A stretch of 64,000 nucleotides of DNA from Sphingobacterium sp. SRCM116780 (lineage in GTDB: Bacteria > Bacteroidota > Bacteroidia > Sphingobacteriales > Sphingobacteriaceae), in assembly GCF_021442025.1 (NCBI RefSeq), contig NZ_CP090446.1:3348001-3412000 (forward strand). The letters are read 5' to 3'. The notes under the pieces are model-generated. The model saw only the letters and a list, made by a program, of their open reading frames with translations, did no database searches and was not told where the DNA came from. Shown here piece by piece: positions 1 through 64,000 of this stretch; position 1 is the stretch's first letter, and every line of letters starts with the position of its first letter. The translations under genes and the position numbers were made by a program.

Positions 1-357
1 AACTGCTTTATAGCTTAACGCTGATTTACGTGCTAATTGTTTCAATTTTTTGTTCAATTTGAAAGAATAGTCACGAGGTTGAGGACCGAATACACGACCA
101 CCACCATTAAACAATGGAGATTTGATAGAACCCGCACGAGCTCCACCTGTACCTTTTTGTTTGTGTAATTTACGAGTTGAACCCGCAATTTCGTTACGTT
201 GTTTAGATTTGTGAGTTCCTTGGCGTTGATTCGCTAAGTATTGTTTCACGTCCAAATAGATCGCATGATCGTTAGGCTCTAACCCAAATACCGACTCAGG
301 AAGTTGCACCTTGGCACCTGTTTCTTTACCTGATAAATTTAAAACTTTAACTTCCAT
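1..357 (-). CDS. rplD: 50S ribosomal protein L4 (3' part cut off by window edge)
   Basis: N-terminal 119 residues of ribosomal protein L4, a 23S rRNA-binding assembly protein of the large subunit. The reverse strand reads [17 protein letters not shown] and then the L4 hallmark [19 protein letters not shown], followed by the [16 protein letters not shown] segment. The start is ATG at 355-357, three bases after the rplC stop, so the two genes are in one operon. The gene continues past position 1, so the C-terminal half is not visible. In E. coli L4 represses its own operon through the mRNA leader (family knowledge); whether it does so here is unknown. Confidence 0.97.
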
Positions 358-360
358 TTC

Positions 361-978
361 CTATTTGTCTACAACTACATAAGAACCTTTAGCTCCTGGG
401 ATGGAACCACTAACAACGATTAGGTTTTGATCAGCATAAACTTTCAAAATTTGTAAATTTTGAATCTTCACACGATCACCACCTGTACGACCCGCCATGC
501 GCATACCTTTGAATACGCGTGAAGGCCAAGATGAAGCACCTAGTGAACCCGGAGCACGTAATCTGTTGTGCTGACCGTGAGTCGCACCACCTACACCACC
601 AAATCCATGACGTTTCATTACACCTTGAAAACCTTTACCTTTAGAAGTACCGACTACGTCAACATACTCCCCTTCTTCAAAAAGTGTAACGTCAACTACG
701 TCACCAAGTTGTTTTGCATCTGGGAAAGTTTTAAACTCTACCAATTTACGCTTAGGCGTTGTATTTGCTTTCGCAAAGTGCCCTTTTAAAGAATTCGTTG
801 TGTTCTTTTCTTTAGCTTCATCGAAGCCAAGTTGAACAGCAGCGTAGCCATCTTTCTCTTCCGTACGTATCTGCGTAACCACGCACGGACCAGCTTGAAT
901 AACAGTACATGGAATGTTTTTTCCATCTGCATCAAACAGGCTTGTCATTCCTACTTTTTTTCCAATAATACCTGACAT
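361..978 (-). CDS. rplC: 50S ribosomal protein L3
   Basis: Complete 205-residue L3, normal length for the family. It binds near the 3' end of 23S rRNA and is one of the first proteins in 50S assembly. Visible hallmarks are [12 protein letters not shown] at the N terminus and the long-loop region [19 protein letters not shown] followed by [13 protein letters not shown]. It is the first gene of the visible operon: the upstream 390 bases hold a promoter and no rpsJ, although rpsJ precedes rplC in many bacterial S10 operons. Start is ATG at 976-978, stop TAG at 361-363. Confidence 0.98.
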
Positions 979-1006
979 GTTGTAAATTAATTAATTAAAA
1001 GTCCAT

Positions 1007-1024
1007 CGAAGCAGTAGGGCTTCG
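1007..1024 (-). promoter_or_regulatory. hairpin in the rplC mRNA leader
   Basis: On the reverse strand CGAAGC, loop CCTACT, GCTTCG forms a perfect 6-bp stem between the predicted transcription start (about 1049) and the rplC ATG. Ribosomal protein operons often carry leader structures for autoregulation. This one is a candidate only; it is short and the binding protein is unknown. Confidence 0.4.
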
Positions 1025-1055
1025 CTCAAGACGCATTTCTCCCAATAAGGGACTG

Positions 1056-1086
1056 CAAAAGTACGAAGAATTTTCTAAGTACCAAA
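1056..1086 (-). promoter_or_regulatory. Bacteroidota-type promoter of rplC-rplD
   Basis: On the reverse strand TTTG (1083-1086), 19 bases, then TACTTTTG (1056-1063). This matches the published Bacteroidota consensus (-33 TTTG, -7 TAnnTTTG) at the right spacing. It would give a leader of about 70 nt. Confidence 0.75.
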
Positions 1087-1222
1087 TTATTAGCACATTA
1101 TTTTTTATTTTTTTGTAATCGATTAAAATGAAAAGATACTGAAAGAAATATTTGCGAATAATTTCTATGCGTTCAGGAGCAAATTTAATTTAACGCCGCT
1201 TGGAAAGTAAGGATGATAGTAC

Positions 1223-1267
1223 AAGAAGATGAATAGATCAAAATACTCATATTCATCTTCTTTTTTT
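1223..1267. terminator. hairpin between the PUL end and rplC
   Basis: AAGAAGATGAATA at 1223-1235 and TATTCATCTTCTT at 1250-1262 form a 13-bp stem with a 14-base loop. The run of seven T lies on the plus-strand side, although both flanking genes are on the minus strand. It probably ends the leftward susC-GH88 transcript before the rplC promoter, but its T-run orientation is odd for that job. The rest of 1087-1372 holds nothing I can identify. Confidence 0.55.
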
Positions 1268-1372
1268 ATCAAAACAATTAATTTTAAGTTCAGCACCGCA
1301 AACAAACACGACAAATCGCTTAATACCGTTAATCGTTTAATCAAGCTTATTTATAGTGCGTCCTATGCGAAT

Positions 1373-2647
1373 TTACAACTTGATAACAGGTTGACCATCC
1401 AATAGTCTTTTATATCGGATTAATGCTTCAACATAATAGTAATCTGCATAAGTCAAGGGTACGTCAACCTCCGTCTCATGCGGAATAGATCCAACACTAT
1501 GTTTCAGAATATATCCCCCAGCCTCTTTATAGTCTGCTTTATACGGTTTTGAAGACAAAGAACGAAGTACCTGCTCAGCTTTAGTGATATACGTTTGACT
1601 TTCATCCCCAGTCGTATATTGCGCCAACTCCAATAAAACTGAAGCCACCACTGCTGCTGTAGAAACATCACGTAAATCCTTTTGTGAATAATACTTACTA
1701 GATGCTGTTAATTTATTTTGATCCATGTCCCAATAAGGAATGAGATCGCTAGGTAAATTTGGATGATTTAAATAGAATTGTGCAATATGTCGAGCATGTT
1801 CAAGATATTTTTTATCACCCGTTTCTCGAAACATCATGGTATAACCATATAATCCCCATGCCTGTCCTCTTGACCATGCTGATTCGTCAAAAGCTCCTTG
1901 TGCCGTCTTTTTAGCAATCACGCTACCATCCTTAGGATTGTAGTCTACGACATGGTATGAACTATAATCTTTACGATAATGGTTGACCATGGTCGTATTG
2001 GCGTGTTGTATGGCTATTTCTTTAAATCGGGAATCTCCTGTCATCTTGAATACTTCCATCAAAAATTCCAGATTCATCATATTGTCGATAATGACCGGAT
2101 ACGTCCAAGGCTGCCCGTCCCAGTTTTTACCTCCATCCCAAGAGCGGATAGTATGGGTTGCAGTGCTGTATCGTGTAGCCAAAGAAGCTGCTCCAATACG
2201 AAGAACATCTTGATAAGCAGCAGAATCTTTAGTCAGGCGTAATGCATTTCCAAAGCTACAGTATAACATAAATCCCAGGTCATGTGTACCCTTATTATTC
2301 TTCTCTTTTTCCAGATATTTCAATTTTCGTTTGGCTTCACCTAACAAGGAAGGATCTTTTGAATATTCATAAAGATATAATACTGTTCCAGGATAGAATC
2401 CAGAGCACCACCAACTGGATCCCCAATTCACATATTGTCCCTTTTGGAAAGTCGTCGGCATATCAGCTTCCTTAATAGATGTAGCTAAATAATTGATTTG
2501 TTTTTCTGCATCTTCCAGATTTTGATTTATGAATGTTTGATCAAGACTTAACTTGTTTTTGACAAGATTTTTTTGACCTTGACAAGATATCCCTTGAGCA
2601 GCAAGTCCCATTATTCCAATCAGGATTAAATGATTTCGTATTTTCAT
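1373..2647 (-). CDS. unsaturated glucuronyl hydrolase, GH88 family (copy 1), probable lipoprotein
   Basis: 424-residue GH88 enzyme. The family hydrates the 4,5-double bond of the unsaturated uronate left at the non-reducing end by polysaccharide lyases, releasing the rest of the sugar. The lipoprotein-like signal ends GISC at Cys22. The conserved motifs are SSWWCSGFYPG, GTHDLGF with Asp123, IIDNMMNLEF with Asp188, and ESAWSRGQAWGLYGYTMM. The two Asp match the catalytic pair of the Bacillus enzyme (D88, D149). It is the last gene of the susC-susD-DUF2264-GH88 unit, 21 bases after the DUF2264 stop. A close paralogue lies at 13171-14427. Exact substrate is not determined by sequence alone. Confidence 0.92.
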   Translation of the reverse strand: MKIRNHLILIGIMGLAAQGISCQGQKNLVKNKLSLDQTFINQNLEDAEKQINYLATSIKEADMPTTFQKGQYVNWGSSWWCSGFYPGTVLYLYEYSKDPSLLGEAKRKLKYLEKEKNNKGTHDLGFMLYCSFGNALRLTKDSAAYQDVLRIGAASLATRYSTATHTIRSWDGGKNWDGQPWTYPVIIDNMMNLEFLMEVFKMTGDSRFKEIAIQHANTTMVNHYRKDYSSYHVVDYNPKDGSVIAKKTAQGAFDESAWSRGQAWGLYGYTMMFRETGDKKYLEHARHIAQFYLNHPNLPSDLIPYWDMDQNKLTASSKYYSQKDLRDVSTAAVVASVLLELAQYTTGDESQTYITKAEQVLRSLSSKPYKADYKEAGGYILKHSVGSIPHETEVDVPLTYADYYYVEALIRYKRLLDGQPVIKL

Positions 2648-2668
2648 GAATAAAGTAATTTTTCAGCT

Positions 2669-3937
2669 TTAATAATTTACATAATAATCTTTCGGGAATT
2701 GTTCCGCATTCCAACATTTTTGTGATGTCCATTTTTCAGGTTTGCAAGTCCAAAACTCATCATTTGCAGGTAATCCCAAAGGCAAGAAGGACAAAGAAGC
2801 CACATACATCGATCCAGCATTGGTATAGTAATCGGCTAAATTTTCTTGCTGATTGCCAACTACCCCCATACGAAGCCAACCTGAAGGAGCAAATGTTTTA
2901 TCGATGTAAATATGTTTCAGCACCGCTGTCAAAGCGGCCCTTACTTGCCCTTTAGCAATATCTTCAGGTAATTTATTCTCCAGTGCTATCGCAGCCAAAG
3001 GTTGAAAAGCAGCATTTTTATACGTTGAAGATCTTCCAACCACCATATAATATCCTTCTGGCGATATCATACGTTCCAAATGATGTGCATAACGTTGCAT
3101 ACGCTTGTAAGCACGATCAAACATTTCTTTATAGTGAGTCCCAGCATTCATATTATGGCGCAATGTCTCTACCTGCATACAATGGATGACATAACCATTA
3201 TAATGGTCAAAGCTAAACCTTGCACCATCACTATACCAGCCATCACCGACATACCATTCTTGATCAAACTTATTCACCGCATAATCTATTTTTTCACGGA
3301 TACATTCTTCCCCTATACGATGTAAGAATGTCTCTGTCATCGCCGCAAATAAAAGCCAATTACTTTCATTCGGTTTAATTTTGCGTAATAACTGAAACTC
3401 TGCTATAACTCTTTTCTTGGTAACCGCATCTAGTGGATCCCATAATGCTTTAGGCGCTCTTAAGAAAGCAAGGGCAAGATGAGCCGCATCCACTAAGGTT
3501 TGTGAAGAGGGTCCTCTCCAAGTAAAATAATCTGGAGATTGGGGATCAACCCCATATTGTATACCTAACAAAGCTTGTTTACGGAATTTTTTTCGCAGTT
3601 CACCTTCCTCTGTTCCATCATCAGGAAGTGCTAACCAAGGAGCCATACCCGCCAATAATCTTCCGAAAGCCTCTAAATAACCCACCCCAGCATCCCGATT
3701 GTCAAAAGTAGGACTCACTTCCATAGGCATATTTTTCCGCAATTGCTGCTTACTGATGTTGCTTAATATCGGGTTAGCTATCTTTGTCAGTATCTTCACC
3801 CAATACGCACGGTCATTTTCAGCAATAGTATCATCTACCCCATTCTGATGGATTGCTTTCGCATCCATAGGTAAAGCGGTAGTCAACGTTCCTAACCCTG
3901 CTCCACCTAAAAGCTTCAATAACAATCTTCTCTTCAT
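2669..3937 (-). CDS. DUF2264 domain protein, exported
   Basis: 422 residues, recognised as a DUF2264-type protein, an (alpha/alpha)-barrel fold often found in polysaccharide utilization loci. The N terminus MKRRLLLKLLGGAGLG looks like a twin-arginine signal (RR-x-LLK), followed by a cleavage region near ALPMDAKA. Segments such as YFTWRGPSSQTLVDAAHLA, NESNWLLFAAM and GWYSDGARFSFDHYNGYV are typical of the family. I recall related proteins with beta-glucuronidase activity, but I cannot confirm that this one is in that group. It sits between susD and GH88, consistent with a role in trimming uronate-containing oligosaccharides in the periplasm. Confidence 0.8.
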   Translation of the reverse strand: MKRRLLLKLLGGAGLGTLTTALPMDAKAIHQNGVDDTIAENDRAYWVKILTKIANPILSNISKQQLRKNMPMEVSPTFDNRDAGVGYLEAFGRLLAGMAPWLALPDDGTEEGELRKKFRKQALLGIQYGVDPQSPDYFTWRGPSSQTLVDAAHLALAFLRAPKALWDPLDAVTKKRVIAEFQLLRKIKPNESNWLLFAAMTETFLHRIGEECIREKIDYAVNKFDQEWYVGDGWYSDGARFSFDHYNGYVIHCMQVETLRHNMNAGTHYKEMFDRAYKRMQRYAHHLERMISPEGYYMVVGRSSTYKNAAFQPLAAIALENKLPEDIAKGQVRAALTAVLKHIYIDKTFAPSGWLRMGVVGNQQENLADYYTNAGSMYVASLSFLPLGLPANDEFWTCKPEKWTSQKCWNAEQFPKDYYVNY

Positions 3938-4120
3938 CGATCTTATTTAAATGTATATGTGCATTTATATCTTATTCTTTACAAAATATTAAAAATCATG
4001 CGATCAAACGATTACGCAGATGATTGATAACAAACTCTTTACAAAACAACAGAAGCACTAACCTTTCTATTGCCTTGTAAAGTGGATTTAAAATAGTTTG
4101 TTCATATTGTTAATAGCAGA

Positions 4121-5845
4121 TTAATTGTCCCAACCGCTGTTCTGAGTAAGACTTGTATTCCGTTCCCTTTCTATTTGAGGTATTGGCCAAGTGTATAATT
4201 GGTCACCACCCCAAGAATAAAGCGAGTTCACCCTTCCCCAAACCTCTTTGATACCATTTCCAGTGTAAAAAGAAGTTTCCTTCAATGTTTTCCATCGCAA
4301 TTCATCGAAATAGATAACACCTTCACACATCAATTCTCTTCTACGTTCTTCCCGAATTTCTTTGCGGAGGTTATCTTCATCTATACCCATATTAAAGGTT
4401 TGCACATTCGCACGCGTACGCACTTCATTCACTTTTAATACCGCTTCTCCAGGTTTATGCAATTCGTTCAATGCTTCTGCCCATAACAACAGGATATCAG
4501 CATAGCGGATTACGATATAATCATAAGCCCCGGCCTCTCGATTCGGAATACCAGGATTAGCACCTGTATAGACAAACTTCCTTGGGTAGTAGTAAAAATT
4601 AGGAACAATATCCGTTCGTAAATCAAACACAGTTCCAAATTCCTGACGATAAGGCCATCTCGAAGTAAACGTTTGATCTGTTGCACCATTTGCACCTACA
4701 AAGGTGGCATACGGTAGAATAACGTTGCTCGCCAATCTCGGGTCTCTATCTGCATAAGCATTTAAAATCCGCTGTTCATTTCCTGTAGGCAGATAGAGCG
4801 ACATATTCAGACCTTTTTTTTCCATATTGGTGATCTCTGTCGCATTGAGATTATTTCTCAAGAAAAACACCTCCCGTTTTGCTGGTTCCATCGCGTTATA
4901 TCCCGGAATATAATCATTCCAATTAAACGGAGTTCCATCCTTCTTTTGGTAGCGATCTACTGCATCTGGATGAACCAAATAGGTATTCCAATTCGAACCA
5001 AAAGCTGATCTGGATCCAAATCTAAATTGATAATTCGATCCGTATCCCGCCAAAGCGATATTCTGAATACTGAATATGACTTCAGCGCTTTTCTCATTTT
5101 CGCCCTTAAACAGATTCTCATAGTTTCCGAAAAGCGTATGCCCAAGATCTTTTACTTTTTGAAAATCTTCAATTGCTTTTTGCCATTCTTTTGTATACAT
5201 GTATACCTTTCCACGCAATGCGTAGGCCGCAGATTTTGAAATTCTTCCAAAGTTTGCATTGGAACCTTCATACCTATTGGGTAGATTTGTTTCGTTAATA
5301 CAGTCGGTCAGATCCTGTAAGATAAGATTCCAAACTTCCCCCTCCGTACTTCTTGGCTTATCTATCTTATCCCATTCAATGAGTTCTGTATAGATCGGCA
5401 CACCTTTATACAATTGGTTTAGACGATAATAATAAAAGGCTCTTAAGAATTTCACCTCAGCAAGCAAACGAGTCTTCTTAACCGCTTCTGTCGGTGAAAC
5501 ATTCGTCAATCCGTAAACCGCATCATTAGCCCGATGAACACCTTCATATAAATTTTGCCACTCAGAGGAGAATATTCCTGATGATGGTGTAGCAGTACCA
5601 TTCATCAACGTTGAATTATCTCGACCTTGCAACGTGACATAGGTATCATACTCATACAATAGTTGTCCATTACGTAAGTTTTGGTAGACACCTGTTACCC
5701 CTTGATCGGTTAGGTTCTCTGTCAACCACATATTTTTCTTCAATACTTGAGTTTTAGGTACTGTGTCCAACAGGTCTTTATCACAAGAGGATACCAATAT
5801 TGTGGCAGCTAAACCCATTGCGCATATTATTTTTATATTTTTCAT
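4121..5845 (-). CDS. SusD/RagB family nutrient-binding outer membrane lipoprotein
   Basis: 574 residues from the chosen start. SusD proteins form the lid of the SusC transporter and bind glycan at the cell surface. The signal MKNIKIICAMGLAATILVSSC ends in a lipobox. The residues after Cys, DKDLLD, are acidic, fitting the surface-export signal of Bacteroidota lipoproteins. The SusD signs LLAEVKFLRAFYYYRLNQ and YIVIRYADILLLWAEALNEL are present, and the C-terminal part has EIREERRRELMCEG and FDELRW. I start at ATG 5845 rather than eight codons upstream because the signal peptide begins there; this leaves 13 bases after the susC stop. Confidence 0.95.
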   Translation of the reverse strand: MKNIKIICAMGLAATILVSSCDKDLLDTVPKTQVLKKNMWLTENLTDQGVTGVYQNLRNGQLLYEYDTYVTLQGRDNSTLMNGTATPSSGIFSSEWQNLYEGVHRANDAVYGLTNVSPTEAVKKTRLLAEVKFLRAFYYYRLNQLYKGVPIYTELIEWDKIDKPRSTEGEVWNLILQDLTDCINETNLPNRYEGSNANFGRISKSAAYALRGKVYMYTKEWQKAIEDFQKVKDLGHTLFGNYENLFKGENEKSAEVIFSIQNIALAGYGSNYQFRFGSRSAFGSNWNTYLVHPDAVDRYQKKDGTPFNWNDYIPGYNAMEPAKREVFFLRNNLNATEITNMEKKGLNMSLYLPTGNEQRILNAYADRDPRLASNVILPYATFVGANGATDQTFTSRWPYRQEFGTVFDLRTDIVPNFYYYPRKFVYTGANPGIPNREAGAYDYIVIRYADILLLWAEALNELHKPGEAVLKVNEVRTRANVQTFNMGIDEDNLRKEIREERRRELMCEGVIYFDELRWKTLKETSFYTGNGIKEVWGRVNSLYSWGGDQLYTWPIPQIERERNTSLTQNSGWDN

Positions 5846-5858
5846 GATCAATTTCTTT

Positions 5859-8800
5859 TTAGAATCCAAAATTCAACCCAAATGCATACTGCTTCATTGT
5901 CGGATATTCAGCACCCGCCCCAACTTCTGGATCTAATCCAGGGAAATTGGTAAACATCAACAGATTCTCTCCAGAAAAGAATACCCTTAAGTTTCTAACC
6001 TTAAATTTCTCCGTTAACTTCTTATTAAAAGTATAGCCTATCTGCAGATTTCTCAGTTTAAAGAAATTCGATTCATACAACCAATAATCGCTTGCTTGGT
6101 TATTAATATTCTCTGCAGAAGTTCCATATTTCAAACGAGGGAAATATCCATCTTTATTTGTACGTGCATCATCAGGTGTATTTGGGTTATAGAAATAGTG
6201 GTCATCCGCAATGCGCGTAGTTATCTGATTCCCTGAGATCAAAATGTTGCTATTATAGCCATGATCCGTCCAGTAATATTGCGAACCTGACTCTCCTGCC
6301 CATATCATGGCCATATCAAATCCTTTGTATGAAAATCCGAGGTTAATACCATAGATATATTTCGGGTTGGAGGAAGTTCCTGTAAAATATTGATCGGCAT
6401 TATTACCATAAATTCCGTCTTGATTCAAATCGGCATAAATCAGATCGCCATAGTACATGGCGGCACTTCCATATACATCGCTAATTTTCTGATTTGAATT
6501 TAGAAAAGAGTAACCTGCAGCTTTCATGGCCTTCGCCCATGCATAGTCCTCATCGGTACGAATCATCCCAGAAGTAGGTCCACCTTTGATATTAACAGAA
6601 CCATCTGCATTAAAATAAGAGCCATCTCCTTTGTAAACTTTACGCAGATAAAATTCATTGAGCTGATGATCTTCCAGAATACGATTGAGTCCACCACTGG
6701 AAACATCACCCAAATTCGTTTGCCAAACCATTTTTCCAGTTCCATCATCCACGAGACCTTCTATCAGCTTTCCTTCATATTTGCTAATGCTGTTTTTGTT
6801 ATAGGCAAAATTTCCACCGATATTATATTTAAACGCACCAATCTGATCCCGCCAGTTGAGATTAAATTCCACCCCAGTATTACGCATAGCCGCCTGATTA
6901 AAAAATGGTGGGGTTGTTGTGCCTCCAGTTATTGGGACTTCTGCTGCACGAATAATGTTCGAGGTTTTACGGTCATACAAACTCACTTCCATAGAAGCAC
7001 GACGATTCAAAGCAGCAAACTCCAATCCGATTTCTTTATTTTCAGCCTCTTCCCATTGCAATAAATCATTACCAAAACGAGACAACTGCAATCCATTCAT
7101 CTGAACCCCATTGAAAGAATAACCCACTAAGCCATAGACACCATGCCAGCCATAGACATTCAGATCATCTCCCCCATCATTCCCTAGTTTTCCCCATGAT
7201 CCACGAATTTTAATATCTTGGATATATGGATTCACCTTTTCCATAAAAGGTTCTTTCGACAACATATAGCCTAAAGAAACCGATGGAAAGGTTCCATATT
7301 TCTTATCGCGGCCAAACTTGGATGCACCATCTCGACGAAGACTAAACTCCGCCAAATATTTAGCATCGTAATCATAGCTTACACGACCAAAGAACGACCG
7401 CATGGAGTTATCTGTTTCATAACCTCCAATAGACGCCATTTCAGTCGCCGTTCCAATATTGGTAATTGTTTCATCGATCAAACCCTTTTTTGATGCACTA
7501 AAACCCGAATCATTATAATAAAACTCATTATGTCCAATTAATACACCAACAGTATGTTTGCCTATCTCTGTATTGTAGCGCAATACATTATCAAAAGATT
7601 TTCTGTAAATTTTTCCGTAGGATTGACCTGTACTCAACTGCGATGGGACCGTTGGTGTAGAGACAAGATTCATCGTAGAAAAATCATATTTAGCTGAAGG
7701 GTTTTGATACGCAGTTGTTTCATCAAACCGTGATTGGTAATTAAATTTAGTCTCAAAAGTCAACCCTTTCCAAAGCTTGATGTTCGCAAAGAATGTCGAA
7801 TTCAAACGTGTGCGCTCATCACTACCTTTATAATCGTATAGATACAATAAGATATTATTTAATTGCGAAGACTCACCTGAGCTCAAAACTGCTCCACCAA
7901 ATTTGCCGTCATACATGGGATAGATACCTGGTGTTGTTTGACGTAAATAATTATAAAGATTGGCATCAGAAGCTAATGAGCGATGTTCATTGACCACAAA
8001 TGTCTGTGTCCCTACCGTCAAGAAATCGGTCACATCTGTTTCCAGATTGACCCGTCCTTCATATCTTTTCATCCCTGTATTGTGCATAATTCCAGGATTA
8101 TCTTGAATTCTACCCGATAAATTATAGCGGATTTTGTCGCTTCCCCCTAATACACTTACGTTATGATTTTGCAACCAACCATCCTCATAAATCCAATCCC
8201 CCCAATTTGTATTTGGATAAGCAACATAATTGGGTACACCAGAAGGTGCCAAGCCATTTGGATCCGCATTTGCCGCCGTCCACGCATCAATTGCAGACTG
8301 GGTATATGGCCCTGAACTACCTATGTTTGCAGCAGCTTCATTGAATAAATTCATATGACGTAAATAGTCACTGACAAATATAGGCTTGACACTGGGTGAG
8401 GTTCTCGAAAATAATCCCGAATAATTGATTTGTGGAGCCTGTCCATTTTTTCCCTTTTTTGTCGTGATTAAGATAACACCATTGGCCGCACGTGCACCAT
8501 AAATTGCTGCTGACGAAGCGTCCTTAAGAACAGATATACTTTCAATATCTTCTGGATTAACCGCATCCATGACACCTTGTATTCCATCAATAATGACTAA
8601 TGCATCGTTATTATTCAATGTACCCACGCCACGTACTCGAATAGTAGCGCCATCGCTTCCAGGTTTTCCATTCCCTACTTTTACCTGAACACCTGCTGCT
8701 AAACCTGACAAGGCAGCGGAGACATTCGTAACTGCCCGGTTTTCTAATTGTTTCGCATCAATCGTAGATACAGAACCCAACAGTTTCGCTTTCTTCTGTG

Positions 8801-9137
8801 TACCATATCCGACGACTACAACCTCATCAATGGCAGCACTTGCGTCTGCTAATGTAACATTGATTGTTGTCTTTCCATTCACAGCAATCTCTTGATTTTG
8901 ATAACCTACATAAGAAATAATCAGTGTCGCATTACTGGGTACTGAAAGGGTGTATGTACCCGATGTACTTGTTGCTGTGGAAGAAGTCCCTCCCCTTTCT
9001 CGAATCGTCACACCAGACAATGCCCCCCCTTGGCTGTCTGTAATCCGACCTGATACAGAAATCTTTTGCTGAGCCATACTTGTGCTGACCGCAAACAGCA
9101 TCATAGTCGATACCCCGACTGTATAAAACTTTGCCAT
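5859..9137 (-). CDS. SusC/RagA family TonB-dependent outer membrane transporter
   Basis: 1092 residues, normal for a SusC. It imports oligosaccharides across the outer membrane using TonB energy together with the SusD encoded next. Order: signal peptide (1-22, ending SMAQ), carboxypeptidase-like regulatory domain (about 24-100, VSGRITDSQGGALSGVTI), the DEVVVVGYGTQ box, plug domain (about 115-220, with IRVRGVGTLNNNDALVIIDG and ISVLKDASSAAIYGARAANG), then the beta barrel ending in an aromatic residue (GLNFGF). It is the first gene of its unit. Its upstream region, shared with the divergent regulator gene, holds a paired AGGGGT site. Confidence 0.97.
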   Translation of the reverse strand: MAKFYTVGVSTMMLFAVSTSMAQQKISVSGRITDSQGGALSGVTIRERGGTSSTATSTSGTYTLSVPSNATLIISYVGYQNQEIAVNGKTTINVTLADASAAIDEVVVVGYGTQKKAKLLGSVSTIDAKQLENRAVTNVSAALSGLAAGVQVKVGNGKPGSDGATIRVRGVGTLNNNDALVIIDGIQGVMDAVNPEDIESISVLKDASSAAIYGARAANGVILITTKKGKNGQAPQINYSGLFSRTSPSVKPIFVSDYLRHMNLFNEAAANIGSSGPYTQSAIDAWTAANADPNGLAPSGVPNYVAYPNTNWGDWIYEDGWLQNHNVSVLGGSDKIRYNLSGRIQDNPGIMHNTGMKRYEGRVNLETDVTDFLTVGTQTFVVNEHRSLASDANLYNYLRQTTPGIYPMYDGKFGGAVLSSGESSQLNNILLYLYDYKGSDERTRLNSTFFANIKLWKGLTFETKFNYQSRFDETTAYQNPSAKYDFSTMNLVSTPTVPSQLSTGQSYGKIYRKSFDNVLRYNTEIGKHTVGVLIGHNEFYYNDSGFSASKKGLIDETITNIGTATEMASIGGYETDNSMRSFFGRVSYDYDAKYLAEFSLRRDGASKFGRDKKYGTFPSVSLGYMLSKEPFMEKVNPYIQDIKIRGSWGKLGNDGGDDLNVYGWHGVYGLVGYSFNGVQMNGLQLSRFGNDLLQWEEAENKEIGLEFAALNRRASMEVSLYDRKTSNIIRAAEVPITGGTTTPPFFNQAAMRNTGVEFNLNWRDQIGAFKYNIGGNFAYNKNSISKYEGKLIEGLVDDGTGKMVWQTNLGDVSSGGLNRILEDHQLNEFYLRKVYKGDGSYFNADGSVNIKGGPTSGMIRTDEDYAWAKAMKAAGYSFLNSNQKISDVYGSAAMYYGDLIYADLNQDGIYGNNADQYFTGTSSNPKYIYGINLGFSYKGFDMAMIWAGESGSQYYWTDHGYNSNILISGNQITTRIADDHYFYNPNTPDDARTNKDGYFPRLKYGTSAENINNQASDYWLYESNFFKLRNLQIGYTFNKKLTEKFKVRNLRVFFSGENLLMFTNFPGLDPEVGAGAEYPTMKQYAFGLNFGF

Positions 9138-9204
9138 ACTTTTTTTAGTTTATAATTATATTATTGGTTTATAGACTCAAATTTGGAGTATAACCAGAAT
9201 AAAG

Positions 9205-9233
9205 AGGGGTGATTTTTATAAATATTTAGGGGT
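9205..9233. promoter_or_regulatory. candidate operator: paired AGGGGT direct repeat
   Basis: AGGGGT occurs at 9205-9210 and 9228-9233, a 23-base period of about two helical turns, in the 130-base gap between susC and the regulator gene. The copies lie about 70-95 bases upstream of the susC ATG. AraC-type proteins bind direct repeats spaced about two turns apart, so this is a plausible site for the AraC domain of the neighbouring hybrid regulator. No convincing TAnnTTTG box was found for susC. Confidence 0.4.
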
Positions 9234-9267
9234 AAAATCTTAAATTTGAAACGCAAACCCCACTACC

Positions 9268-12200
9268 ATGAATACCTATCTATATCGAATACGATTTCTT
9301 TTAATTTTTGGACTTTTGATTTCCCATAGCTATGCACAGGATTTTCGGTTTGAACAACTCAGTCAAGAGAATATACTGGATAAACAACCCGTCCTCTCCA
9401 TTGCCCAAGATCAAAAAGGGAGGCTATGGTTCGGTGGTGCAAATAACCTTTTTGTTTACGATTCAAAAAACGTTTCCGATCTACTGGGATCTGATACCAC
9501 TTTAAATCGTATTGATTATATAACCAAGATTGAAATCAGTAAAAAAAATGATCTTTTTATTGCCACCTCCACTCATTTGCATATCTATGATATTGATCGG
9601 CACCAAATCATACAAAAAAATAATAAACCCTTTAAAGAAAAGATAACCATCCTTGATATTCAAACATTGTCTAATCAAACTTTTCTTTGTGCCCAAAACG
9701 GTCTTTATCTTGCTACACCCACATCATCATCCTACAAACTTGAGTTGCTACTTACTAGAGCTAAGGTTCAAACCATAACTCAATTAAATAGCGACACGTA
9801 TATCATCGCAAGTCTTCAAGGCATTGAAGTCGTACAATTTAAAAATAAACAGCTTGCTACGATATCCAACTTACAGCTCCCCATTTCCGTCCGAGATGAA
9901 CGAATCATAAGTTCATTATTATACGATAAAGGATTTTTATGGGTAGCAACTAAACTTCATGGTGTATTTCGATATGAATTCACAAGCAAGAAGTGGGTAA
10001 ATTTCACCGTCAAGAATAGCAATCTACTGAGTAATAATGTTCGTAAGATTATTAAAAATCCACAAGGAAATATATTAATAGGCACACTTAAAGGGTTATC
10101 TGTATTCCAAAAAGAAAATCAATTTCACAATTATCAACACAACACCTTTATCTATTCCTTGTCCCAGAATTCCATTTATGACATTTTTATAGATAATCAA
10201 AAAATTGTGTGGCTAGGCACGTATTTCGGTGGCATTAATGCGATTTACCCCAACTCCATACCCCTTCAAATATATGCTACTCGATCTCGTGATTCTCAAC
10301 GTCTGAACAGTGATATAACGGGTAGTTTTGCCCAGACAAAGAATGCTTATTGGATTGGCACGGAAGAAAATGGTATCAATCTCATCGATAAACAAAGTGG
10401 TCAAACAACTGCGGTTCCTCATCTCACAAAATCCAATCTCATCAAAGATCTATATATAAGAGATACCAAACTGTACGCGGCTCAATATGCTGGAGGATAC
10501 AACATCATTGACATAGAAACACATAAAACCAACCACTTCTATTTGGATAAAGATTCTTTTAATGTTAAGAATAATGTCTTTACGATCTATGTAGATCCAC
10601 AGCAAAAAATCTATTTGGGAACAAATATTGGTTTATATACCGTAGAAAAAAATCAAGAACCCATTAAAGTTGACGAAATCGCTTCGACTGAAATCCGAGA
10701 TATTCAAGAAGATAGCAATCATCAAATATATCTGCTACAAGATCGTAAATTGTATATTAAAAAACGACTGGCTATCTTTCAGACGATTTCCAAGTTGAAG
10801 CCGTATTTAATAAATGGATTTTACATCGATCATTTGGATAAGCTTTGGTTTACTACTGAAAATGAGCTTTACAGCTTACAAAGAAATGGAGATCTAAATT
10901 TGGAAGCCAAGTTCAAAAAAAACAGCTTGGGTTGGCCCATCAGTATCGACAATATGCTTTGGATTACCAGTAAAAATGGATTGATTTTTTTTGATCCCAA
11001 AACCAAATACAGCAACATTCTGAATCAAAATGATGGCCTTCCTGTTAAAAATTTACAAAGTGCAAAGCTATTCAACAGCGATGACGGAAAGCTATTCGTG
11101 ACGACTTTGAATGGATTGGTATCCATTGATATTAAAAAAATAGCTTTCAATCATATCGTACCATCGGTACTATTAAGAAATATATATTTAAATGAAAACT
11201 TATTCCCATTTGATCGCATTCATGCTAATGCAGTAGACAATGACTTTCAAATAGAATTACAGCATCATGAGAATTACATTACGGTTAGTTTTTCAAGCTC
11301 TAATTTTATCAAACCTTTGAAAAACAAATATCGATATCAATTAGAAGGCGTTGATAAAAATTGGATAGAGACAAGTTCTACAAGTATTCGATATACGAAT
11401 ATTCCTGAAGGAAAGCATACATTAACTATATTTTCCAGCAACAATGATATGATTTGGAGTAAAACACCATTAACCCTAACGATTACTGTATTACCGCCAT
11501 TTTGGCGAACATGGTGGGCATATCTGCTCTATGCAATTCTATTTACTTTAGCTATTCATTTCATAATAAAATTTATTGTAGAACGTGAAATTTTAATCAA
11601 TGCGGAGAAAGAACATGATAAGAAAATTAAATTCTTCACCCAGATTTCACATGAGATCAGAACACCACTCACCCTGATTACTGCACCTCTTGATGAAGTA
11701 ATTGCAGAGGTTGCTGATCTCCCAACGACCCAATTAAAAATAAAACGAATTAAAAAAAATGCCAACAAACTTTTGGCAGTAGTCAATGAGTTATTGGATT
11801 TCAAAAAATTTGATGATAACAAACAAGAGCTCAAACTCACGTCAATTCCGTTTCGAGAATATATAGAAGATACCTTTTATTTATTCAATGACTTAGCTCA
11901 AACTAAAAATTTAAATTATTACATCAAACATATTGATCCTATCGGAATTCAAGCCATTGATACGATACAATTTGATAAAGTGATGTTCAATCTGTTATCT
12001 AACGCGATCAAATACACACCTGAAAACGGTACGGTTTATTTAGAGCTTATTCATGAGGAAAATAAGATTACGATTCGTATTGTCGATAATGGGATCGGTA
12101 TAACCTCCGCCAACCAATTTAAAATATTTGAAGAATATTATCGAGAAGATCAGGTGACCGATACGATTGGAACTGGTATTGGTTTAGCGTTAACTAAAAA

Positions 12201-13134
12201 AATAATTGAACAACATGGTGGCGAAATTCATTGCCAATCCAACCGTGAAGAACAAGATCGCTGGACTATTTTCACTATACAGCTACCGATAACAGCAACT
12301 TCCAGTCTTCATGACTATGAAAGTGAAAAGTTGGAGCCTAGCCCCTCATTATCTCTCAACGCATCATCAATTGGGGACGCAGGAATGCAAGCGACTATAC
12401 TGATCGTGGAAGACAATAAAGAGCTATTGGAGATGATTGCTTCCATTTTTGTAGATAGTTTCATTGTCTTACTTGCAACTCATGGAGAAGAAGCTTTGGA
12501 AAAAGCGCAAAAAAACGTCCCTGATTTAATTATTTCCGACCTGATGATGCCCAATATGGATGGCATAGAACTTTGTAAGGCAATAAAAGCCAGCATCATT
12601 ACCAGTCATATCCCATTTATCCTCCTTACAGCCATAACGGATAACCAAGTACAAACGGATACCTTACAAAGTGGTGCCAACATCTACCTAACAAAACCAT
12701 TTGACAATAGCCAACTTTTTTATTCGGCACAAAATCTATTGAACATCAGTCGAAAACGAAGTCGAAACTTTCAAATTAAAACAACGATCAGTGACAATGA
12801 ACAAGACAATAAGTTTATCCAGTCTTTAAACAAACTCATCGAAGATAACCTCCTATCCAGTTCTTTCGATGTTAACTATATTTCTCGCACCATGGGGATG
12901 AGTGCCCCTGTCCTGTATCGTAAATTAAAAGCGATTACCAATTTATCACTCAATAATTATGTCAAGAACTATAGACTTAATAAAGCAAAAGAATTGCTTC
13001 TGTCTTCCATGAATATTACGGAGGTTGCTTATGCTGTCGGGTTTTCAGATCGGAAATACTTTAGCAAAGAATTTAAAAAAGTTTTCGGACAGAATCCTAC
13101 AGCATATTTGTCCGAAAACGAGGATGATATTTAG
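9268..13134 (+). CDS. hybrid two-component system regulator (HTCS) of the polysaccharide utilization locus
   Basis: 1288 residues with sensor, kinase, receiver and DNA-binding parts in one chain. Order: signal peptide (1-24, ending SYAQ); periplasmic two-bladed propeller region; Y_Y_Y domain (about 690-745, YRYQLEGVDKNWIE); one membrane span (about 748-770); histidine kinase with FFTQISHEIRTPL, phosphorylated His795; ATPase with NLLSNAIKYTPENG, DNGIGI and GTGIGLAL; receiver domain from about 1042 with phospho-acceptor Asp1091 in ISDLMMPNMDG; and an AraC-type helix-turn-helix (about 1180-1285, ITEVAYAVGFSDRKYFSKEF). The family senses oligosaccharides in the periplasm and activates its susCD operon. 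It is divergent from susC, with operator-like repeats between them. Confidence 0.96.
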   Translation: MNTYLYRIRFLLIFGLLISHSYAQDFRFEQLSQENILDKQPVLSIAQDQKGRLWFGGANNLFVYDSKNVSDLLGSDTTLNRIDYITKIEISKKNDLFIATSTHLHIYDIDRHQIIQKNNKPFKEKITILDIQTLSNQTFLCAQNGLYLATPTSSSYKLELLLTRAKVQTITQLNSDTYIIASLQGIEVVQFKNKQLATISNLQLPISVRDERIISSLLYDKGFLWVATKLHGVFRYEFTSKKWVNFTVKNSNLLSNNVRKIIKNPQGNILIGTLKGLSVFQKENQFHNYQHNTFIYSLSQNSIYDIFIDNQKIVWLGTYFGGINAIYPNSIPLQIYATRSRDSQRLNSDITGSFAQTKNAYWIGTEENGINLIDKQSGQTTAVPHLTKSNLIKDLYIRDTKLYAAQYAGGYNIIDIETHKTNHFYLDKDSFNVKNNVFTIYVDPQQKIYLGTNIGLYTVEKNQEPIKVDEIASTEIRDIQEDSNHQIYLLQDRKLYIKKRLAIFQTISKLKPYLINGFYIDHLDKLWFTTENELYSLQRNGDLNLEAKFKKNSLGWPISIDNMLWITSKNGLIFFDPKTKYSNILNQNDGLPVKNLQSAKLFNSDDGKLFVTTLNGLVSIDIKKIAFNHIVPSVLLRNIYLNENLFPFDRIHANAVDNDFQIELQHHENYITVSFSSSNFIKPLKNKYRYQLEGVDKNWIETSSTSIRYTNIPEGKHTLTIFSSNNDMIWSKTPLTLTITVLPPFWRTWWAYLLYAILFTLAIHFIIKFIVEREILINAEKEHDKKIKFFTQISHEIRTPLTLITAPLDEVIAEVADLPTTQLKIKRIKKNANKLLAVVNELLDFKKFDDNKQELKLTSIPFREYIEDTFYLFNDLAQTKNLNYYIKHIDPIGIQAIDTIQFDKVMFNLLSNAIKYTPENGTVYLELIHEENKITIRIVDNGIGITSANQFKIFEEYYREDQVTDTIGTGIGLALTKKIIEQHGGEIHCQSNREEQDRWTIFTIQLPITATSSLHDYESEKLEPSPSLSLNASSIGDAGMQATILIVEDNKELLEMIASIFVDSFIVLLATHGEEALEKAQKNVPDLIISDLMMPNMDGIELCKAIKASIITSHIPFILLTAITDNQVQTDTLQSGANIYLTKPFDNSQLFYSAQNLLNISRKRSRNFQIKTTISDNEQDNKFIQSLNKLIEDNLLSSSFDVNYISRTMGMSAPVLYRKLKAITNLSLNNYVKNYRLNKAKELLLSSMNITEVAYAVGFSDRKYFSKEFKKVFGQNPTAYLSENEDDI

Positions 13135-13138
13135 CATC

Positions 13139-13176
13139 CTATAATAAGGGTTTGCAATAACAGACCCTTATTATAG
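13139..13176. terminator. convergent hairpin between HTCS and GH88 copy 2
   Basis: CTATAATAAGGGT (13139-13151) and ACCCTTATTATAG (13164-13176) form a perfect 13-bp stem with a 12-base loop. It begins four bases after the HTCS stop and overlaps the stop codon of the convergent GH88 gene. It lacks a strong T-run, but its position between converging genes suggests a bidirectional terminator. Confidence 0.65.
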
Positions 13177-14427
13177 TTCGTTTGCTATTTCGTGAATAAT
13201 GGATTTTCCTTCCAACAATCTTTTATACCTCACCAATGCTTCTGCATAGTAATAATCGGCATATGTCAAGGGAACATCTACTTCAGAATTCAATGGTATT
13301 GCACCAACACTATGCTTTAAAATATAACCACCATTTTGACCAAAATCTGCTTTATACGGTGCTTTAGATAAGTTTGTAAGGATCGTTTCCGCTTTAGACA
13401 AGTATAGCGCAGATTCTTTTCCTTTCGTGTATTGCGCCAATTCTAACAATGCTGAAGCGTACAAAGCCGCTGCAGAAACATCACGTAGATCTTTTTTAGC
13501 ATACATATTACTGGACTTCTCAATCTTATCCTGATCAAAATCCCAATAAGGAATCAAGTCTTGAGGTAAATTAGGCTGATTTAAAATATATTGTGCAATA
13601 TGACGCGCTTGATTTAAAAACTCTTTTTTCTTCGTTTCACGATACATCATGGTATAGCCATAAAGCGCCCAACCCTGTCCCCTGGACCATGCTGATTCGT
13701 CAAATGCTCCTTGATGTGTCTTTTTAGCGATAACTTTTCCTGTATGGCTATCATAGTCTACGACGTGATAAGAACTATAGTCTTTCCGAAAATGATTTTT
13801 CAAGGTCGTTTCAGCATGTGTTACTGCCAAATTATAGTAGGTTTTATCTCCTGTCATTTTTGACACCTGTGTCAAAAACTCCAGATTCATCATATTGTCG
13901 ATGATCACGGGATAGTGCCAAGGTTTGTGATCCCAAGAACGGATTGTTTTCGTGGTTGCATTAAACCGAGTCGCTAAAGAAGAAGCTCCAGTAGTCAATA
14001 CCTCTTTATACTTACTGGAATCACCAGTAAGACGTAGTGCATTCCCAAAACTGCAAAAAAGCATAAAACCTAAATCATGCGTTCCCTTATTATTTTTTTC
14101 TTTCTCTAGATAAGGTAATTTCTCTTCTACTTGATGCAAAAGATCTTGATCCTGTGTACCTTCATACAAATACAATAAGATACCTGGATAAAATCCCGAA
14201 CACCACCAACTCGATGAAGAAAACACCTCTTTATTATTTTCAAATGTTTTAGGAAATTTTTCAATAGGTGTTTGGGCAGCCAAAACTTTAATTTGCTTCG
14301 CAGCATCTATCAAATTCTGTTGAATAAATGTCTTCGATAATTTCAACGCCTTGGATTGCCCTTGTACTGTAGTCAGTCCTATAAGTGACCATAACACGAT
14401 AAGAACTTGCTTTTTTATTTTTATCAT
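13171..14427 (-). CDS. unsaturated glucuronyl hydrolase, GH88 family (copy 2)
   Basis: 418 residues, a paralogue of the product at 1373-2647 across its whole length. Signal peptide MIKIKKQVLIVLWSLIGLTT then VQGQ, with no lipobox Cys, so it is probably periplasmic, whereas copy 1 looks like a lipoprotein. The catalytic Asp are Asp118 in GTHDLGF and Asp177 in IIDNMMNLEF, with ESAWSRGQGWALYGYTMM following. It lies 16 bases after the heparinase II/III-like gene, so lyase and unsaturated-uronate hydrolase are co-transcribed: the lyase makes the substrate and GH88 removes the terminal unsaturated residue. Confidence 0.92.
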   Translation of the reverse strand: MIKIKKQVLIVLWSLIGLTTVQGQSKALKLSKTFIQQNLIDAAKQIKVLAAQTPIEKFPKTFENNKEVFSSSSWWCSGFYPGILLYLYEGTQDQDLLHQVEEKLPYLEKEKNNKGTHDLGFMLFCSFGNALRLTGDSSKYKEVLTTGASSLATRFNATTKTIRSWDHKPWHYPVIIDNMMNLEFLTQVSKMTGDKTYYNLAVTHAETTLKNHFRKDYSSYHVVDYDSHTGKVIAKKTHQGAFDESAWSRGQGWALYGYTMMYRETKKKEFLNQARHIAQYILNQPNLPQDLIPYWDFDQDKIEKSSNMYAKKDLRDVSAAALYASALLELAQYTKGKESALYLSKAETILTNLSKAPYKADFGQNGGYILKHSVGAIPLNSEVDVPLTYADYYYAEALVRYKRLLEGKSIIHEIANEL

Positions 14428-14443
14428 AAATTCAATACTAATC

Positions 14444-16354
14444 TTAATTTGCTACTATTTTGTATGTCAGCTGATTTTTTAACGCTTCATTTTTCAACCT
14501 GACTTTTGTTCGATATAGTGTATTTCCCCAGACTTTAACCAATCGTGGGTCTTCCAGTTGTTTCTCTTCATAAGACAAGTCGACCGTATTCTTATCAAAA
14601 GCGATAGTCACTTTCTTTCCATTTGTCAACCCCAATAAAAACTGATCCTTCCCTATGATGGGTTTGGTCATCGACATAAAACTGATCGTTTGTGCGGTTT
14701 TAAACTCTTGCAATTGATAAACCTCATCAACCTGTATCTCATTTTTTTGAGGATTCATGCTCAGGTTTCTTTTCCAGGATATAACTGCTGCTTCCTTTGG
14801 ATATGCCTTAGCGATGTCAACGCCATAGTTAACTGATTTGTTCTTCACCTCAAAGGACACGTGCTCTGCATGATAAGCCTTTCCATCTTTTTCCTGTACG
14901 CCATTAATAATAGGCAGATTGTGCCATTGCGATTGCATATTCCATAAAGCATACCGATTCGCACTAAATGTTTCTTTTGTGTAGGTTCCAACACCAACGT
15001 CAATAAGTACAGGCAGAGAATCCAAGTAAAGCATATAACTTCCGACATCGTTATGATTATGGCTCACCCCATTATTACTTCCTATGGTAGCCAGGAATAA
15101 ATTTCCATTTTTATGCCTGCTACGCATGGTCGCTTGACCTAGACTTGGATAAAAATGAAATTGATCTGCTGTAAAATGCAGTGAATGTTTCATTAATTGA
15201 TCATAAATTGGGACATGCATCAAAAAATCCTGAACGGTACCTAAGGAAATTGCTGGCGATTTAAGAGCCGCTAAATAACTTGCATAGGCTTTTAAGTTTT
15301 CATTCTGAAACAACGTGCCATAGGTCCATACTTTTGCTGGGTAGGGAATTTGAATAGCTTCTGCATCTGCAAAATTAATATAACGATCTCCATGTACATG
15401 AGAATTTAAGATATAATTACCGATATTAAATAGTTTTTGCTCGTCTTTAAATGATACTTGACCATGAGATAGATCTTCAAACCAGGACAATAATTGTCCA
15501 AGCTCGCCACCTGCATGAAGCCAATAAGAAGGTCCTTCTTCACAAGCACCGTCTTCGGCATAAGCATCAATAAATTTATCTGAACTCGTAATTAGCTTTC
15601 GCAGAATCTTATTAAGTTTCAATGGATCTTCTTCAACCAATAGGGCTACTTTTAAGACATTGGTATTAATCCAGATATTCCAATTATTGATTGTGTTATT
15701 GGGACGAAGCGCCATCCACCAAAAGTCATCTCGCTCTAGATAAGGGTTTACGATACGGTCTCGTAATGCAAGCTTCAACTTTTTGCTAATCAGGGGAGAA
15801 ATCTGATCTAGGTCATCTCCAAGTAATAGATAGATGGCAGCCAAGTCAGCCGCTACGCGACCTGCTCCTAAATCAATATATTCGTCTGTTGGATCTGGAA
15901 GACCAATTCCTGATTTTTGAACAACGATATGCGCAGGACTCACCCAAGTACTTTCTTCCAACAGCAACCATAGACCATTCGCAATCTGCGGAATGAAACG
16001 ACCCTTTCGTTCGACCAACTCACCGATGACCAATTGCGCAACGATTGTTCTTCTTTTATTAACATCCTCTTCATAACGGGTTCTATTGCCATCAGTCTTA
16101 TATTCCAGGTATTTTGTTGCTAACAAAGATGGCCACGTAAATGCATTAGCCTGTTCTGCTTTTTTAACCATGCGAATCTTCTCGGTATCCGGCAACTGTT
16201 GAATGTCTTGAAGCCATTCTGCCCTTTTTTTCAAGCGCCAATCATCGATGTTATCCACCAGCTTAGTCAATACCGTTGCGGAGAGATGTTTATTTAAAAT
16301 TTGTTGAGCAAAACTAAAATTTGCAAGGAATAAACTACAGGAAAGTAATATCAT
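14444..16354 (-). CDS. heparinase II/III-like polysaccharide lyase, exported
   Basis: 636 residues from the chosen start. An N-terminal helical toroid (NNWNIWINTNVLKVALL and AEDGACEEGPSYWLHAG) is followed by the heparinase II/III beta-sheet domain with SNNGVSHNHNDVGSYMLYLD, LIDVGVGTYTKETFS and QWHNLPIING. Such enzymes cleave uronate-containing glycans (heparin, chondroitin, hyaluronan, alginate) by beta-elimination; I cannot assign the CAZy PL family by eye. I chose ATG 16352-16354 because MILLSCSLFLANFSFAQ is a clean signal peptide. The frame stays open 52 codons further up to 16510 without signal-like character. A TAAATAAAGC inverted repeat lies at 16510-16519 and 16542-16551. Confidence 0.85.
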   Translation of the reverse strand: MILLSCSLFLANFSFAQQILNKHLSATVLTKLVDNIDDWRLKKRAEWLQDIQQLPDTEKIRMVKKAEQANAFTWPSLLATKYLEYKTDGNRTRYEEDVNKRRTIVAQLVIGELVERKGRFIPQIANGLWLLLEESTWVSPAHIVVQKSGIGLPDPTDEYIDLGAGRVAADLAAIYLLLGDDLDQISPLISKKLKLALRDRIVNPYLERDDFWWMALRPNNTINNWNIWINTNVLKVALLVEEDPLKLNKILRKLITSSDKFIDAYAEDGACEEGPSYWLHAGGELGQLLSWFEDLSHGQVSFKDEQKLFNIGNYILNSHVHGDRYINFADAEAIQIPYPAKVWTYGTLFQNENLKAYASYLAALKSPAISLGTVQDFLMHVPIYDQLMKHSLHFTADQFHFYPSLGQATMRSRHKNGNLFLATIGSNNGVSHNHNDVGSYMLYLDSLPVLIDVGVGTYTKETFSANRYALWNMQSQWHNLPIINGVQEKDGKAYHAEHVSFEVKNKSVNYGVDIAKAYPKEAAVISWKRNLSMNPQKNEIQVDEVYQLQEFKTAQTISFMSMTKPIIGKDQFLLGLTNGKKVTIAFDKNTVDLSYEEKQLEDPRLVKVWGNTLYRTKVRLKNEALKNQLTYKIVAN

Positions 16355-16598
16355 CCGAAAAATGATAAAGCTATCCTGGGTATATTTATCTCGTGAACGC
16401 GCAAGCTTGGTTCGTCCTGTTTTGTTTCCAGCAGGATTCACAGGTTCACCCGAGGCTATCAGGTTTAGTTCATTACAGTTTGTGAGCGGTATGCTGCTAT
16501 GGATAATCATAAATAAAGCTTCAATTGGACTCTAAAAATGTGCTTTATTTAGTAGAGACACAAGCAAAACTTACGCAATCGTTTTAGAGGATTTAGCG

Positions 16599-16646
16599 TT
16601 TAAAACAAAAAAGTTGGCCACTGATGACCAACTTTTTTGTTTTAAA
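16599..16646 (-). terminator. strong intrinsic terminator after the CoA-binding protein gene
   Basis: TTTAAAACAAAAAAGTTGG (16599-16617) pairs perfectly with 16628-16646, and two further pairs close a CTGA loop at 16621-16624. Read leftwards, the stem ends in TTTTTTGTTTT. It separates the upstream 16784-18343 transcript from the lyase-GH88 unit; it would also work in the other direction. Confidence 0.85.
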
Positions 16647-16783
16647 TGGATAGGAGATAGACAATTAGCAGGCTATCTTCCTTTCCGTTTTACTTCTTTA
16701 TTATTTTTGTTACACGATAACCACTCTATTTACAATCAGCGTATCGCTGTGTTATATCAAAAGTCTATTTTATCATCGGATAG

Positions 16784-17149
16784 CTAATATTGATTCGTAC
16801 TTAACAACACTAATGTACATGCATTTTCAGTTTGAATGCCAACCTCTTGCGCTAGTTTTGTTAATTCGCTATTTTCAGCTCCAGGATTAAAAATAATACG
16901 TTTTGGTTTCGTTGCTAAAATGTAATCATAATATTCCTTTTGATTAGCGGCACTAACATACATCGTCACGGTATCGATGTCATCATGGATAAGACCTTTT
17001 TTTTCAATCTCTACCCCAGCGACTTCTCCTTTTTTCAAACCAATATTGACGATATCATGTCCATGTTGCGTTAATTTATAAGCTGCCTTATAAGAATATC
17101 TTTCAGGATTGGTACTCGCTCCTATAATTAACGTCTTTTTCATCTTCAT
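16784..17149 (-). CDS. CoA-binding domain protein (YccU-like)
   Basis: 121 residues, the size of stand-alone CoA_binding_2 proteins, which have a Rossmann fold related to the CoA-binding part of succinyl-CoA synthetase. Visible signs: the start KTLIIGASTNPERYSYKA, then VNIGLKKGEVAGVEI, and PKRIIFNPGAENSELTKLA. The biochemical role of these proteins is not established. An alternative start is Met3 (MKKTLII). It begins three bases after the stop of the serine hydrolase gene, so the two are co-transcribed. Confidence 0.85.
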   Translation of the reverse strand: MKMKKTLIIGASTNPERYSYKAAYKLTQHGHDIVNIGLKKGEVAGVEIEKKGLIHDDIDTVTMYVSAANQKEYYDYILATKPKRIIFNPGAENSELTKLAQEVGIQTENACTLVLLSTNQY

Positions 17150-17152
17150 TCA

Positions 17153-18343
17153 TTAAACATCATCAGCAACATTACCTGCATCATTGTAGGCGCCTTTTCG
17201 TAAGATAGGCATACCTAATATTTTATACAGTTCATCCAATTTTACTAAACTGCCATTGGTCATATTTGATAACAAGACAATGGTAATATGGTTTTTTAAA
17301 TCTCTTACGTATAGATTGCGAAATCCATGCCACCATCCTGTATGATAGATCACAAGATCGTCATTATGATGAAAGGTTCGCCAGCCTCGTCCATAACCAA
17401 AAATTCCTTTTTTTGTCATTGCGCGATCCACATATGCGGAATCTAATGTTTCCTTTTTCAATATCCGACCTTCATTCAACGCGAGGTCTAGCTTATAAAG
17501 ATCTCTTACCGTACTGTAGATTCCCTTATCTCCCAAAGGACCATCTTGAAAATTTTGAACAACAGATCTTCTCCAAACGCGATCATGACCAACAACATCT
17601 GTTGGAATTTTTTCATAAACTGCTTTCGACAGAGCTACTGTATTGGTCATACCTGCTGGGTCAAAGACATTCTCCTTCATCCATTCAGCATAGCTTTTAT
17701 TTGTCACTTTTTCAATAATAGCCCCCAACACCATGAAATTGGAGTTGTTATAAAAGAACTTACCATCTGGCTTACCATAACGGTTCGGTTTAAACTCTGT
17801 CAGCATTTTCATGACATCTTGATTGGTCATCCCTTTCTTTTTTTCTTTCCAATGTTCATCTGAAAAGTATACATAGTTCGGTAATCCAGAACGATGAGAC
17901 AACAGCTGTTTTATTGTTACTCCTGTATAAGGAAAGTCTGGGTAGAAGTCATTCACCGTCTGTGTTAACTTTAATTTCCCTTCTTCTACCAGTTTTAAAA
18001 TACCAATACCTGTTAATGGTTTTGAAACAGAGGCCAACTCAAATTTAGAATCAATTTTCAAACTATCCTTTAAAAGGTAATTTGCCCAACCAAATGAATT
18101 TTGATAGAGAATCTTTCCATCCTTAGCGATTAAAACATTACCATTGAAACCTACCTTTTTATGTAGATTTTGCATGAATGCTTCAATTTTTGGATCTGCA
18201 TTTGCGGGATTGTATATGAGCTTTAAACTATCTGTTTTTGCCTGCTCAACTAGTGCTTTTTTTTGCTTTTCTTCTTTCGAGCTGCACGATATTGTTGTTA
18301 CCAAAAGAACGGCAACAAGACCTTTTATGATATATAATTTCAC
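17153..18343 (-). CDS. serine hydrolase of the beta-lactamase / class C PBP family, lipoprotein
   Basis: 396 residues with a lipoprotein signal (MKLYIIKGLVAVLLVTTISC, lipobox Cys20). Class C-like catalytic motifs: SVSK (Ser-x-x-Lys, in ELASVSKPLTGIGIL), YNN (in FFYNNSNFMVLGAIIEK, equivalent to the YxN motif) and HTG (in VIYHTGWWHGF). This superfamily includes peptidoglycan DD-peptidases, esterases and beta-lactamases; the sequence alone does not say which. It is probably anchored in the envelope with the active site in the periplasm. It is the first gene of a two-gene unit. Confidence 0.9.
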   Translation of the reverse strand: MKLYIIKGLVAVLLVTTISCSSKEEKQKKALVEQAKTDSLKLIYNPANADPKIEAFMQNLHKKVGFNGNVLIAKDGKILYQNSFGWANYLLKDSLKIDSKFELASVSKPLTGIGILKLVEEGKLKLTQTVNDFYPDFPYTGVTIKQLLSHRSGLPNYVYFSDEHWKEKKKGMTNQDVMKMLTEFKPNRYGKPDGKFFYNNSNFMVLGAIIEKVTNKSYAEWMKENVFDPAGMTNTVALSKAVYEKIPTDVVGHDRVWRRSVVQNFQDGPLGDKGIYSTVRDLYKLDLALNEGRILKKETLDSAYVDRAMTKKGIFGYGRGWRTFHHNDDLVIYHTGWWHGFRNLYVRDLKNHITIVLLSNMTNGSLVKLDELYKILGMPILRKGAYNDAGNVADDV

Positions 18344-18426
18344 TATGTATAAGATTCTACTTTTTTACTATTGTATAAATGCTAAAATGCTCATTTTAGT
18401 ATTAAAAAAGAAAAAAAAACAATAAA

Positions 18427-18455
18427 AAAGGTCACTTTAATATGAAGTGACCTTT
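18427..18455 (-). terminator. terminator of pdhA-pdhC
   Basis: AAAGGTCACTT (18427-18437) and AAGTGACCTTT (18445-18455) form an 11-bp stem with a 7-base loop. Leftward transcription then meets a T-rich tract at about 18408-18426. It lies just past the E2 stop and also marks the region upstream of the serine hydrolase. Confidence 0.85.
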
Positions 18456-18479
18456 CTATACAATTTATTCGAAGTAAAA

Positions 18480-20132
18480 TTAAGCTAATAATCTTACTGG
18501 ATTTTCTAATAAAGCTTTTAACGTTTGTAAGAATTGTGCTCCTGTTGCGCCATCTACCACACGGTGATCGCAACCTAAACTCAATTTCATCACATTTCCT
18601 GGTACAACAGCACCATTTTTAACGACAGGAACTTGTTGAATGGCACCTACAGATAAAATCGCTCCATCAGGTGAGTTGATGATTGATGTAAACTCATCAA
18701 TACCAAACATTCCTAAATTAGAAACGGTGAATGTAGAACCTTCCCAATCTGCTGGTGTTAATTTTTTAGCTTTCGCTTTTTGTGCAAAATCTTTCACTTC
18801 AGCGGAGATATGTGACAATGATTTACCATCAGCAAAACGTACAACTGGTACTAACAAACCATCTTCAACGGCCATAGCAACACCAATGTTTGTGTGTTCA
18901 TTGAAACGGATTTTATCGCCCTTCCAGGAAGAGTTTACTGCAGGATGTTTCTTCAAAGCAACTGCAACCGCTTTAACAACGATATCGTTGAATGAAACCT
19001 TCACAGGCGCCACTTCATTAATTTGTGTACGTGCAATCATTGCATTTTCCATATCAATACTTACGGTTAAGTAAAAATGTGGAGCTGTGAATAAACTTTC
19101 ACCTAAACGACGCGCAATTGTTTTACGCATTTGCGAAACGGCTACTTCTGTATATTTTTCTTCACCTACGTAAGTCGGTAAACTGATTGTTTTTGTTTCT
19201 GTCGCAGCAGCAGGTGAACTTGCTTGAGCAGGAGCAGCTTTTGCTGTAGGAACAAATGATTCAACATCTTTTTTCACGATACGTCCACCATCAGCAGAAC
19301 CTTTGATATCGTTTAAATTGATGCCTTTATCTTTCGCTATTTTGCGTGCTAAAGGAGAAGCTTTTACGCGAGCATCATCTGCTACAGTAGCGCTTTCAGT
19401 AGCCACTGGAGCAGCAGTTTCCGTTTTTGACTCTTGTTTTGATTCTGCAGCAACAGGTTGTGCTGCAGTCGATTTTTGATTCAATAGCGGAGTAACGTCT
19501 GTTCCCGCAGGACCAACGATCGCGATGATATCATTTACTTTAGCAGCTTGTCCAGCTTCAAGACCAACATACAATAATGTTCCATCTGCATAAGCAGTAA
19601 CTTCCATTGTCGCTTTATCCGTCTCTACGTCTGCAATCGCATCATCAGATTTGATGGTATCCCCTACTTTAAAGTTCCACTGTGCAATCACACCTTCTGT
19701 CATCGTATCACTTAACAAAGGCATGGTGATAACCGTAACACCTAATGATTCTGCTGTTACACTAGCATCTGCAGTAGGTTTCGTTGTAGAAGCATCTTCT
19801 GAAGAAGTTGAAACCTCTTCTTTTGTTTCATTTTCTTTTTCAGTCGCACTAGTTTTTGGAGCATCTGCACTTAACAATGCTTGAAAATCTTCACCTGGCT
19901 CTCCCAATACAGCGATAACAGCATCAATTGCTACTGCTTCACCCTCTTTAGGACCAATATATAAAAGCGTTCCTTCTTGGTAGGATTCAAAATCCATTGT
20001 TGCTTTATCCGTTTCGATTTCAGCAACTAAATCCCCAGAATTCACTTTATCACCAACTTGTTTGTGCCATTTTGCGATAACACCTTCTGTCATGGTATCG
20101 CTCATTTTAGGCATTCTTACTACTTCAGCCAT
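18480..20132 (-). CDS. pdhC: pyruvate dehydrogenase E2 component, dihydrolipoamide acetyltransferase (two lipoyl domains)
   Basis: 550 residues. E2 transfers the acetyl group from E1 to CoA and forms the core of the complex. Order: lipoyl domain 1 (2-78, lipoyl Lys43 in ETDKATM), an Ala/Thr/Glu-rich linker, lipoyl domain 2 (about 133-208, Lys173 in ETDKATM), an Ala/Pro-rich linker, the peripheral subunit-binding domain (KASPLARKIAKDKGI and GGRIVKKDV), and the catalytic domain ending with HRVVDG in SLGCDHRVVDGATGAQFL. It starts 30 bases after pdhA stops. The specific acid (pyruvate rather than 2-oxoglutarate or branched-chain) is inferred from pairing with a PdhA-like E1 alpha. Confidence 0.94.
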   Translation of the reverse strand: MAEVVRMPKMSDTMTEGVIAKWHKQVGDKVNSGDLVAEIETDKATMDFESYQEGTLLYIGPKEGEAVAIDAVIAVLGEPGEDFQALLSADAPKTSATEKENETKEEVSTSSEDASTTKPTADASVTAESLGVTVITMPLLSDTMTEGVIAQWNFKVGDTIKSDDAIADVETDKATMEVTAYADGTLLYVGLEAGQAAKVNDIIAIVGPAGTDVTPLLNQKSTAAQPVAAESKQESKTETAAPVATESATVADDARVKASPLARKIAKDKGINLNDIKGSADGGRIVKKDVESFVPTAKAAPAQASSPAAATETKTISLPTYVGEEKYTEVAVSQMRKTIARRLGESLFTAPHFYLTVSIDMENAMIARTQINEVAPVKVSFNDIVVKAVAVALKKHPAVNSSWKGDKIRFNEHTNIGVAMAVEDGLLVPVVRFADGKSLSHISAEVKDFAQKAKAKKLTPADWEGSTFTVSNLGMFGIDEFTSIINSPDGAILSVGAIQQVPVVKNGAVVPGNVMKLSLGCDHRVVDGATGAQFLQTLKALLENPVRLLA

Positions 20133-20162
20133 TGTATTTTTTATCTAGTTAAAGTAAATGTA

Positions 20163-21158
20163 TTAATCTAATATAAATGGATAATCTTCTTGCACATATA
20201 CATCTTTGTACAACTCATCTGCTGTAGGGAATGGAGATTCCTCAGCAAATTTCACAGATTCATCCACGATACTTTTCACTTCAGCATCAACTTCAGCAAA
20301 CCACGCTTCATCAGCATAATTGTTTTCTACAATCGCATGTTTAGTTGCCAATAACGGGTCGCGTCCTTTGTATTCTTCTAATTCTTCTTTTGTACGATAT
20401 TTCGCAGGATCAGACATTGAATGTCCTTTGTAACGATAGGTACGGATTTCTAAGAAAGTTGGTCCTTCTCCAGCACGGGCACGTTGAACAGCTTCGTCCA
20501 TGGCATTGTGAACAGCGACAACGTCCATTCCATCTACTGGTGCACAAGGCATATCAAAACCTAGACCCATTTTGTAGATATCTTGCATATTTGTTGTACG
20601 TCCAACGGAAGTACCCATGGCATAACCATTGTTTTCACAAACAAAAATTACTGGTAATTTCCACAACATGGCCATATTCAAAGTCTCATTAAAAGCACCT
20701 TGACGAACAGCACCATCGCCCATGTAACACACATTCACATTCGTTGTTCCCAAATATTTCTCAGCAAAAGCAACTCCAGCACCTAAAGGAATTTGACCTC
20801 CAACGATTCCATGGCCACCCATCATTTTATGTTCTTTTGAGAAAAAGTGCATAGAACCACCTTTACCTTTTGAACATCCTGTTGCTTTTCCAAACATTTC
20901 TGCCATACATGCATTTGCAGACACGCCTTTTGCGATTGCATGTGCATGATCACGATAAGCTGTTATTAAAGAATCTTCCGCTTTTATAACAGACATCGTA
21001 CCCGCTACTACTGCCTCTTGTCCAATGTACAAGTGACAGAAACCACGAATTTTTTGTTGTCCATACAGTTGACCTGTTTTTTCTTCAAACTTACGCATAA
21101 GCAGCATAGATCTATACCACTCTAAATATGTTTCTTTTGTTATAGGTGTTGAACTCAT
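20163..21158 (-). CDS. pdhA: pyruvate dehydrogenase E1 component, alpha subunit
   Basis: 331 residues, usual length. With the beta subunit it decarboxylates pyruvate on thiamine diphosphate and acetylates the E2 lipoyl group. The thiamine diphosphate motif runs GDGAVRQGAFNETLN to NNGYAMG, and the phosphorylation-loop region RYKGHSMSDPAKYRTKEE is visible. GGSMHFFSKEHKMMGGHGIVG is typical of E1 alpha. The E1 beta gene is not in this window, so the complex is encoded at more than one locus. Transcription probably starts from the TAGATTTG box at 21193-21200. Confidence 0.95.
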   Translation of the reverse strand: MSSTPITKETYLEWYRSMLLMRKFEEKTGQLYGQQKIRGFCHLYIGQEAVVAGTMSVIKAEDSLITAYRDHAHAIAKGVSANACMAEMFGKATGCSKGKGGSMHFFSKEHKMMGGHGIVGGQIPLGAGVAFAEKYLGTTNVNVCYMGDGAVRQGAFNETLNMAMLWKLPVIFVCENNGYAMGTSVGRTTNMQDIYKMGLGFDMPCAPVDGMDVVAVHNAMDEAVQRARAGEGPTFLEIRTYRYKGHSMSDPAKYRTKEELEEYKGRDPLLATKHAIVENNYADEAWFAEVDAEVKSIVDESVKFAEESPFPTADELYKDVYVQEDYPFILD

Positions 21159-21192
21159 TTCAAAGTTTTGAATTTCTTACTAATCTTGTCTA

Positions 21193-21200
21193 CAAATCTA
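21193..21200 (-). promoter_or_regulatory. -7 box upstream of pdhA
   Basis: The reverse strand reads TAGATTTG, a match to the Bacteroidota TAnnTTTG box, 35 bases before the pdhA ATG. No clear TTTG was found at the -33 position, so this is a partial promoter match. Confidence 0.45.
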
Positions 21201-21344
21201 ATGAATTTGGGTGATATTTTGGACAGAAAATCAAATTTTATTCCAGTTTTCGACAGTTCTAAAACATTTGATTTAAACTATATAACAGTAAAGCCAAATA
21301 AATGACTGGCTTAATTTAGTAAATTTAAAAAACAGGAAACAAAA

Positions 21345-21374
21345 AAGCCAAATGACTTTATAATCATTTGGCTT
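21345..21374 (-). terminator. terminator of hisS
   Basis: AAGCCAAATGA (21345-21355) and TCATTTGGCTT (21364-21374) form an 11-bp stem with an 8-base loop. Leftward reading ends in TTTTTTGTTT. It sits 26 bases past the hisS stop. Confidence 0.85.
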
Positions 21375-21399
21375 CTCCTATTTTGTAACAACTTTGATT

Positions 21400-22782
21400 T
21401 TAACGCAATTTTTCTAGCAAAGATGAGGCAGTAATTTTTACCTGATCACCAGTTTGCATATCTTTTAACGAAAGTTCTCCTGAAGATACCTCCTCTTCTC
21501 CTACCAATAAAACAAAAGGAATACCTTTACTATCTGCATAGCTCATTTGTTTTTTCAGTTTCGCAGCTGTAGGATACAACTCCACGGCAATGTTAGCTTG
21601 ACGTAAACGATTCAATAAAGGCAACGTAAAGGTTTCTGCAGATTTATCAAAGTTCACAATCAGCAATTTGGTCGAATCGCCTTTCTCTTGTGGATACAGG
21701 TTTAATTCTTCAAGTACATCGTAAATACGATCTGCTCCAAAAGATACACCTACACCTGTTAATCCCTGCAACCCAAACATGCCTGTCAGATCATCATATC
21801 GACCTCCACCGCCTATACTACCCATGGCAACTTCATTGGTTTTCACCTCAAAAATACAACCGGTATAATAGTTTAAACCACGCGCCAAGGTGATATCTAC
21901 CTCCACATACTGCTGCAATACTTCTTGTGAAACGTCTAACTTAGCGATATAATCAAACGTTTCTTTAATTTCAGCAATTCCTTTCAACCCTATTGCTGAT
22001 GTTGCCAATACAGATTCCAAAGCAGATAACTTCTCCGCATTTGATCCTTCTAGCAAAATAATAGGTTTCAATGTTTCTACATCAGAGAGCGTAAAACCTC
22101 GTTCCAGCAATTCCTTATTGACTCCTTCTAATCCTATTTTATCTAATTTATCAATGGCAACTGTCATATCGACGATAAGCTCTGGTTTACCAATCACTTC
22201 GGCTATACCAGAAAGAATTTTCCGATTATTGATCTTGATCGTAAAATCTTTTAACCCTAATTGTTGTAATGCTTCTTGATAAATGAGTACAAACTCTGCT
22301 TCATTCAGTAAGCTATCTGATCCAACGACATCCACATCACATTGATAGAACTCGCGATAGCGACCTCTCTGTGGGCGATCTGCACGCCAGACAGGCTGTA
22401 TCTGAAAACGTTTAAAGGGTAATGCAATATCGTTTTGGTGCATGACAACGTAGCGAGCAAAGGGCACGGTTAAATCATAACGCAAAGCTTTTTCAGAAAT
22501 GTGGCTGATCAATTTAGTCGAAGATTTTGTCTCTAATAAATCTACAGGAGCTTTACTTAAATAGTCTCCAGAATTTAATATTTTAAAGATTAGCTTATCT
22601 CCTTCATCACCATATTTCCCGGTCAGTGTCTGTAGATTTTCAAAAGAAGGGGTTTGTATTTCACTATAACCATATTTTTTAAAAACACGTTTTAGGGTAT
22701 TAAAAATATAATTACGTTTAAGCATTTCGGCAGGTGAAAAGTCACGTGTGCCTTTTGCTAAAGAAGGTTTTACTATTGCCAT
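21400..22782 (-). CDS. hisS: histidyl-tRNA synthetase
   Basis: 460 residues, class II synthetase that charges tRNA-His. It has the N-terminal KGTRDFSPAEM, motif 2 RFQIQPVWRADRPQRGRYREF, and the His-specific ARGLNYYTGCIFEV. The motif-3 region SIGGGGRYDDLTGMFG includes GVGVSFGADRI. A C-terminal anticodon-binding domain follows (from about 365). It lies 52 bases after rnc on the same strand and ends at a strong terminator. Confidence 0.96.
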   Translation of the reverse strand: MAIVKPSLAKGTRDFSPAEMLKRNYIFNTLKRVFKKYGYSEIQTPSFENLQTLTGKYGDEGDKLIFKILNSGDYLSKAPVDLLETKSSTKLISHISEKALRYDLTVPFARYVVMHQNDIALPFKRFQIQPVWRADRPQRGRYREFYQCDVDVVGSDSLLNEAEFVLIYQEALQQLGLKDFTIKINNRKILSGIAEVIGKPELIVDMTVAIDKLDKIGLEGVNKELLERGFTLSDVETLKPIILLEGSNAEKLSALESVLATSAIGLKGIAEIKETFDYIAKLDVSQEVLQQYVEVDITLARGLNYYTGCIFEVKTNEVAMGSIGGGGRYDDLTGMFGLQGLTGVGVSFGADRIYDVLEELNLYPQEKGDSTKLLIVNFDKSAETFTLPLLNRLRQANIAVELYPTAAKLKKQMSYADSKGIPFVLLVGEEEVSSGELSLKDMQTGDQVKITASSLLEKLR

Positions 22783-22834
22783 TCGGCAAAGTTAATATTT
22801 AAGAAGGATTTATTGGAAATTAAGAGAAAAAAGC

Positions 22835-23575
22835 TTAGTCTATTTCTAAAATTTTTAAATATTCGCATGCTTTTTCGGCAGCTGTTTTTTCAGCACTTTT
22901 TTTATTAAAATCTTGTCCTATTCCGCACACTTCTCCTTGGACGACAACTTCAATAGAAAACATTTTACTCGATTCTCCGGGCGGATTATCGATTTGATTA
23001 AAGACCACTTCTTTTCCTTTATGCTGACACCATTCGATCAAACGGCTTTTAAAATTTGTTTCTGTTTGTTCCAATAAATGGATATCAACATGCGGCTTGA
23101 TAATACGGTTTAATAGAAAATTTTTGGTGAAAATATATCCTTTATCCAGATAAACAGCACCAATTAGTGCTTCAAAAGCATCTCCGAGTAGAGAACCTTG
23201 TTTGTTTGGGAAACTGATCATTCTGGCATCAAATTGAATCAGTTCGTTAAGCCCCAATTTTCGAGAAAGTTGATTTAAATGCACCCGACTTACGATTTTG
23301 GATCGCATTTCAGTCAAAAAACCTTCATCTTTATAGGGATATTTTTTAAAAAGCAGTTCAGCTACCACTGAACCTAAGATGGCATCTCCCAAAAACTCCA
23401 ATCGCTCATTACTATTTTTCGATCCTTCCTTTATCGTTACAGCGACAGACTTATGTCTGAAAGCCATTTGATACAGCCGTATATTACCTGGTACAAAACC
23501 CAATAGGTTCTTTAACTTTCTAACATAAGCTTTGTCAGAAGAAAAATATAGTTTATAAATCCTTGAAAAAGGCAT
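22835..23575 (-). CDS. rnc: ribonuclease III
   Basis: 246 residues. It cuts double-stranded RNA in rRNA and mRNA processing. The catalytic signature NERLEFLGDAILGSVVAELL carries the metal-binding acidic residues. The second acidic site is in GSLLGDAFEALIGAVYLDKG, and a C-terminal dsRNA-binding domain (from about 170) ends with SAEKTAAEKACEYL. The start ATG at 23573-23575 lies only nine bases beyond the T-run of a strong hairpin. That leaves no room for a promoter between hairpin and gene, so rnc depends on transcription passing through the hairpin. Confidence 0.95.
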   Translation of the reverse strand: MPFSRIYKLYFSSDKAYVRKLKNLLGFVPGNIRLYQMAFRHKSVAVTIKEGSKNSNERLEFLGDAILGSVVAELLFKKYPYKDEGFLTEMRSKIVSRVHLNQLSRKLGLNELIQFDARMISFPNKQGSLLGDAFEALIGAVYLDKGYIFTKNFLLNRIIKPHVDIHLLEQTETNFKSRLIEWCQHKGKEVVFNQIDNPPGESSKMFSIEVVVQGEVCGIGQDFNKKSAEKTAAEKACEYLKILEID

Positions 23576-23583
23576 CTTTATCT

Positions 23584-23619
23584 AAAAAAAGGGCAACAGG
23601 TTTAAAAAAAACCTGTTGC
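23584..23619 (-). terminator. hairpin with T-run between fabF and rnc
   Basis: GCAACAGGTTT (23593-23603) and AAACCTGTTGC (23609-23619) form an 11-bp stem with a 5-base loop. Read leftwards it is followed by CCC and seven T. It has terminator form for acpP-fabF, yet ends immediately before the rnc ATG. It may be a partial terminator, an RNase III target in the rnc leader, or both. Confidence 0.75.
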
Positions 23620-23654
23620 ATCCCAATTATTTTAATAACTTTTAATAAGTAATA

Positions 23655-24908
23655 TTATCCTTTGTATTTTTTCACTACAATAGTAGCATTGTGTCCACCA
23701 AATCCAAAAGTATTACTCATTGCAGCATTTACAATGCGTTTTTGGGCTTTATTAAATGTAAAATTTAACTTATTGTCCAATTCAGGATCATCAGTAAAGT
23801 GATTGATCGTTGGAGGTACGATATCATTTTGAACCGCTAAAATAGAAGCAATAGTCTCAATCGCTCCAGCCGCACCTAGCAGGTGACCTGTCATCGATTT
23901 TGTCGAACTAATGTTCAATTTATAGGCATGTTCACCAAATAAATCCACAATAGCTTTTGTTTCACTAATATCACCTACAGGAGTAGAAGTTCCATGTACG
24001 TTGATATAGTCAATATCAGAAAAATTCAACTCCGCGTCATTAACTGCCATAGTCATGGCAAGTTTAGCGCCCAATCCTTCTGGATGAGAAGCTGTAATAT
24101 GATGTGCATCGGCACTCATACCACCACCTCCAATTTCAGCATATATTTTAGCTCCACGCGCCAAAGCATGTTCTAGACTTTCTAATATGATCGCACCAGA
24201 ACCTTCACCAGAAACAAAACCATCACGGTCCTTATCAAAAGGACGTGAAGCTGTTTTAGGATCATCATTTCTTGTTGAAAGTGCATGCATCGCATTAAAT
24301 CCACCGATTCCAGCTTCATTAATGGTCGCTTCCGATCCACCTGTAACGATCACATCAGCTTTACCCATACGAATATAGTTGAAAGCATCGATCATGGCAT
24401 TTGTTGCAGAAGCACACGCAGAGACAGCAGAAAAATTAGGTCCTCGCAGACCATGTCGCATTGAAATATGTCCCGGAGCAATATCGACAAGCATTTTAGG
24501 AATAAAGAAAGGATTGAAACGTGGTGTTCCATCCCCTTTAGCAAAATTTGCTACTTCATCAGTAAAAGTGGTCAAACCACCAATTCCTGATCCCCAAATG
24601 ACTCCGATACGATTCGTATCTAAATTTTCAAAAATTAAACCAGCGTCCTTGATTGCTTCATCAGATGCTGCAATAGCATACTGTACAAAAGGGTCTACCT
24701 TACGAGCTTCCTTGCGATCCATAAATTCATGTGGATCAAACCCCTTCACTTCACAAGCGAATTGGGTTTTAAATTTTGACGCATCAAAATGCGTAATGGG
24801 AGCAGCCCCGCTTACACCAGCTAGTAAATTGTTCCAGTACTCTGAAACAGTATTACCAATTGGTGTAAGAGCGCCTAATCCTGTTACTACTACTCTTTTA
24901 AGCTCCAT
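23655..24908 (-). CDS. fabF: 3-oxoacyl-[acyl-carrier-protein] synthase II
   Basis: 417 residues, normal for FabF. It condenses malonyl-ACP with acyl-ACP in fatty acid elongation. Active-site Cys165 is in AVSACASATNAM. The two catalytic His are in NVHGTSTPVGD and TKSMTGHLLGAAG, and the C-terminal FGFGGHNATIVV is typical. It lies 27 bases after acpP, the classic acpP-fabF pair. Confidence 0.96.
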   Translation of the reverse strand: MELKRVVVTGLGALTPIGNTVSEYWNNLLAGVSGAAPITHFDASKFKTQFACEVKGFDPHEFMDRKEARKVDPFVQYAIAASDEAIKDAGLIFENLDTNRIGVIWGSGIGGLTTFTDEVANFAKGDGTPRFNPFFIPKMLVDIAPGHISMRHGLRGPNFSAVSACASATNAMIDAFNYIRMGKADVIVTGGSEATINEAGIGGFNAMHALSTRNDDPKTASRPFDKDRDGFVSGEGSGAIILESLEHALARGAKIYAEIGGGGMSADAHHITASHPEGLGAKLAMTMAVNDAELNFSDIDYINVHGTSTPVGDISETKAIVDLFGEHAYKLNISSTKSMTGHLLGAAGAIETIASILAVQNDIVPPTINHFTDDPELDNKLNFTFNKAQKRIVNAAMSNTFGFGGHNATIVVKKYKG

Positions 24909-24935
24909 TTATACGATTTGGCCTAATTAAATTAG

Positions 24936-25172
24936 TTAGTTAACGTTTTTTTCTAAATAAGTGATTGCTTGACCTACTGTTCCAATAGTTTCAGCTTGGT
25001 CATCAGGAATAGCAACGTTGAATTCTTTTTCAAACTCCATGATTAACTCTACAGTATCAAGTGAATCTGCACCTAAATCATTAGTGAATGAAGCTTCTGG
25101 TGTTACTTCGTTTTCGTCTACACCTAATTTTTCAACGATAATTGCTTTTACTCTTGAAGCGATATCTGACAT
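24936..25172 (-). CDS. acpP: acyl carrier protein
   Basis: 78 residues from ATG 25170-25172. It carries the growing acyl chain on a phosphopantetheine arm at Ser37 in [13 protein letters not shown]. The protein is acidic, as usual. The frame is open upstream to 25235, but [18 protein letters not shown] is the family N terminus, so the longer start is rejected. Confidence 0.96.
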
Positions 25173-25205
25173 GATTTTATAGTTTAATTGTTTAATAAAT
25201 CTGTG

Positions 25206-25236
25206 CAAAGAAAAATAAATTTCATCAAATATCAAA
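25206..25236 (-). promoter_or_regulatory. promoter of acpP-fabF
   Basis: The reverse strand has TTTG (25233-25236), 19 bases, and TTTCTTTG (25206-25213), one mismatch from TAnnTTTG. This gives a leader of about 30 nt before acpP. Confidence 0.55.
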
Positions 25237-25443
25237 CTCCATTTGATTTTTAGATTGTCAAATTATTTTTCACCCTGGTATGTTTACACCCTTAAGTAGC
25301 TATAAACTAACCTTCTTCAAGTATAACAATAATTCCTAATATGTACAAACTAGAATTCAATTAATTCAAATTTTACATTAAATTCACTGGTTTTGAAGCA
25401 TTTTTTTGTAATTTCGTCATGAACACAAGCATAGATTTTCACT

Positions 25444-25938
25444 TTGAATAACAAAACGATACTAAAATGGGACTTGGAATTTGACGCAGAATTAGACTTT
25501 GTCTTGATTGCTATATCGTGTCCTTTGAAAGATTATCGCCTCTGTCATTTTATTAACAAAATCACTTCATTAGATTTTGTTAGAGGGAAAGAAGATAAAT
25601 TCGATCATAATCGAAAACTGAAACAAAAATCCGCCGAAGAACTGGAATATCATATTATTTTCGATCAGACAAAAAAAACAATAAATCATTTCACAACCTT
25701 CTGGTATATCAACACTAAATTTCAAACCGAATACTACTTAATCAACAATAAAAGCATTGAAGGAAGCTTGCTCATCCCTGAACATGCTAATTTTGATTAT
25801 TTCATTATTATAAAAAATTACATCAATGAAGATGACTTAGATCGGATCGTAAAAAGCATTAATAAAATCCCTGAAGTTGTGTTTGTAAAAGAAATATCAC
25901 CAAAAATATTGAAATCTAAAGAAAATCTGATATTTTAG
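25444..25938 (+). CDS. IPExxxVDY family protein
   Basis: 164 residues of a small Bacteroidota-specific family usually found next to pyruvate kinase, as here. The name motif appears as IPEHANFDYFIII (about 118-130, with Phe for Val). The function is unknown. No ATG is in frame, so the only usable start in the open frame is TTG at 25444-25446. An ATG at 25419 opens a different frame that stops after ten codons. The start is therefore uncertain. Confidence 0.8.
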   Translation: MNNKTILKWDLEFDAELDFVLIAISCPLKDYRLCHFINKITSLDFVRGKEDKFDHNRKLKQKSAEELEYHIIFDQTKKTINHFTTFWYINTKFQTEYYLINNKSIEGSLLIPEHANFDYFIIIKNYINEDDLDRIVKSINKIPEVVFVKEISPKILKSKENLIF

Positions 25939-26001
25939 CAGACTTTAATAGTGTATATTGTACACGTTTTCAATCTAAATCACCTCGTAATAAACGAGTT
26001 T

Positions 26002-26027
26002 TATAATTCAATACAAGTTGAATTATA
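26002..26027 (+). repeat. inverted repeat in the pyk leader
   Basis: TATAATTCAA (26002-26011) and TTGAATTATA (26018-26027) form a 10-bp stem with a 6-base loop, 35 bases before the pyk ATG. A smaller hairpin CTCGT/ACGAG lies at 25984-25998. They could be an operator or an mRNA structure; nothing shows which. Confidence 0.4.
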
Positions 26028-26061
26028 TATATTTAAGGTACAAAGTATAAAAAAAATTATA

Positions 26062-27489
26062 ATGGAAAAAGTTCAAAAAAGGACTAAAATTGTTGCAACA
26101 TTAGGCCCTGCATCTGCTGATAAGCAAGTGTTAACAAATATGATTGCAAAAGGTGTTGACGTTTGTCGTTTAAATTTCTCTCACGGTAGTCAAGAAGATC
26201 ATTTAAAGGTTATTGACACCATCAATGCGATCAATGAAGAAACTCATTTTAACGTTGCTATTTTAGCCGATCTTCAAGGGCCTAAAATCAGAATAGGAAA
26301 AATGAAAGAAGGTGGAGCAATTTTAGTAAATGGCTCACAATTAGAAATTACAACACATGAGTTGATCGGTGACGAAAAAACCATCTACATCACCTATGAA
26401 AATTTCCCGAATGACGTAGAAGCAAACGAAATCATCCTATTGGATGACGGAAAATTGCAGTTACGTGTATTAAATACCAACCATAAAGATACCGTTACAT
26501 GTGAAGTTGTACACGGCGGTGTTTTGACATCTCGTAAAGGTGTTAACTTACCCAATACAAAAGTTTCCATTCCTTCATTAACAGAAGAGGATTTGGATAA
26601 TTTAAATTTTGCATTAGATCATGGTGCGGATTGGATTGCCATGTCGTTTGTTCGATCGGCTGACGATATCGTTCAGTGTAAAAAAATCATTGCGGCAAAA
26701 GGAAGTCATGCCCGCGTAATTGCTAAAATTGAAAAACCAGAAGCTATTGAAAACATTGATGCCATCATTGAGGCAACAGATGCAATCATGGTGGCTCGTG
26801 GTGATTTGGGTGTTGAATTGCCAATGGAAGAAGTACCTGGTTTACAAAAAATAATCGTTCAGAAATGTAGAGATTTATCAAAACCGGTTATCATCGCGAC
26901 GCAAATGTTGGAAAGTATGATCACGACTCCTCGCGCCACTCGTGCGGAGGTAAATGATGTTGCTAACTCGGTGATCGATGGTGCTGATGCGGTTATGTTA
27001 AGTGGTGAAACTTCTGTTGGAGAGTTTCCTGAAATTGTTATTGAAACGATGAGTAAAATCATTATTCACGTGGAACAAACTTCTTATCCGTATTATAATG
27101 AGAAAGTTAGTGAAATCAGTGATGGCACAAAAATTCCTGATGCGATCTGTGCTTCTTCTGTCTATTTAGCTAAGAAAACTGATGCTTCTGCTATCGCAGT
27201 CTTAACTTCTTCTGGTGCTACGGCATTTGAAATTGCGAGTTACAGACCTAATGCGGATATCATGGTGTTCACAGGAACCAAAAAATTAGTACGTCAACTG
27301 AGCTTATTATGGGGTGTTAAAACCTTTGTTTACGACAAATTTGATAGTATCGATGGTTCTATTCATGATGTCAACAAATTTATTGTTAAAAACAATTATA
27401 TCACACCAGGTTCAATTATTATCAATACGGCTTCAACTCCGTTGATTGAAAAAGGAAAAACGAATACGATCCGTGTTTCACAATTGTAA
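26062..27489 (+). CDS. pyk: pyruvate kinase
   Basis: 475 residues from ATG 26062, the last step of glycolysis (phosphoenolpyruvate plus ADP to pyruvate plus ATP). Visible signs are TKIVATLGPAS, VCRLNFSHGS, the active-site Lys region VIAKIEKPEAIENID, the Mg-binding MVARGDLGVELPMEEVPG and KPVIIATQMLESM. A C-terminal regulatory domain follows (from about 350). The frame is open 37 codons further upstream, but MEKVQKRTKIVATLGPAS is the expected N terminus. Confidence 0.97.
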   Translation: MEKVQKRTKIVATLGPASADKQVLTNMIAKGVDVCRLNFSHGSQEDHLKVIDTINAINEETHFNVAILADLQGPKIRIGKMKEGGAILVNGSQLEITTHELIGDEKTIYITYENFPNDVEANEIILLDDGKLQLRVLNTNHKDTVTCEVVHGGVLTSRKGVNLPNTKVSIPSLTEEDLDNLNFALDHGADWIAMSFVRSADDIVQCKKIIAAKGSHARVIAKIEKPEAIENIDAIIEATDAIMVARGDLGVELPMEEVPGLQKIIVQKCRDLSKPVIIATQMLESMITTPRATRAEVNDVANSVIDGADAVMLSGETSVGEFPEIVIETMSKIIIHVEQTSYPYYNEKVSEISDGTKIPDAICASSVYLAKKTDASAIAVLTSSGATAFEIASYRPNADIMVFTGTKKLVRQLSLLWGVKTFVYDKFDSIDGSIHDVNKFIVKNNYITPGSIIINTASTPLIEKGKTNTIRVSQL

Positions 27490-27507
27490 GCATTGGATTT
27501 AAACTAT

Positions 27508-27547
27508 AAAAAAGCGCTTATCGGATAACCGGTAAGCGCTTTTTTTT
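27508..27547 (+). terminator. terminator of pyk
   Basis: AAAAAGCGCTTA and TAAGCGCTTTTT form a 12-bp stem around a 12-base loop that contains a short CCGG-like pairing, followed by T-run to 27547. It lies 19 bases after the pyk stop. Confidence 0.9.
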
Positions 27548-27596
27548 GACCTCTGTTTTTGTAGTAGTCTTATTCGTACCTTCTTCGTACTTTCTT

Positions 27597-27741
27597 CTAA
27601 CCAACTTCGGAGTTTTACTACACCCGGAACGCTGTTTTACCGCTGTTGCACCGCGTTTTTCCCGATGCAGCTATGGTAAAAAGGCGGTGCAACAGCGGTA
27701 TTTCTGTATTGGGAGTTAGAAGAAAGTCCGAAGTTGGTTAG
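27597..27741. repeat. nested inverted repeats
   Basis: Outer pair: CTAACCAACTTCGGA (27597-27611) with TCCGAAGTTGGTTAG (27727-27741), perfect over 15 bp. Inner pair: ACCGCTGTTGCACCGC (27639-27654) with GCGGTGCAACAGCGGT (27684-27699), perfect over 16 bp and extendable by six more bases with one mismatch. The region is more GC-rich than its surroundings and has no gene. It looks like a foldable, possibly mobile or dispersed element. Confidence 0.7.
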
Positions 27742-27779
27742 GAGTTGGTACGGTTTACATATCAGCTATTGATCCAGTC

Positions 27780-27940
27780 CCTAAGCAGGGATACTACAGG
27801 GTATAAGCGTAGATAAAGCGTTATTCAAGAGAGCACGATATTTAGAGATGGTAAGTGCGTACTAAGTGCGTTGATAGTGCGTTTTAGGTATACTTTTAAT
27901 ACTGTATGTACGCTTAGTCTACGCTTATCCCCTGCTTAGG
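27780..27940. repeat. interrupted inverted repeat with internal AGTGCGT iterons
   Basis: Left arm CCTAAGCAGGG (27780-27790) plus ATAAGCGTAGA (27803-27813). Both halves are matched in reverse at 27911-27940, where they are contiguous; the left arm carries a 12-base interruption. Between the arms AGTGCGT occurs three times at 27853-27883. Just beyond, CTTAGGCACT is repeated at 27935 and 27946. No coding region is present from 27548 to 28004. Confidence 0.65.
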
Positions 27941-28013
27941 CACTACTTAGGCACTGCTTTAGCCCTACCTAGGAATAGTATGGAAGGTAGAGAAAAAGCT
28001 TTCTTTGTCTCGT

Positions 28014-28125
28014 CCTGAATTGGCTATACAGCATTTGATTGATTATCCTAGATTAGCTATACACCTTGTGCATACAATCCTATAATAACTATACACTATT
28101 TTCATAGTACTGAAATGGCTATACA
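28014..28125. repeat. four iterated 17-bp subterminal repeats in the IS left end
   Basis: A motif ending in CTATACA occurs at 28014-28030, 28047-28063, 28079-28095 and 28109-28125, with 30-33-base periods, about three helical turns. Copies 1 and 2 read CCTGAATTGGCTATACA and CCTAGATTAGCTATACA. Copies 3 and 4 read CCTATAATAACTATACA and ACTGAAATGGCTATACA. The right end of the element carries only one copy. They are likely transposase-binding sites. Confidence 0.75.
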
Positions 28126-28165
28126 TTCGGATATTTCAGTAATGTAGTTAATTTTTCTCTGCTTT

Positions 28166-29194
28166 TTATGTTTGCTTCATTTCTTGTATTTTGAATTGGA
28201 TTAAGCCTTCGGCGACTTCAGTTGATATAGCGGTCGAAGAGTCCCCTATATCAATTGAAGTGCTGTTTTTAGCATTTACACTTTCTTGTTTTTTACGTTC
28301 CCAGTTGACTTTTCTGTAGTTTTTCCAATTTTTGTTTAAGACCCCGGTTTTTAGATGTGCCTGGTTTGGGGTAAGTGATTCACAGCTGTCATGGGGCCTA
28401 AGGTTATTATAGATGTTGATGGCATGGTCTATTTTATCCCGTAATTGTATCATAGATCCCGTATTTCGCTCTATTTCAAACTCTGATTTAAGAATGCCGT
28501 TGATCCTTTCTGCAATGGCATTATCATAAGGACTTCCGTTCTGGGTCATACTAACGGCTACTTTTTGCGTTCTCAATATATCTATATAAGATTTACTGCA
28601 GTACTGTGACCCGCGGTCTGAATGATGGACCAGCGATAAATGGGGTGTTGTCCTTTTTAATACAGCCATCTCCAGGGCCCCGATGCAACCTGCTGCCGAG
28701 AGATCATTTTGCACCCGATGACCCATAATCTGATGAGAATAAGCATCCGTGATCAAACTCAGGTACACAAATGAGTTGTTCAGGGTCAGATAGGTAATAT
28801 CACTCACCCAGACCTGTTCGGCACGGATGATTTCTATTTCCTGGATCAGGTTGTCATATTTGTGCATCCAGTGATTGGAATCTGTAGTAATGCTGCGCCT
28901 TCGGCGCCTTTTGACAAGCATCCCACGGCTGCAGAGCAGATCAAACAGATAGTCCCGTCCTATAGATATGCCATGTTTCAACAACGGGTCCTTTAGCAAA
29001 AAATGCAGTTTTCTGGTGCCCAGCTTTGGTAGGTCAGCCCTGATCTGACCTACTTCCCGTAGCACAACATCCTGAAGAAGAATATCACGTTCAAGGCCCC
29101 ACAGATAATCATAATGGGCATGTCTGGTCTTGCCAAACAGTGAACATAGTGTTTTAACACTTACATCCGGTTCCTGTAACCGGAGCGTGATCAC
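28166..29194 (-). CDS. IS3-family transposase, OrfB (DDE integrase core)
   Basis: 342 residues. The integrase core has the DDE triad: Asp in VWVSDITYLT, Asp in LVHHSDRGSQYCS, and Glu in DNAIAERINGILKSE. Upstream is an HTH_21-like segment with LGTRKLHFLL. The C-terminal tail after RPHDSCESLTPNQAHL is longer than the core needs. The start is GTG (29192-29194), overlapping the OrfA stop as GTGA, so translation is probably coupled to OrfA. Confidence 0.9.
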   Translation of the reverse strand: MITLRLQEPDVSVKTLCSLFGKTRHAHYDYLWGLERDILLQDVVLREVGQIRADLPKLGTRKLHFLLKDPLLKHGISIGRDYLFDLLCSRGMLVKRRRRRSITTDSNHWMHKYDNLIQEIEIIRAEQVWVSDITYLTLNNSFVYLSLITDAYSHQIMGHRVQNDLSAAGCIGALEMAVLKRTTPHLSLVHHSDRGSQYCSKSYIDILRTQKVAVSMTQNGSPYDNAIAERINGILKSEFEIERNTGSMIQLRDKIDHAINIYNNLRPHDSCESLTPNQAHLKTGVLNKNWKNYRKVNWERKKQESVNAKNSTSIDIGDSSTAISTEVAEGLIQFKIQEMKQT

Positions 29195-29709
29195 GGTTTG
29201 GCCCCAAACTTTTTTCTGATGTCCACATGGAATTCTTTACTTGCAATATCAAGCATTATTTCCAGTGACCTGATTTTCAGCTCCGCCAGCTTTAAAGCAT
29301 CGGTGGCAATATTAGAGGATACAAATTCTCTCTCTGCTGAGGGGATCTCAGCAGGCAATAAATCTATCAGTTCCTGCTGCCTGAGTTTATAATGACGGAT
29401 CCACATATTCACTGTATCACGATTCCTCGCATTATATTTCAGCATCGCCTCCTCTATATTGATATGGCCCGAAACGATCTCCCTGGCTATACCCTCCCGT
29501 TCGCAAAGGCTACGTAGTTTAATCTTATTCTGTTGATAAGAAATACTCCCATATTGTTTCAACCAGGTATGTATAGATTTATAACTTATTCCATGACGGC
29601 TACAGACTAAAGCTAAATTCCCTTCACGTTCAACCTCGGATACCACTTCCCGTTTAAAGGAGTCTAAATAATATCGCCCAAATTTCTTGTCCGCTTTTTC
29701 TATTGACAT
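29191..29709 (-). CDS. IS3-family transposase, OrfA (DNA-binding part)
   Basis: 172 residues. Two helix-turn-helix-like segments are seen: FKREVVSEVEREGNLALVCS with HGISYKSIHTWLKQYG, and IEEAMLKYNARNRDTVNMWI. The C-terminal region AELKIRSLEIMLDIASKEF is probably the leucine-rich oligomerisation helix of OrfA proteins. It is the upstream partner of OrfB. Confidence 0.85.
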   Translation of the reverse strand: MSIEKADKKFGRYYLDSFKREVVSEVEREGNLALVCSRHGISYKSIHTWLKQYGSISYQQNKIKLRSLCEREGIAREIVSGHINIEEAMLKYNARNRDTVNMWIRHYKLRQQELIDLLPAEIPSAEREFVSSNIATDALKLAELKIRSLEIMLDIASKEFHVDIRKKFGAKP

Positions 29710-29781
29710 CTTCTAAAGTACTATTTAAGAATTAATAAGTCTGATGTATAGTTTTTTTAGGACGAGACAAAAAAGCTTTCT

Positions 29782-30544
29782 GAAGCTTCGAAGTATTATC
29801 GATAACAGATGCAGTCTGATTGTTTCTTAGAGACAGTTCAGTCATATCTTTTTTAGTTATCCGAGGTTTATCTTGCCATTTTAGTATTCCATCCTATGAT
29901 AACGTGTCTACATCTATTTCTTTCAGCAGATTAAGGCGCTAGACTGCATTTACCCCTAGCGATGAGCAACAACAACACAAGCAACAGTTTCGACTCGTAG
30001 AGAGTCTTAAACAGGGTGCCTTGATGCTGTTCTTTTGTTCCAAGCTAACTCACAATCCCTAGCTCCTTTTCATTCCGATCTTTCTTTAGATTAGAGGATG
30101 GTCTACAGGGAGATTTTTCAACAAGTACCGTTATACTATGAGCTGAAAAATAGCGTATCTATCAACTTTGATGATCGCCCTCTCTTACGGATTCCCGTAA
30201 ATCCGAATGATTATGCTACACTACTTTTGACAATTGTTGATCGTTGGATATGGTTGCATCTAATATTGCAGTATTTTTATCAAAATATCATCATAAACTT
30301 AGCCTAAGAGCGGAAGAACGCTTATATTTTCATTTAATCCTGTTGCTATAGGGGCTGCTTTCTATAATTTTGATTCTAGAAAATATAACCAACGAAAAGT
30401 AACTGTCAAGAAAACTTTAGTATTTAACCTTAGCATATATTTTCTTGTGCTTAAAAATTTATTTTTTAAACTGTTGAATTAGAAGTGTTTTTTGAATTTA
30501 TTAACTTAAAGATTTTGATATTTTTTTATGTTTTATTTTTTTAC
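29782..30544. other. gene-poor stretch between IS and RHS locus
   Basis: No convincing gene over about 760 bases. A 69-codon plus-strand frame at 30098-30307 (beginning MVYREIFQQVPLYYELK) and a shorter frame near 29970-30060 read as possible coding remnants, but I recognise neither. Likely a decayed gene. Confidence 0.4.
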
Positions 30545-30597
30545 TAGATTTGGCAATTCTAAGTGTTTAATATCTTGTTAGCCGATTAAACGCACAC
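30545..30597 (+). promoter_or_regulatory. -7 box and leader hairpin upstream of the RHS locus
   Basis: TAGATTTG at 30545-30552 matches the TAnnTTTG box, 65 bases before the RHS start codon; no good -33 box was seen. The leader then holds GTTTAAT (30573-30579) and ATTAAAC (30591-30597), a 7-bp stem. Confidence 0.4.
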
Positions 30598-30616
30598 TTT
30601 TACTATTACCTTTTAT

Positions 30617-33600
30617 ATGAAGATTAAATATTTTTCAGAGCTCATTTTTATGGGACTGTTATTGCTTGTAACAGATAAGACTTATTCTCAAAGTGGCAAA
30701 CCCCTGATGCAGAAAGGCATCGAAATTCCACCCTCTCCCGAGGTATCAGAATTGGGAAGGATCTCGCAACTGGGAACCGAATTGTTTACAGGATCATCAA
30801 AAGTGGACGTTCCTCTCTATACGATAAAGATCGGCGACATTAATTTTCCCCTTAGTCTGAAATATTCAAATAACGGCATTCGGGTCAGTGATATTCCAAG
30901 TCGGGTCGGTCTGGGATGGTCTACCCTGTTTTCTGGCATGGTAAGCCGGGTAGTAAAGGACGAACCAGATGATGAAAGTACTTTTCTTAGCCCTCCGGAT
31001 TTTAACAGTTTAGACCAGGGAGAACTTACCTACCTCGAATCCGCAAATTTATATGGCAATGATACCGAGCATGATATTTTTTCTTTTGCAGCTGGAGATA
31101 TTTCCGGGCAGTTCTTTATTGATGCGAATAAAATCCCTCGACTCATATCCCATTCTAATGTCAAGATCGACATCGTCTATACTTCAGGTAAAATTGAGCA
31201 GTTCATGATCACCAATGGACTCGGTATCCAGTACTATTTTGGAGAGCAACTGGCCATTGAGAAAACAAGGGAGATTAATTTAAACCCTTCTCAGGGTCCT
31301 AAACAGAAAATCAGTAAAACAGCCTGGTTCCTGACCAAGATCTTATCACCAGAGGGAAATAGCATCAACTTTCAGTACAGCTCCATCTATATCAAAAATA
31401 ACCTGCCGATGCAACAATCCGTGCATCTGGAACCAACCTTTCATAATGGTATTAATCCGATTACAGACTATTGTGGCTACTGCCAAGAAGCTATAGGAGG
31501 TTTATATATTCCGACCATTTATTATGATACCAAGTACCTGTCCAAAATAACAACAAGCAAAGGGGAATCCCTTGATTTCGAATATGAATCCAGACCAGAT
31601 GCAAGTGGTGACAATCGGCTAAAAAATGTGAAGCTGAATTATGGAACAAGTTTGTTGAAACAGTTCGCCTTTATTTACAGTAATGTACCTACCAACGGGA
31701 AATTCTATCTGGATACGCTAAAGATTTTACCGGTTCCAGCTAGTCCGAACCTGTTACCTCAAAATTATATCTTTAGCTATCTATCACCGATGGATGTACG
31801 GGATATCACTTATAAGGGACTTGATTTTTACGGTTTTGACAATGGCATTCTCAGTAATATCAATTTATTTCCAAAATTTAATGGTTACCAGAATTATAAA
31901 AACGGGGATCAGGGAGCAAACCGATCGCCCGATGCAAATTATGCGATAAGAGGTGCTTTAAATAAAATAACCTATCCCACGGGAGGATTTGACGAGTATT
32001 TTTATGAAGGACATGACATACATGTTTCTGAACAGCAGACCAGTACATCTACTGTTTCTGCGGTAACAGACGGTCTCAGTCAGATGACCGGTAAAAGTGT
32101 TTCCTCCACCTTTGTACCTGAACAGACTCAAACAGTGAATATTTCTTATCGTGTCGAATTAAGCCCGGGAGCTCCTTCTGCTGATGATCCCGAATATTGG
32201 CCAGCACAGGATCTAGATCGTAGGGTTGCTACACTGGAATTTTTTAAGGGAGCTACGAGGGTATTTAAACAGGACGTGTGGGGATATGTTAATCTATCCC
32301 AGCCAGTTTCACTTGAACTGGGTCAGACCTATCAGTTAAAAGTTACAGCCTACGGACGTACAAACAGTATTTCTGCTTACCTAGCTTATGATCCCAAAAC
32401 AACTGATATTGATGTCAATAAGCCAGCAAGTGGCATTCGGGTTTCCAAAATTTCTTCATTTGATCCGGTCACCAATAAAACAGAATCCCGGTATTTTAAA
32501 TACTGTTCCTTAGCTGATGGCACAAAATCTTCGGGAGTTGGGAGTATGGGCGGAGGAATTTTTGAATCGAATATGAAAGGAGGTTGGTGCGTTTCCTATA
32601 AACCAAGTGGTGCTCCAATATGGGGAGAAGCATCAACAGTCTGTAATCTGCTATCTGTTCAGTCAAGCAGTACTCCACTTCCCCAAGCTTTTGGTGGGTC
32701 TCCTATGGCCTATAAATATGTGCTGGAAAGCAAAGATCCCAATTTCAATTCAGGAATTGAGCATGAGTTTACAGCCTATAATAATGTGGCCTATCTACAG
32801 GCAATTTTAAATGCACCGATGATGAGCTCTTCTCAAAATTTGAGTGCAGACCTCAATGGAAAAGAAGTTCGAAGTCTGGTATTTAAAAAAGATGTTAATG
32901 GAGCCGTTCAGAAGGTAAGTGAACAATTTAATACATACAACGTATTAAGTCAGGGTGCATTTATTGAAAATTACCTGATCAGAAAGAAATGGGAAAGACC
33001 GGGAGAGACGGATCCAAATGTTATTAGCATGCCACAGGTACTCTCCGGATGGGATGTCAATGTATATACCTATGGCGGAGGTTGGCCTGTTCTTGAATCT
33101 CAGGAAAATGTTGTGTATGATCTAAATGGCAGCAATCCTGTAAAGAATACCGTGAATTACAGCTATCTGAATCCAGTCCATGCCGAACCCACAGAGGAGA
33201 AAAGAACAATGAGCAACGGAAAAGTGAGCACGACGAATTATTTCTATCCAACAGACCTCTCTTCCACGGTATATGTCGGCATGGTCAACAAACACATTTT
33301 ATCCAAGGTGGTAAAAAAGGTGGAAAAGGTGGATTCCAATGTTTCTTTTACGCAAAATATTTATTATAAAGACTGGCTGAATAACGGGAAGGTGTACAGA
33401 CCTGAAAAGTTTACAGTTCAAAGAGGCAGTCTGCCCGAAGAATTAGTCGTTGAAAACATTGCTATGGATAATTTTGGTAATATCAATACTCAAACTAACG
33501 GAACACAGACAACAAGCTACCTGTGGGGTTACGGAGGACAATATCCGATAGCCGAGATCAAGAATGCGACCTATACGGAAGTATTGGCGGTACTGGGGCA

Positions 33601-33865
33601 AACCACTATTAATAATCTCAACGCATTGACCGTTTCGGAAGCAACAATCAATACAGCCATGAATACATTGCGTACCCATGCCAGTCTTTCTAAAGCCATG
33701 GTGACCAGTTATACCTATAAACCTTTGGTGGGCATGACCAGCAAGACCGATCCACGAGGGGTTACCGAGTATTATGAATACGATGGCATGCAACGCCTGA
33801 AAACTGTTCTTGACCAGTTCAAGTACATCAACACAACCATTGATTATCATTATAAGGCCAATTAA
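30617..33865 (+). CDS. large exported RHS-locus protein (upstream partner of the RHS toxin carrier)
   Basis: 1082 residues, signal peptide ending KTYSQ (about 25). The N-terminal half contains FTGSSKVDVPLYTIKIGDINFPLSLKY and GIRVSDIPSRVGLGWST, a start typical of the large Bacteroidota proteins encoded before DUF6443 RHS proteins. YD-like repeats appear towards the C terminus (DPRGVTEYYEYDGMQRLKTV). It has no toxin tip. It lies eight bases before the next gene, so the two RHS proteins are co-transcribed. I infer that they form one shell in two chains, the first supplying the N-terminal part. Nothing in the window encodes a secretion machine. Confidence 0.8.
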   Translation: MKIKYFSELIFMGLLLLVTDKTYSQSGKPLMQKGIEIPPSPEVSELGRISQLGTELFTGSSKVDVPLYTIKIGDINFPLSLKYSNNGIRVSDIPSRVGLGWSTLFSGMVSRVVKDEPDDESTFLSPPDFNSLDQGELTYLESANLYGNDTEHDIFSFAAGDISGQFFIDANKIPRLISHSNVKIDIVYTSGKIEQFMITNGLGIQYYFGEQLAIEKTREINLNPSQGPKQKISKTAWFLTKILSPEGNSINFQYSSIYIKNNLPMQQSVHLEPTFHNGINPITDYCGYCQEAIGGLYIPTIYYDTKYLSKITTSKGESLDFEYESRPDASGDNRLKNVKLNYGTSLLKQFAFIYSNVPTNGKFYLDTLKILPVPASPNLLPQNYIFSYLSPMDVRDITYKGLDFYGFDNGILSNINLFPKFNGYQNYKNGDQGANRSPDANYAIRGALNKITYPTGGFDEYFYEGHDIHVSEQQTSTSTVSAVTDGLSQMTGKSVSSTFVPEQTQTVNISYRVELSPGAPSADDPEYWPAQDLDRRVATLEFFKGATRVFKQDVWGYVNLSQPVSLELGQTYQLKVTAYGRTNSISAYLAYDPKTTDIDVNKPASGIRVSKISSFDPVTNKTESRYFKYCSLADGTKSSGVGSMGGGIFESNMKGGWCVSYKPSGAPIWGEASTVCNLLSVQSSSTPLPQAFGGSPMAYKYVLESKDPNFNSGIEHEFTAYNNVAYLQAILNAPMMSSSQNLSADLNGKEVRSLVFKKDVNGAVQKVSEQFNTYNVLSQGAFIENYLIRKKWERPGETDPNVISMPQVLSGWDVNVYTYGGGWPVLESQENVVYDLNGSNPVKNTVNYSYLNPVHAEPTEEKRTMSNGKVSTTNYFYPTDLSSTVYVGMVNKHILSKVVKKVEKVDSNVSFTQNIYYKDWLNNGKVYRPEKFTVQRGSLPEELVVENIAMDNFGNINTQTNGTQTTSYLWGYGGQYPIAEIKNATYTEVLAVLGQTTINNLNALTVSEATINTAMNTLRTHASLSKAMVTSYTYKPLVGMTSKTDPRGVTEYYEYDGMQRLKTVLDQFKYINTTIDYHYKAN

Positions 33866-33873
33866 CGACATAG

Positions 33874-36800
33874 ATGATGAGAAAGCTTCTTTTGACATTT
33901 TTATTGGCCCCGATGCTACATGCTGCACATGGGCAGACTGTTCCCAATGTGGTGAGTACACCGACTGTAGGGCAGAACTATATACAGACCAGAACCTTCC
34001 GTGATACGGTTACCCTGGCCAAACTGAACAATACCCGTACGATCAAACAGGAAAACCGTACAGTTCAATATTTCGATGGGCTGGGCAGACCGTTACAGAC
34101 CGTCCAGCTGATGGCCAGTCCCGGTTATAAGGATATCGTACAGCATATCGAATACGACGGCTTCGGCAGGGAGAGCACGAAATATCTTCCTTATGCCGAG
34201 CAGACGAGCAATAACGGCAGTTATAAAACCACTGCTAAAACTAACCAGGTCAATTTTTATAAGAGTACTGGCTGGGATATCCATGTCAAGAAAACCGATC
34301 AACCGTTTTCAGTTACGGTTTTTGAGAACAGCCCGCTGAACCGGATACAGCAGCAGGGCGCACCCGGCCTGGCCTGGCAGCCTGCTGCTAACAGAGAAAC
34401 CGTAGCCATTGCTTCTACCACAGGCCATACCGCTGTTACTGAGTATAGTACCAATGTAGCCAATGATGTGAAACTATGGACGGTCACTGCTGCAGGAACA
34501 GGAGCGACCTCGGCATTCTATGCTGCAGGCACATTATATAAGACCATCATCAAGGACGAGAACTGGGTGAAGGCTACAGGTAAACAGGGAACAGTTGAAG
34601 AATATAAAGATTCTGAGGATCGTGTTGTATTGAAGCGCGTCTGGGAAACAGATACCAAGAAACTGGAGACCCATTATGTGTATGATGACTTTGGAGATCT
34701 GCGCTATGTGATCCCACCAGGATATACAGCGACTACCATTACAGATAACAATGCGGACTTTAACGAGCTGCTCTATGCCTACAAATATGACGGTAGAGGA
34801 AGACTGGTCGAGAAGAAGATTCCAGGCAAAGGCTGGGAATACCTGGTCTACAACAAGAACGATCAGGTTGTCCTCACACAGGATGCGAACCAGCGGGGAC
34901 GCAAGGAATGGAGCTATACGCGTTATGATGCTTTTGGCAGGGTAACCACAACAGGACTTTATGTCAATACCAATGCAGCACAGCTGACAAGAGTACAGCT
35001 GGAAACTTATGTGGATACACATGCTGGCCCATTGTCGGAAAGCCGCAATGGAGCAGCTACTTATCCAACGCCAGCAACAACTTTTCCTACAGCAGGTACG
35101 GGCATCACGATCACTCCACTTTCGGTAAACTATTATGACGATTACAGTTTTACAGGTGCCACGACTTTAGCTGTGCAGGGCATAACCAAAAGTCTGAAGA
35201 TCAAAGGTCTGTTAACAGGAAGTCTGGTTTACAAGGATGATGGTACAACACCGCTGTTGACAGTACAGTATTACGACGATTATGGTCGTGTGATCCAGAC
35301 TGCAAGCCAAAATCATCTTGGTGGTACCGATTATGTGACCAATACCTATAACTTTCCTGGAGAACTGCTGACCAGTAAACGGGTACATACCCCAGCGACC
35401 GGAACGGCAACAACCATTCTGACGACCAATGATTACGACCATGTGGGCAGACTGCTAACCACTAAGAAGAAAGTGAATGCACAAACAGAAATCCTTCAGA
35501 GCAAGCTTGTGTATAATGAAATCGGACAGCTGAAGAGCAAAGGTATCCATAGTGAAAACAGTGGTACGAACTTCCTGACCAATATAACCTATGCTTACAA
35601 CGAACGTGGCTGGGGAATCAAGACCTCTGCTCCGCAGTTTACCTATGAGCTGAACTATAACCTGAACAGTGCAGGATCAGCGGTATTGACAAATGCTCAG
35701 TATAATGGCAATATCGCCCAGCAGTTATGGGGTCATGCAGCGACGACCAATAGCACCTTTGTCTATACCTATGATGCCCTCAACAGGCTCAAAAATGGAA
35801 CCAGCACAGGTACGGTCATGAGTGAGGCATTGACCTATGATGATATGGGTAATATCAAGACTTTGACAAGGGACGGTGGTACTACAATTACCTATGCTTA
35901 CAACAATACGAACAAGAGTAACCGATTGGCCACTTTGACAGGCGGACTGACTGGTACATTTACCTATGATCTGAACGGTAATGCGACCAAGGACCGTACA
36001 GGTATGGCCTTCACCTACAATCAATTGAACCTGCCCAAGACAGCGGCAATAACAGGAAGAACAGTTGCTTATCTGTATGATGCAACAGGAGCTAAACTGA
36101 AAAAGACAGCAACAGTTGCAGCTGTTACCACCGAGCAGGATTATGTGGACGGGATCGAATACAGCAAGCTGGGGGCAGCAGCCAGTGTGATCGAACGAAT
36201 CGCTACAGAGGAAGGCTTTTTGCTGAACAGTGCAGGAATCTACAGCTATCATTATAACCTGACCGACCATCTGGGCAATGTTCGCTCGGTGATCAAGCAG
36301 ACAGGAACTGCAGCAGCACCAATTGCAACGGTTGTACAGAAACAGGATTACTATCCGTTTGGAAAGACCAAGTCTATTGTAACTGGTATAAATAGTAAGT
36401 ATCTTTATAATGGCAAGGAGATGCAAGCTGACCTGAATGTGGGTACGCATACCTTGGGAGCTACTTACTTTTTAGAAGGGGAGTTAGATTACGGAGCGAG
36501 GTTCTATGATGCTGAGATTGGTCGGTGGAATGTGGTAGATCCAATGGCGGAAAAATATGAATCTATTTCTCCGTATTCCTATACCTTTAACAATCCTATC
36601 AGATTTATAGATATCAAAGGAAAAGATCCGGGTGATATTGTCCTTTTGTTTACAGGAGGAATTTTAGGGGCGCCTCTTCAAGGGAACACAGAGACTACAC
36701 AGAGGCTGTATAATAATTTGTTGAATAATAGAAACGGCGAAACAATGATGCTATATACAAGTGTCTATTATACTCCTGATTTAATTGTTGAAAGTGCGTT

Positions 36801-37260
36801 GAAACATATTAAAGATAATGCTAAAGCTTTTCCTAATGGAAGGGTAATTCTTTATGGTTATAGTTACGGTGGGGTTATTGCAGATAAATTAGCAGAAAAG
36901 CTTAAAAAAGAAGGTATTGATGTCAATCTTATGATTACGGTAGATGCAGCTGATGGGCCTTGGAGTAATAATGTTAATAGAGAAATGTCAGATAATACTT
37001 TGGCCAATTTGAATTTTTTTCAAAAGAATAAAACGCTTCTAGACCCCACACTTTCTCATGGTGATTATAACTCAGGAAAAAATGTTGTGAATGTTAACAA
37101 GACTAACGATAAATATAAAGGAGAAAAAATGAACCATATGAATGTTGATGATGCGACATTAGGGATTTCTCAAAAAACTATATTGCAATTAATCCAGAAT
37201 ACTAAAGAAGAAAAGCGGACATTAACAAAAGACGAAATCCAATCATTATTTGGAAGATAA
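33874..37260 (+). CDS. RHS repeat polymorphic toxin with lipase-like C-terminal domain
   Basis: 1128 residues. Signal peptide (RKLLLTFLLAPMLHAAHGQ), DUF6443 region (about 25-130), many YD repeats (EYDGFGREST, YKYDGRGRLVEKK, RYDAFGRVTTTG, TYDLNGNATKD), and the RHS core ending [17 protein letters not shown], then NNPIRFID. Beyond about residue 915 the sequence changes to an alpha/beta-hydrolase-like domain: VILYGYSYGGVIADKL places a GxSxG nucleophile at Ser997. Asp1024 (ITVDAADGP) and His1088 (MNHMNVDD) are triad candidates. This suggests a lipase or esterase effector on an RHS carrier. A small membrane protein gene follows at once, the position of an immunity gene. Confidence 0.88.
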   Translation: MMRKLLLTFLLAPMLHAAHGQTVPNVVSTPTVGQNYIQTRTFRDTVTLAKLNNTRTIKQENRTVQYFDGLGRPLQTVQLMASPGYKDIVQHIEYDGFGRESTKYLPYAEQTSNNGSYKTTAKTNQVNFYKSTGWDIHVKKTDQPFSVTVFENSPLNRIQQQGAPGLAWQPAANRETVAIASTTGHTAVTEYSTNVANDVKLWTVTAAGTGATSAFYAAGTLYKTIIKDENWVKATGKQGTVEEYKDSEDRVVLKRVWETDTKKLETHYVYDDFGDLRYVIPPGYTATTITDNNADFNELLYAYKYDGRGRLVEKKIPGKGWEYLVYNKNDQVVLTQDANQRGRKEWSYTRYDAFGRVTTTGLYVNTNAAQLTRVQLETYVDTHAGPLSESRNGAATYPTPATTFPTAGTGITITPLSVNYYDDYSFTGATTLAVQGITKSLKIKGLLTGSLVYKDDGTTPLLTVQYYDDYGRVIQTASQNHLGGTDYVTNTYNFPGELLTSKRVHTPATGTATTILTTNDYDHVGRLLTTKKKVNAQTEILQSKLVYNEIGQLKSKGIHSENSGTNFLTNITYAYNERGWGIKTSAPQFTYELNYNLNSAGSAVLTNAQYNGNIAQQLWGHAATTNSTFVYTYDALNRLKNGTSTGTVMSEALTYDDMGNIKTLTRDGGTTITYAYNNTNKSNRLATLTGGLTGTFTYDLNGNATKDRTGMAFTYNQLNLPKTAAITGRTVAYLYDATGAKLKKTATVAAVTTEQDYVDGIEYSKLGAAASVIERIATEEGFLLNSAGIYSYHYNLTDHLGNVRSVIKQTGTAAAPIATVVQKQDYYPFGKTKSIVTGINSKYLYNGKEMQADLNVGTHTLGATYFLEGELDYGARFYDAEIGRWNVVDPMAEKYESISPYSYTFNNPIRFIDIKGKDPGDIVLLFTGGILGAPLQGNTETTQRLYNNLLNNRNGETMMLYTSVYYTPDLIVESALKHIKDNAKAFPNGRVILYGYSYGGVIADKLAEKLKKEGIDVNLMITVDAADGPWSNNVNREMSDNTLANLNFFQKNKTLLDPTLSHGDYNSGKNVVNVNKTNDKYKGEKMNHMNVDDATLGISQKTILQLIQNTKEEKRTLTKDEIQSLFGR

Positions 37261-37288
37261 CTTAAACTCTATTTTAATTTAAAAAGTC

Positions 37289-37570
37289 ATGTATAAAATA
37301 GTAAATATCCTTTTAATACTTTGTGGAACTATTCTATCATATGTTTCATTATGTATGTTTATGTTAAATGTTTTTAGAATTGAGCTGCCGTATCCTGGAG
37401 AATATAATCTAACAACATTTATTTTTCTATATTTGGCGTTTCCTGTTATAGCGTTTGTACAGAACAGGGTCTCTAAAAAATTAGGGTATTCAAAAAGTTT
37501 CTCTTTTCTTTTTTTCTTTTTTTGGACTATTGCTTTGTTTTGTATGGTATATGCTTTATTTCAGAAGTAG
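37289..37570 (+). CDS. small membrane protein, candidate immunity protein for the lipase-like RHS tip
   Basis: 93 residues with three predicted membrane spans: about 4-27 (IVNILLILCGTILSYVSLCMF), 42-57 (TTFIFLYLAFPVIAFV) and 69-90 (SFSFLFFFFWTIALFCMVYAL). I recognise no family. It begins 28 bases after the toxin stop and is AT-rich like other immunity genes. A membrane location would fit protection from a lipid-attacking toxin; this is inferred from position and topology only. Confidence 0.6.
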   Translation: MYKIVNILLILCGTILSYVSLCMFMLNVFRIELPYPGEYNLTTFIFLYLAFPVIAFVQNRVSKKLGYSKSFSFLFFFFWTIALFCMVYALFQK

Positions 37571-37576
37571 CTACCC

Positions 37577-37816
37577 CTCTGGTTTAAGTATTCGCTATTT
37601 CTGCGGTCACTTAAACCCAATAAAGCGAAGACTTTGTCTGGAAATAGATCAGAACAAATGAAATTAAAAACTGCACGAAGGTAACAAGATATAGATTTGT
37701 AGATATGGAAAGGAAGAAGTATGTCTCTATAACATTTATTTAGTGCTGTATTGTGGTCTAGAGACCTGATGGTCAAAAAAGGATTTAAGTGACCCGTTGG
37801 AACACTTAAACTAGAG
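37577..37816 (+). repeat. structured ~240-bp repeat element, copy 1
   Basis: The same element occurs at 39286-39524. Both ends carry a hairpin built on TTTAAGT: GGTTTAAGT/ACTTAAACC at the left, TTTAAGTG/CACTTAAA at the right. Inside are further stems, including GGTCT-AG-AGACC and AAAG-CGAAGA-CTTT. Comparing the copies, several stems change on both sides at once, which indicates conserved folding. It lies between the membrane immunity gene and an RHS-core fragment. It has no open frame of note. Confidence 0.75.
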
Positions 37817-37902
37817 GTATAAATAGTAAGTATCTTTATAATGGCAAGGAAACCGCTATGCGGTTCATGAGGTCAGCTAAAAGACAAATTATTTCCGAAT
37901 AA
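37817..37902 (+). pseudogene. RHS-core fragment interrupted by a 52-base insert
   Basis: 37817-37850 is identical to 36385-36418 in the RHS core (encoding INSKYLYNGKE in both). It is followed by 52 bases absent from the complete gene, starting with the hairpin AACCGC-TAT-GCGGTT. In frame the insert ends in TAA, directly followed by the ATG of the orphan tip (TAAATG). The fragment is a relic of the donor RHS core. Confidence 0.75.
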
Positions 37903-38745
37903 ATGCAAGCTGACCTGAATGTGGGTACGCATACCTTGGGAGCTACTTACTTTTTAGAAGGGGAGTTAGATTACGGAGCGAGGTTCTATGATGCGGAGAT
38001 TGGTCGGTGGAATGTGGTAGATCCGTTGGCAGATAAAATGAGGAGATATTCACCCTATGTGTATGGAAATAATAACCCTATTAGGTTTATTGATCCGGAT
38101 GGGATGTTGTCTCAATCTTTTATCGATAACCTTTTAAATACATCAAATGACGGTCAGACAACTTGGACTAATCAGGGTGATGGAAGTTTCTCTGATGGAA
38201 ATGGTAACAGTGTTGAAGAGCAAGATCCACCCAATCGTAAATCTGTTAAAATCAGAACAGGAGAACAGGTTTATAATAGAAGAGACAATCTATTAGGTCG
38301 TCTATGGGATTTTCTTGGGAATGAAAGAACCTATAAAGATACTGAGAATGGAAAAACATATACAGTTGATAGTGATGGGAAAATAAAGGGAGATTACAAT
38401 GGAGGAATTGCTGGTGAATTTATAAGCGGAGGGGGAGCATCGTCAATTGCGAAATATAACCCAGCTAAGTTGAAAACTTTGATTGCTACTGAAGAAGGAG
38501 CACAAGCAGCTGAGAAAATAACTTCTATAGCAGAGAAAATGAAGACTAATGATCCGTATATTTTTGCTAGACCTGTATACACATATGTTCATAAAGGGAA
38601 AACCTATATTTTAGACGGGCATCATCGGATCAAAGCAGCAATACAAAATAACCAAACGATTAATGTTGTGGAGTTAAATGCGGCACAGGCTCTTGATAAA
38701 TTTAAGAGTGTTGTTCAAGATATTCAGAAAGGATTATTTCAATGA
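37903..38745 (+). CDS. orphan RHS tip with ParB-like toxin domain
   Basis: 280 residues. Residues 1-41 repeat the end of the RHS core of the complete gene ([21 protein letters not shown]); at the DNA level I count one difference in about 123 bases. After [12 protein letters not shown] the sequence is unrelated to the complete gene. The last third has [19 protein letters not shown], the ParB/sulfiredoxin-like motif (D-G-H-H-R) found in nuclease-type toxins. It has no signal peptide or shell of its own, so it is probably a silent cassette that can replace the tip of the full RHS gene by recombination. It overlaps the next gene by four bases (ATGA). Confidence 0.8.
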
Positions 38746-39149
38746 AAAATATAGAAAACATAGTAGTTGATTATTACGAGTTTATACAAAACTATAAAGA
38801 TCTAATAAAAGAACAAAATAAGGATGAATCTTATTTTATTAAAGAGAGAAAAGGAGAGATTGGTGGGTATAAGTTCTGGTATCATGGCGCTGGATGTCGT
38901 CTTGAAAAAGAAGGAACTGCTTGTGAGTTTGACTATTTACCTGAAAATGGCTTTCCAGTAAAATTTACTAACTGGGAAATCTATGAATTTATTAATACCA
39001 GTAGAAAATGGCCTGAATTAAATCCTAATTTAGATGATATTCACATTTCTTTGATGGCATTAGTTCAACAAAACAAGCTTTTTCTTTTAGAGCTAGACGG
39101 CGTCAAATTTCCAGTTTTTCAAATGAAAGATGTAACTCTTTTCAATTAG
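38742..39149 (+). CDS. candidate immunity protein for the ParB-like RHS tip
   Basis: 135 residues, soluble, no signal peptide. The start overlaps the toxin stop, the usual arrangement for a cognate immunity gene. The central part [17 protein letters not shown] with [22 protein letters not shown] resembles the DUF6896 pattern as I remember it; that assignment is tentative. It probably binds and blocks the tip encoded just before it. Confidence 0.65.
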
Positions 39150-39195
39150 TTTGATAATTTTATTGGATTTAGGCAAATGATAAAACTTACAGAAA

Positions 39196-39282
39196 TATGT
39201 AGGCGGGATCGAATACAGCAAGCTGGGAGCAGCAGCAAGTGTGATCGAACGGATTGCTACAGAGGAAGGATTTTTACGGAAC
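39196..39282 (+). pseudogene. RHS-core fragment (decayed)
   Basis: About 87 bases match 36142-36227 of the RHS core at roughly nine in ten positions, encoding GIEYSKLGAAASVIERIA in the complete gene. The fragment is not joined to any open frame and stops where repeat element copy 2 begins. It is a relic of another RHS cassette. Confidence 0.75.
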
Positions 39283-39285
39283 CCT

Positions 39286-39524
39286 CTCTGGTTTAAGTGT
39301 TCGCTATTTCTTCGGTCATTTAAACCTGATATAAAACGAAGGTTTTGTCAGGAAATGGATAAGAACGGATGAAATTAGAAAATGCACGAAGGCGACAAGA
39401 TATATAGATACTGAAAGGAAGAAGTATGTACCTATAATATTTATGTAGTGCTGTATTTTGATCTGGAGATCTGGGAGCTAAACAGGATTTAAGTAACACA
39501 TTGGAATACTTAAACCAAAGGGGG
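39286..39524 (+). repeat. structured ~240-bp repeat element, copy 2
   Basis: Second copy of the element at 37577-37816, diverged at many positions but with the same stems. The right end hairpin is TTTAAGTA/TACTTAAA instead of TTTAAGTG/CACTTAAA; the internal stem is GATCT-GG-AGATC instead of GGTCT-AG-AGACC; the third stem has AAAAC/GTTTT. It lies between an RHS-core fragment and a decayed toxin. Confidence 0.75.
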
Positions 39525-39765
39525 ATTATATAGATTGGCTAATCGATCAAAGTTATGGTATTATTAAAATGGATGAACATATTGTTCATTTTGTAATTTA
39601 AGCATGGAGACAGTCTTGTAAACATAGTAGCTACGGGTTATCCAACTGGTAAATATCTAGCAAACCCATCCAAATGACCCTAAACTATCTGAAAGGCAAC
39701 AGGGAAGAGCTCCAAAAAAGAACGAATTAGAGAAGGATCAAAAAAGACAAAAAACGTCAAAATAA
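39525..39765 (+). pseudogene. frameshifted remnant of an RHS toxin domain
   Basis: Three consecutive pieces are in different frames: DYIDWLIDQSYGIIKMDEHI and following, then HGDSLVNIVATGYPTGKYLA, then LSERQQGRAPKKNELEKDQK ending at TAA 39763-39765. Joined, they read like one short, Lys-rich toxin C terminus. A hydrophobic strand followed by YPTGKYL is reminiscent of BECR-fold RNase toxins, but that is a guess. At least two frameshifts inactivate it. An intact immunity candidate follows 13 bases later. Confidence 0.6.
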
Positions 39766-39778
39766 TTGAAAAAGTAAT

Positions 39779-40141
39779 ATGGAATATTTAGCAAAAGATG
39801 ATAAATTAATGGATATTTTAGTAAATCAAGCATATTTGCCAAATGCTGTAATATCTAGTATTAATATATGTTTGATTGACGATGTCCTTTGTGTAGAAGT
39901 ATATTTTAAAATTCATAATTCGAAAGCAAAAGAAATGAAAATCATATTTCAGGTTGTCAAAGAATATGAGTTTAATTATAGTCATAACTCCTATTTTTAC
40001 AATATAGAAATGTTTAAGCTTTTAAAATATGATGGATTTTATTATATAAGTTTTGATCCATATGAAGATGATCTTTCGAAAAGATCGACAATGGATAATG
40101 ATTTAATTTTATTTGAACATTTTGAAGCTTATTCAAGTTAA
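39779..40141 (+). CDS. candidate immunity protein, cognate toxin decayed
   Basis: 120 residues, no signal peptide or membrane span, very AT-rich. I recognise no family. Its position directly after a frameshifted toxin remnant is that of a cognate immunity gene. An intact immunity gene after loss of the toxin would still protect against sister cells. Start ATG 39779 follows the remnant by 13 bases. Confidence 0.55.
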   Translation: MEYLAKDDKLMDILVNQAYLPNAVISSINICLIDDVLCVEVYFKIHNSKAKEMKIIFQVVKEYEFNYSHNSYFYNIEMFKLLKYDGFYYISFDPYEDDLSKRSTMDNDLILFEHFEAYSS

Positions 40142-40318
40142 GCGATAAAAATTATATTTCTATGTTCTCTTTTAATTTTTGGTGGATCATGATCCTGAAT
40201 TAGTGAAGATATATTTAATAGAGATGAATTATAAACTATATTGATCCACTTCGAAAGAGTGTTGTCTAATAATATTTAGGTTTAAAAAAACGAAAGGAAA
40301 ATATAAATTTTAGGAAGG

Positions 40319-40891
40319 ATGAAGTATGACTTTTACATTGTAGAACTTTGTTTTTCTGCGACCCTCTCAAATATTTTTGTTATAGGGGTAGAGAATGAAG
40401 ATGAAGATATTTTTTTAGTGGGTGAAGAAAGTCATATTATGGCCTTTTGTTCATTGGAAAATATTGTGAATTTTATTAATAATAGGAATACAGAAACTTT
40501 TCCATTCAATAAAAATAAGCTTGTTGACTATAAGCAATTATTTTCGAATGAAAGAGCTTATTACTCATTTACAGAAATTGAAGAGGTATTATTAAGAAAT
40601 GTGAAAATTGATAACATAGGAAAAGATGATGCAGGAATTTTGATTGTGGGTTATAACCTTATTTCGGACTACTTTTACCAAACAAAAAATGAAGAATGTT
40701 TATTACTTAGGAAAAACATAAATATGGATATGTTTTTTGACTATTGTTATTATAAATATTTTTGGAAGCAAGGAGAAGAGTGGTTAGAACTTGAGAAAAA
40801 ATTATCATCTTTTGATTATTCTGAATTTGTTAGAATTTTTAAAGAACTGATAAGTGTTTTTGAGAAAAGCATTAAAATAGTCCGTGTTTAA
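40319..40891 (+). CDS. hypothetical protein, further immunity candidate
   Basis: 190 residues, soluble, AT-rich and acidic in its first half (GVENEDEDIFLVGEE). I recognise no family. It is the last gene of the RHS cassette region, 177 bases after the previous immunity candidate. No toxin remnant was recognised in that gap. Base composition and position suggest an orphan immunity gene; the function is otherwise unknown. Confidence 0.5.
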   Translation: MKYDFYIVELCFSATLSNIFVIGVENEDEDIFLVGEESHIMAFCSLENIVNFINNRNTETFPFNKNKLVDYKQLFSNERAYYSFTEIEEVLLRNVKIDNIGKDDAGILIVGYNLISDYFYQTKNEECLLLRKNINMDMFFDYCYYKYFWKQGEEWLELEKKLSSFDYSEFVRIFKELISVFEKSIKIVRV

Positions 40892-40940
40892 TACAACAGG
40901 GTCCAACTTTTATCAGATTGGACCTTATTGTGTTATCTAA

Positions 40941-41627
40941 TTAGTTTCGTCTGTTCAGAGCTGGCAACGTATCTATCTTATTAAACTTCGGATTATAGGG
41001 TGCCACGATTACTTCCCCCATTAATTCTATCACTTCTTCCAGTTCTATCTTCAATGGGGTATTCTTCGATGTATTGGGACTAATTTCTTTTATTTCATAG
41101 CCAATATGGGCAAACTTTAATTTCAGATCTTTATGTTTTATTTCCTTTGGTATTTTTAGGCTAAAGCGTCCTTCATCGTCTGTAGCGATGAGGTCTTTCG
41201 TTAAATTGTTGGACACCATTACTCCGATTAATGGTTTTTTAGACGTATCGGTAATAGATCCGGTAATGGTAATGCTATCTTTTGTATCCCTTTGTTCTTT
41301 GGAATTGTCAAATAGTGCATTTTTTGTTTGGGTTTCTGCTTTTGCAAATTTTGCAAACAAAAGTCCAGATATGATGAATCCCAAACGGAGTTTGGAGAAG
41401 TGTAGCCAGCTCCAAAGATTAGGTTTATATGTTGTCTTCGATTGAGAAGGCAATATTCTGCCACATACTTTTGTATTGGAATTTTGGATGTAGGTAATGA
41501 TATCATCCGTTTTCCAATTTGTAAAATCCATTACTTCGGTTTGACATTTCGAACAGTGCTTCCCTTTGGAAGTCGGCGACATCGTGTTCCAACTTTCAGA
41601 ACATGTGTTTGGTATTTCAATTGACAT
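40941..41627 (-). CDS. carboxypeptidase-like regulatory domain protein with N-terminal Cys/His motif
   Basis: 228 residues. The N-terminal part has Cys9, then GKHCSKCQTEVMDFTNW, a zinc-binding-like pattern common in small Bacteroidota proteins. One hydrophobic segment follows (about 79-97, LRLGFIISGLLFAKFAKA). The C-terminal part is a CarboxypepD_reg domain (VITGSITDTSKKPLIGVMVS pattern, then ATDDEGRFSLKIP). This layout suggests an inner-membrane protein with the beta-sandwich in the periplasm. The role is unknown. It lies 25 bases after the next gene upstream on the same strand. Confidence 0.7.
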   Translation of the reverse strand: MSIEIPNTCSESWNTMSPTSKGKHCSKCQTEVMDFTNWKTDDIITYIQNSNTKVCGRILPSQSKTTYKPNLWSWLHFSKLRLGFIISGLLFAKFAKAETQTKNALFDNSKEQRDTKDSITITGSITDTSKKPLIGVMVSNNLTKDLIATDDEGRFSLKIPKEIKHKDLKLKFAHIGYEIKEISPNTSKNTPLKIELEEVIELMGEVIVAPYNPKFNKIDTLPALNRRN

Positions 41628-41652
41628 TTTTAGCGCTACGGTTATGACAGAT

Positions 41653-42018
41653 TTACTTCGTTTTAAGCTTTTTTATTGGAGAGTCTTGACGAAAATACCG
41701 CAGACTATCTTGATAAGACGGTACCTTCAAACTATCTGGCTTAATTCTTCCTTTTTTATCTTTGTAAATATTGGGAATGGAATTATCCAACGAATTGGGC
41801 ATTGGAACCGTAGAATTATCATTGAAATTCTTATTTTTCATATGATAATGCACAGTGGAGTCAACAGGTAATCTCAAATTAGGCATTTTGGATTCTTTCG
41901 ATTGATTTCTAGTTCCTCGGAATGTAATGGACGAACGACTTGTATCTTTTTTCTGCTCTTGACCCAATGCTATTAAAAATATTCCTGAGAAACAAATTGA
42001 CATGCATATCTTTTTCAT
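41653..42018 (-). CDS. small secreted hypothetical protein
   Basis: 121 residues with a signal peptide (MKKICMSICFSGIFLIALGQ). The mature part is polar, rich in Lys, Asn and Ser, with no recognised domain. It is probably co-transcribed with the gene at 40941-41627 and is divergent from the histidine kinase gene. Confidence 0.6.
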   Translation of the reverse strand: MKKICMSICFSGIFLIALGQEQKKDTSRSSITFRGTRNQSKESKMPNLRLPVDSTVHYHMKNKNFNDNSTVPMPNSLDNSIPNIYKDKKGRIKPDSLKVPSYQDSLRYFRQDSPIKKLKTK

Positions 42019-42127
42019 AATTTCAACCAGTTAGAATATATGCTCTAATTTACAGTTAAATACCTTTAAATAAAACAATAAGCTTGTTAAACATTGTTAA
42101 AACCAATCAAATCAACTAAAGCATTTA

Positions 42128-42135
42128 TATATTTG
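42128..42135 (+). promoter_or_regulatory. -7 box directly before the histidine kinase gene
   Basis: TATATTTG matches TAnnTTTG and ends six bases before the ATG at 42142, so transcription would start almost at the start codon. No TTTG at -33 was found. Confidence 0.4.
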
Positions 42136-42141
42136 TAACAA

Positions 42142-43980
42142 ATGAGAAAAAGAAGCATAGTTTTAATCATTAGCCTGATGACCCTTGCCCTATTAGGGGT
42201 GGCGGCTATGCAATTCTATTTTATACGAGAATCTTATCGTCAAAAATCGCAGCTTTTTGATGAATCGGTCAATGCTTCATTAACCGCTGTTGCAGGTAAA
42301 ATAGAGCGTCGTGAGGTTGTTGATTTTGCGAAAGTGCAGCAGCAAACGAATATCAAGAAATATCAATTCGAACAAGAAAAACAAAGACACTTAGCGGAAC
42401 TGTTAAAACTGCAACGAGAGGTTGAACAACTCCGGGCTGATCAATATGCCATAAAGGAAAAATTTAAAGAAGCAGAAGACCAGTTAAAAGAAACATTTCC
42501 AAGTGTAATTTCTATTGAGAATTCTTTTTATGAAACGTACATCAATCGTAAAAGTAAAGAAAACGTACTGAGTATTGATGTCATTAAGTACAACAGCCCT
42601 GACCATTTTGTGAAAGAATATGTGGAGATAGGGGCCACAAAATTTTTACCAAAAGTAAATGCTAAAGATGATAGTGCTCGATTTGTTATTCCTACTATCG
42701 ACCCTGTTTTAAAAAAAGCTATCGAATATAAAATTGCCACTTTACCACCACGATCGGATAAGAATATTTCTAAAAAAATAATAGAAATCGAAAACAAGCT
42801 TGAAAAGATGAGTGGTCAAAGCTTGATCGGTTCAGGAAAAAATGTCTTTGACACCATCGCAGCAATTGGAGGTAAGAGAAGTGGAATCGTTGAGGATGTG
42901 GCCATTGGTTTGGAATTATCAAAACGTCCGTTTAGAGATCGTTTAAACATTAATCTCATCCAAGATTTGTTAAAGGAAGAATTGGCGACAAGAGATATAA
43001 AATATCCTTTTAATATTGAAGTTCGGGATAGCAGTAATATTGTTTTCAATATTCAGACCATCAACAACATTCATAATCCAAATAAAATAACACGTTATTC
43101 AACGGCACTTTTCAAAGGTGATATTGGTGCTCCTCCAGGGAAATTAAGTGTATACTTTCCACGAAAAAGCGCTATCATCGTCGATAATATGAGCTATCTT
43201 CTTTTACCAACTTTAGCCTTATTTTTTTTACTAATTGGTTGTTTTGCCTATACCCTCTTGATTATATTTAGACAGAAAAAAGTTTCAGAAATGAAGACTG
43301 ATTTCATTAATAATATGACGCATGAATTCAAAACTCCTGTTGCGACTATTATGATTGCTAGTGAATCTTTACGCGATCCGGAGATCATTTCTGATGAGCG
43401 AAGAGTGAAACGTTTAGCAAATATCATCTACGATGAAAATGTGCGGTTGGGAAATCATATTGAACGTGTTTTAGATATTGCCCGTCTGGAGAAAGAAACC
43501 TTGAAACTAGAAAAAACTGCTATTCATATCAATGACTTATTATCAGCAGTACTCGATAGCATGCAACTCCAATTGCAAAAGGTTGGTGGTATTTTTGAAC
43601 ATCATTTAGACGCAAAAAACGATGTTGTTGTTGGAGATGAGCTTCATCTGTCGAACGTTTTTTTCAATTTGGTTGACAACGCCATCAAATACAGCAAGGA
43701 AAATCCACATATCATTGTAAAAACAAAAAATTCCAAAGATAATATTCAAATCTCGATCATTGATAACGGTATTGGGATGTCGAAAGACTATTTACTAAAA
43801 ATATTTGATCAGTTTTATCGCATTCCTACAGGAAACATTCATAATGTAAAAGGTTTTGGCTTGGGGCTTTCTTATGTGTATGACATCATCAAAAGAATGA
43901 ATGGAAAAATCACTGTAAAAAGTGATAAGGATAAGGGCACGCAGTTTGATATTACGCTGCCTATAAAAATTAAAAATTAA
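42142..43980 (+). CDS. sensor histidine kinase (RprX-like)
   Basis: 612 residues. Membrane span 1 (about 6-27), a periplasmic region with a coiled coil (about 75-125), span 2 (about 355-375), then the kinase. His394 in NNMTHEFKTPVATIM is the phosphorylation site. The ATPase domain has NLVDNAIKYSKENP, IDNGIGM and GFGLGLSYVYDI. It phosphorylates the response regulator encoded 55 bases downstream. The pair resembles Bacteroidota RprX/RprY systems in length and layout; the signal is unknown. Confidence 0.9.
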   Translation: MRKRSIVLIISLMTLALLGVAAMQFYFIRESYRQKSQLFDESVNASLTAVAGKIERREVVDFAKVQQQTNIKKYQFEQEKQRHLAELLKLQREVEQLRADQYAIKEKFKEAEDQLKETFPSVISIENSFYETYINRKSKENVLSIDVIKYNSPDHFVKEYVEIGATKFLPKVNAKDDSARFVIPTIDPVLKKAIEYKIATLPPRSDKNISKKIIEIENKLEKMSGQSLIGSGKNVFDTIAAIGGKRSGIVEDVAIGLELSKRPFRDRLNINLIQDLLKEELATRDIKYPFNIEVRDSSNIVFNIQTINNIHNPNKITRYSTALFKGDIGAPPGKLSVYFPRKSAIIVDNMSYLLLPTLALFFLLIGCFAYTLLIIFRQKKVSEMKTDFINNMTHEFKTPVATIMIASESLRDPEIISDERRVKRLANIIYDENVRLGNHIERVLDIARLEKETLKLEKTAIHINDLLSAVLDSMQLQLQKVGGIFEHHLDAKNDVVVGDELHLSNVFFNLVDNAIKYSKENPHIIVKTKNSKDNIQISIIDNGIGMSKDYLLKIFDQFYRIPTGNIHNVKGFGLGLSYVYDIIKRMNGKITVKSDKDKGTQFDITLPIKIKN

Positions 43981-44035
43981 AAAAGATATTAAATTTCGTA
44001 TATTATCATCAATATTCGAACAAAAACAGAAGAAT

Positions 44036-44725
44036 ATGCAGAAGATACTATTAGCAGAAGACGATCCAAACTTAGGGGATTTATTAAAAGATTATTTAGA
44101 ACTTAAAGGTAAATTTGATGTCACACTTTGCACTGATGGTGAAGAGGCTGTGAATCAGTTTCGCAAAAGCACATATGATCTTTGCATCCTGGATGTCATG
44201 ATGCCAAAAAAAGATGGCTTTACTGTAGGTCGAGAAATAAGAAAAATAAACAATACAACTCCTATTATTTTCGCTACCGCGAAAGGCATGATGGAAGATA
44301 AGACGGAAGCTTTTGAACTTGGTGGGGATGATTATATTATCAAACCTTTTCGTGTCGAAGAACTTCTACTACGCATCAATGCTTTACTCAAACGCATAGT
44401 AAGAGAAAAAGATGATCAGGTTGTCAGCGATAAATTTGAAATCGGTGAATATTTCTTCGATTATACGAGTCAACAAATTGCCCACAAAGGACTTCAACAA
44501 AAGCTATCGACAAAAGAGGCTGAATTACTTCGACTACTTTGTTTAAAGAAAAATGATGTCTTAACTCGAGAGGAGGCATTGTTAAAAATATGGCATGATG
44601 ACAACTACTTCACTGGGAGAAGTATGGATGTTTTTTTAAGTAAGTTACGTAAGTATCTTCGAGATGATCCTAAAGTTGAAATTGTTAATGTGCATGGCAA
44701 AGGTTACAAATTATTAGTAAGCTAA
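44036..44725 (+). CDS. OmpR-family response regulator (RprY-like)
   Basis: 229 residues. Receiver domain with KILLAEDDPN, phospho-acceptor Asp53 in CILDVMMPKKDG, and the conserved Lys in DYIIKPF. A winged-helix DNA-binding domain (about 130-228) includes LTREEALLKIWHDDNYFTGR and RSMDVFLSKLRKYL. It is the partner of the kinase at 42142-43980. A terminator follows directly. Confidence 0.94.
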   Translation: MQKILLAEDDPNLGDLLKDYLELKGKFDVTLCTDGEEAVNQFRKSTYDLCILDVMMPKKDGFTVGREIRKINNTTPIIFATAKGMMEDKTEAFELGGDDYIIKPFRVEELLLRINALLKRIVREKDDQVVSDKFEIGEYFFDYTSQQIAHKGLQQKLSTKEAELLRLLCLKKNDVLTREEALLKIWHDDNYFTGRSMDVFLSKLRKYLRDDPKVEIVNVHGKGYKLLVS

Positions 44726-44751
44726 AAAGAGATGTATCAGCATCTCTTTTC
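44725..44751 (+). terminator. terminator after the response regulator gene
   Basis: AAAAGAGATG (44725-44734) and CATCTCTTTT (44741-44750) form a perfect 10-bp stem with a 6-base loop. The stem begins on the last base of the stop codon. Confidence 0.8.
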
Positions 44752-44752
44752 T

Positions 44753-44778
44753 AGATATGAGACACAAGATATGAGACA
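44753..44778. repeat. 12-bp direct repeat AGATATGAGACA
   Basis: AGATATGAGACA occurs at 44753-44764 and again at 44767-44778, two bases apart, in the 93-base gap before the PAP2 gene. It may be a short intergenic tandem repeat of this lineage. Confidence 0.6.
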
Positions 44779-44818
44779 AATAAAAAGTTTCAAATCTCCC
44801 ATCTATTAATATCCCAAT

Positions 44819-45592
44819 ATGAAAATAAAATTATCCTTTGTTATCTTTCTTTATTTATGTTTAGGCTTTATCGGTCTAGAGGTTTATGCACAAGAAAACA
44901 TTGTTGTCAACGATTCTATTGCTCATCAAACGATCTTTCAAAAAATACCTTATAAGCAAATTGTCGTACCAGCGGCTTTGATGACATATGGAATTATCTC
45001 CTTGAACAGCCCTTATTTAAAGCATAAAAATGAGCAGATAAACGATGGGATTAACAATGATCCGTCAAAGACATTCAAGATCGATAATGTAACGCTATTT
45101 ATTCCTTCTGCTGCGGTATATGGTCTTGATCTAATTGGTGTAAAAAGTAAGCACAATTTTAAAGAACGTTTATTTGTTAGTGCTGTTTCACATGCCATTA
45201 CCTTGTCAACAGTTTACGCCATTAAACATACAACCCCAACTTGGAGACCTGATCTTGCTGATCAAGAATCCTTTCCTTCAGGACATACTGCAGTAGCTTT
45301 TACTGGTGCTGAAATGTTATGGCAAGAGTATAAAGACCAATCTATTTGGTATGGAATTGCCGGTTACACGATCGCTGCAGGAACAGGCTATCTGAGAATG
45401 TACAACCACAAACATTGGTTTTCCGATGTTGCCATGGGCGCAGGTATTGGTATGATGGGTACCAAGATTGCTTATTGGTTGTTACCTTTAGTGGATAAAC
45501 ATTTACAGTCGAACACATCCACTTCTTTAACAATGGTCGCTCCGTTTTATAATGGAAAACAAGCTGGTCTTGTGACAAGTTTTCAGTTTTAA
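44819..45592 (+). CDS. PAP2-family phosphatase, exported
   Basis: 257 residues with a signal peptide (MKIKLSFVIFLYLCLGFIGL, ending VYAQ). All three acid-phosphatase motifs are visible: KHTTPTWRPD (K-x6-RP), FPSGH, and LRMYNHKHWFSD (R-x5-H-x3-D pattern). The family removes phosphate from lipid phosphates such as phosphatidic acid or undecaprenyl diphosphate. The substrate cannot be told here. It stands alone between a terminator and the metE riboswitch. Confidence 0.85.
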   Translation: MKIKLSFVIFLYLCLGFIGLEVYAQENIVVNDSIAHQTIFQKIPYKQIVVPAALMTYGIISLNSPYLKHKNEQINDGINNDPSKTFKIDNVTLFIPSAAVYGLDLIGVKSKHNFKERLFVSAVSHAITLSTVYAIKHTTPTWRPDLADQESFPSGHTAVAFTGAEMLWQEYKDQSIWYGIAGYTIAAGTGYLRMYNHKHWFSDVAMGAGIGMMGTKIAYWLLPLVDKHLQSNTSTSLTMVAPFYNGKQAGLVTSFQF

Positions 45593-45748
45593 TGCGTGAC
45601 AATATTCTCCTCCTTCTATCCTATCCATATTTCTGTTTAGAAAGAAAAACCTAACCTGTTGATCGTATTTTCGTTGCTTAGACTATAAGATCGTTTCTAA
45701 AAATTAAAAAAAATTTGTTTTTATAAAAGTAATTCCGATATTTACAGC

Positions 45749-45850
45749 GCTTATAGAGAAAGGCAGAGGGAATAGACCCATTGAAGCCTTAGCAACCTGT
45801 CCTTTGACAAGGTGCTACATTCTACCCTGATTAATTCGGGAATGATAAGC
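45749..45850 (+). ncRNA. SAM riboswitch (SAM-I / S-box type) upstream of metE
   Basis: The outer stem P1 pairs GCTTAT (45749-45754) with ATAAGC (45845-45850). Inside are the conserved S-box core segments: GGCAGAGGGA, then GAAGCCTTAGCAACC, then AAGGTGCTACATTCTACC. The class binds S-adenosylmethionine and lowers expression of methionine genes. The aptamer ends about 160 bases before metE. No hairpin with T-run is obvious in between; CACAA-x8-TTGTG at 45855-45873 is the only clear stem. CCCTC at 45874-45878 could pair with GAGGG inside the aptamer. Confidence 0.9.
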
Positions 45851-46008
45851 CAGACACAAAACTATACCTTGTGCCCTCCTCTCTAAAAAGCAATCGAAAA
45901 ATTTAGTATAATAGATTCAAGAATTTTTGATCGTTTTTTATTTCAGATAACAAACCCTTCTATTTTCTTGCCTCGTTAAGGTTGAACAAATAAAATAATA
46001 TCATATTT

Positions 46009-48321
46009 ATGTTACTAACGAACAACTTAGGTTACCCACGTGTAGGTGCCTTCCGCGAGTTGAAAAAAGCCAATGAAGCATATTGGGCTAAAAAAATCAG
46101 CGCGCAAGAATTATTGCAGGCTGGTCAAAAAATCCGTGAGGGCAACTGGAAAACTCAAAAAGATGCTGGCATCGATTTGATTCCATCAAATGACTTTTCG
46201 TTTTATGACCAAGTTTTAGACTTGACATTAACTTTAGGTGCTATTCCTGCACAATATCAATCTCTTTTGAACAATGAAGATAAAGGATACAATTTAGACC
46301 TTTACTTTGCAATGGCTCGTGGTTTCCAACAAGATGGTGTGGATGTAACAGCTATGGAGATGACAAAATGGTTTGATACAAACTACCATTATATTGTTCC
46401 TGAATTTGTAAAAAATCAAGAATTTAAATTGACTTCAGAAAAATTCTTAAATGAATATAATGAAGCTAAATCTTTGGGTATAGAAACTAAACCTGTTTTA
46501 ATCGGCCCAATCACTTACTTATTGTTAGGTAAAGAAAAAGAAACGGGTTTCAACCGTATCGATTTGATCGACAAATTGGTTCCTGTATATGAAGAAATCT
46601 TAGGTAAATTGGCTGCTGCTGGTGCAAAATATGTACAGATTGACGAGCCTTTCTTAGCTTTAGATATTGATGCTGCAACACGTGCTTTATACACAAGTGT
46701 ATTCACAAAATTAGCTGCAGCAGCGAAAGACATCAAAATTATTATAACAACTTATTTCGAGGCTTTACGTGACAACGAAGAGACTGCATTAAACTTACCT
46801 GTTTATGCACTTCATGTTGACTTAGTAAGAGGTGAAAACCAACTTGATACGATATTAGCTAAAGTTCCAGCTTCATTAACGCTTTCATTAGGTGTTGTTG
46901 AAGGTCGTAACATTTGGAAAAATGATTACGTAAAATCTTTAGGACAAATCAAAAAAGCAGTTGATGCTTTGGGTAAAGACCGTGTTTTAGTAGGACCTTC
47001 TAGTTCTTTATTACATGTTCCTTTTGACTTAGATAATGAGGATAACGAAGAATCATTACCTAAAGAAGTTAAAAACTGGTTGGCATTCGCGAAACAAAAA
47101 TTAGCGGAAGTAAAAGATTTAGCAGTCTTAGCGGAAGGTGAAGTAGATGCAAAAACTGCTGAACGTTTTGAAGCAAATAAAGCTGCTGCTGAAGATCGCC
47201 GTACTTCTTCTTTAATTCACAAACCAGAAGTGAAAGAGCGTACTGCTAATATCACAGATGATGATGCAAAACGTACTTCTACATTCTTAGCTCGTAAAGA
47301 AGCACAACAAGCGAAATTTAACCTTCCTGCATTCCCAACAACAACAATTGGTTCTTTCCCGCAAACAAAAGATGTTCGTAAATGGAGAGCTGACTTGAAA
47401 AAAGGTGCGATCTCCCAAGAACAATACGATAAAGAAATCGCTGAAGAAACAGAAAGAACAATCCGTCTTCAAGAGCAATTGGATATCGATGTATTGGTTC
47501 ATGGCGAATTCGAACGTAATGACATGGTTGAATACTTTGGTGAGCAATTAGCAGGTTATGCCTTCACTAAAAATGGTTGGGTACAATCATATGGTTCTCG
47601 TTGTGTGAAACCTCCAGTTATTTATGGTGATGTTTACCGTCCTGCTGATATGACTGTTCGTTGGTCTTCATATGCACAAACATTAACGAACCGTCCAGTA
47701 AAAGGGATGTTAACGGGTCCAGTAACTATCTTACAGTGGTCATTCGTACGTAACGATCAACCTCGTTCTACAACAACATACCAAATTGCATTAGCGATTT
47801 TAGATGAAGTACAAGCTTTAGAAAAAGCAGGTATCAAAATTATCCAAATCGATGAGCCTGCAATCCGTGAAGGTCTTCCATTGCGTAAAGCAGATCATCA
47901 ACAATATTTAGATTGGGCTGTACGTTCATTCCGTGTTTCTTCTTCAAATGTAGATGATGATACGCAGATCCATACGCACATGTGTTACTCTGAATTCAAT
48001 GATATCATCGAAGATATCGCTGCAATGGATGCTGACGTCATCACAATCGAAACTTCTCGTTCTCAAATGGAGTTATTAGATGCATTTGCTGCTGACTTTA
48101 AATATCCAAACGATATCGGACCAGGTGTATATGACATCCACTCTCCTCGTGTACCGAGTACAGAAGAAATGGTTGAATTATTGCGCAAAGCAAAAGCTGT
48201 AGTTCCAGCAGAACAACTTTGGGTTAACCCTGATTGTGGTTTGAAAACACGTGCTTGGCCTGAAACTAAAGCTGCTTTAGAAGCTATGGTAGAAGCTGCC
48301 AAAATCTTAAGAGCTGAATAA
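46009..48321 (+). CDS. metE: cobalamin-independent methionine synthase
   Basis: 770 residues, normal length. It transfers methyl from 5-methyltetrahydropteroyl-triglutamate to homocysteine. N-terminal [17 protein letters not shown]. The C-terminal catalytic domain includes [19 protein letters not shown]. The zinc ligands lie in [10 protein letters not shown] and [10 protein letters not shown], and [13 protein letters not shown] with [13 protein letters not shown] is typical. Codon use is regular, suggesting high expression. It is controlled by the SAM riboswitch upstream and followed by a terminator. Confidence 0.97.
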
Positions 48322-48351
48322 GTTTAGGCTTTTAGTATTATAAATTAGAAT

Positions 48352-48388
48352 AGCCCGAAGTAAATACACTTCGGGCTCTTTTTTTATT
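48352..48388 (+). terminator. terminator of metE
   Basis: AGCCCGAAGT (48352-48361) and ACTTCGGGCT (48368-48377) form a 10-bp stem with a 6-base loop, followed by CTTTTTTTATT. Confidence 0.92.
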
Positions 48389-48447
48389 AAAAATTTTCAT
48401 AAATTCATATGATAACTTAAATTCACACGATCTAATTGCTATGTATT

Positions 48448-48975
48448 ATGAAGAGATTCATCACGTTTGTTAGTTTACTAATCATTTATTGTAATACATC
48501 TTTCTCCCAAACTGGATACCCAACTCCTCCTAAAAAAGCGAATATGCTTTTTTATATCCAACATAGCGAAGGGCATAATACCTATGTCTATGAGGCTAAT
48601 GTAGCGGCGAAATCCAAATTAAATACCGAGGAACCTGTGCATATCTACCGCATTTTATATGATAAAAATGGAGAAATAAAACCCTTAACTAAAATTCAAG
48701 AGAAATTTGCCTACGGTATCCAATCAGAAAGTGTGGGAAATAACGCGTTTGAAATCGCTCTAGTTGCATACAAAGATCAAAAGCTTTACCTGCGCATGAA
48801 TAAAGCGGGTAAACCCTTTGTGGAAACGACTCTTAACGGCCATAAATTTAATCTACAACGAATTTTCATCAAACAAAAAGACGGGACGTCTGGGTTAAGT
48901 ACACAAGTTGATTACCTGGTCTTTTATGGTACCGATCAAAAAGGCAATAAGGTTCAGGAGAAATTGATTCCTTAA
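48448..48975 (+). CDS. DUF4833-like secreted protein
   Basis: 175 residues from ATG 48448 (a TTG four codons upstream is less likely). Signal peptide MKRFITFVSLLIIYCNTSFSQ. The mature part has MLFYIQHSEGHNTYVYEAN, VHIYRILYDKNGEIKPL and YLRMNKAGKPFVET, a pattern I associate with DUF4833. Function unknown; probably periplasmic. A strong terminator follows. Confidence 0.65.
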   Translation: MKRFITFVSLLIIYCNTSFSQTGYPTPPKKANMLFYIQHSEGHNTYVYEANVAAKSKLNTEEPVHIYRILYDKNGEIKPLTKIQEKFAYGIQSESVGNNAFEIALVAYKDQKLYLRMNKAGKPFVETTLNGHKFNLQRIFIKQKDGTSGLSTQVDYLVFYGTDQKGNKVQEKLIP

Positions 48976-48983
48976 ATCATTAT

Positions 48984-49025
48984 AAACGTATACACTTCCA
49001 TAGCATTACGGAAGTGTATACGTTT
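48984..49025. terminator. terminator after the DUF4833-like gene
   Basis: AAACGTATACACTTCC (48984-48999) and GGAAGTGTATACGTTT (49010-49025) form a perfect 16-bp stem with a 10-base loop, followed by TATTC. It also lies past the stop of the convergent TPR gene region and may work both ways. Confidence 0.85.
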
Positions 49026-49089
49026 TATTCTTTCTATTGAAATATAAATCTCTTATACGTATTCTTACTATAGAAAGCTAGTTTGACCA

Positions 49090-49596
49090 TTATTTCCTTA
49101 GCTTTTTGTTTTTACGCTTTATTCCCTGTTTTCCTTTAATTCGATCTTCTAAGTCTTTGATCGTGGTCAACATTTCACTATCCACATTTTCCAATCGAAC
49201 CTGTTTTAATACTTTTAAAGCTTTTTTAAACTTTTTAAGTTTTTCTAATAAGAGTACCCTTTTCAATAGAAATAAAGAAGGTGAAACACCTGGAATTGTT
49301 AAAGCGAACGCAATTGTTTTTTCTGCCTCTTCAAAAGCATTCGTATCAATCAAAGTCTGTATGTAGGGCTGATAAATTTCCAAAGCGTATAAATTATGGA
49401 CTAATGCTTCTTGGAAATATTTCTTTGCTTGTTCAAAATCAAACAATTGTTCCGCATGTAGCCTTCCCATAAGGCACAGTGCCATCGTATTTGAATCGTC
49501 ATAAGATAAGGCGTATGACAAAGATTCTATTGTGTTTTCTAGGTAATATGGATAATTATCCAAAGCCTGTAACACATATTTATTCGTAAAATTCAT
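49090..49596 (-). CDS. tetratricopeptide-repeat-like protein
   Basis: 168 residues from ATG 49594-49596. Helical pairs with TPR spacing: ENTIESLSYALSYDDSNTMA, then ARLHAEQLFDFEQAKKYFQEAL-like (GRLHAEQLFDFEQAKKYFQE), and LIDTNAFEEAEKTIAFALTI. The C terminus is strongly basic (KGKQGIKRKNKKLRK). The frame is open 20 codons further up, but MNFTNKYVLQALDNYP is the more natural start. It is probably a protein-interaction scaffold; the partner is unknown. Confidence 0.65.
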   Translation of the reverse strand: MNFTNKYVLQALDNYPYYLENTIESLSYALSYDDSNTMALCLMGRLHAEQLFDFEQAKKYFQEALVHNLYALEIYQPYIQTLIDTNAFEEAEKTIAFALTIPGVSPSLFLLKRVLLLEKLKKFKKALKVLKQVRLENVDSEMLTTIKDLEDRIKGKQGIKRKNKKLRK

Positions 49597-49628
49597 AAAA
49601 TATAGTGCATCAATTCTCAAAAAGATCC

Positions 49629-49651
49629 TTACATAAACGATGTTTATGTAA
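49629..49651. promoter_or_regulatory. perfect 10-bp dyad, candidate operator
   Basis: TTACATAAAC-GAT-GTTTATGTAA (halves 49629-49638 and 49642-49651), 33 bases upstream of the TPR gene start. The spacing of a homodimer operator fits. It overlaps the place where the -33/-7 spacer of that gene would lie if TCTTTTTG (reverse strand, close to TAnnTTTG) is its -7 box. The rest of 49657-49927 shows nothing. Confidence 0.4.
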
Positions 49652-49927
49652 AACAATAATTAAATAAAAGATCATCCGATATACTTCGAATCACGAGATA
49701 TATAGACATCATTTATTGCTCGAACATTGTCGAGACCGCAAGAAAATCAAAGAGGGTAACTACGAGAAAATTGTATTCCGAAGAATAGCCCCACGATCCT
49801 TCTTTTGGATTGAAGTTGGGTTATTTAATATAGCAAACATATTCTTCTATTTTTTAATTGTGAATACCTAATTGTCGCACAAAGATTTAAAAGAAAATTG
49901 AAATTTCAAAATAAATTTTTCAATACA

Positions 49928-50296
49928 TTATTTTGGTTCACGTTTCACGATCAATAACAAATCATTTTCCAATAGCAGATACCCATATTCATAAATAAAA
50001 TAATAGGTCTGCCCTTTCACATTTGCGAACGTGTGTGTATGGTATTTGATGTCAAATCCTTGTTTCAATAATTTCTCTCTGTTTACTTTCAACATTCCCT
50101 CCTCACCTAGAGCTTCCTGTAGCATTCGTCGGTTTTTGCGCAAGGTATGGTTGATCTGTCGAATTAAATTTGTTTGGTCACTATTTTGACGGTTATTATA
50201 ACTATTCCGACAAGCATCATCACAAAATCGTTTATCCGACCGTCCTCGTATAGGTTGATTGCACTCCAAACAGGCTTTTATTGTATTTTCTAACAT
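49928..50296 (-). CDS. small zinc-ribbon protein
   Basis: 122 residues from ATG 50294-50296. The N terminus KACLECNQPIRGRSDKRFC and DDAC give a C-x2-C ... C-x3-C zinc-ribbon like DUF2116-type proteins. The rest is basic and then strand-rich (TYYFIYEYGYLLLENDLLLI). Function unknown; it could bind nucleic acid or ribosomes. The upstream 14 codons of open frame were left out because the ribbon begins right after this Met. Confidence 0.6.
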   Translation of the reverse strand: MLENTIKACLECNQPIRGRSDKRFCDDACRNSYNNRQNSDQTNLIRQINHTLRKNRRMLQEALGEEGMLKVNREKLLKQGFDIKYHTHTFANVKGQTYYFIYEYGYLLLENDLLLIVKREPK

Positions 50297-50472
50297 AGGT
50301 TTTGAATAAAATAAGCGACAACAAACGCTTACAAACATTTATAGTCGACCATAAGCATTTAATAACCGGAAAATATTATGGCAACTTCTCAACTTTGTTT
50401 CTGTTCATAGCATGGTTTTATGAACAATTGCCTTGAAGTTAGACATTTTTATAAACATTAAAAAACAAAGTT

Positions 50473-50868
50473 ATGAGTACATTAAGAAACAAAGTACAGT
50501 TGATTGGTCATCTAGGAGCCGATCCGATTGTGAAGATGAGTACAAATGGTATCAAAGTATCAACATTGCGACTCGCAACCAAAGATCTATTTAAAAACAA
50601 GGCTGGGGAGTGGGTAGATGAAACTCAATGGCATACGCTTGTGATCTGGGGTAATCTCAATAATATGGTAGAGAAATTCTGTAGAAAGGGATTACAGGTT
50701 TTAGTCGAAGGAAAACTCACCTACCGTGAATACGAAGATGGGCATGGGCAGAAAAAAAATTCCACAGAAATTAAGGTTGACAATATTATTGTTATGAGTA
50801 AAAATACGGATAATAAAAAATCTGTAATTTCTACTCATGAAGAGGTGATAGAAGATCTGCCCTTTTAG
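50473..50868 (+). CDS. ssb: single-stranded DNA-binding protein
   Basis: 131 residues. OB-fold signs: STLRNKVQLIGHLGADPIVK, WHTLVIWGNLNNMVEKFCRKG, and VLVEGKLTYREYEDGHGQ. The C-terminal tip is acidic and ends EDLPF, the protein-docking tail of SSB. It is shorter than the main replicative SSB of many species (about 150-180 residues), so it may be a second copy. Confidence 0.93.
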   Translation: MSTLRNKVQLIGHLGADPIVKMSTNGIKVSTLRLATKDLFKNKAGEWVDETQWHTLVIWGNLNNMVEKFCRKGLQVLVEGKLTYREYEDGHGQKKNSTEIKVDNIIVMSKNTDNKKSVISTHEEVIEDLPF

Positions 50869-50877
50869 AAAATGGAG

Positions 50878-50915
50878 TGAAGAACAAACTTTTGCACATG
50901 AAAAGTTGTTCTTCA
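50878..50915 (+). repeat. hairpin after ssb
   Basis: TGAAGAACA-A-ACTTTT (50878-50893) pairs with AAAAGT-TGTTCTTCA (50901-50915), with one bulged A and a 7-base loop. No T-run follows, so it is a weak terminator or an mRNA structure before the small lipoprotein gene. Confidence 0.5.
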
Positions 50916-50932
50916 TTAAAATTCTATCTATC

Positions 50933-51112
50933 ATGAAAAAAACATTCCCATTTACGTTGATCGTGTTAACTTGCCTTTCCTTATCCAGCTGTTCGGTAAT
51001 TGAAGGTATATTCAAAGCTGGTGTCTGGTCAGGTATCCTGATCGTTGTTGTCGTAGTGGCATTAGTGATATGGCTACTAGCCAAACTTTTTGGTGGTGGA
51101 AGTAAAAACTAA
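50933..51112 (+). CDS. small lipoprotein with one membrane span
   Basis: 59 residues from ATG 50933. Lipoprotein signal MKKTFPFTLIVLTCLSLSSC, then SVIEGIFKAGVWSG and a hydrophobic stretch (about 33-52) ending KLFGGGSKN. The family is widespread in Bacteroidota and is sometimes labelled phosphatidate cytidylyltransferase in databases, which the sequence does not support. Function unknown. Confidence 0.7.
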   Translation: MKKTFPFTLIVLTCLSLSSCSVIEGIFKAGVWSGILIVVVVVALVIWLLAKLFGGGSKN

Positions 51113-51123
51113 CATAGATTTTT

Positions 51124-51160
51124 AAAATATGCCTAGAAAGATTTTTAGGCATATTTTTTA
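51124..51160 (+). terminator. terminator after the small lipoprotein gene
   Basis: AAAATATGCCTA (51124-51135) and TAGGCATATTTT (51146-51157) form a 12-bp stem with a 10-base loop, followed by TTATT. From here to 51454 I see no gene. A 42-codon open stretch at about 51288-51418 has no good start. ATGCTGTTCAT is repeated at 51257 and 51420. Confidence 0.85.
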
Positions 51161-51454
51161 TTAAATACCCTTTCATCGAAATGTTTCTTCTCGTTGTTAA
51201 ATAGATCAATAAAAGCTTGTTAACTCCCCTCTCCCTTTTCTTCATCGTATTATTAATATGCTGTTCATTAATTCTTTAAATTAAAAAATTATGAATATTT
51301 TAGTGTATTCTGGATTGCAGAAGTACATGCTGTCATTGAGAAAATAGAGGAGTTCATCTATATGACGGAACAAGGTTCTGTCAGGTTAAGAATACTTAGA
51401 ACAGGGATTGGAAAATAGATGCTGTTCATGAGGATAAAGCTTTAAAACTAAAAA

Positions 51455-51649
51455 ATGATGCAAAAATTTGAGTATAAAACGATCAAAATTGAACCGACAG
51501 GTTTTTGGGGAACAAAAATAGATCAAGATCGAATTGATGAAGTGCTTAATGAACTTGGGAGTCAAGGTTGGGAGCTGGTGTCAGTGCAGGATTTAGAAAT
51601 AGGTGGAAGTTCTTGGGCATTCCATTATACTTTCAAAAGGGAAATTTAG
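51455..51649 (+). CDS. DUF4177 domain protein
   Basis: 64 residues, the usual size of this small domain. Hallmarks: KFEYKTIKIEPTGFWGTKID, then VLNELGSQGWELVSV and a final strand FHYTFKRE. Function unknown. ATG codons at 51455 and 51458 are both possible starts. Confidence 0.85.
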   Translation: MMQKFEYKTIKIEPTGFWGTKIDQDRIDEVLNELGSQGWELVSVQDLEIGGSSWAFHYTFKREI

Positions 51650-51854
51650 TATAGCAGTAATTATAAACCTGTTTTACTTTATTTTTTCATCTTGTATTCA
51701 ACAGTATGACACCTATATTGATGGATTTCGTTGCTATAGGGGTTATGTATTCTTGATGTGAGACATACTCACGTATGTATCAGGTCGTATCCATTGATCG
51801 GACAAAAGGTATAAACTTGGATGGGCTATAAGTTTATCAACTCTTTAAAAAAGA

Positions 51855-51885
51855 AAAAGGCAAGCATGTATGATGCCCGCCTTTT
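51855..51885 (-). terminator. terminator after the Thr/Ala-rich lipoprotein gene
   Basis: Leftward RNA: AAAAGGC-GG-GCAT, loop CATAC, ATGC-UU-GCCUUUU, with two G-U pairs in the stem, then UUCUUUUUU. It lies 20 bases past the lipoprotein stop. Confidence 0.75.
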
Positions 51886-51904
51886 GAATGCTGCTAAATA
51901 TTAT

Positions 51905-52312
51905 TTATTTAGTTGCAGCACCTGTAATTTGAGTCGCTAATTTTTGAGCGTACTCTGCCCATAATTTAGTATCCTCTGGAGTAAATTTACTTGCAGCAGC
52001 TGCTGTCTTAGTAGCCCATTCTTGTTGCTTACTCGCTAGTTCTTGTAATTTAGTCGCATCACCACCTTTAACAGCCGCAACATACTCATTCACAAATTTC
52101 GTATAATCATCCGCTAATTGTTGTACTTCTGGAGAGCTGAATTTAGGAACTGTCGTTGTAGAAGTCGTTTCTGTAGTCGTAGTTGTAGCAACGCCACCTT
52201 CAGTACTTACAGTAGTCGCTGTATCTTTTACTTCGACTTTTTTACTGTCTGTATTATTACATGAAGCAAACAAAATTACTGCAGCTGCAGCAGATAAAAC
52301 TAATTTTTTCAT
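51905..52312 (-). CDS. Thr/Ala-rich lipoprotein
   Basis: 135 residues. Lipoprotein signal MKKLVLSAAAAVILFASC (lipobox FASC). A low-complexity Thr-rich linker (about 33-54) is followed by an Ala/Lys-rich helical part (FSSPEVQQLADDYTKFVNEY, LASKQQEWATKTAAAASKF) that would form a helical hairpin. No known family; it is probably envelope-anchored. The 305 bases upstream hold no other gene. Confidence 0.75.
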   Translation of the reverse strand: MKKLVLSAAAAVILFASCNNTDSKKVEVKDTATTVSTEGGVATTTTTETTSTTTVPKFSSPEVQQLADDYTKFVNEYVAAVKGGDATKLQELASKQQEWATKTAAAASKFTPEDTKLWAEYAQKLATQITGAATK

Positions 52313-52617
52313 AAAATTTATAAGTTTATAATAAATAAAATTACGTTAATTTAAAATAAATATCTAACACTAACGAATTAAATATGTTATTTTTTTCAAA
52401 AAAGAAAAGAAAGCATCAAAAAAGCATTTTTAATTCTTAAAATATTTTCATTGTAACAAGAGCATATGTTTCAATCAACATTTCAATTTCGAGAAATAAT
52501 TTTGTTCATCGGTCTTATCAAATTAATCTACGCGAATGTTAATCCGTTAACATTTAGGATTAATCACTAAATCAAATATTTGAGAAGAATATATGCAATA
52601 AAGTAACAGACAACATA

Positions 52618-54096
52618 TTACCAACGTCCTCCTGCTCCTCCACCTCCAGAAGATCCGCCTCCAAAACTTCCTCCACCGGATCCACCGGACGACCCTCCAG
52701 ATCCACCAGAACTTGAGGATGATCGAACCAATCGCGGGGTGCTATGTGTACCATGAGATATCGTATAATCACAGTATTGACACAGGTCATATTTTTCCTC
52801 CAATCCTCCAGCACTATAGCTTGCTTTTGTAATTGTTTTACGAAGATCTGTTTCAAATGTTTTATAATGACATTTAGGACATTCTGTAATCTTGTTATCT
52901 TGATCCCAAGGAATTAATTTTGTTTCATTTGTTTTATTATTTATCCAGATTTCATAATCACGACTATTGATTTTTTCCTCCATCAATTGTCCTCGATCCA
53001 AAAAGGCATTTATTTTTGTTGTCGTATCATCCCGATTCATTCTCAGCCAATTCCCCGAATCATCAGGCGGTATTAACCGTCCTGCTTGTCGCTTTAGACG
53101 TCTACTTGACTTCCCGAAATCTATCCATGCCAATGGACTTAATAACAATGGAACAAAACTCCACATTAAAAATTTCCGCGTTGCGTTTTGGATATTTTCT
53201 TCATCTTTATAGGAGTTCGTGACAGCAGTAATACTCGCATTATATTTCATTCCCAAAGTAATCACTCCGAAAACGAGAATAAAATACGGTAAGTTTTTAA
53301 CCTGATAGACCTCCTTAACATTTTGGAAAACAAATGCGAAAATAAAAATAGTGATAAACATCAGTAAGCCCATGCAACCGAAACCACTCACTAAGGGTGG
53401 AAAATACTGACTCTTTTTCGTTATCTTCCCTTTTGTCATGTTGGTCACCACCTCAAGCCAAACGTAAAAGAATATAAAAGCAAAAAGCACCAGTAAAGAG
53501 TTCCTCAAATGGGGATTTTTTAAATTCCAAAAAGACATAGTCTCTGGCATCAATCGATCTAGTTCTGCTTGTGCATCTGGTGCTTTTAAGATCTTTTGAA
53601 TAAATTGAGACGACTCCAAAACTCCACGATCATAATCTTCTTCTCGAAAATTAGGTACTAAAAACTTTTCACCAATACGCTTTAGATAGGCATCGGGTAA
53701 TATACTTTCCATACCATAGCCCGATATAAATCGATATTCATGTCTATCTTTAGCAATAAAAAGAAGCAAGCCATTATTACTTTCCTTCTTACCAATCCCC
53801 CAAGTATTGAATAATTGCAATGCAAAATCAAAATCGCTATCTCCTACATAATCATTGACAATAACGATAGCAAATTCACATTTCGTGATCGAATCAATCT
53901 GCCAAGATATCGCATCAAGCTCATTCGTTGCACTTTCAGAAAGAATATGATCTGGGTTTGAGACAAAATAAGGCTGACCTTTTAATTTGGGACTAGGAAT
54001 ATCTTCGACCTTATATTGAGCAAAAGAAACCGAATTTCCAAATACTAAAATAAAAGTAAAAACCGTGTAGATGACTATTTTTAACACTTTATACAT
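52618..54096 (-). CDS. TPM-domain membrane protein with Gly/Ser-rich C terminus
   Basis: 492 residues. Signal or first span (about 5-26), TPM domain (about 45-170: SNPDHILSESATNELDAISW, IVIVNDYVGDSDFDFALQLF, GLLLFIAKDRHEYRFISGYG). Several membrane spans follow at about 200-215, 240-262, 270-285 and 310-325. A Cys-pair region ECPKCHYK ... DLCQYCDY (zinc-ribbon-like) and a Gly/Ser tail ending GGGAGGRW complete it. TPM proteins have been linked to photosystem repair or phosphatase activity in other lineages and have no clear role here. It starts four bases after the lipoprotein gene stops. Confidence 0.85.
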   Translation of the reverse strand: MYKVLKIVIYTVFTFILVFGNSVSFAQYKVEDIPSPKLKGQPYFVSNPDHILSESATNELDAISWQIDSITKCEFAIVIVNDYVGDSDFDFALQLFNTWGIGKKESNNGLLLFIAKDRHEYRFISGYGMESILPDAYLKRIGEKFLVPNFREEDYDRGVLESSQFIQKILKAPDAQAELDRLMPETMSFWNLKNPHLRNSLLVLFAFIFFYVWLEVVTNMTKGKITKKSQYFPPLVSGFGCMGLLMFITIFIFAFVFQNVKEVYQVKNLPYFILVFGVITLGMKYNASITAVTNSYKDEENIQNATRKFLMWSFVPLLLSPLAWIDFGKSSRRLKRQAGRLIPPDDSGNWLRMNRDDTTTKINAFLDRGQLMEEKINSRDYEIWINNKTNETKLIPWDQDNKITECPKCHYKTFETDLRKTITKASYSAGGLEEKYDLCQYCDYTISHGTHSTPRLVRSSSSSGGSGGSSGGSGGGSFGGGSSGGGGAGGRW

Positions 54097-54100
54097 GTCT

Positions 54101-54913
54101 TTAATCTTTTAATGCTAATCGAAAAAAACCTAAACGATCATCTGTTGTATTTCCATAAAAATGATTTCGAAAATAAATTTCATGATCAGAAGTCCAAAAC
54201 TGATCCTTTATCGTGCACAACACAAAATCCTTACCGCCAAAAGCCATTGGGATCATACCATAGCGTTCAAAGCCATTCTTTGTTTTTCTTTGAAAAAAAT
54301 ACTCGGAACATTCTTGTCCTGGAAACCAGCCATTCAATCGATATTTTCTGTTTGGTGAATACAGGATATATTGTGGATTACCAACACGATCTGCTCCATA
54401 TTTTCCATTTGACAAATCGATACTAAAATCTGATGTGTGGCCTCCTTCTAGTAATAAAATCTCTTCAGTAGGATAATAGGCAACAAAGTTTGAATCCCAT
54501 GAATACTGTTGTTGATTTGGATCTAAAACAGCTCCTTTAGTAGGTCGTACTAAGGCGATCATACCTCCTTCTATATTGGAATCAATAATGTTCTTTTCGT
54601 CATTCCAGCCTCCAAAAACCACGCTGTTTTTTAATAATTCTTTTACTTTATTAAAATCAGTGATATAGAGTAATGTATCAGCTTTCTTTTGGAATTTATC
54701 CTTCTGCTTAAAAAAAAGTATGGAATCTATACGATAGAGAGATAGGGTGTCATTACTAAAAACTAACGAGTCTTTCTTTTCTGACCGCACAATCTGCTCT
54801 GTATCGAACTTATTGAATTGCTGTGGTGGGTTCTTCGTTTGATGACAGCCTACAAAAAGGAAAGCACATAGCAGTATGAATAAATATTTAATCTGAAATA
54901 TGTTATGAAACAT
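54101..54913 (-). CDS. lipoprotein of unknown function
   Basis: 270 residues from Met11 of the longer frame (ATG 54911-54913); the frame is open to an ATG at 54943. Signal MFHNIFQIKYLFILLCAFLF followed by VGC lipobox. The mature part has no recognised domain. Segments such as EEILLLEGGHTSDFSIDL and YSPNRKYRLNGWFPGQECSE suggest a beta-propeller-like or LpqB-like fold, which is a guess. It is tightly linked to the TPM gene and follows the lipid cluster. Confidence 0.6.
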   Translation of the reverse strand: MFHNIFQIKYLFILLCAFLFVGCHQTKNPPQQFNKFDTEQIVRSEKKDSLVFSNDTLSLYRIDSILFFKQKDKFQKKADTLLYITDFNKVKELLKNSVVFGGWNDEKNIIDSNIEGGMIALVRPTKGAVLDPNQQQYSWDSNFVAYYPTEEILLLEGGHTSDFSIDLSNGKYGADRVGNPQYILYSPNRKYRLNGWFPGQECSEYFFQRKTKNGFERYGMIPMAFGGKDFVLCTIKDQFWTSDHEIYFRNHFYGNTTDDRLGFFRLALKD

Positions 54914-54972
54914 CCATGTAGATAATTTAAAAAGTTTATCCATAAAAATGATTAACCATGAATGATAAAAGA

Positions 54973-56679
54973 TTATCCTTTAATCTTTCCCGAAGAAACG
55001 GTAAAAATGCCATAATCATCGATCAGCATATCTTCTTTTTTAATATGATTGAAAGTCATAATGCGATCTAGTTCTTTCTGGGAACGTCTACGCATCACCC
55101 AGTCCTTTTTTTGATGGCTATTTAAAACAAATGCAATCATTTTTAACTGTGGATGCCATGGTTGTCCTGTGTAAATCAAATGGCTATTTTCTTCTGAAAT
55201 AGCAACAACTCCTTTTACAGCTTCATTTGTTAATTGATTATCTCCGAATAATTCAAAAATCCCTGAAATAATGGTAATGTTTGGTTCAAAGTCAATGAGT
55301 TGATAGGTATTAGGATCAAAACAGTCATAATTTGTAAAACGGATTTGCGTATAGCCTTTTTGTTGAATTACTTTTTCTCCCAAGCTGATATTCGATTGTA
55401 CAAATTCATTGATTACAATTTCTACATCTGGATATTTTTCTTTGATATCGAATAGGTAATTTCCTGTTCCTCCTGCAATATCTAAAATCTTTACTTTTCT
55501 TCCAGACGATTGAATATCCTGAATATTCTTTTCTAATAAGGCTAACAGATGTTGTTTTCGAATTCGGATTCCTCTCCACCCAATTGCTTCCAAATACCCC
55601 TTATCGATCACTTTACCTATTCCAAATTTACCTTTTGCTTGATTGTGATAAACATAATCTAAGGATATACCGGAATCAAATCCATATTTTAAACCCAGAG
55701 CCATCCCCTCACTTAGGGTTCCTATTTTCCCTAAAGACCATTTCTGAAAAGCAAAATTTAACTTTTCCACTGTTGGCATTACTTTATAATACAGGTTTTC
55801 ATATTCTTTTACGGAGAACAAATCGGGTTCTAAACTGACATCAGGTGCTTTCAGCTCAAAACATTTGACAACAAAATTTTTGATGTATTGATACACCTGT
55901 TGTTTTCCACTTTCGAATAGTATGCCATGGAAGAAATTTGGCAATGTTATAAATTCCTTAACGGTTGATTCTAAGTCAACATAAAACTTCTTCTGTACAC
56001 TATTCTTGACAACATAGTCTTTTTCTGCAGAAAGGATTAAAGTAGGAAGACTAATCGCCGCAGCATCTTCTACTAGTCTTTTCCCTGCGCTTTGCAAGTC
56101 GACTAATAGTCGGCCATTAATTGATTTTGAAATCAACGGATCCTGATCATATGCCTCTTGTTGTGCTTTGTCGTGTGTCAACACTTTTGACTTGACATAG
56201 CTTTGGATCACTAGATTTTTTTTCAATTTGGTTGTGAAACCAATAAATTCATTAGCAAAAGGAACATACAGTTTAATTTCAAATGCAGGAGCTAATAAAG
56301 CCATACCCGCAATTGTTGGTGCGAAGTCATGTACCCAAGCTGTCACAATAACGCCTGCAATGCTATTTGCAATCACAAAGATATCTTGTTCCTTTACTTG
56401 ATAGTGTTGATGCAAAAACTTCGAAAACATATCAAGATCTCGTACATTATCCATGAAAACAGGTGAAACTTGTTCTTTGGTATAACCGTGACCACGTAGA
56501 TCATAAGCAAAGACATTGTACCCCGTAAACTGAGCATCTGTAGCGATATCCTGTAATCGTTCAGAATGTTCATGTCCACGGTGTATAATGATCAATGTTT
56601 TTTGATTGGGTTGAAAATTCCATTCTCGATAAAAAATGTCACTTCCATCAAAACTCTTAAAATATCCTGTATTCATCAT
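54973..56679 (-). CDS. alpha/beta hydrolase fused to SAM-dependent methyltransferase
   Basis: 568 residues. The N-terminal hydrolase (1-285) is monoacylglycerol-lipase-like: IHRGHEHSERL, FAYDLRGHGYTKE, nucleophile Ser106 in IANSIAGV (both elbow glycines of GxSxG are Ala), Asp in ILSAEKDYVV and His in LPNFFHGILF. The C-terminal methyltransferase (about 385-565) has the SAM loop ILDIAGGTGNYL and EIVINEFVQSN. The two activities in one chain suggest remodelling and methylation of one lipid. It lies four bases after the PAP2/phosphatase fusion gene. Confidence 0.85.
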   Translation of the reverse strand: MMNTGYFKSFDGSDIFYREWNFQPNQKTLIIIHRGHEHSERLQDIATDAQFTGYNVFAYDLRGHGYTKEQVSPVFMDNVRDLDMFSKFLHQHYQVKEQDIFVIANSIAGVIVTAWVHDFAPTIAGMALLAPAFEIKLYVPFANEFIGFTTKLKKNLVIQSYVKSKVLTHDKAQQEAYDQDPLISKSINGRLLVDLQSAGKRLVEDAAAISLPTLILSAEKDYVVKNSVQKKFYVDLESTVKEFITLPNFFHGILFESGKQQVYQYIKNFVVKCFELKAPDVSLEPDLFSVKEYENLYYKVMPTVEKLNFAFQKWSLGKIGTLSEGMALGLKYGFDSGISLDYVYHNQAKGKFGIGKVIDKGYLEAIGWRGIRIRKQHLLALLEKNIQDIQSSGRKVKILDIAGGTGNYLFDIKEKYPDVEIVINEFVQSNISLGEKVIQQKGYTQIRFTNYDCFDPNTYQLIDFEPNITIISGIFELFGDNQLTNEAVKGVVAISEENSHLIYTGQPWHPQLKMIAFVLNSHQKKDWVMRRRSQKELDRIMTFNHIKKEDMLIDDYGIFTVSSGKIKG

Positions 56680-56683
56680 CTTT

Positions 56684-57991
56684 TCATTTTAATAAGTCAA
56701 TTGAAGCGGCATGGAGAATACTATTTTTATTCTTTTCTTGCATCAAGGCAATTGCTTGGTTTAAGTTTAAAGATAATATTTTTTTTAACAAAAGCACTCC
56801 CATTAGCGTGCTTCTTGAATATCCCATCGTACAATGTATAATAATCCTTGTTTTTGGATTTCTTTGCTCATAAATGAGCGCAATTTGATTGACGAGATCT
56901 TCTAAATCAATTCTTGAAGTCGTTCCTATATCTAACATGGGAAACGCATGATACATACTGTACTGCTTCAGTGTCTTATTCTCCTCCAATTCTGCCGCTA
57001 GATCATATACATGATCATGTTTTGATATGTGACAATCGGCTACTTGTTTATTTATTAATCGAGCTGTGATAAATAGTTGAGGCATGATTTCCATCAGTAC
57101 GTTTTCTTGTTTCTTTCTAAAAAAACGCCATAACAGATAATAGGTAAACTGATAAGGAAAATAGAAGACCTTTTTCCACCAAGTAATATGTCCATTTTTA
57201 TCTTTTAGAAAATGGTGTTGGTCATATTGATAATGTAGTCCCACGATAAAGAGCATCATGCTTATCCATATTATTCCCAAGCTATACACGATATGCAGAT
57301 CATAGCATAATGATGCCAATAAACAGGTTATAAAACTAAATAAATAATAAAAGCAGGCGACATATTGATTCCGATATGCGGCAAAGACTTTCTGATAAAA
57401 AGTAAAGATAAAAACGATTTGAACAAGTATCAATGCTGTGATTACATCAATGAAATGATGTTGGTAGACTGTCATGGTAGAGATTCCCAATAGGATGAAC
57501 CAACATCCAAAAAAGAATTTTACGATTCCAGAAAAGCGCTCTTTTAAAACAGACCAAAACAAACAAGCGTAGCCAACATGCAACGAAGGTGCTTGGTTAT
57601 ATGGGGAATCCCAAGTGTTTAAAAAATCAAAAAAATAATGTAAAAGAGAAGAGTTTATACTTGGTTTTGGATAAGAAAACTGCAATGGAATAAGTAAAAA
57701 GAAAATACCAGAGATGATCGTTAATATGGCAACACGTTTTATATACTGCATCAACTGCGCTCTGGAAGTACATAAAAAACATACGCAGGAGAAGAATAAA
57801 CCACTGGACATATAGGGAATGATCATCCAGGGAATGAAAGGGATATGCCGTTCAAAACTAAAAACAAACGAAGGTACTTCTGCTAACGTGGAGGCATAAT
57901 ATGCACTACCATTATAGACGAGTGAAAAGATACATAAACAAAACAGTGTTGCTCTGATTTGCAGTTGTATTGTCAATCGTTTTTCATCCAT
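56684..57991 (-). CDS. PAP2-like phosphatase fused to dual-specificity phosphatase
   Basis: 435 residues. A membrane part with about nine spans carries PAP2 motifs PSLHVGYACLFW and YQHHFIDV (H-x3-D), most like the PAP2_3 / inositol phosphorylceramide synthase type. The soluble C terminus has the Cys-phosphatase loop IIHCTMGYSRSTLMG (C-x5-R). PTPMT1-type dual-specificity enzymes dephosphorylate phosphatidylglycerophosphate, so both parts could act on a phospholipid head group. The start overlaps the SDR gene by 19 bases. Confidence 0.85.
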   Translation of the reverse strand: MDEKRLTIQLQIRATLFCLCIFSLVYNGSAYYASTLAEVPSFVFSFERHIPFIPWMIIPYMSSGLFFSCVCFLCTSRAQLMQYIKRVAILTIISGIFFLLIPLQFSYPKPSINSSLLHYFFDFLNTWDSPYNQAPSLHVGYACLFWSVLKERFSGIVKFFFGCWFILLGISTMTVYQHHFIDVITALILVQIVFIFTFYQKVFAAYRNQYVACFYYLFSFITCLLASLCYDLHIVYSLGIIWISMMLFIVGLHYQYDQHHFLKDKNGHITWWKKVFYFPYQFTYYLLWRFFRKKQENVLMEIMPQLFITARLINKQVADCHISKHDHVYDLAAELEENKTLKQYSMYHAFPMLDIGTTSRIDLEDLVNQIALIYEQRNPKTRIIIHCTMGYSRSTLMGVLLLKKILSLNLNQAIALMQEKNKNSILHAASIDLLK

Positions 57992-58722
57992 TTCGCTTTT
58001 TTATACATCAAAATATCCAAAACCTTTGCTGGTAAATAAGACAAAAACTGCATCAATATTTTCATTTTCAAAGGGAAAACCACAAGCTCCTTTCGTTTAA
58101 TAATGGCATCGTCAATGTATGCCGCAGCTTCTTCTTCTGAGATCAAATAAGGTTTCTTTGATAGATCTTGTTTATTGAGATCTCGTAATTTTTGAGTGTC
58201 CACATAACCTGGAGCAATGGTTGTGACGGTGATACCAAAAGGTTGCAACGCCTTACGGTAGGTATCTGCAATTTGAATAACTGCTCGTTTTGATTTACTA
58301 TATAGGCTTGCTTTTCGATAATGCAATGTTCCGGAAACGGAGGCAATCGTTACAATTTGTCCTTGGTTATGCTCTCGCATAACCTCTCGTGCAACTTCAA
58401 AACAATTGACAGTTCCTCCGATATTGATGCACAGCATATCGACACTTTCTTCATAATGAATGGCTCTAGCGACATCATCAGCATAGCTTCCTGTTGTATT
58501 GATGAAAAGATCTAAGTGATCATATCCTACAAAATCTTGAACGTGATATAGCAATCTATCTTTATCTAAAACATCGCCTTCGTATTTTGTCAAATTAGGG
58601 TGTTCTATAACACTTTTTTTCAAATCTCTTCCACAGATAGCGACTATATCGCCTTTGGCTAAATACAAATTGGCCAATGCAGCACCAATTCCAGCTGTAC
58701 CTCCTGCAATAAAAACTTTCAT
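57973..58722 (-). CDS. short-chain dehydrogenase/reductase
   Basis: 249 residues from ATG 58720-58722. NAD(P)-binding FIAGGTAGIGAAL; a shortened NNAG equivalent INTTGSY; catalytic Ser in IASVSGT and Tyr-x3-Lys in SLYSKSKRA; PG motif TIAPGYVDT. The C terminus is hydrophobic, suggesting membrane association, like 3-ketosphinganine reductases. That assignment is possible but unproven. The start overlaps the patatin stop by four bases. Confidence 0.88.
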   Translation of the reverse strand: MKVFIAGGTAGIGAALANLYLAKGDIVAICGRDLKKSVIEHPNLTKYEGDVLDKDRLLYHVQDFVGYDHLDLFINTTGSYADDVARAIHYEESVDMLCINIGGTVNCFEVAREVMREHNQGQIVTIASVSGTLHYRKASLYSKSKRAVIQIADTYRKALQPFGITVTTIAPGYVDTQKLRDLNKQDLSKKPYLISEEEAAAYIDDAIIKRKELVVFPLKMKILMQFLSYLPAKVLDILMYKKAKWMKND

Positions 58723-59765
58723 TTTCTTAAACTGTCTAATGTCCGCTGATAACCATATTGCCACTGTTGCTCTATGTCTTCCTGAAATTTTTCGAAAGAG
58801 TCTGGCAGTTGTATACGAATTTCTCCTTTAAACCAATCGATATACTTAGCACAATAATACCCTTTTAATACTTGTGGCGCATCTTGTGTATCAATCCAAT
58901 ACCCCGTATGCTTTGCTTCTACTTCTCGCAATCGTTCATTTCCATTGAATCCCAATACGGCTCTCACTAATGCCTCTTCAACAGATTTGTAGGATTGTTT
59001 TCGTTCCAAGAAAACTTCCTTCGCTAAGGACTGTGCCAATTCGATTGGAACCAAATCAATAGCTCCTCCCGCATAATAATCTTGTCGAATCTTTACTGGC
59101 GCAACATAGAACATATCCGAAATGGATATTCGCATTGCTTGATGCAACGGTAATGAGCTATCTGTCAAAATTTCCTTTGCAACAGCGCTACGTATATAGT
59201 TATCCGATTGTATCTCAATTTCAGCAATAGCGATCTTTTTTTGCGTCTCTTCATCTGTAAACAACACTTTTTGATATAGTTTCCTCTCTCCTCTTTTAAG
59301 TGAAATATCTATGGGTTCAAACAACATTTTGGACCCTATAACAATGATCTTAGGGCTGTTATTTTGTTCTTGTTTCAATGTGGGGAGCAATTCTGTCAAG
59401 TCTTGCGGCATTTCGACCAAGTAGCGATCGAATACATCTTCTATATAAGGGGCAGATGTTTTATGCAACGTTTTCAGAAAAGAATAATATCCAATTTTAA
59501 AAATGCTTTTATGGCCTGTCAATTTGGTTTGAATGACAAAATCGTAAAATTCCTTTGACTTCAAATACGCTTTTTGTTCTTCAATCTCTGAGCAAGCACG
59601 GATAACAGCTGCAGCAACAGAACCACCGCAACTTGCGATAATCAAATCAGGTCGCTTTCCCATTTCTACTAAAGCGGCATACATACCTACATACAGTGCA
59701 AATCGCGTTCCTCCTCCAGAAAAGACTACTGCGCTATTGAATGTGTCCTGCTCTTTGTCTATCAT
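58719..59765 (-). CDS. patatin-like protein with altered catalytic motifs
   Basis: 348 residues. Patatin fold signs: oxyanion loop VVFSGGGTRFALYVGMYAAL and the elbow PDLIIASCGGSVAAAV. In the usual GTSAGS elbow the nucleophile Ser is Cys here (ASCGGS), unless the Ser two residues later is used. The DGG motif reads AGG (YYAGGAIDLVPIEL), so the catalytic Asp is Ala. It may therefore be a non-hydrolytic or altered member, possibly an acyltransferase-like or scaffold protein. It overlaps both neighbours by four bases. Confidence 0.8.
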   Translation of the reverse strand: MIDKEQDTFNSAVVFSGGGTRFALYVGMYAALVEMGKRPDLIIASCGGSVAAAVIRACSEIEEQKAYLKSKEFYDFVIQTKLTGHKSIFKIGYYSFLKTLHKTSAPYIEDVFDRYLVEMPQDLTELLPTLKQEQNNSPKIIVIGSKMLFEPIDISLKRGERKLYQKVLFTDEETQKKIAIAEIEIQSDNYIRSAVAKEILTDSSLPLHQAMRISISDMFYVAPVKIRQDYYAGGAIDLVPIELAQSLAKEVFLERKQSYKSVEEALVRAVLGFNGNERLREVEAKHTGYWIDTQDAPQVLKGYYCAKYIDWFKGEIRIQLPDSFEKFQEDIEQQWQYGYQRTLDSLRK

Positions 59766-60598
59766 TTCAATAAAATATATTGTACGATCAAGAAGAAGGC
59801 CGGAGCATTGAATGTTAAACTATCCATCCGATCTAATAATCCACCATGTCCAGGAATCAGAGTTCCTGTATCTTTGACATGTGTTTTACGTTTCATATAA
59901 GACATGAGCACATCTCCACAGAATCCTAGTACGCCCAGTAATAATCCGATCAACGTAAAAGTTAAGGTATGGTAAAATGGAAATAAAAGGTATCCTAAAA
60001 GATTGCTTAACAGCGTTGTCATCAATATTCCTCCTATTAAACCTTCTCTTGTCTTATTGGGGCTAATGCGTGGTACAACGGGTCGCTTACCAAAGAATTT
60101 GCCAGAGAGGTATTGGAAAACATCATTAAGCTCTGTAACCACAACAATGAAGATGATTAATTTGAGTCCTAAATAGGACATCGTTGGATATTCAATAGCT
60201 CTAATATAGGCTAAATAAGCAAAAGAAATCAATGTAACACATAGACCTATTCCGAGAGAGAGCAGAACCCTAAAAGAAAACTTCCAGACAAAAAATAAAA
60301 TTATTAATGCGATTAACACCGTAATAATACCATAACGGAGATAAGCAGTATCCGTAATAAAATTAAGGAAGTAACCTTGTAGACACATTAAGATTACCAA
60401 CAAAGGAAGAAACGATAAATTGGGTTTGATCATCCTAAAAAACTCTCGCATTCCCTGAAAGGAAAGAAGACTGACAAAAACTGTCATGGTTAACGGGTTG
60501 ATAATACCTAAAGAAAACACAACGAGGATGTAGACCCAACTTCTTACACGAATGGGAACATCAGCAAACTTTTCTTTTCTGTTATCTTTTTCTCCCAT
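59762..60598 (-). CDS. cdsA: phosphatidate cytidylyltransferase
   Basis: 278 residues, about seven membrane spans. It makes CDP-diacylglycerol from CTP and phosphatidic acid. The family signature is complete: SYMKRKTHVKD, then PGHGGLLDRMD near the C terminus; SPNKTREGLIGG is also typical. It begins one base after the CDP-alcohol phosphotransferase stop, placing donor synthesis next to head-group transfer. Because it is embedded in this cluster it may be a second, pathway-specific CdsA. Confidence 0.92.
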   Translation of the reverse strand: MGEKDNRKEKFADVPIRVRSWVYILVVFSLGIINPLTMTVFVSLLSFQGMREFFRMIKPNLSFLPLLVILMCLQGYFLNFITDTAYLRYGIITVLIALIILFFVWKFSFRVLLSLGIGLCVTLISFAYLAYIRAIEYPTMSYLGLKLIIFIVVVTELNDVFQYLSGKFFGKRPVVPRISPNKTREGLIGGILMTTLLSNLLGYLLFPFYHTLTFTLIGLLLGVLGFCGDVLMSYMKRKTHVKDTGTLIPGHGGLLDRMDSLTFNAPAFFLIVQYILLK

Positions 60599-60599
60599 A

Positions 60600-61220
60600 T
60601 TAGGACAACGATTTTTTTAACCTTATTCCTGTACTGATCGCTAATAGAATATTAATCACAGCGATGATGTAAAGTGAGTAGGTATGTAATGAAATATGAC
60701 AGAAGGCCAATATCCCGTATAAAGCGACTAACAATGCACGATCACTTTTTCCCATTGGCCCATCATATCTACGTGCTGTACCCACTACTTTCCCTATTAG
60801 GCCTGCCATCTCATTGATAATGCTTAATGCTATAAAAATAACAATCAAATACATACTTTCTGGTAGGAACTTAATGAGTGGAAAAAAAACAAATACATCG
60901 GATACCACATCTCCTATTTCGTTTAATAGCTCGCCCTTTTTACTCGTTTGATTGTACGTTCTCGCCATCATGCCATCTAATGCATTTAAAGCCATACGCA
61001 TTAATAATCCGATAGGAAGCGCTAAAAAGAGCCAATCCGAACAATCTGCAAACCAAAACAAAACACCTATTAACAAGGAAAGGATGATAGAAGCGATTGT
61101 TATTTGATTCGCTGTGACCCCTCTCTTATAGAAGTAGGTCAATATCGGTGTTAATAATTGCTGAAACTTAGGTTTTAGTTTATATACAGATATCATTTGT
61201 TTGTTTTTGTTATCGGTCAA
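60600..61220 (-). CDS. CDP-alcohol phosphatidyltransferase family protein, variant motif
   Basis: 206 residues, about six spans. The family joins CDP-diacylglycerol to an alcohol. The signature D-x2-DG-x2-AR-x8-G-x3-D-x3-D reads here NALDGMMARTYNQTSKK, then GELLNEIGD. The first and third Asp are Asn while the second and fourth are kept. That is a recognisable variant whose alcohol substrate I cannot name. It is the first gene of the cluster. Starts at 61220 or Met9 (61196) are both possible. Confidence 0.85.
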   Translation of the reverse strand: MTDNKNKQMISVYKLKPKFQQLLTPILTYFYKRGVTANQITIASIILSLLIGVLFWFADCSDWLFLALPIGLLMRMALNALDGMMARTYNQTSKKGELLNEIGDVVSDVFVFFPLIKFLPESMYLIVIFIALSIINEMAGLIGKVVGTARRYDGPMGKSDRALLVALYGILAFCHISLHTYSLYIIAVINILLAISTGIRLKKSLS

Positions 61221-61228
61221 AATAAATA

Positions 61229-61258
61229 AAAAAACCTATTTTTAAAAATAGGTTTTTT
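61229..61258. terminator. bidirectional terminator between ABC-F and the lipid cluster
   Basis: AAAAAACCTATTTTT and AAAAATAGGTTTTTT form a 15-bp A/T-rich inverted repeat with no spare loop. It ends the ABC-F transcript but stops nine bases before the first ATG of the lipid cluster, so the cluster promoter must lie within or across it, or the gene starts at Met9. Confidence 0.8.
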
Positions 61259-61288
61259 AGTTGAAATAATTTTAAATAGGATTATAAT

Positions 61289-62920
61289 TTATCGTTCTAT
61301 ATCTTTCAAACTGTTCATTTTCTTGTATTCAAGGAATCCTTTGATATCTTCAAAATGTTCCCGAACACGTTTATTTCCAAATTCAAAAACCTTTTGCGCT
61401 AATCCATCTAAAAAGTCACGATCGTGAGAAACTAAAATTAATGTTCCATCAAAGTCTTGAAGGGCATCTTTAATAATATCCTTCGTTTTCATATCCAAGT
61501 GGTTGGTAGGCTCATCGAGAATCAATACATTGACTGGCTCTAGCAACAACTTAATCATGGCTAAACGTGTTTTCTCTCCACCAGACAACACTTTTACCTT
61601 CTTTGTTGTGTCATCTCCACTAAACATGAATGCACCGAGTAGATCTTTTATTTTAACCCTTACATCCCCCACTGCAATTTGATCTATGGTATCAAAAACA
61701 GTCAATTCGCCATCCAATAGTGCGGCTTGATTTTGTGCAAAATAACCAATCTTTGCATTATGACCTATTTTCAGCGTTCCTTCATAGTCAATCTCTCCCA
61801 TGATCGCTTTGATCATGGTTGATTTACCTTCCCCATTCTTACCAACAAAAGCGACTTTTTCACCACGTTCAATAACCATATCTGCTTTTTGAAAAACGAC
61901 ATGGTCATCATATTTCTTTGTTAACTCTTCAACAATGACAGGGTATTGACCTGAACGCGGAGAGGGAGGAAATTTTAATCGCAATGCAGAGGTATCAACC
62001 TCATCGATTTCGATGATTTCCAACTTCTCCAACATTTTCACACGTGATTGTACTTGTAATGTTTTTGAATAGGTTCCTCTAAAGCGATCGATAAATTCTT
62101 GATTGTCCGCAATAAAACGCTGTTGCTCTTCATAAGCTTTCAATTGATGCAGACGACGATCTTTACGCAATTCTAAGTAATGACTATACTTGGCTTTATA
62201 ATCATAAATACGTCCCATGGTAACCTCAATCGTTCGATTGGTGATCGTATCCACAAAAGCTCTATCGTGCGAAATAACGATAACTGCTTTCGCGGAATTC
62301 AATAAGAAGTCTTCCAGCCATTGGATACTTTCAATATCCATATGGTTTGTTGGTTCATCTAATAAAATTAGATCGGGTTTCTTTAATAATATTTTAGCCA
62401 ATTCAATACGCATACGCCATCCTCCAGAGAACTCGGAGGTTTGACGTGTAAAATCAGTACGTTCAAAACCTAAACCTTTTAATACTTTTTCTACTTCGGC
62501 ATCATAATTCACTTCCTCAATGGAATAGAATCTTTCACTCAGCTCGGAGACACGTTCAATCAGGTTCATATAGTCATCCGTTTCGTAATCTGTACGGATA
62601 TTCAACTGTTCATTCAACTGCTCTAATTCATCGCGCATATGGTAGACTTCTTCAAATGCTTTTGAAGTTTCTTCAAAGACCGTCACATTATCCTGGGTTA
62701 ACAAATGTTGCGGTAAGTAGGCAATAACTGCATCTTTAGGACCAGACACATTTCCTGTTGTGGGTTTACCAGCTCCTGCAATAATTTTTAATAGTGTCGA
62801 TTTACCTGCTCCATTTTTTCCCATTAAAGCAATTTTATCATTTTCATTGATTGAAAAGGATACATCGCTAAAGAGAGTCGTTCCCCCAAAGGAAACTGAA
62901 ATATTATTTACGTTAATCAC
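61289..62920 (-). CDS. ABC-F family ATPase (EttA/Uup/YbiT-like)
   Basis: 543 residues, two ATP-binding cassettes and no membrane part. Walker A GKNGAGKSTLLKI and GKNGEGKSTMIK; signature TSEFSGGWRMRIEL and VLSGGEKTRLAM; Walker B LILLDEPTNHMD and VLILDEPTNHLD. The linker with a long helical arm (about 235-300) is typical of ABC-F proteins acting on the ribosomal E site. It is divergent from trmD. Confidence 0.94.
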   Translation of the reverse strand: MINVNNISVSFGGTTLFSDVSFSINENDKIALMGKNGAGKSTLLKIIAGAGKPTTGNVSGPKDAVIAYLPQHLLTQDNVTVFEETSKAFEEVYHMRDELEQLNEQLNIRTDYETDDYMNLIERVSELSERFYSIEEVNYDAEVEKVLKGLGFERTDFTRQTSEFSGGWRMRIELAKILLKKPDLILLDEPTNHMDIESIQWLEDFLLNSAKAVIVISHDRAFVDTITNRTIEVTMGRIYDYKAKYSHYLELRKDRRLHQLKAYEEQQRFIADNQEFIDRFRGTYSKTLQVQSRVKMLEKLEIIEIDEVDTSALRLKFPPSPRSGQYPVIVEELTKKYDDHVVFQKADMVIERGEKVAFVGKNGEGKSTMIKAIMGEIDYEGTLKIGHNAKIGYFAQNQAALLDGELTVFDTIDQIAVGDVRVKIKDLLGAFMFSGDDTTKKVKVLSGGEKTRLAMIKLLLEPVNVLILDEPTNHLDMKTKDIIKDALQDFDGTLILVSHDRDFLDGLAQKVFEFGNKRVREHFEDIKGFLEYKKMNSLKDIER

Positions 62921-63132
62921 TTTATATTCGCTTTTTTTTGCGCAAAGATAAGCGAATCAATCTTATAAATATAGAAAGTATCAATTTATAAAAAATGAAT
63001 AGTCGTATATGGTTACAACAAGAGATTAGAAGTTTTCAGAATTGCATCAGATTCCTTGAAGTTAATTTCAGAGTTAAAGTTCTACAATTGGGTTCTAGCA
63101 AAATTAATAAAACAGTAATTTTCATTTTTGTG

Positions 63133-63140
63133 TATCTTTG
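63133..63140 (+). promoter_or_regulatory. -7 box directly before trmD
   Basis: TATCTTTG matches TAnnTTTG and ends four bases before the trmD ATG at 63145. Transcription from it would start at or next to the ATG, giving a leaderless mRNA. No TTTG at the right distance upstream was seen. Confidence 0.45.
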
Positions 63141-63144
63141 CCGC

Positions 63145-63822
63145 ATGCGATTTGATATCATTACAGTACTTCCTAGCTTATTAGAGAGTCCGTTTGCTCA
63201 TTCTATTTTACAAAGGGCGCAAAAAAAGGGCTTAGCAGAAATTGTTGTCCACAATTTACGAGACTATGCCACGAATAAGCAAAAAAGCGTTGACGATTAT
63301 CCATACGGAGGGGGCTCAGGTATGGTCATGCAAATAGAACCTTTTGCTGCGTGTATTGAAAAATTAAAAACAGAACGTGCGTATGATGAGATTATCTTTA
63401 TGACGCCTGATGGCGAAACATTAAATCAAGAAATCGCGAATAATCTGTCAACCAAAGGAAATATGATGATCCTTTGTGGTCATTATAAGGGTATTGATCA
63501 GCGCATTAGAGATATCTATGTTACAAAAGAAATTTCTGTTGGCGATTATGTTTTATCAGGAGGTGAACTTCCGGCGGCTATTTTAACCGATGCAATCATT
63601 CGATTAATTCCTGGGGTTTTGTCTGATGAAACATCTGCTTTATCGGATTCTTTTCAAGATGGATTGCTTGATGCTCCTATTTATACACGTCCTGCGGACT
63701 GGAAAGGCCATAAAGTTCCAGAGGTTTTACTTAGTGGGCATGAAGCTAAAATAGCTGCTTGGCGCGATGAACAGCAACTTCTTCGCACGAAAACAAGAAG
63801 ACCTGATTTATTAAATGACTAA
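63145..63822 (+). CDS. trmD: tRNA (guanine37-N1)-methyltransferase
   Basis: 225 residues from ATG 63145. It methylates G37 of tRNAs, preventing frameshifts. N terminus [20 protein letters not shown], then [30 protein letters not shown] and the trefoil-knot SAM site [13 protein letters not shown]. The frame is open 50 codons further up, but that part is not family-like, so the shorter start is used. Confidence 0.95.
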
Positions 63823-63859
63823 TAAATTTCAGTTTTTATTGATTTTTTATCATAAAAAG

Positions 63860-63889
63860 TTTGCCTAATCATTTTTTTTTATAAATTTG
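63860..63889 (+). promoter_or_regulatory. promoter of the Trp leader transcript
   Basis: TTTG (63860-63863), 18 bases, TAAATTTG (63882-63889), an excellent match to the Bacteroidota consensus. The ATG of the leader peptide lies seven bases beyond, so the mRNA would have almost no untranslated leader. Confidence 0.75.
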
Positions 63890-63896
63890 TGATACA

Positions 63897-63959
63897 ATGT
63901 TGACATTTAATACATATACTAGTTGGTGGTGGCCTGAAGCAAAAAGCGTCGGGAACTAA
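63897..63959 (+). CDS. trpL: tryptophan leader peptide (attenuator of a trp operon beyond the window)
   Basis: 20 codons, MLTFNTYTSWWWPEAKSVGN then TAA, with Trp codons 10-12 in a row. Three tandem Trp codons in a very short frame right after a good promoter are the hallmark of ribosome-mediated attenuation. Scarce charged tRNA-Trp stalls the ribosome on TGG TGG TGG and changes downstream folding. TAGTTGGTGGTGG (63920-63932), covering the Trp codons, can pair with CCAAAACCAATTA (63988-64000) with ten Watson-Crick pairs, one G-U and two mismatches. The terminator stem and the regulated gene lie past the window edge, so trpE or a sibling is an inference. Confidence 0.75.
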   Translation: MLTFNTYTSWWWPEAKSVGN

Positions 63960-64000
63960 CTGTATTGTTAAAATATTTCATAATCAACCAAAACCAATTA

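Follow-up and report, generated by a model that had tools for sequence, protein, structure and literature searches.

A trp operon follows the leader frame at the window edge

What is the role of a short frame with three tandem Trp codons at the right edge of the window? The window is the whole stretch of DNA analysed here (64,000 nt, positions 3348001-3412000 of a single-contig 4.28-Mb genome). The trmD gene lies upstream of the frame in the window, and 50 of 55 named relatives have a trmD motif at this position. An earlier note on this stretch had predicted that a tryptophan biosynthesis gene follows trmD and is controlled by ribosome stalling. The next 10 kb were examined, using coordinates extrapolated past the window edge (window position = L002 position + 63499). 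The predicted gene is present: trpE begins at 64064, and a chorismate-mutase-like (CM-like) ORF, trpG and trpC come after it.

64064-65470, past the window edge: trpE
65467-65766 (L002 1968-2267), past the window edge, between trpE and trpG: chorismate-mutase-like ORF of 99 aa
65756-66331, past the window edge: trpG
66334-67116, past the window edge: trpC

The nearest named relatives of TrpE are those of Sphingobacterium, with 94% identity to S. faecium. The 99-aa ORF scores 30.9 bits against CM_2 (cut-off 27); its nearest NCBIfam model is isochorismate lyase, with a score below the cut-off of that model.

Promoter and leader frame

The elements found upstream of trpE are listed below.

63860..63889, +: promoter, with a possible -33 element TTTG (63860-63863), a -7 element TAAATTTG (63882-63889) and a predicted +1 at ~63894
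63897..63959, +: leader peptide ORF MLTFNTYTSWWWPEAKSVGN, near-leaderless by prediction (from sequence and genus comparison)
63924..63932, +: three presumed regulatory Trp codons TGGTGGTGG (TGG TGG TGG)
63916..63965, +: region 1:2 hairpin, Trp-codon segment with stop-codon segment (-15.5 kcal/mol), similar to a hairpin in RF01692
63945..63953, +: region 2 AGCGTCGGG, 5′ strand of the predicted antiterminator (9-bp pairing), leader codons 16-19
63960..64000, +: linker, as far as it lies in the window
63982..63996, +: element L AATCAACCAAAACCA, an invariant motif of the linker, found unchanged in 81 of the 93 genus genomes
64010-64041, past the window edge: intrinsic terminator, arms 64010-64021 and 64026-64037, then a T-run

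In the ORF reading of the window the leader frame has 20 codons, from the ATG at 63897 to the TAA at 63957-63959, and the ATG lies 7 nt downstream of the -7 element. In flavobacteria the -7 element spans -12 to -5, at 4-5 nt from the transcription start site (PMC9723704, PMC6847099). Of 123 leaders with a canonical -7 element, 114 have this element 4-10 nt before the AUG (mode 7). Given the 4-5 nt spacing, this predicts an untranslated region of 0-6 nt, and of ~3 nt here. Longer gaps, of 18 nt and more, occur in some other families. For comparison, published rates are 5.5% for leaderless mRNAs in Flavobacterium psychrophilum and ~3.7% for untranslated regions of less than 10 nt in Bacteroides thetaiotaomicron.

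Other starts of this type were noticed in the window. The longest trmD ORF runs from 62995, but homology to TrmD begins at 63145, directly 3′ of TATCTTTG-CCGC-ATG (63134-63147), and for trmD a truly leaderless mRNA is predicted. Two long ORFs, of 460 aa (window 22782, minus) and 612 aa (42142, plus), start 4 and 6 nt past TANNTTTG, which predicts leaderless mRNAs for both. A frame of 19 aa on the minus strand at 27366, preceded by TAAATTTG, was considered as a further leader and discarded, as no leader-terminator arrangement was seen at that place.

Terminator and competing antiterminator

The terminator, AAACCCGATGCT-aatc-AGTATCGGGTTT-T7, has a 12-bp stem, and its first base is located 10 bases beyond the window edge. 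It is the sole terminator-like site in 2.1 kb and, folded alone, reaches -16.9 kcal/mol (z -6.1). Both a trp gene and a terminator are thus found within a few hundred bases of the leader frame. The earlier note had also suggested looking for a terminator that overlaps an antiterminator, and this is what the sequence shows: the 5′ arm of the stem at 64010-64037 is shared with a 9-bp antiterminator, in which region 2 pairs with CCCGATGCT (64013-64021). When region 1 is masked and arm 4 still absent, this pairing, AGCGUCGGG:CCCGAUGCU, gives -20.0 kcal/mol (z -4.4). Spacers of 12 nt and 3 nt separate region 2 from the last Trp codon and from the stop codon, respectively.

The note had drawn another pairing, between the Trp codons and the last 13 bases of the window. 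Such a duplex is indeed possible if two internal mismatches are allowed, but it is neither the antiterminator nor the minimum-free-energy pairing, and composition-matched shuffles of the 13-base segment pair with the Trp codons at least as well in 11-47% of cases. No part of the leader is, even so, better conserved than this segment. As the switch itself this pairing is possible but not favoured; the antiterminator is that of AGCGTCGGG with CCCGATGCT.

Conservation across the genus and the class

The bare pattern TANNTTTG..ATG..TGGTGG has 5 matches in the genome versus 2 for a reversed control. By itself it is unexceptional, and it is conservation that decides whether the leader is real. Such mild enrichment is what could be expected if the leader ORF were a chance frame and trpE were governed by nothing more than a promoter and a fixed terminator. 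However, the leader, its Trp codons, region 2 and the terminator are conserved in the genus and across the class, as detailed below. The comparative data already contradict a chance frame, which we regard as barely credible.

In 93/93 genus genomes trpE is preceded by a WW(W) leader ORF, which is atypical in two of them (L092, L172). This, together with the sequence, confirms the 20-codon frame with three tandem Trp codons that had been read initially, behind a predicted promoter and with a predicted near-absence of untranslated leader. Outside the genus but in the same class, a Trp leader ORF precedes trpE at 56 of 66 loci, and 2 of the 10 loci without leader are truncated upstream. A terminator is present in 140 of the 149 loci with leader. 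In 60 aligned genus leaders, identity is 95.2% in the Trp-codon columns and 94.6% in the -7 element. Some genomes have only two Trp codons (17 in the element L comparison below). All three genomes of one genus of the family, g3 (L125, L155, L156), are without recognisable Trp leader before trpE; attenuation of trpE seems to be lost or changed in this genus.

Pairing of region 2 with region 3 was scored by duplex energy; a contiguous-match test undercounts antiterminators with one mismatch. It exceeds that of dinucleotide shuffles (p<=0.05) in 53 of 68 distinct genus sequences and at 22 of 50 outside loci, so that more than half of the latter individually miss this level; as relatives share descent, these p-values are not independent and combined p-values were not used as evidence. 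The pairing begins mostly 12-16 nt past the last Trp codon, and at 43 of 50 loci region 2 is better fitted by its own terminator arm than by the arms of other loci. It is kept with unrelated sequences (GAACAGC:GCTGTTC, TGCGACAAG:CTTGTCGCA, CGGGGTTCTG:CAGAACCCCG). Retention of the match through such wide sequence divergence is the signature of a pairing under selection. The sequence anatomy of the leader, its conservation and its competing pairings are established here.

A predicted ribosome-mediated switch

A tandem-Trp leader ORF lies between a promoter and a trp gene, an intrinsic terminator precedes the first structural gene, and a terminator-excluding antiterminator is located just 3′ of where a ribosome stalled on the Trp codons would sit. 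In all likelihood, the trpE-CM-trpG-trpC operon is controlled by a classical ribosome-mediated transcription attenuator.

From this arrangement we infer the transcription start site, translation of the leader, stalling and termination as follows. The RNA would start ~3 nt before the leader AUG, the ribosome initiating almost at the RNA 5′ end. When charged tRNA-Trp is scarce, the ribosome would stall on the three UGG codons and leave region 2 free to capture the terminator's 5′ arm; RNA polymerase would then proceed into trpE. When tryptophan is plentiful, a ribosome at the stop codon should, judging from ribosome size, cover region 2; the terminator would then form and transcription would stop ~25 nt upstream of trpE. 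Without translation of the leader, the 1:2 hairpin would likewise leave the terminator arm free. The leader thus very probably shuts trpE off at high tryptophan.

A probable second attenuator precedes trpD

In 28/28 genus genomes searched, trpD is located away from the trpE operon; in the genome of the window it is followed by trpF and trpB. A second candidate Trp attenuator is found upstream of this gene group:

L338, G000:C1 ~3000900-3001070: Trp attenuator upstream of trpD-trpF-trpB, leader e.g. MNKNVINKAWWWHSS

The leader is followed by a terminator, GGCTTGCC..GGTAAGCC. Leader and terminator are present in 28/28 genus genomes examined, and the predicted untranslated region is longer (~11 nt). 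Against the Rfam family Bacteroid-trp, the trpD leader scores 42.1 bits here and 49.0 in another genus member (L332). The trp pathway would thus be under two separate Trp attenuators, that of trpD near the Rfam family and that of trpE divergent. A His leader of the same design was also considered: the one candidate (L365) is antisense inside an Asp-rich ORF and was rejected.

An invariant element in the linker

Element L is the best-conserved stretch of the trpE leader, with 97.2% identity over 15 columns in the 60 aligned genus leaders; the six bases just upstream reach 82%, and the remainder of the linker 42-64%. The 15-mer is found in exact form roughly once in each genome, at trpE (5 additional copies over all 93 genomes; 3 matches for a reversed control). 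Related forms, AATCAACCAAAGCC, GATCAACCAAAGCC and AATCAACCTAAACT, occur elsewhere in the family, in Parapedobacter, Olivibacter and some Pedobacter-group loci, and were not found in the rest of the class sampled. The two further exact 13-mer copies in the genome of the window (L253, L254) were inspected for a role of the motif in other operons; no trp gene is among the ORFs listed there, and this role was not retained. Within the leader, element L has no dedicated pairing partner (mean unpaired probability 0.62). It was also considered as the loop of a conserved hairpin and rejected as such, because the flanking stem reaches significance in just 12 of the 40 distinct sequences. Four genus members (L063, L065, L066, L071) have lost element L and keep the leader (WWWPGA..NYWCV) and a longer terminator. 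The trpD attenuator leaders examined in the same genus are also devoid of it, so a Trp attenuator as such can do without element L.

What maintains this sequence? A protein, such as the transcription factor NusA or a regulator that binds RNA, or else the polymerase might recognise AAUCAACCAAAACCA and set pausing or termination, the position of the ribosome being only one input. A contact of this kind could account for an identity well above that of the non-adjacent spacer, for near-uniqueness in each genome, for the related forms in neighbouring genera and for the lack of a dedicated partner or general flanking stem, but it has to accommodate the trpD leaders and the few genus members in which the attenuator is kept in the absence of the element. 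We consider such recognition a plausible though tentative explanation; we know of no protein that binds element L. Alternatively, as in the pairing drawn by the earlier note, element L could pair with the Trp codons, forming an extra hairpin by which regions 2 and 3 are held apart after departure of the ribosome. It does contain CCA-N3-CCA in register with the UGG repeats (1.7% of shuffles, a post hoc count), and the Trp-codon segment is its best within-leader partner in ~49 of 55 leaders. Yet the core holds two G-A mismatches where CC would be perfect (-18.3 versus -9.8 kcal/mol), shuffled versions of element L equal it at the 11-47% given above, and the element is exact in 15 of the 17 genomes with only two Trp codons. 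Since these mismatches could be avoided and the element persists in two-Trp genomes, contact with a protein or polymerase is likelier than this hairpin, which we judge improbable.

More doubtful still is a role in trans, in which the terminated leader would double as a small RNA of the type of Sinorhizobium meliloti rnTrpL, element L being its seed. As with rnTrpL (PMC7298713), the trp genes are distributed over two operons here, but element L is no more complementary to the region upstream of trpD than shuffled sequences are (13 of 28 loci tested), and no long site complementary to it was found elsewhere. Mimicry of the anticodon arm of tRNA-Trp was set aside and is kept as a lead only: CCAAAACC is shared, but also in 2.5% of shuffles, and no matching stem was seen. 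The tRNA-Trp that shares CCAAAACC belongs to the genome of the window and is encoded at L340 1469-1540 (minus).

Returning to sequence-specific recognition, AAUCAACCAAAACCA would be an undescribed RNA element whose effect adds to that of ribosome stalling, for example because it holds RNA polymerase or recruits a factor, a proposal that we put forward with reserve. If it is true, the trpE leader of Sphingobacteriaceae integrates a second signal, one that does not reach the trpD leaders in these cells. The element offers a defined 15-base target, whose role could be resolved by a single mutation series.

Comparison with known systems

Bacteroidota mRNAs have no Shine-Dalgarno sites, and the near-leaderless start predicted here would provide a natural test of initiation at a 5′-terminal AUG in this phylum. 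To our knowledge, how closely Bacteroidota ribosomes follow RNA polymerase has not been tested directly. The class-wide location of region 2, one ribosome's reach past the Trp codons, implies coupling tight enough for regulation, and the leader would make a small reporter for testing it.

In Escherichia coli, trpL has a longer 5′ untranslated region with a Shine-Dalgarno site, and TrpR control is added to attenuation. The trpE leader shares with it (RF00513, Trp_leader) the Trp codons, regions 1-4 and the competition between antiterminator and terminator. It differs by its predicted untranslated region of ~3 nt and its Bacteroidota promoter, and scores 19.3 bits against RF00513, below 41.

The S. 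meliloti trpL/rnTrpL system has a leaderless Trp leader ORF before trpE(G), a start close to that predicted here, and is similar in having trp genes distributed over several operons. There, rnTrpL begins at the trpL AUG and acts in trans on the trpDC mRNA of the second trp operon (PMC7298713); near-leaderless Trp leaders are thus not new in principle. In contrast, action in trans is unsupported here, sequence and phylum are unrelated, and no element L is known in that system. The actinobacterial trp attenuators are classical, with double or triple UGG repeats and complementary antiterminator/terminator triples (PMC1262725). They belong to another phylum and have GC-rich terminators, and the passages on them describe no invariant linker comparable to element L.

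In the same phylum but a different family, leader-peptide attenuation was proposed for amino-acid operons of F. psychrophilum from transcript maps, the main text of that report being without trpE or tryptophan detail (PMC9723704). Control of the Bacteroid-trp type has also been invoked for this species (PMC6414381). The closest described relative is Bacteroid-trp itself (Rfam RF01692), a Trp leader peptide RNA found upstream of trp genes in Bacteroidetes (Weinberg et al. 2010, PMC2864571). The trpE leader aligns colinearly with the full length of this model (1-131), AUG on AUG and Trp codons on Trp codons, with a similar 1:2 hairpin. However, it scores 28.3 bits, below the gathering score of 49; although it would work alike, it is not filed as a member because of this score. 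Two features of the genus trpE leader, the TTTG immediately upstream of the AUG and element L, are missing from the RF01692 consensus. A further 20 genus trpE leaders also fail to reach the threshold (all 21 scanned are below it), whereas two other trpE leaders of the class, L147 and L148, score 71 and 66. Being missed by the model, the genus trpE leaders tested stay unannotated.

No paper on the Sphingobacteriaceae trpE variant was found; the subscription literature was mostly outside the search, so an earlier mention is possible. Attenuators of this kind are already known; what is new is a Sphingobacteriaceae trpE variant with a near-leaderless start and element L, and the pairing of two attenuators in one pathway.
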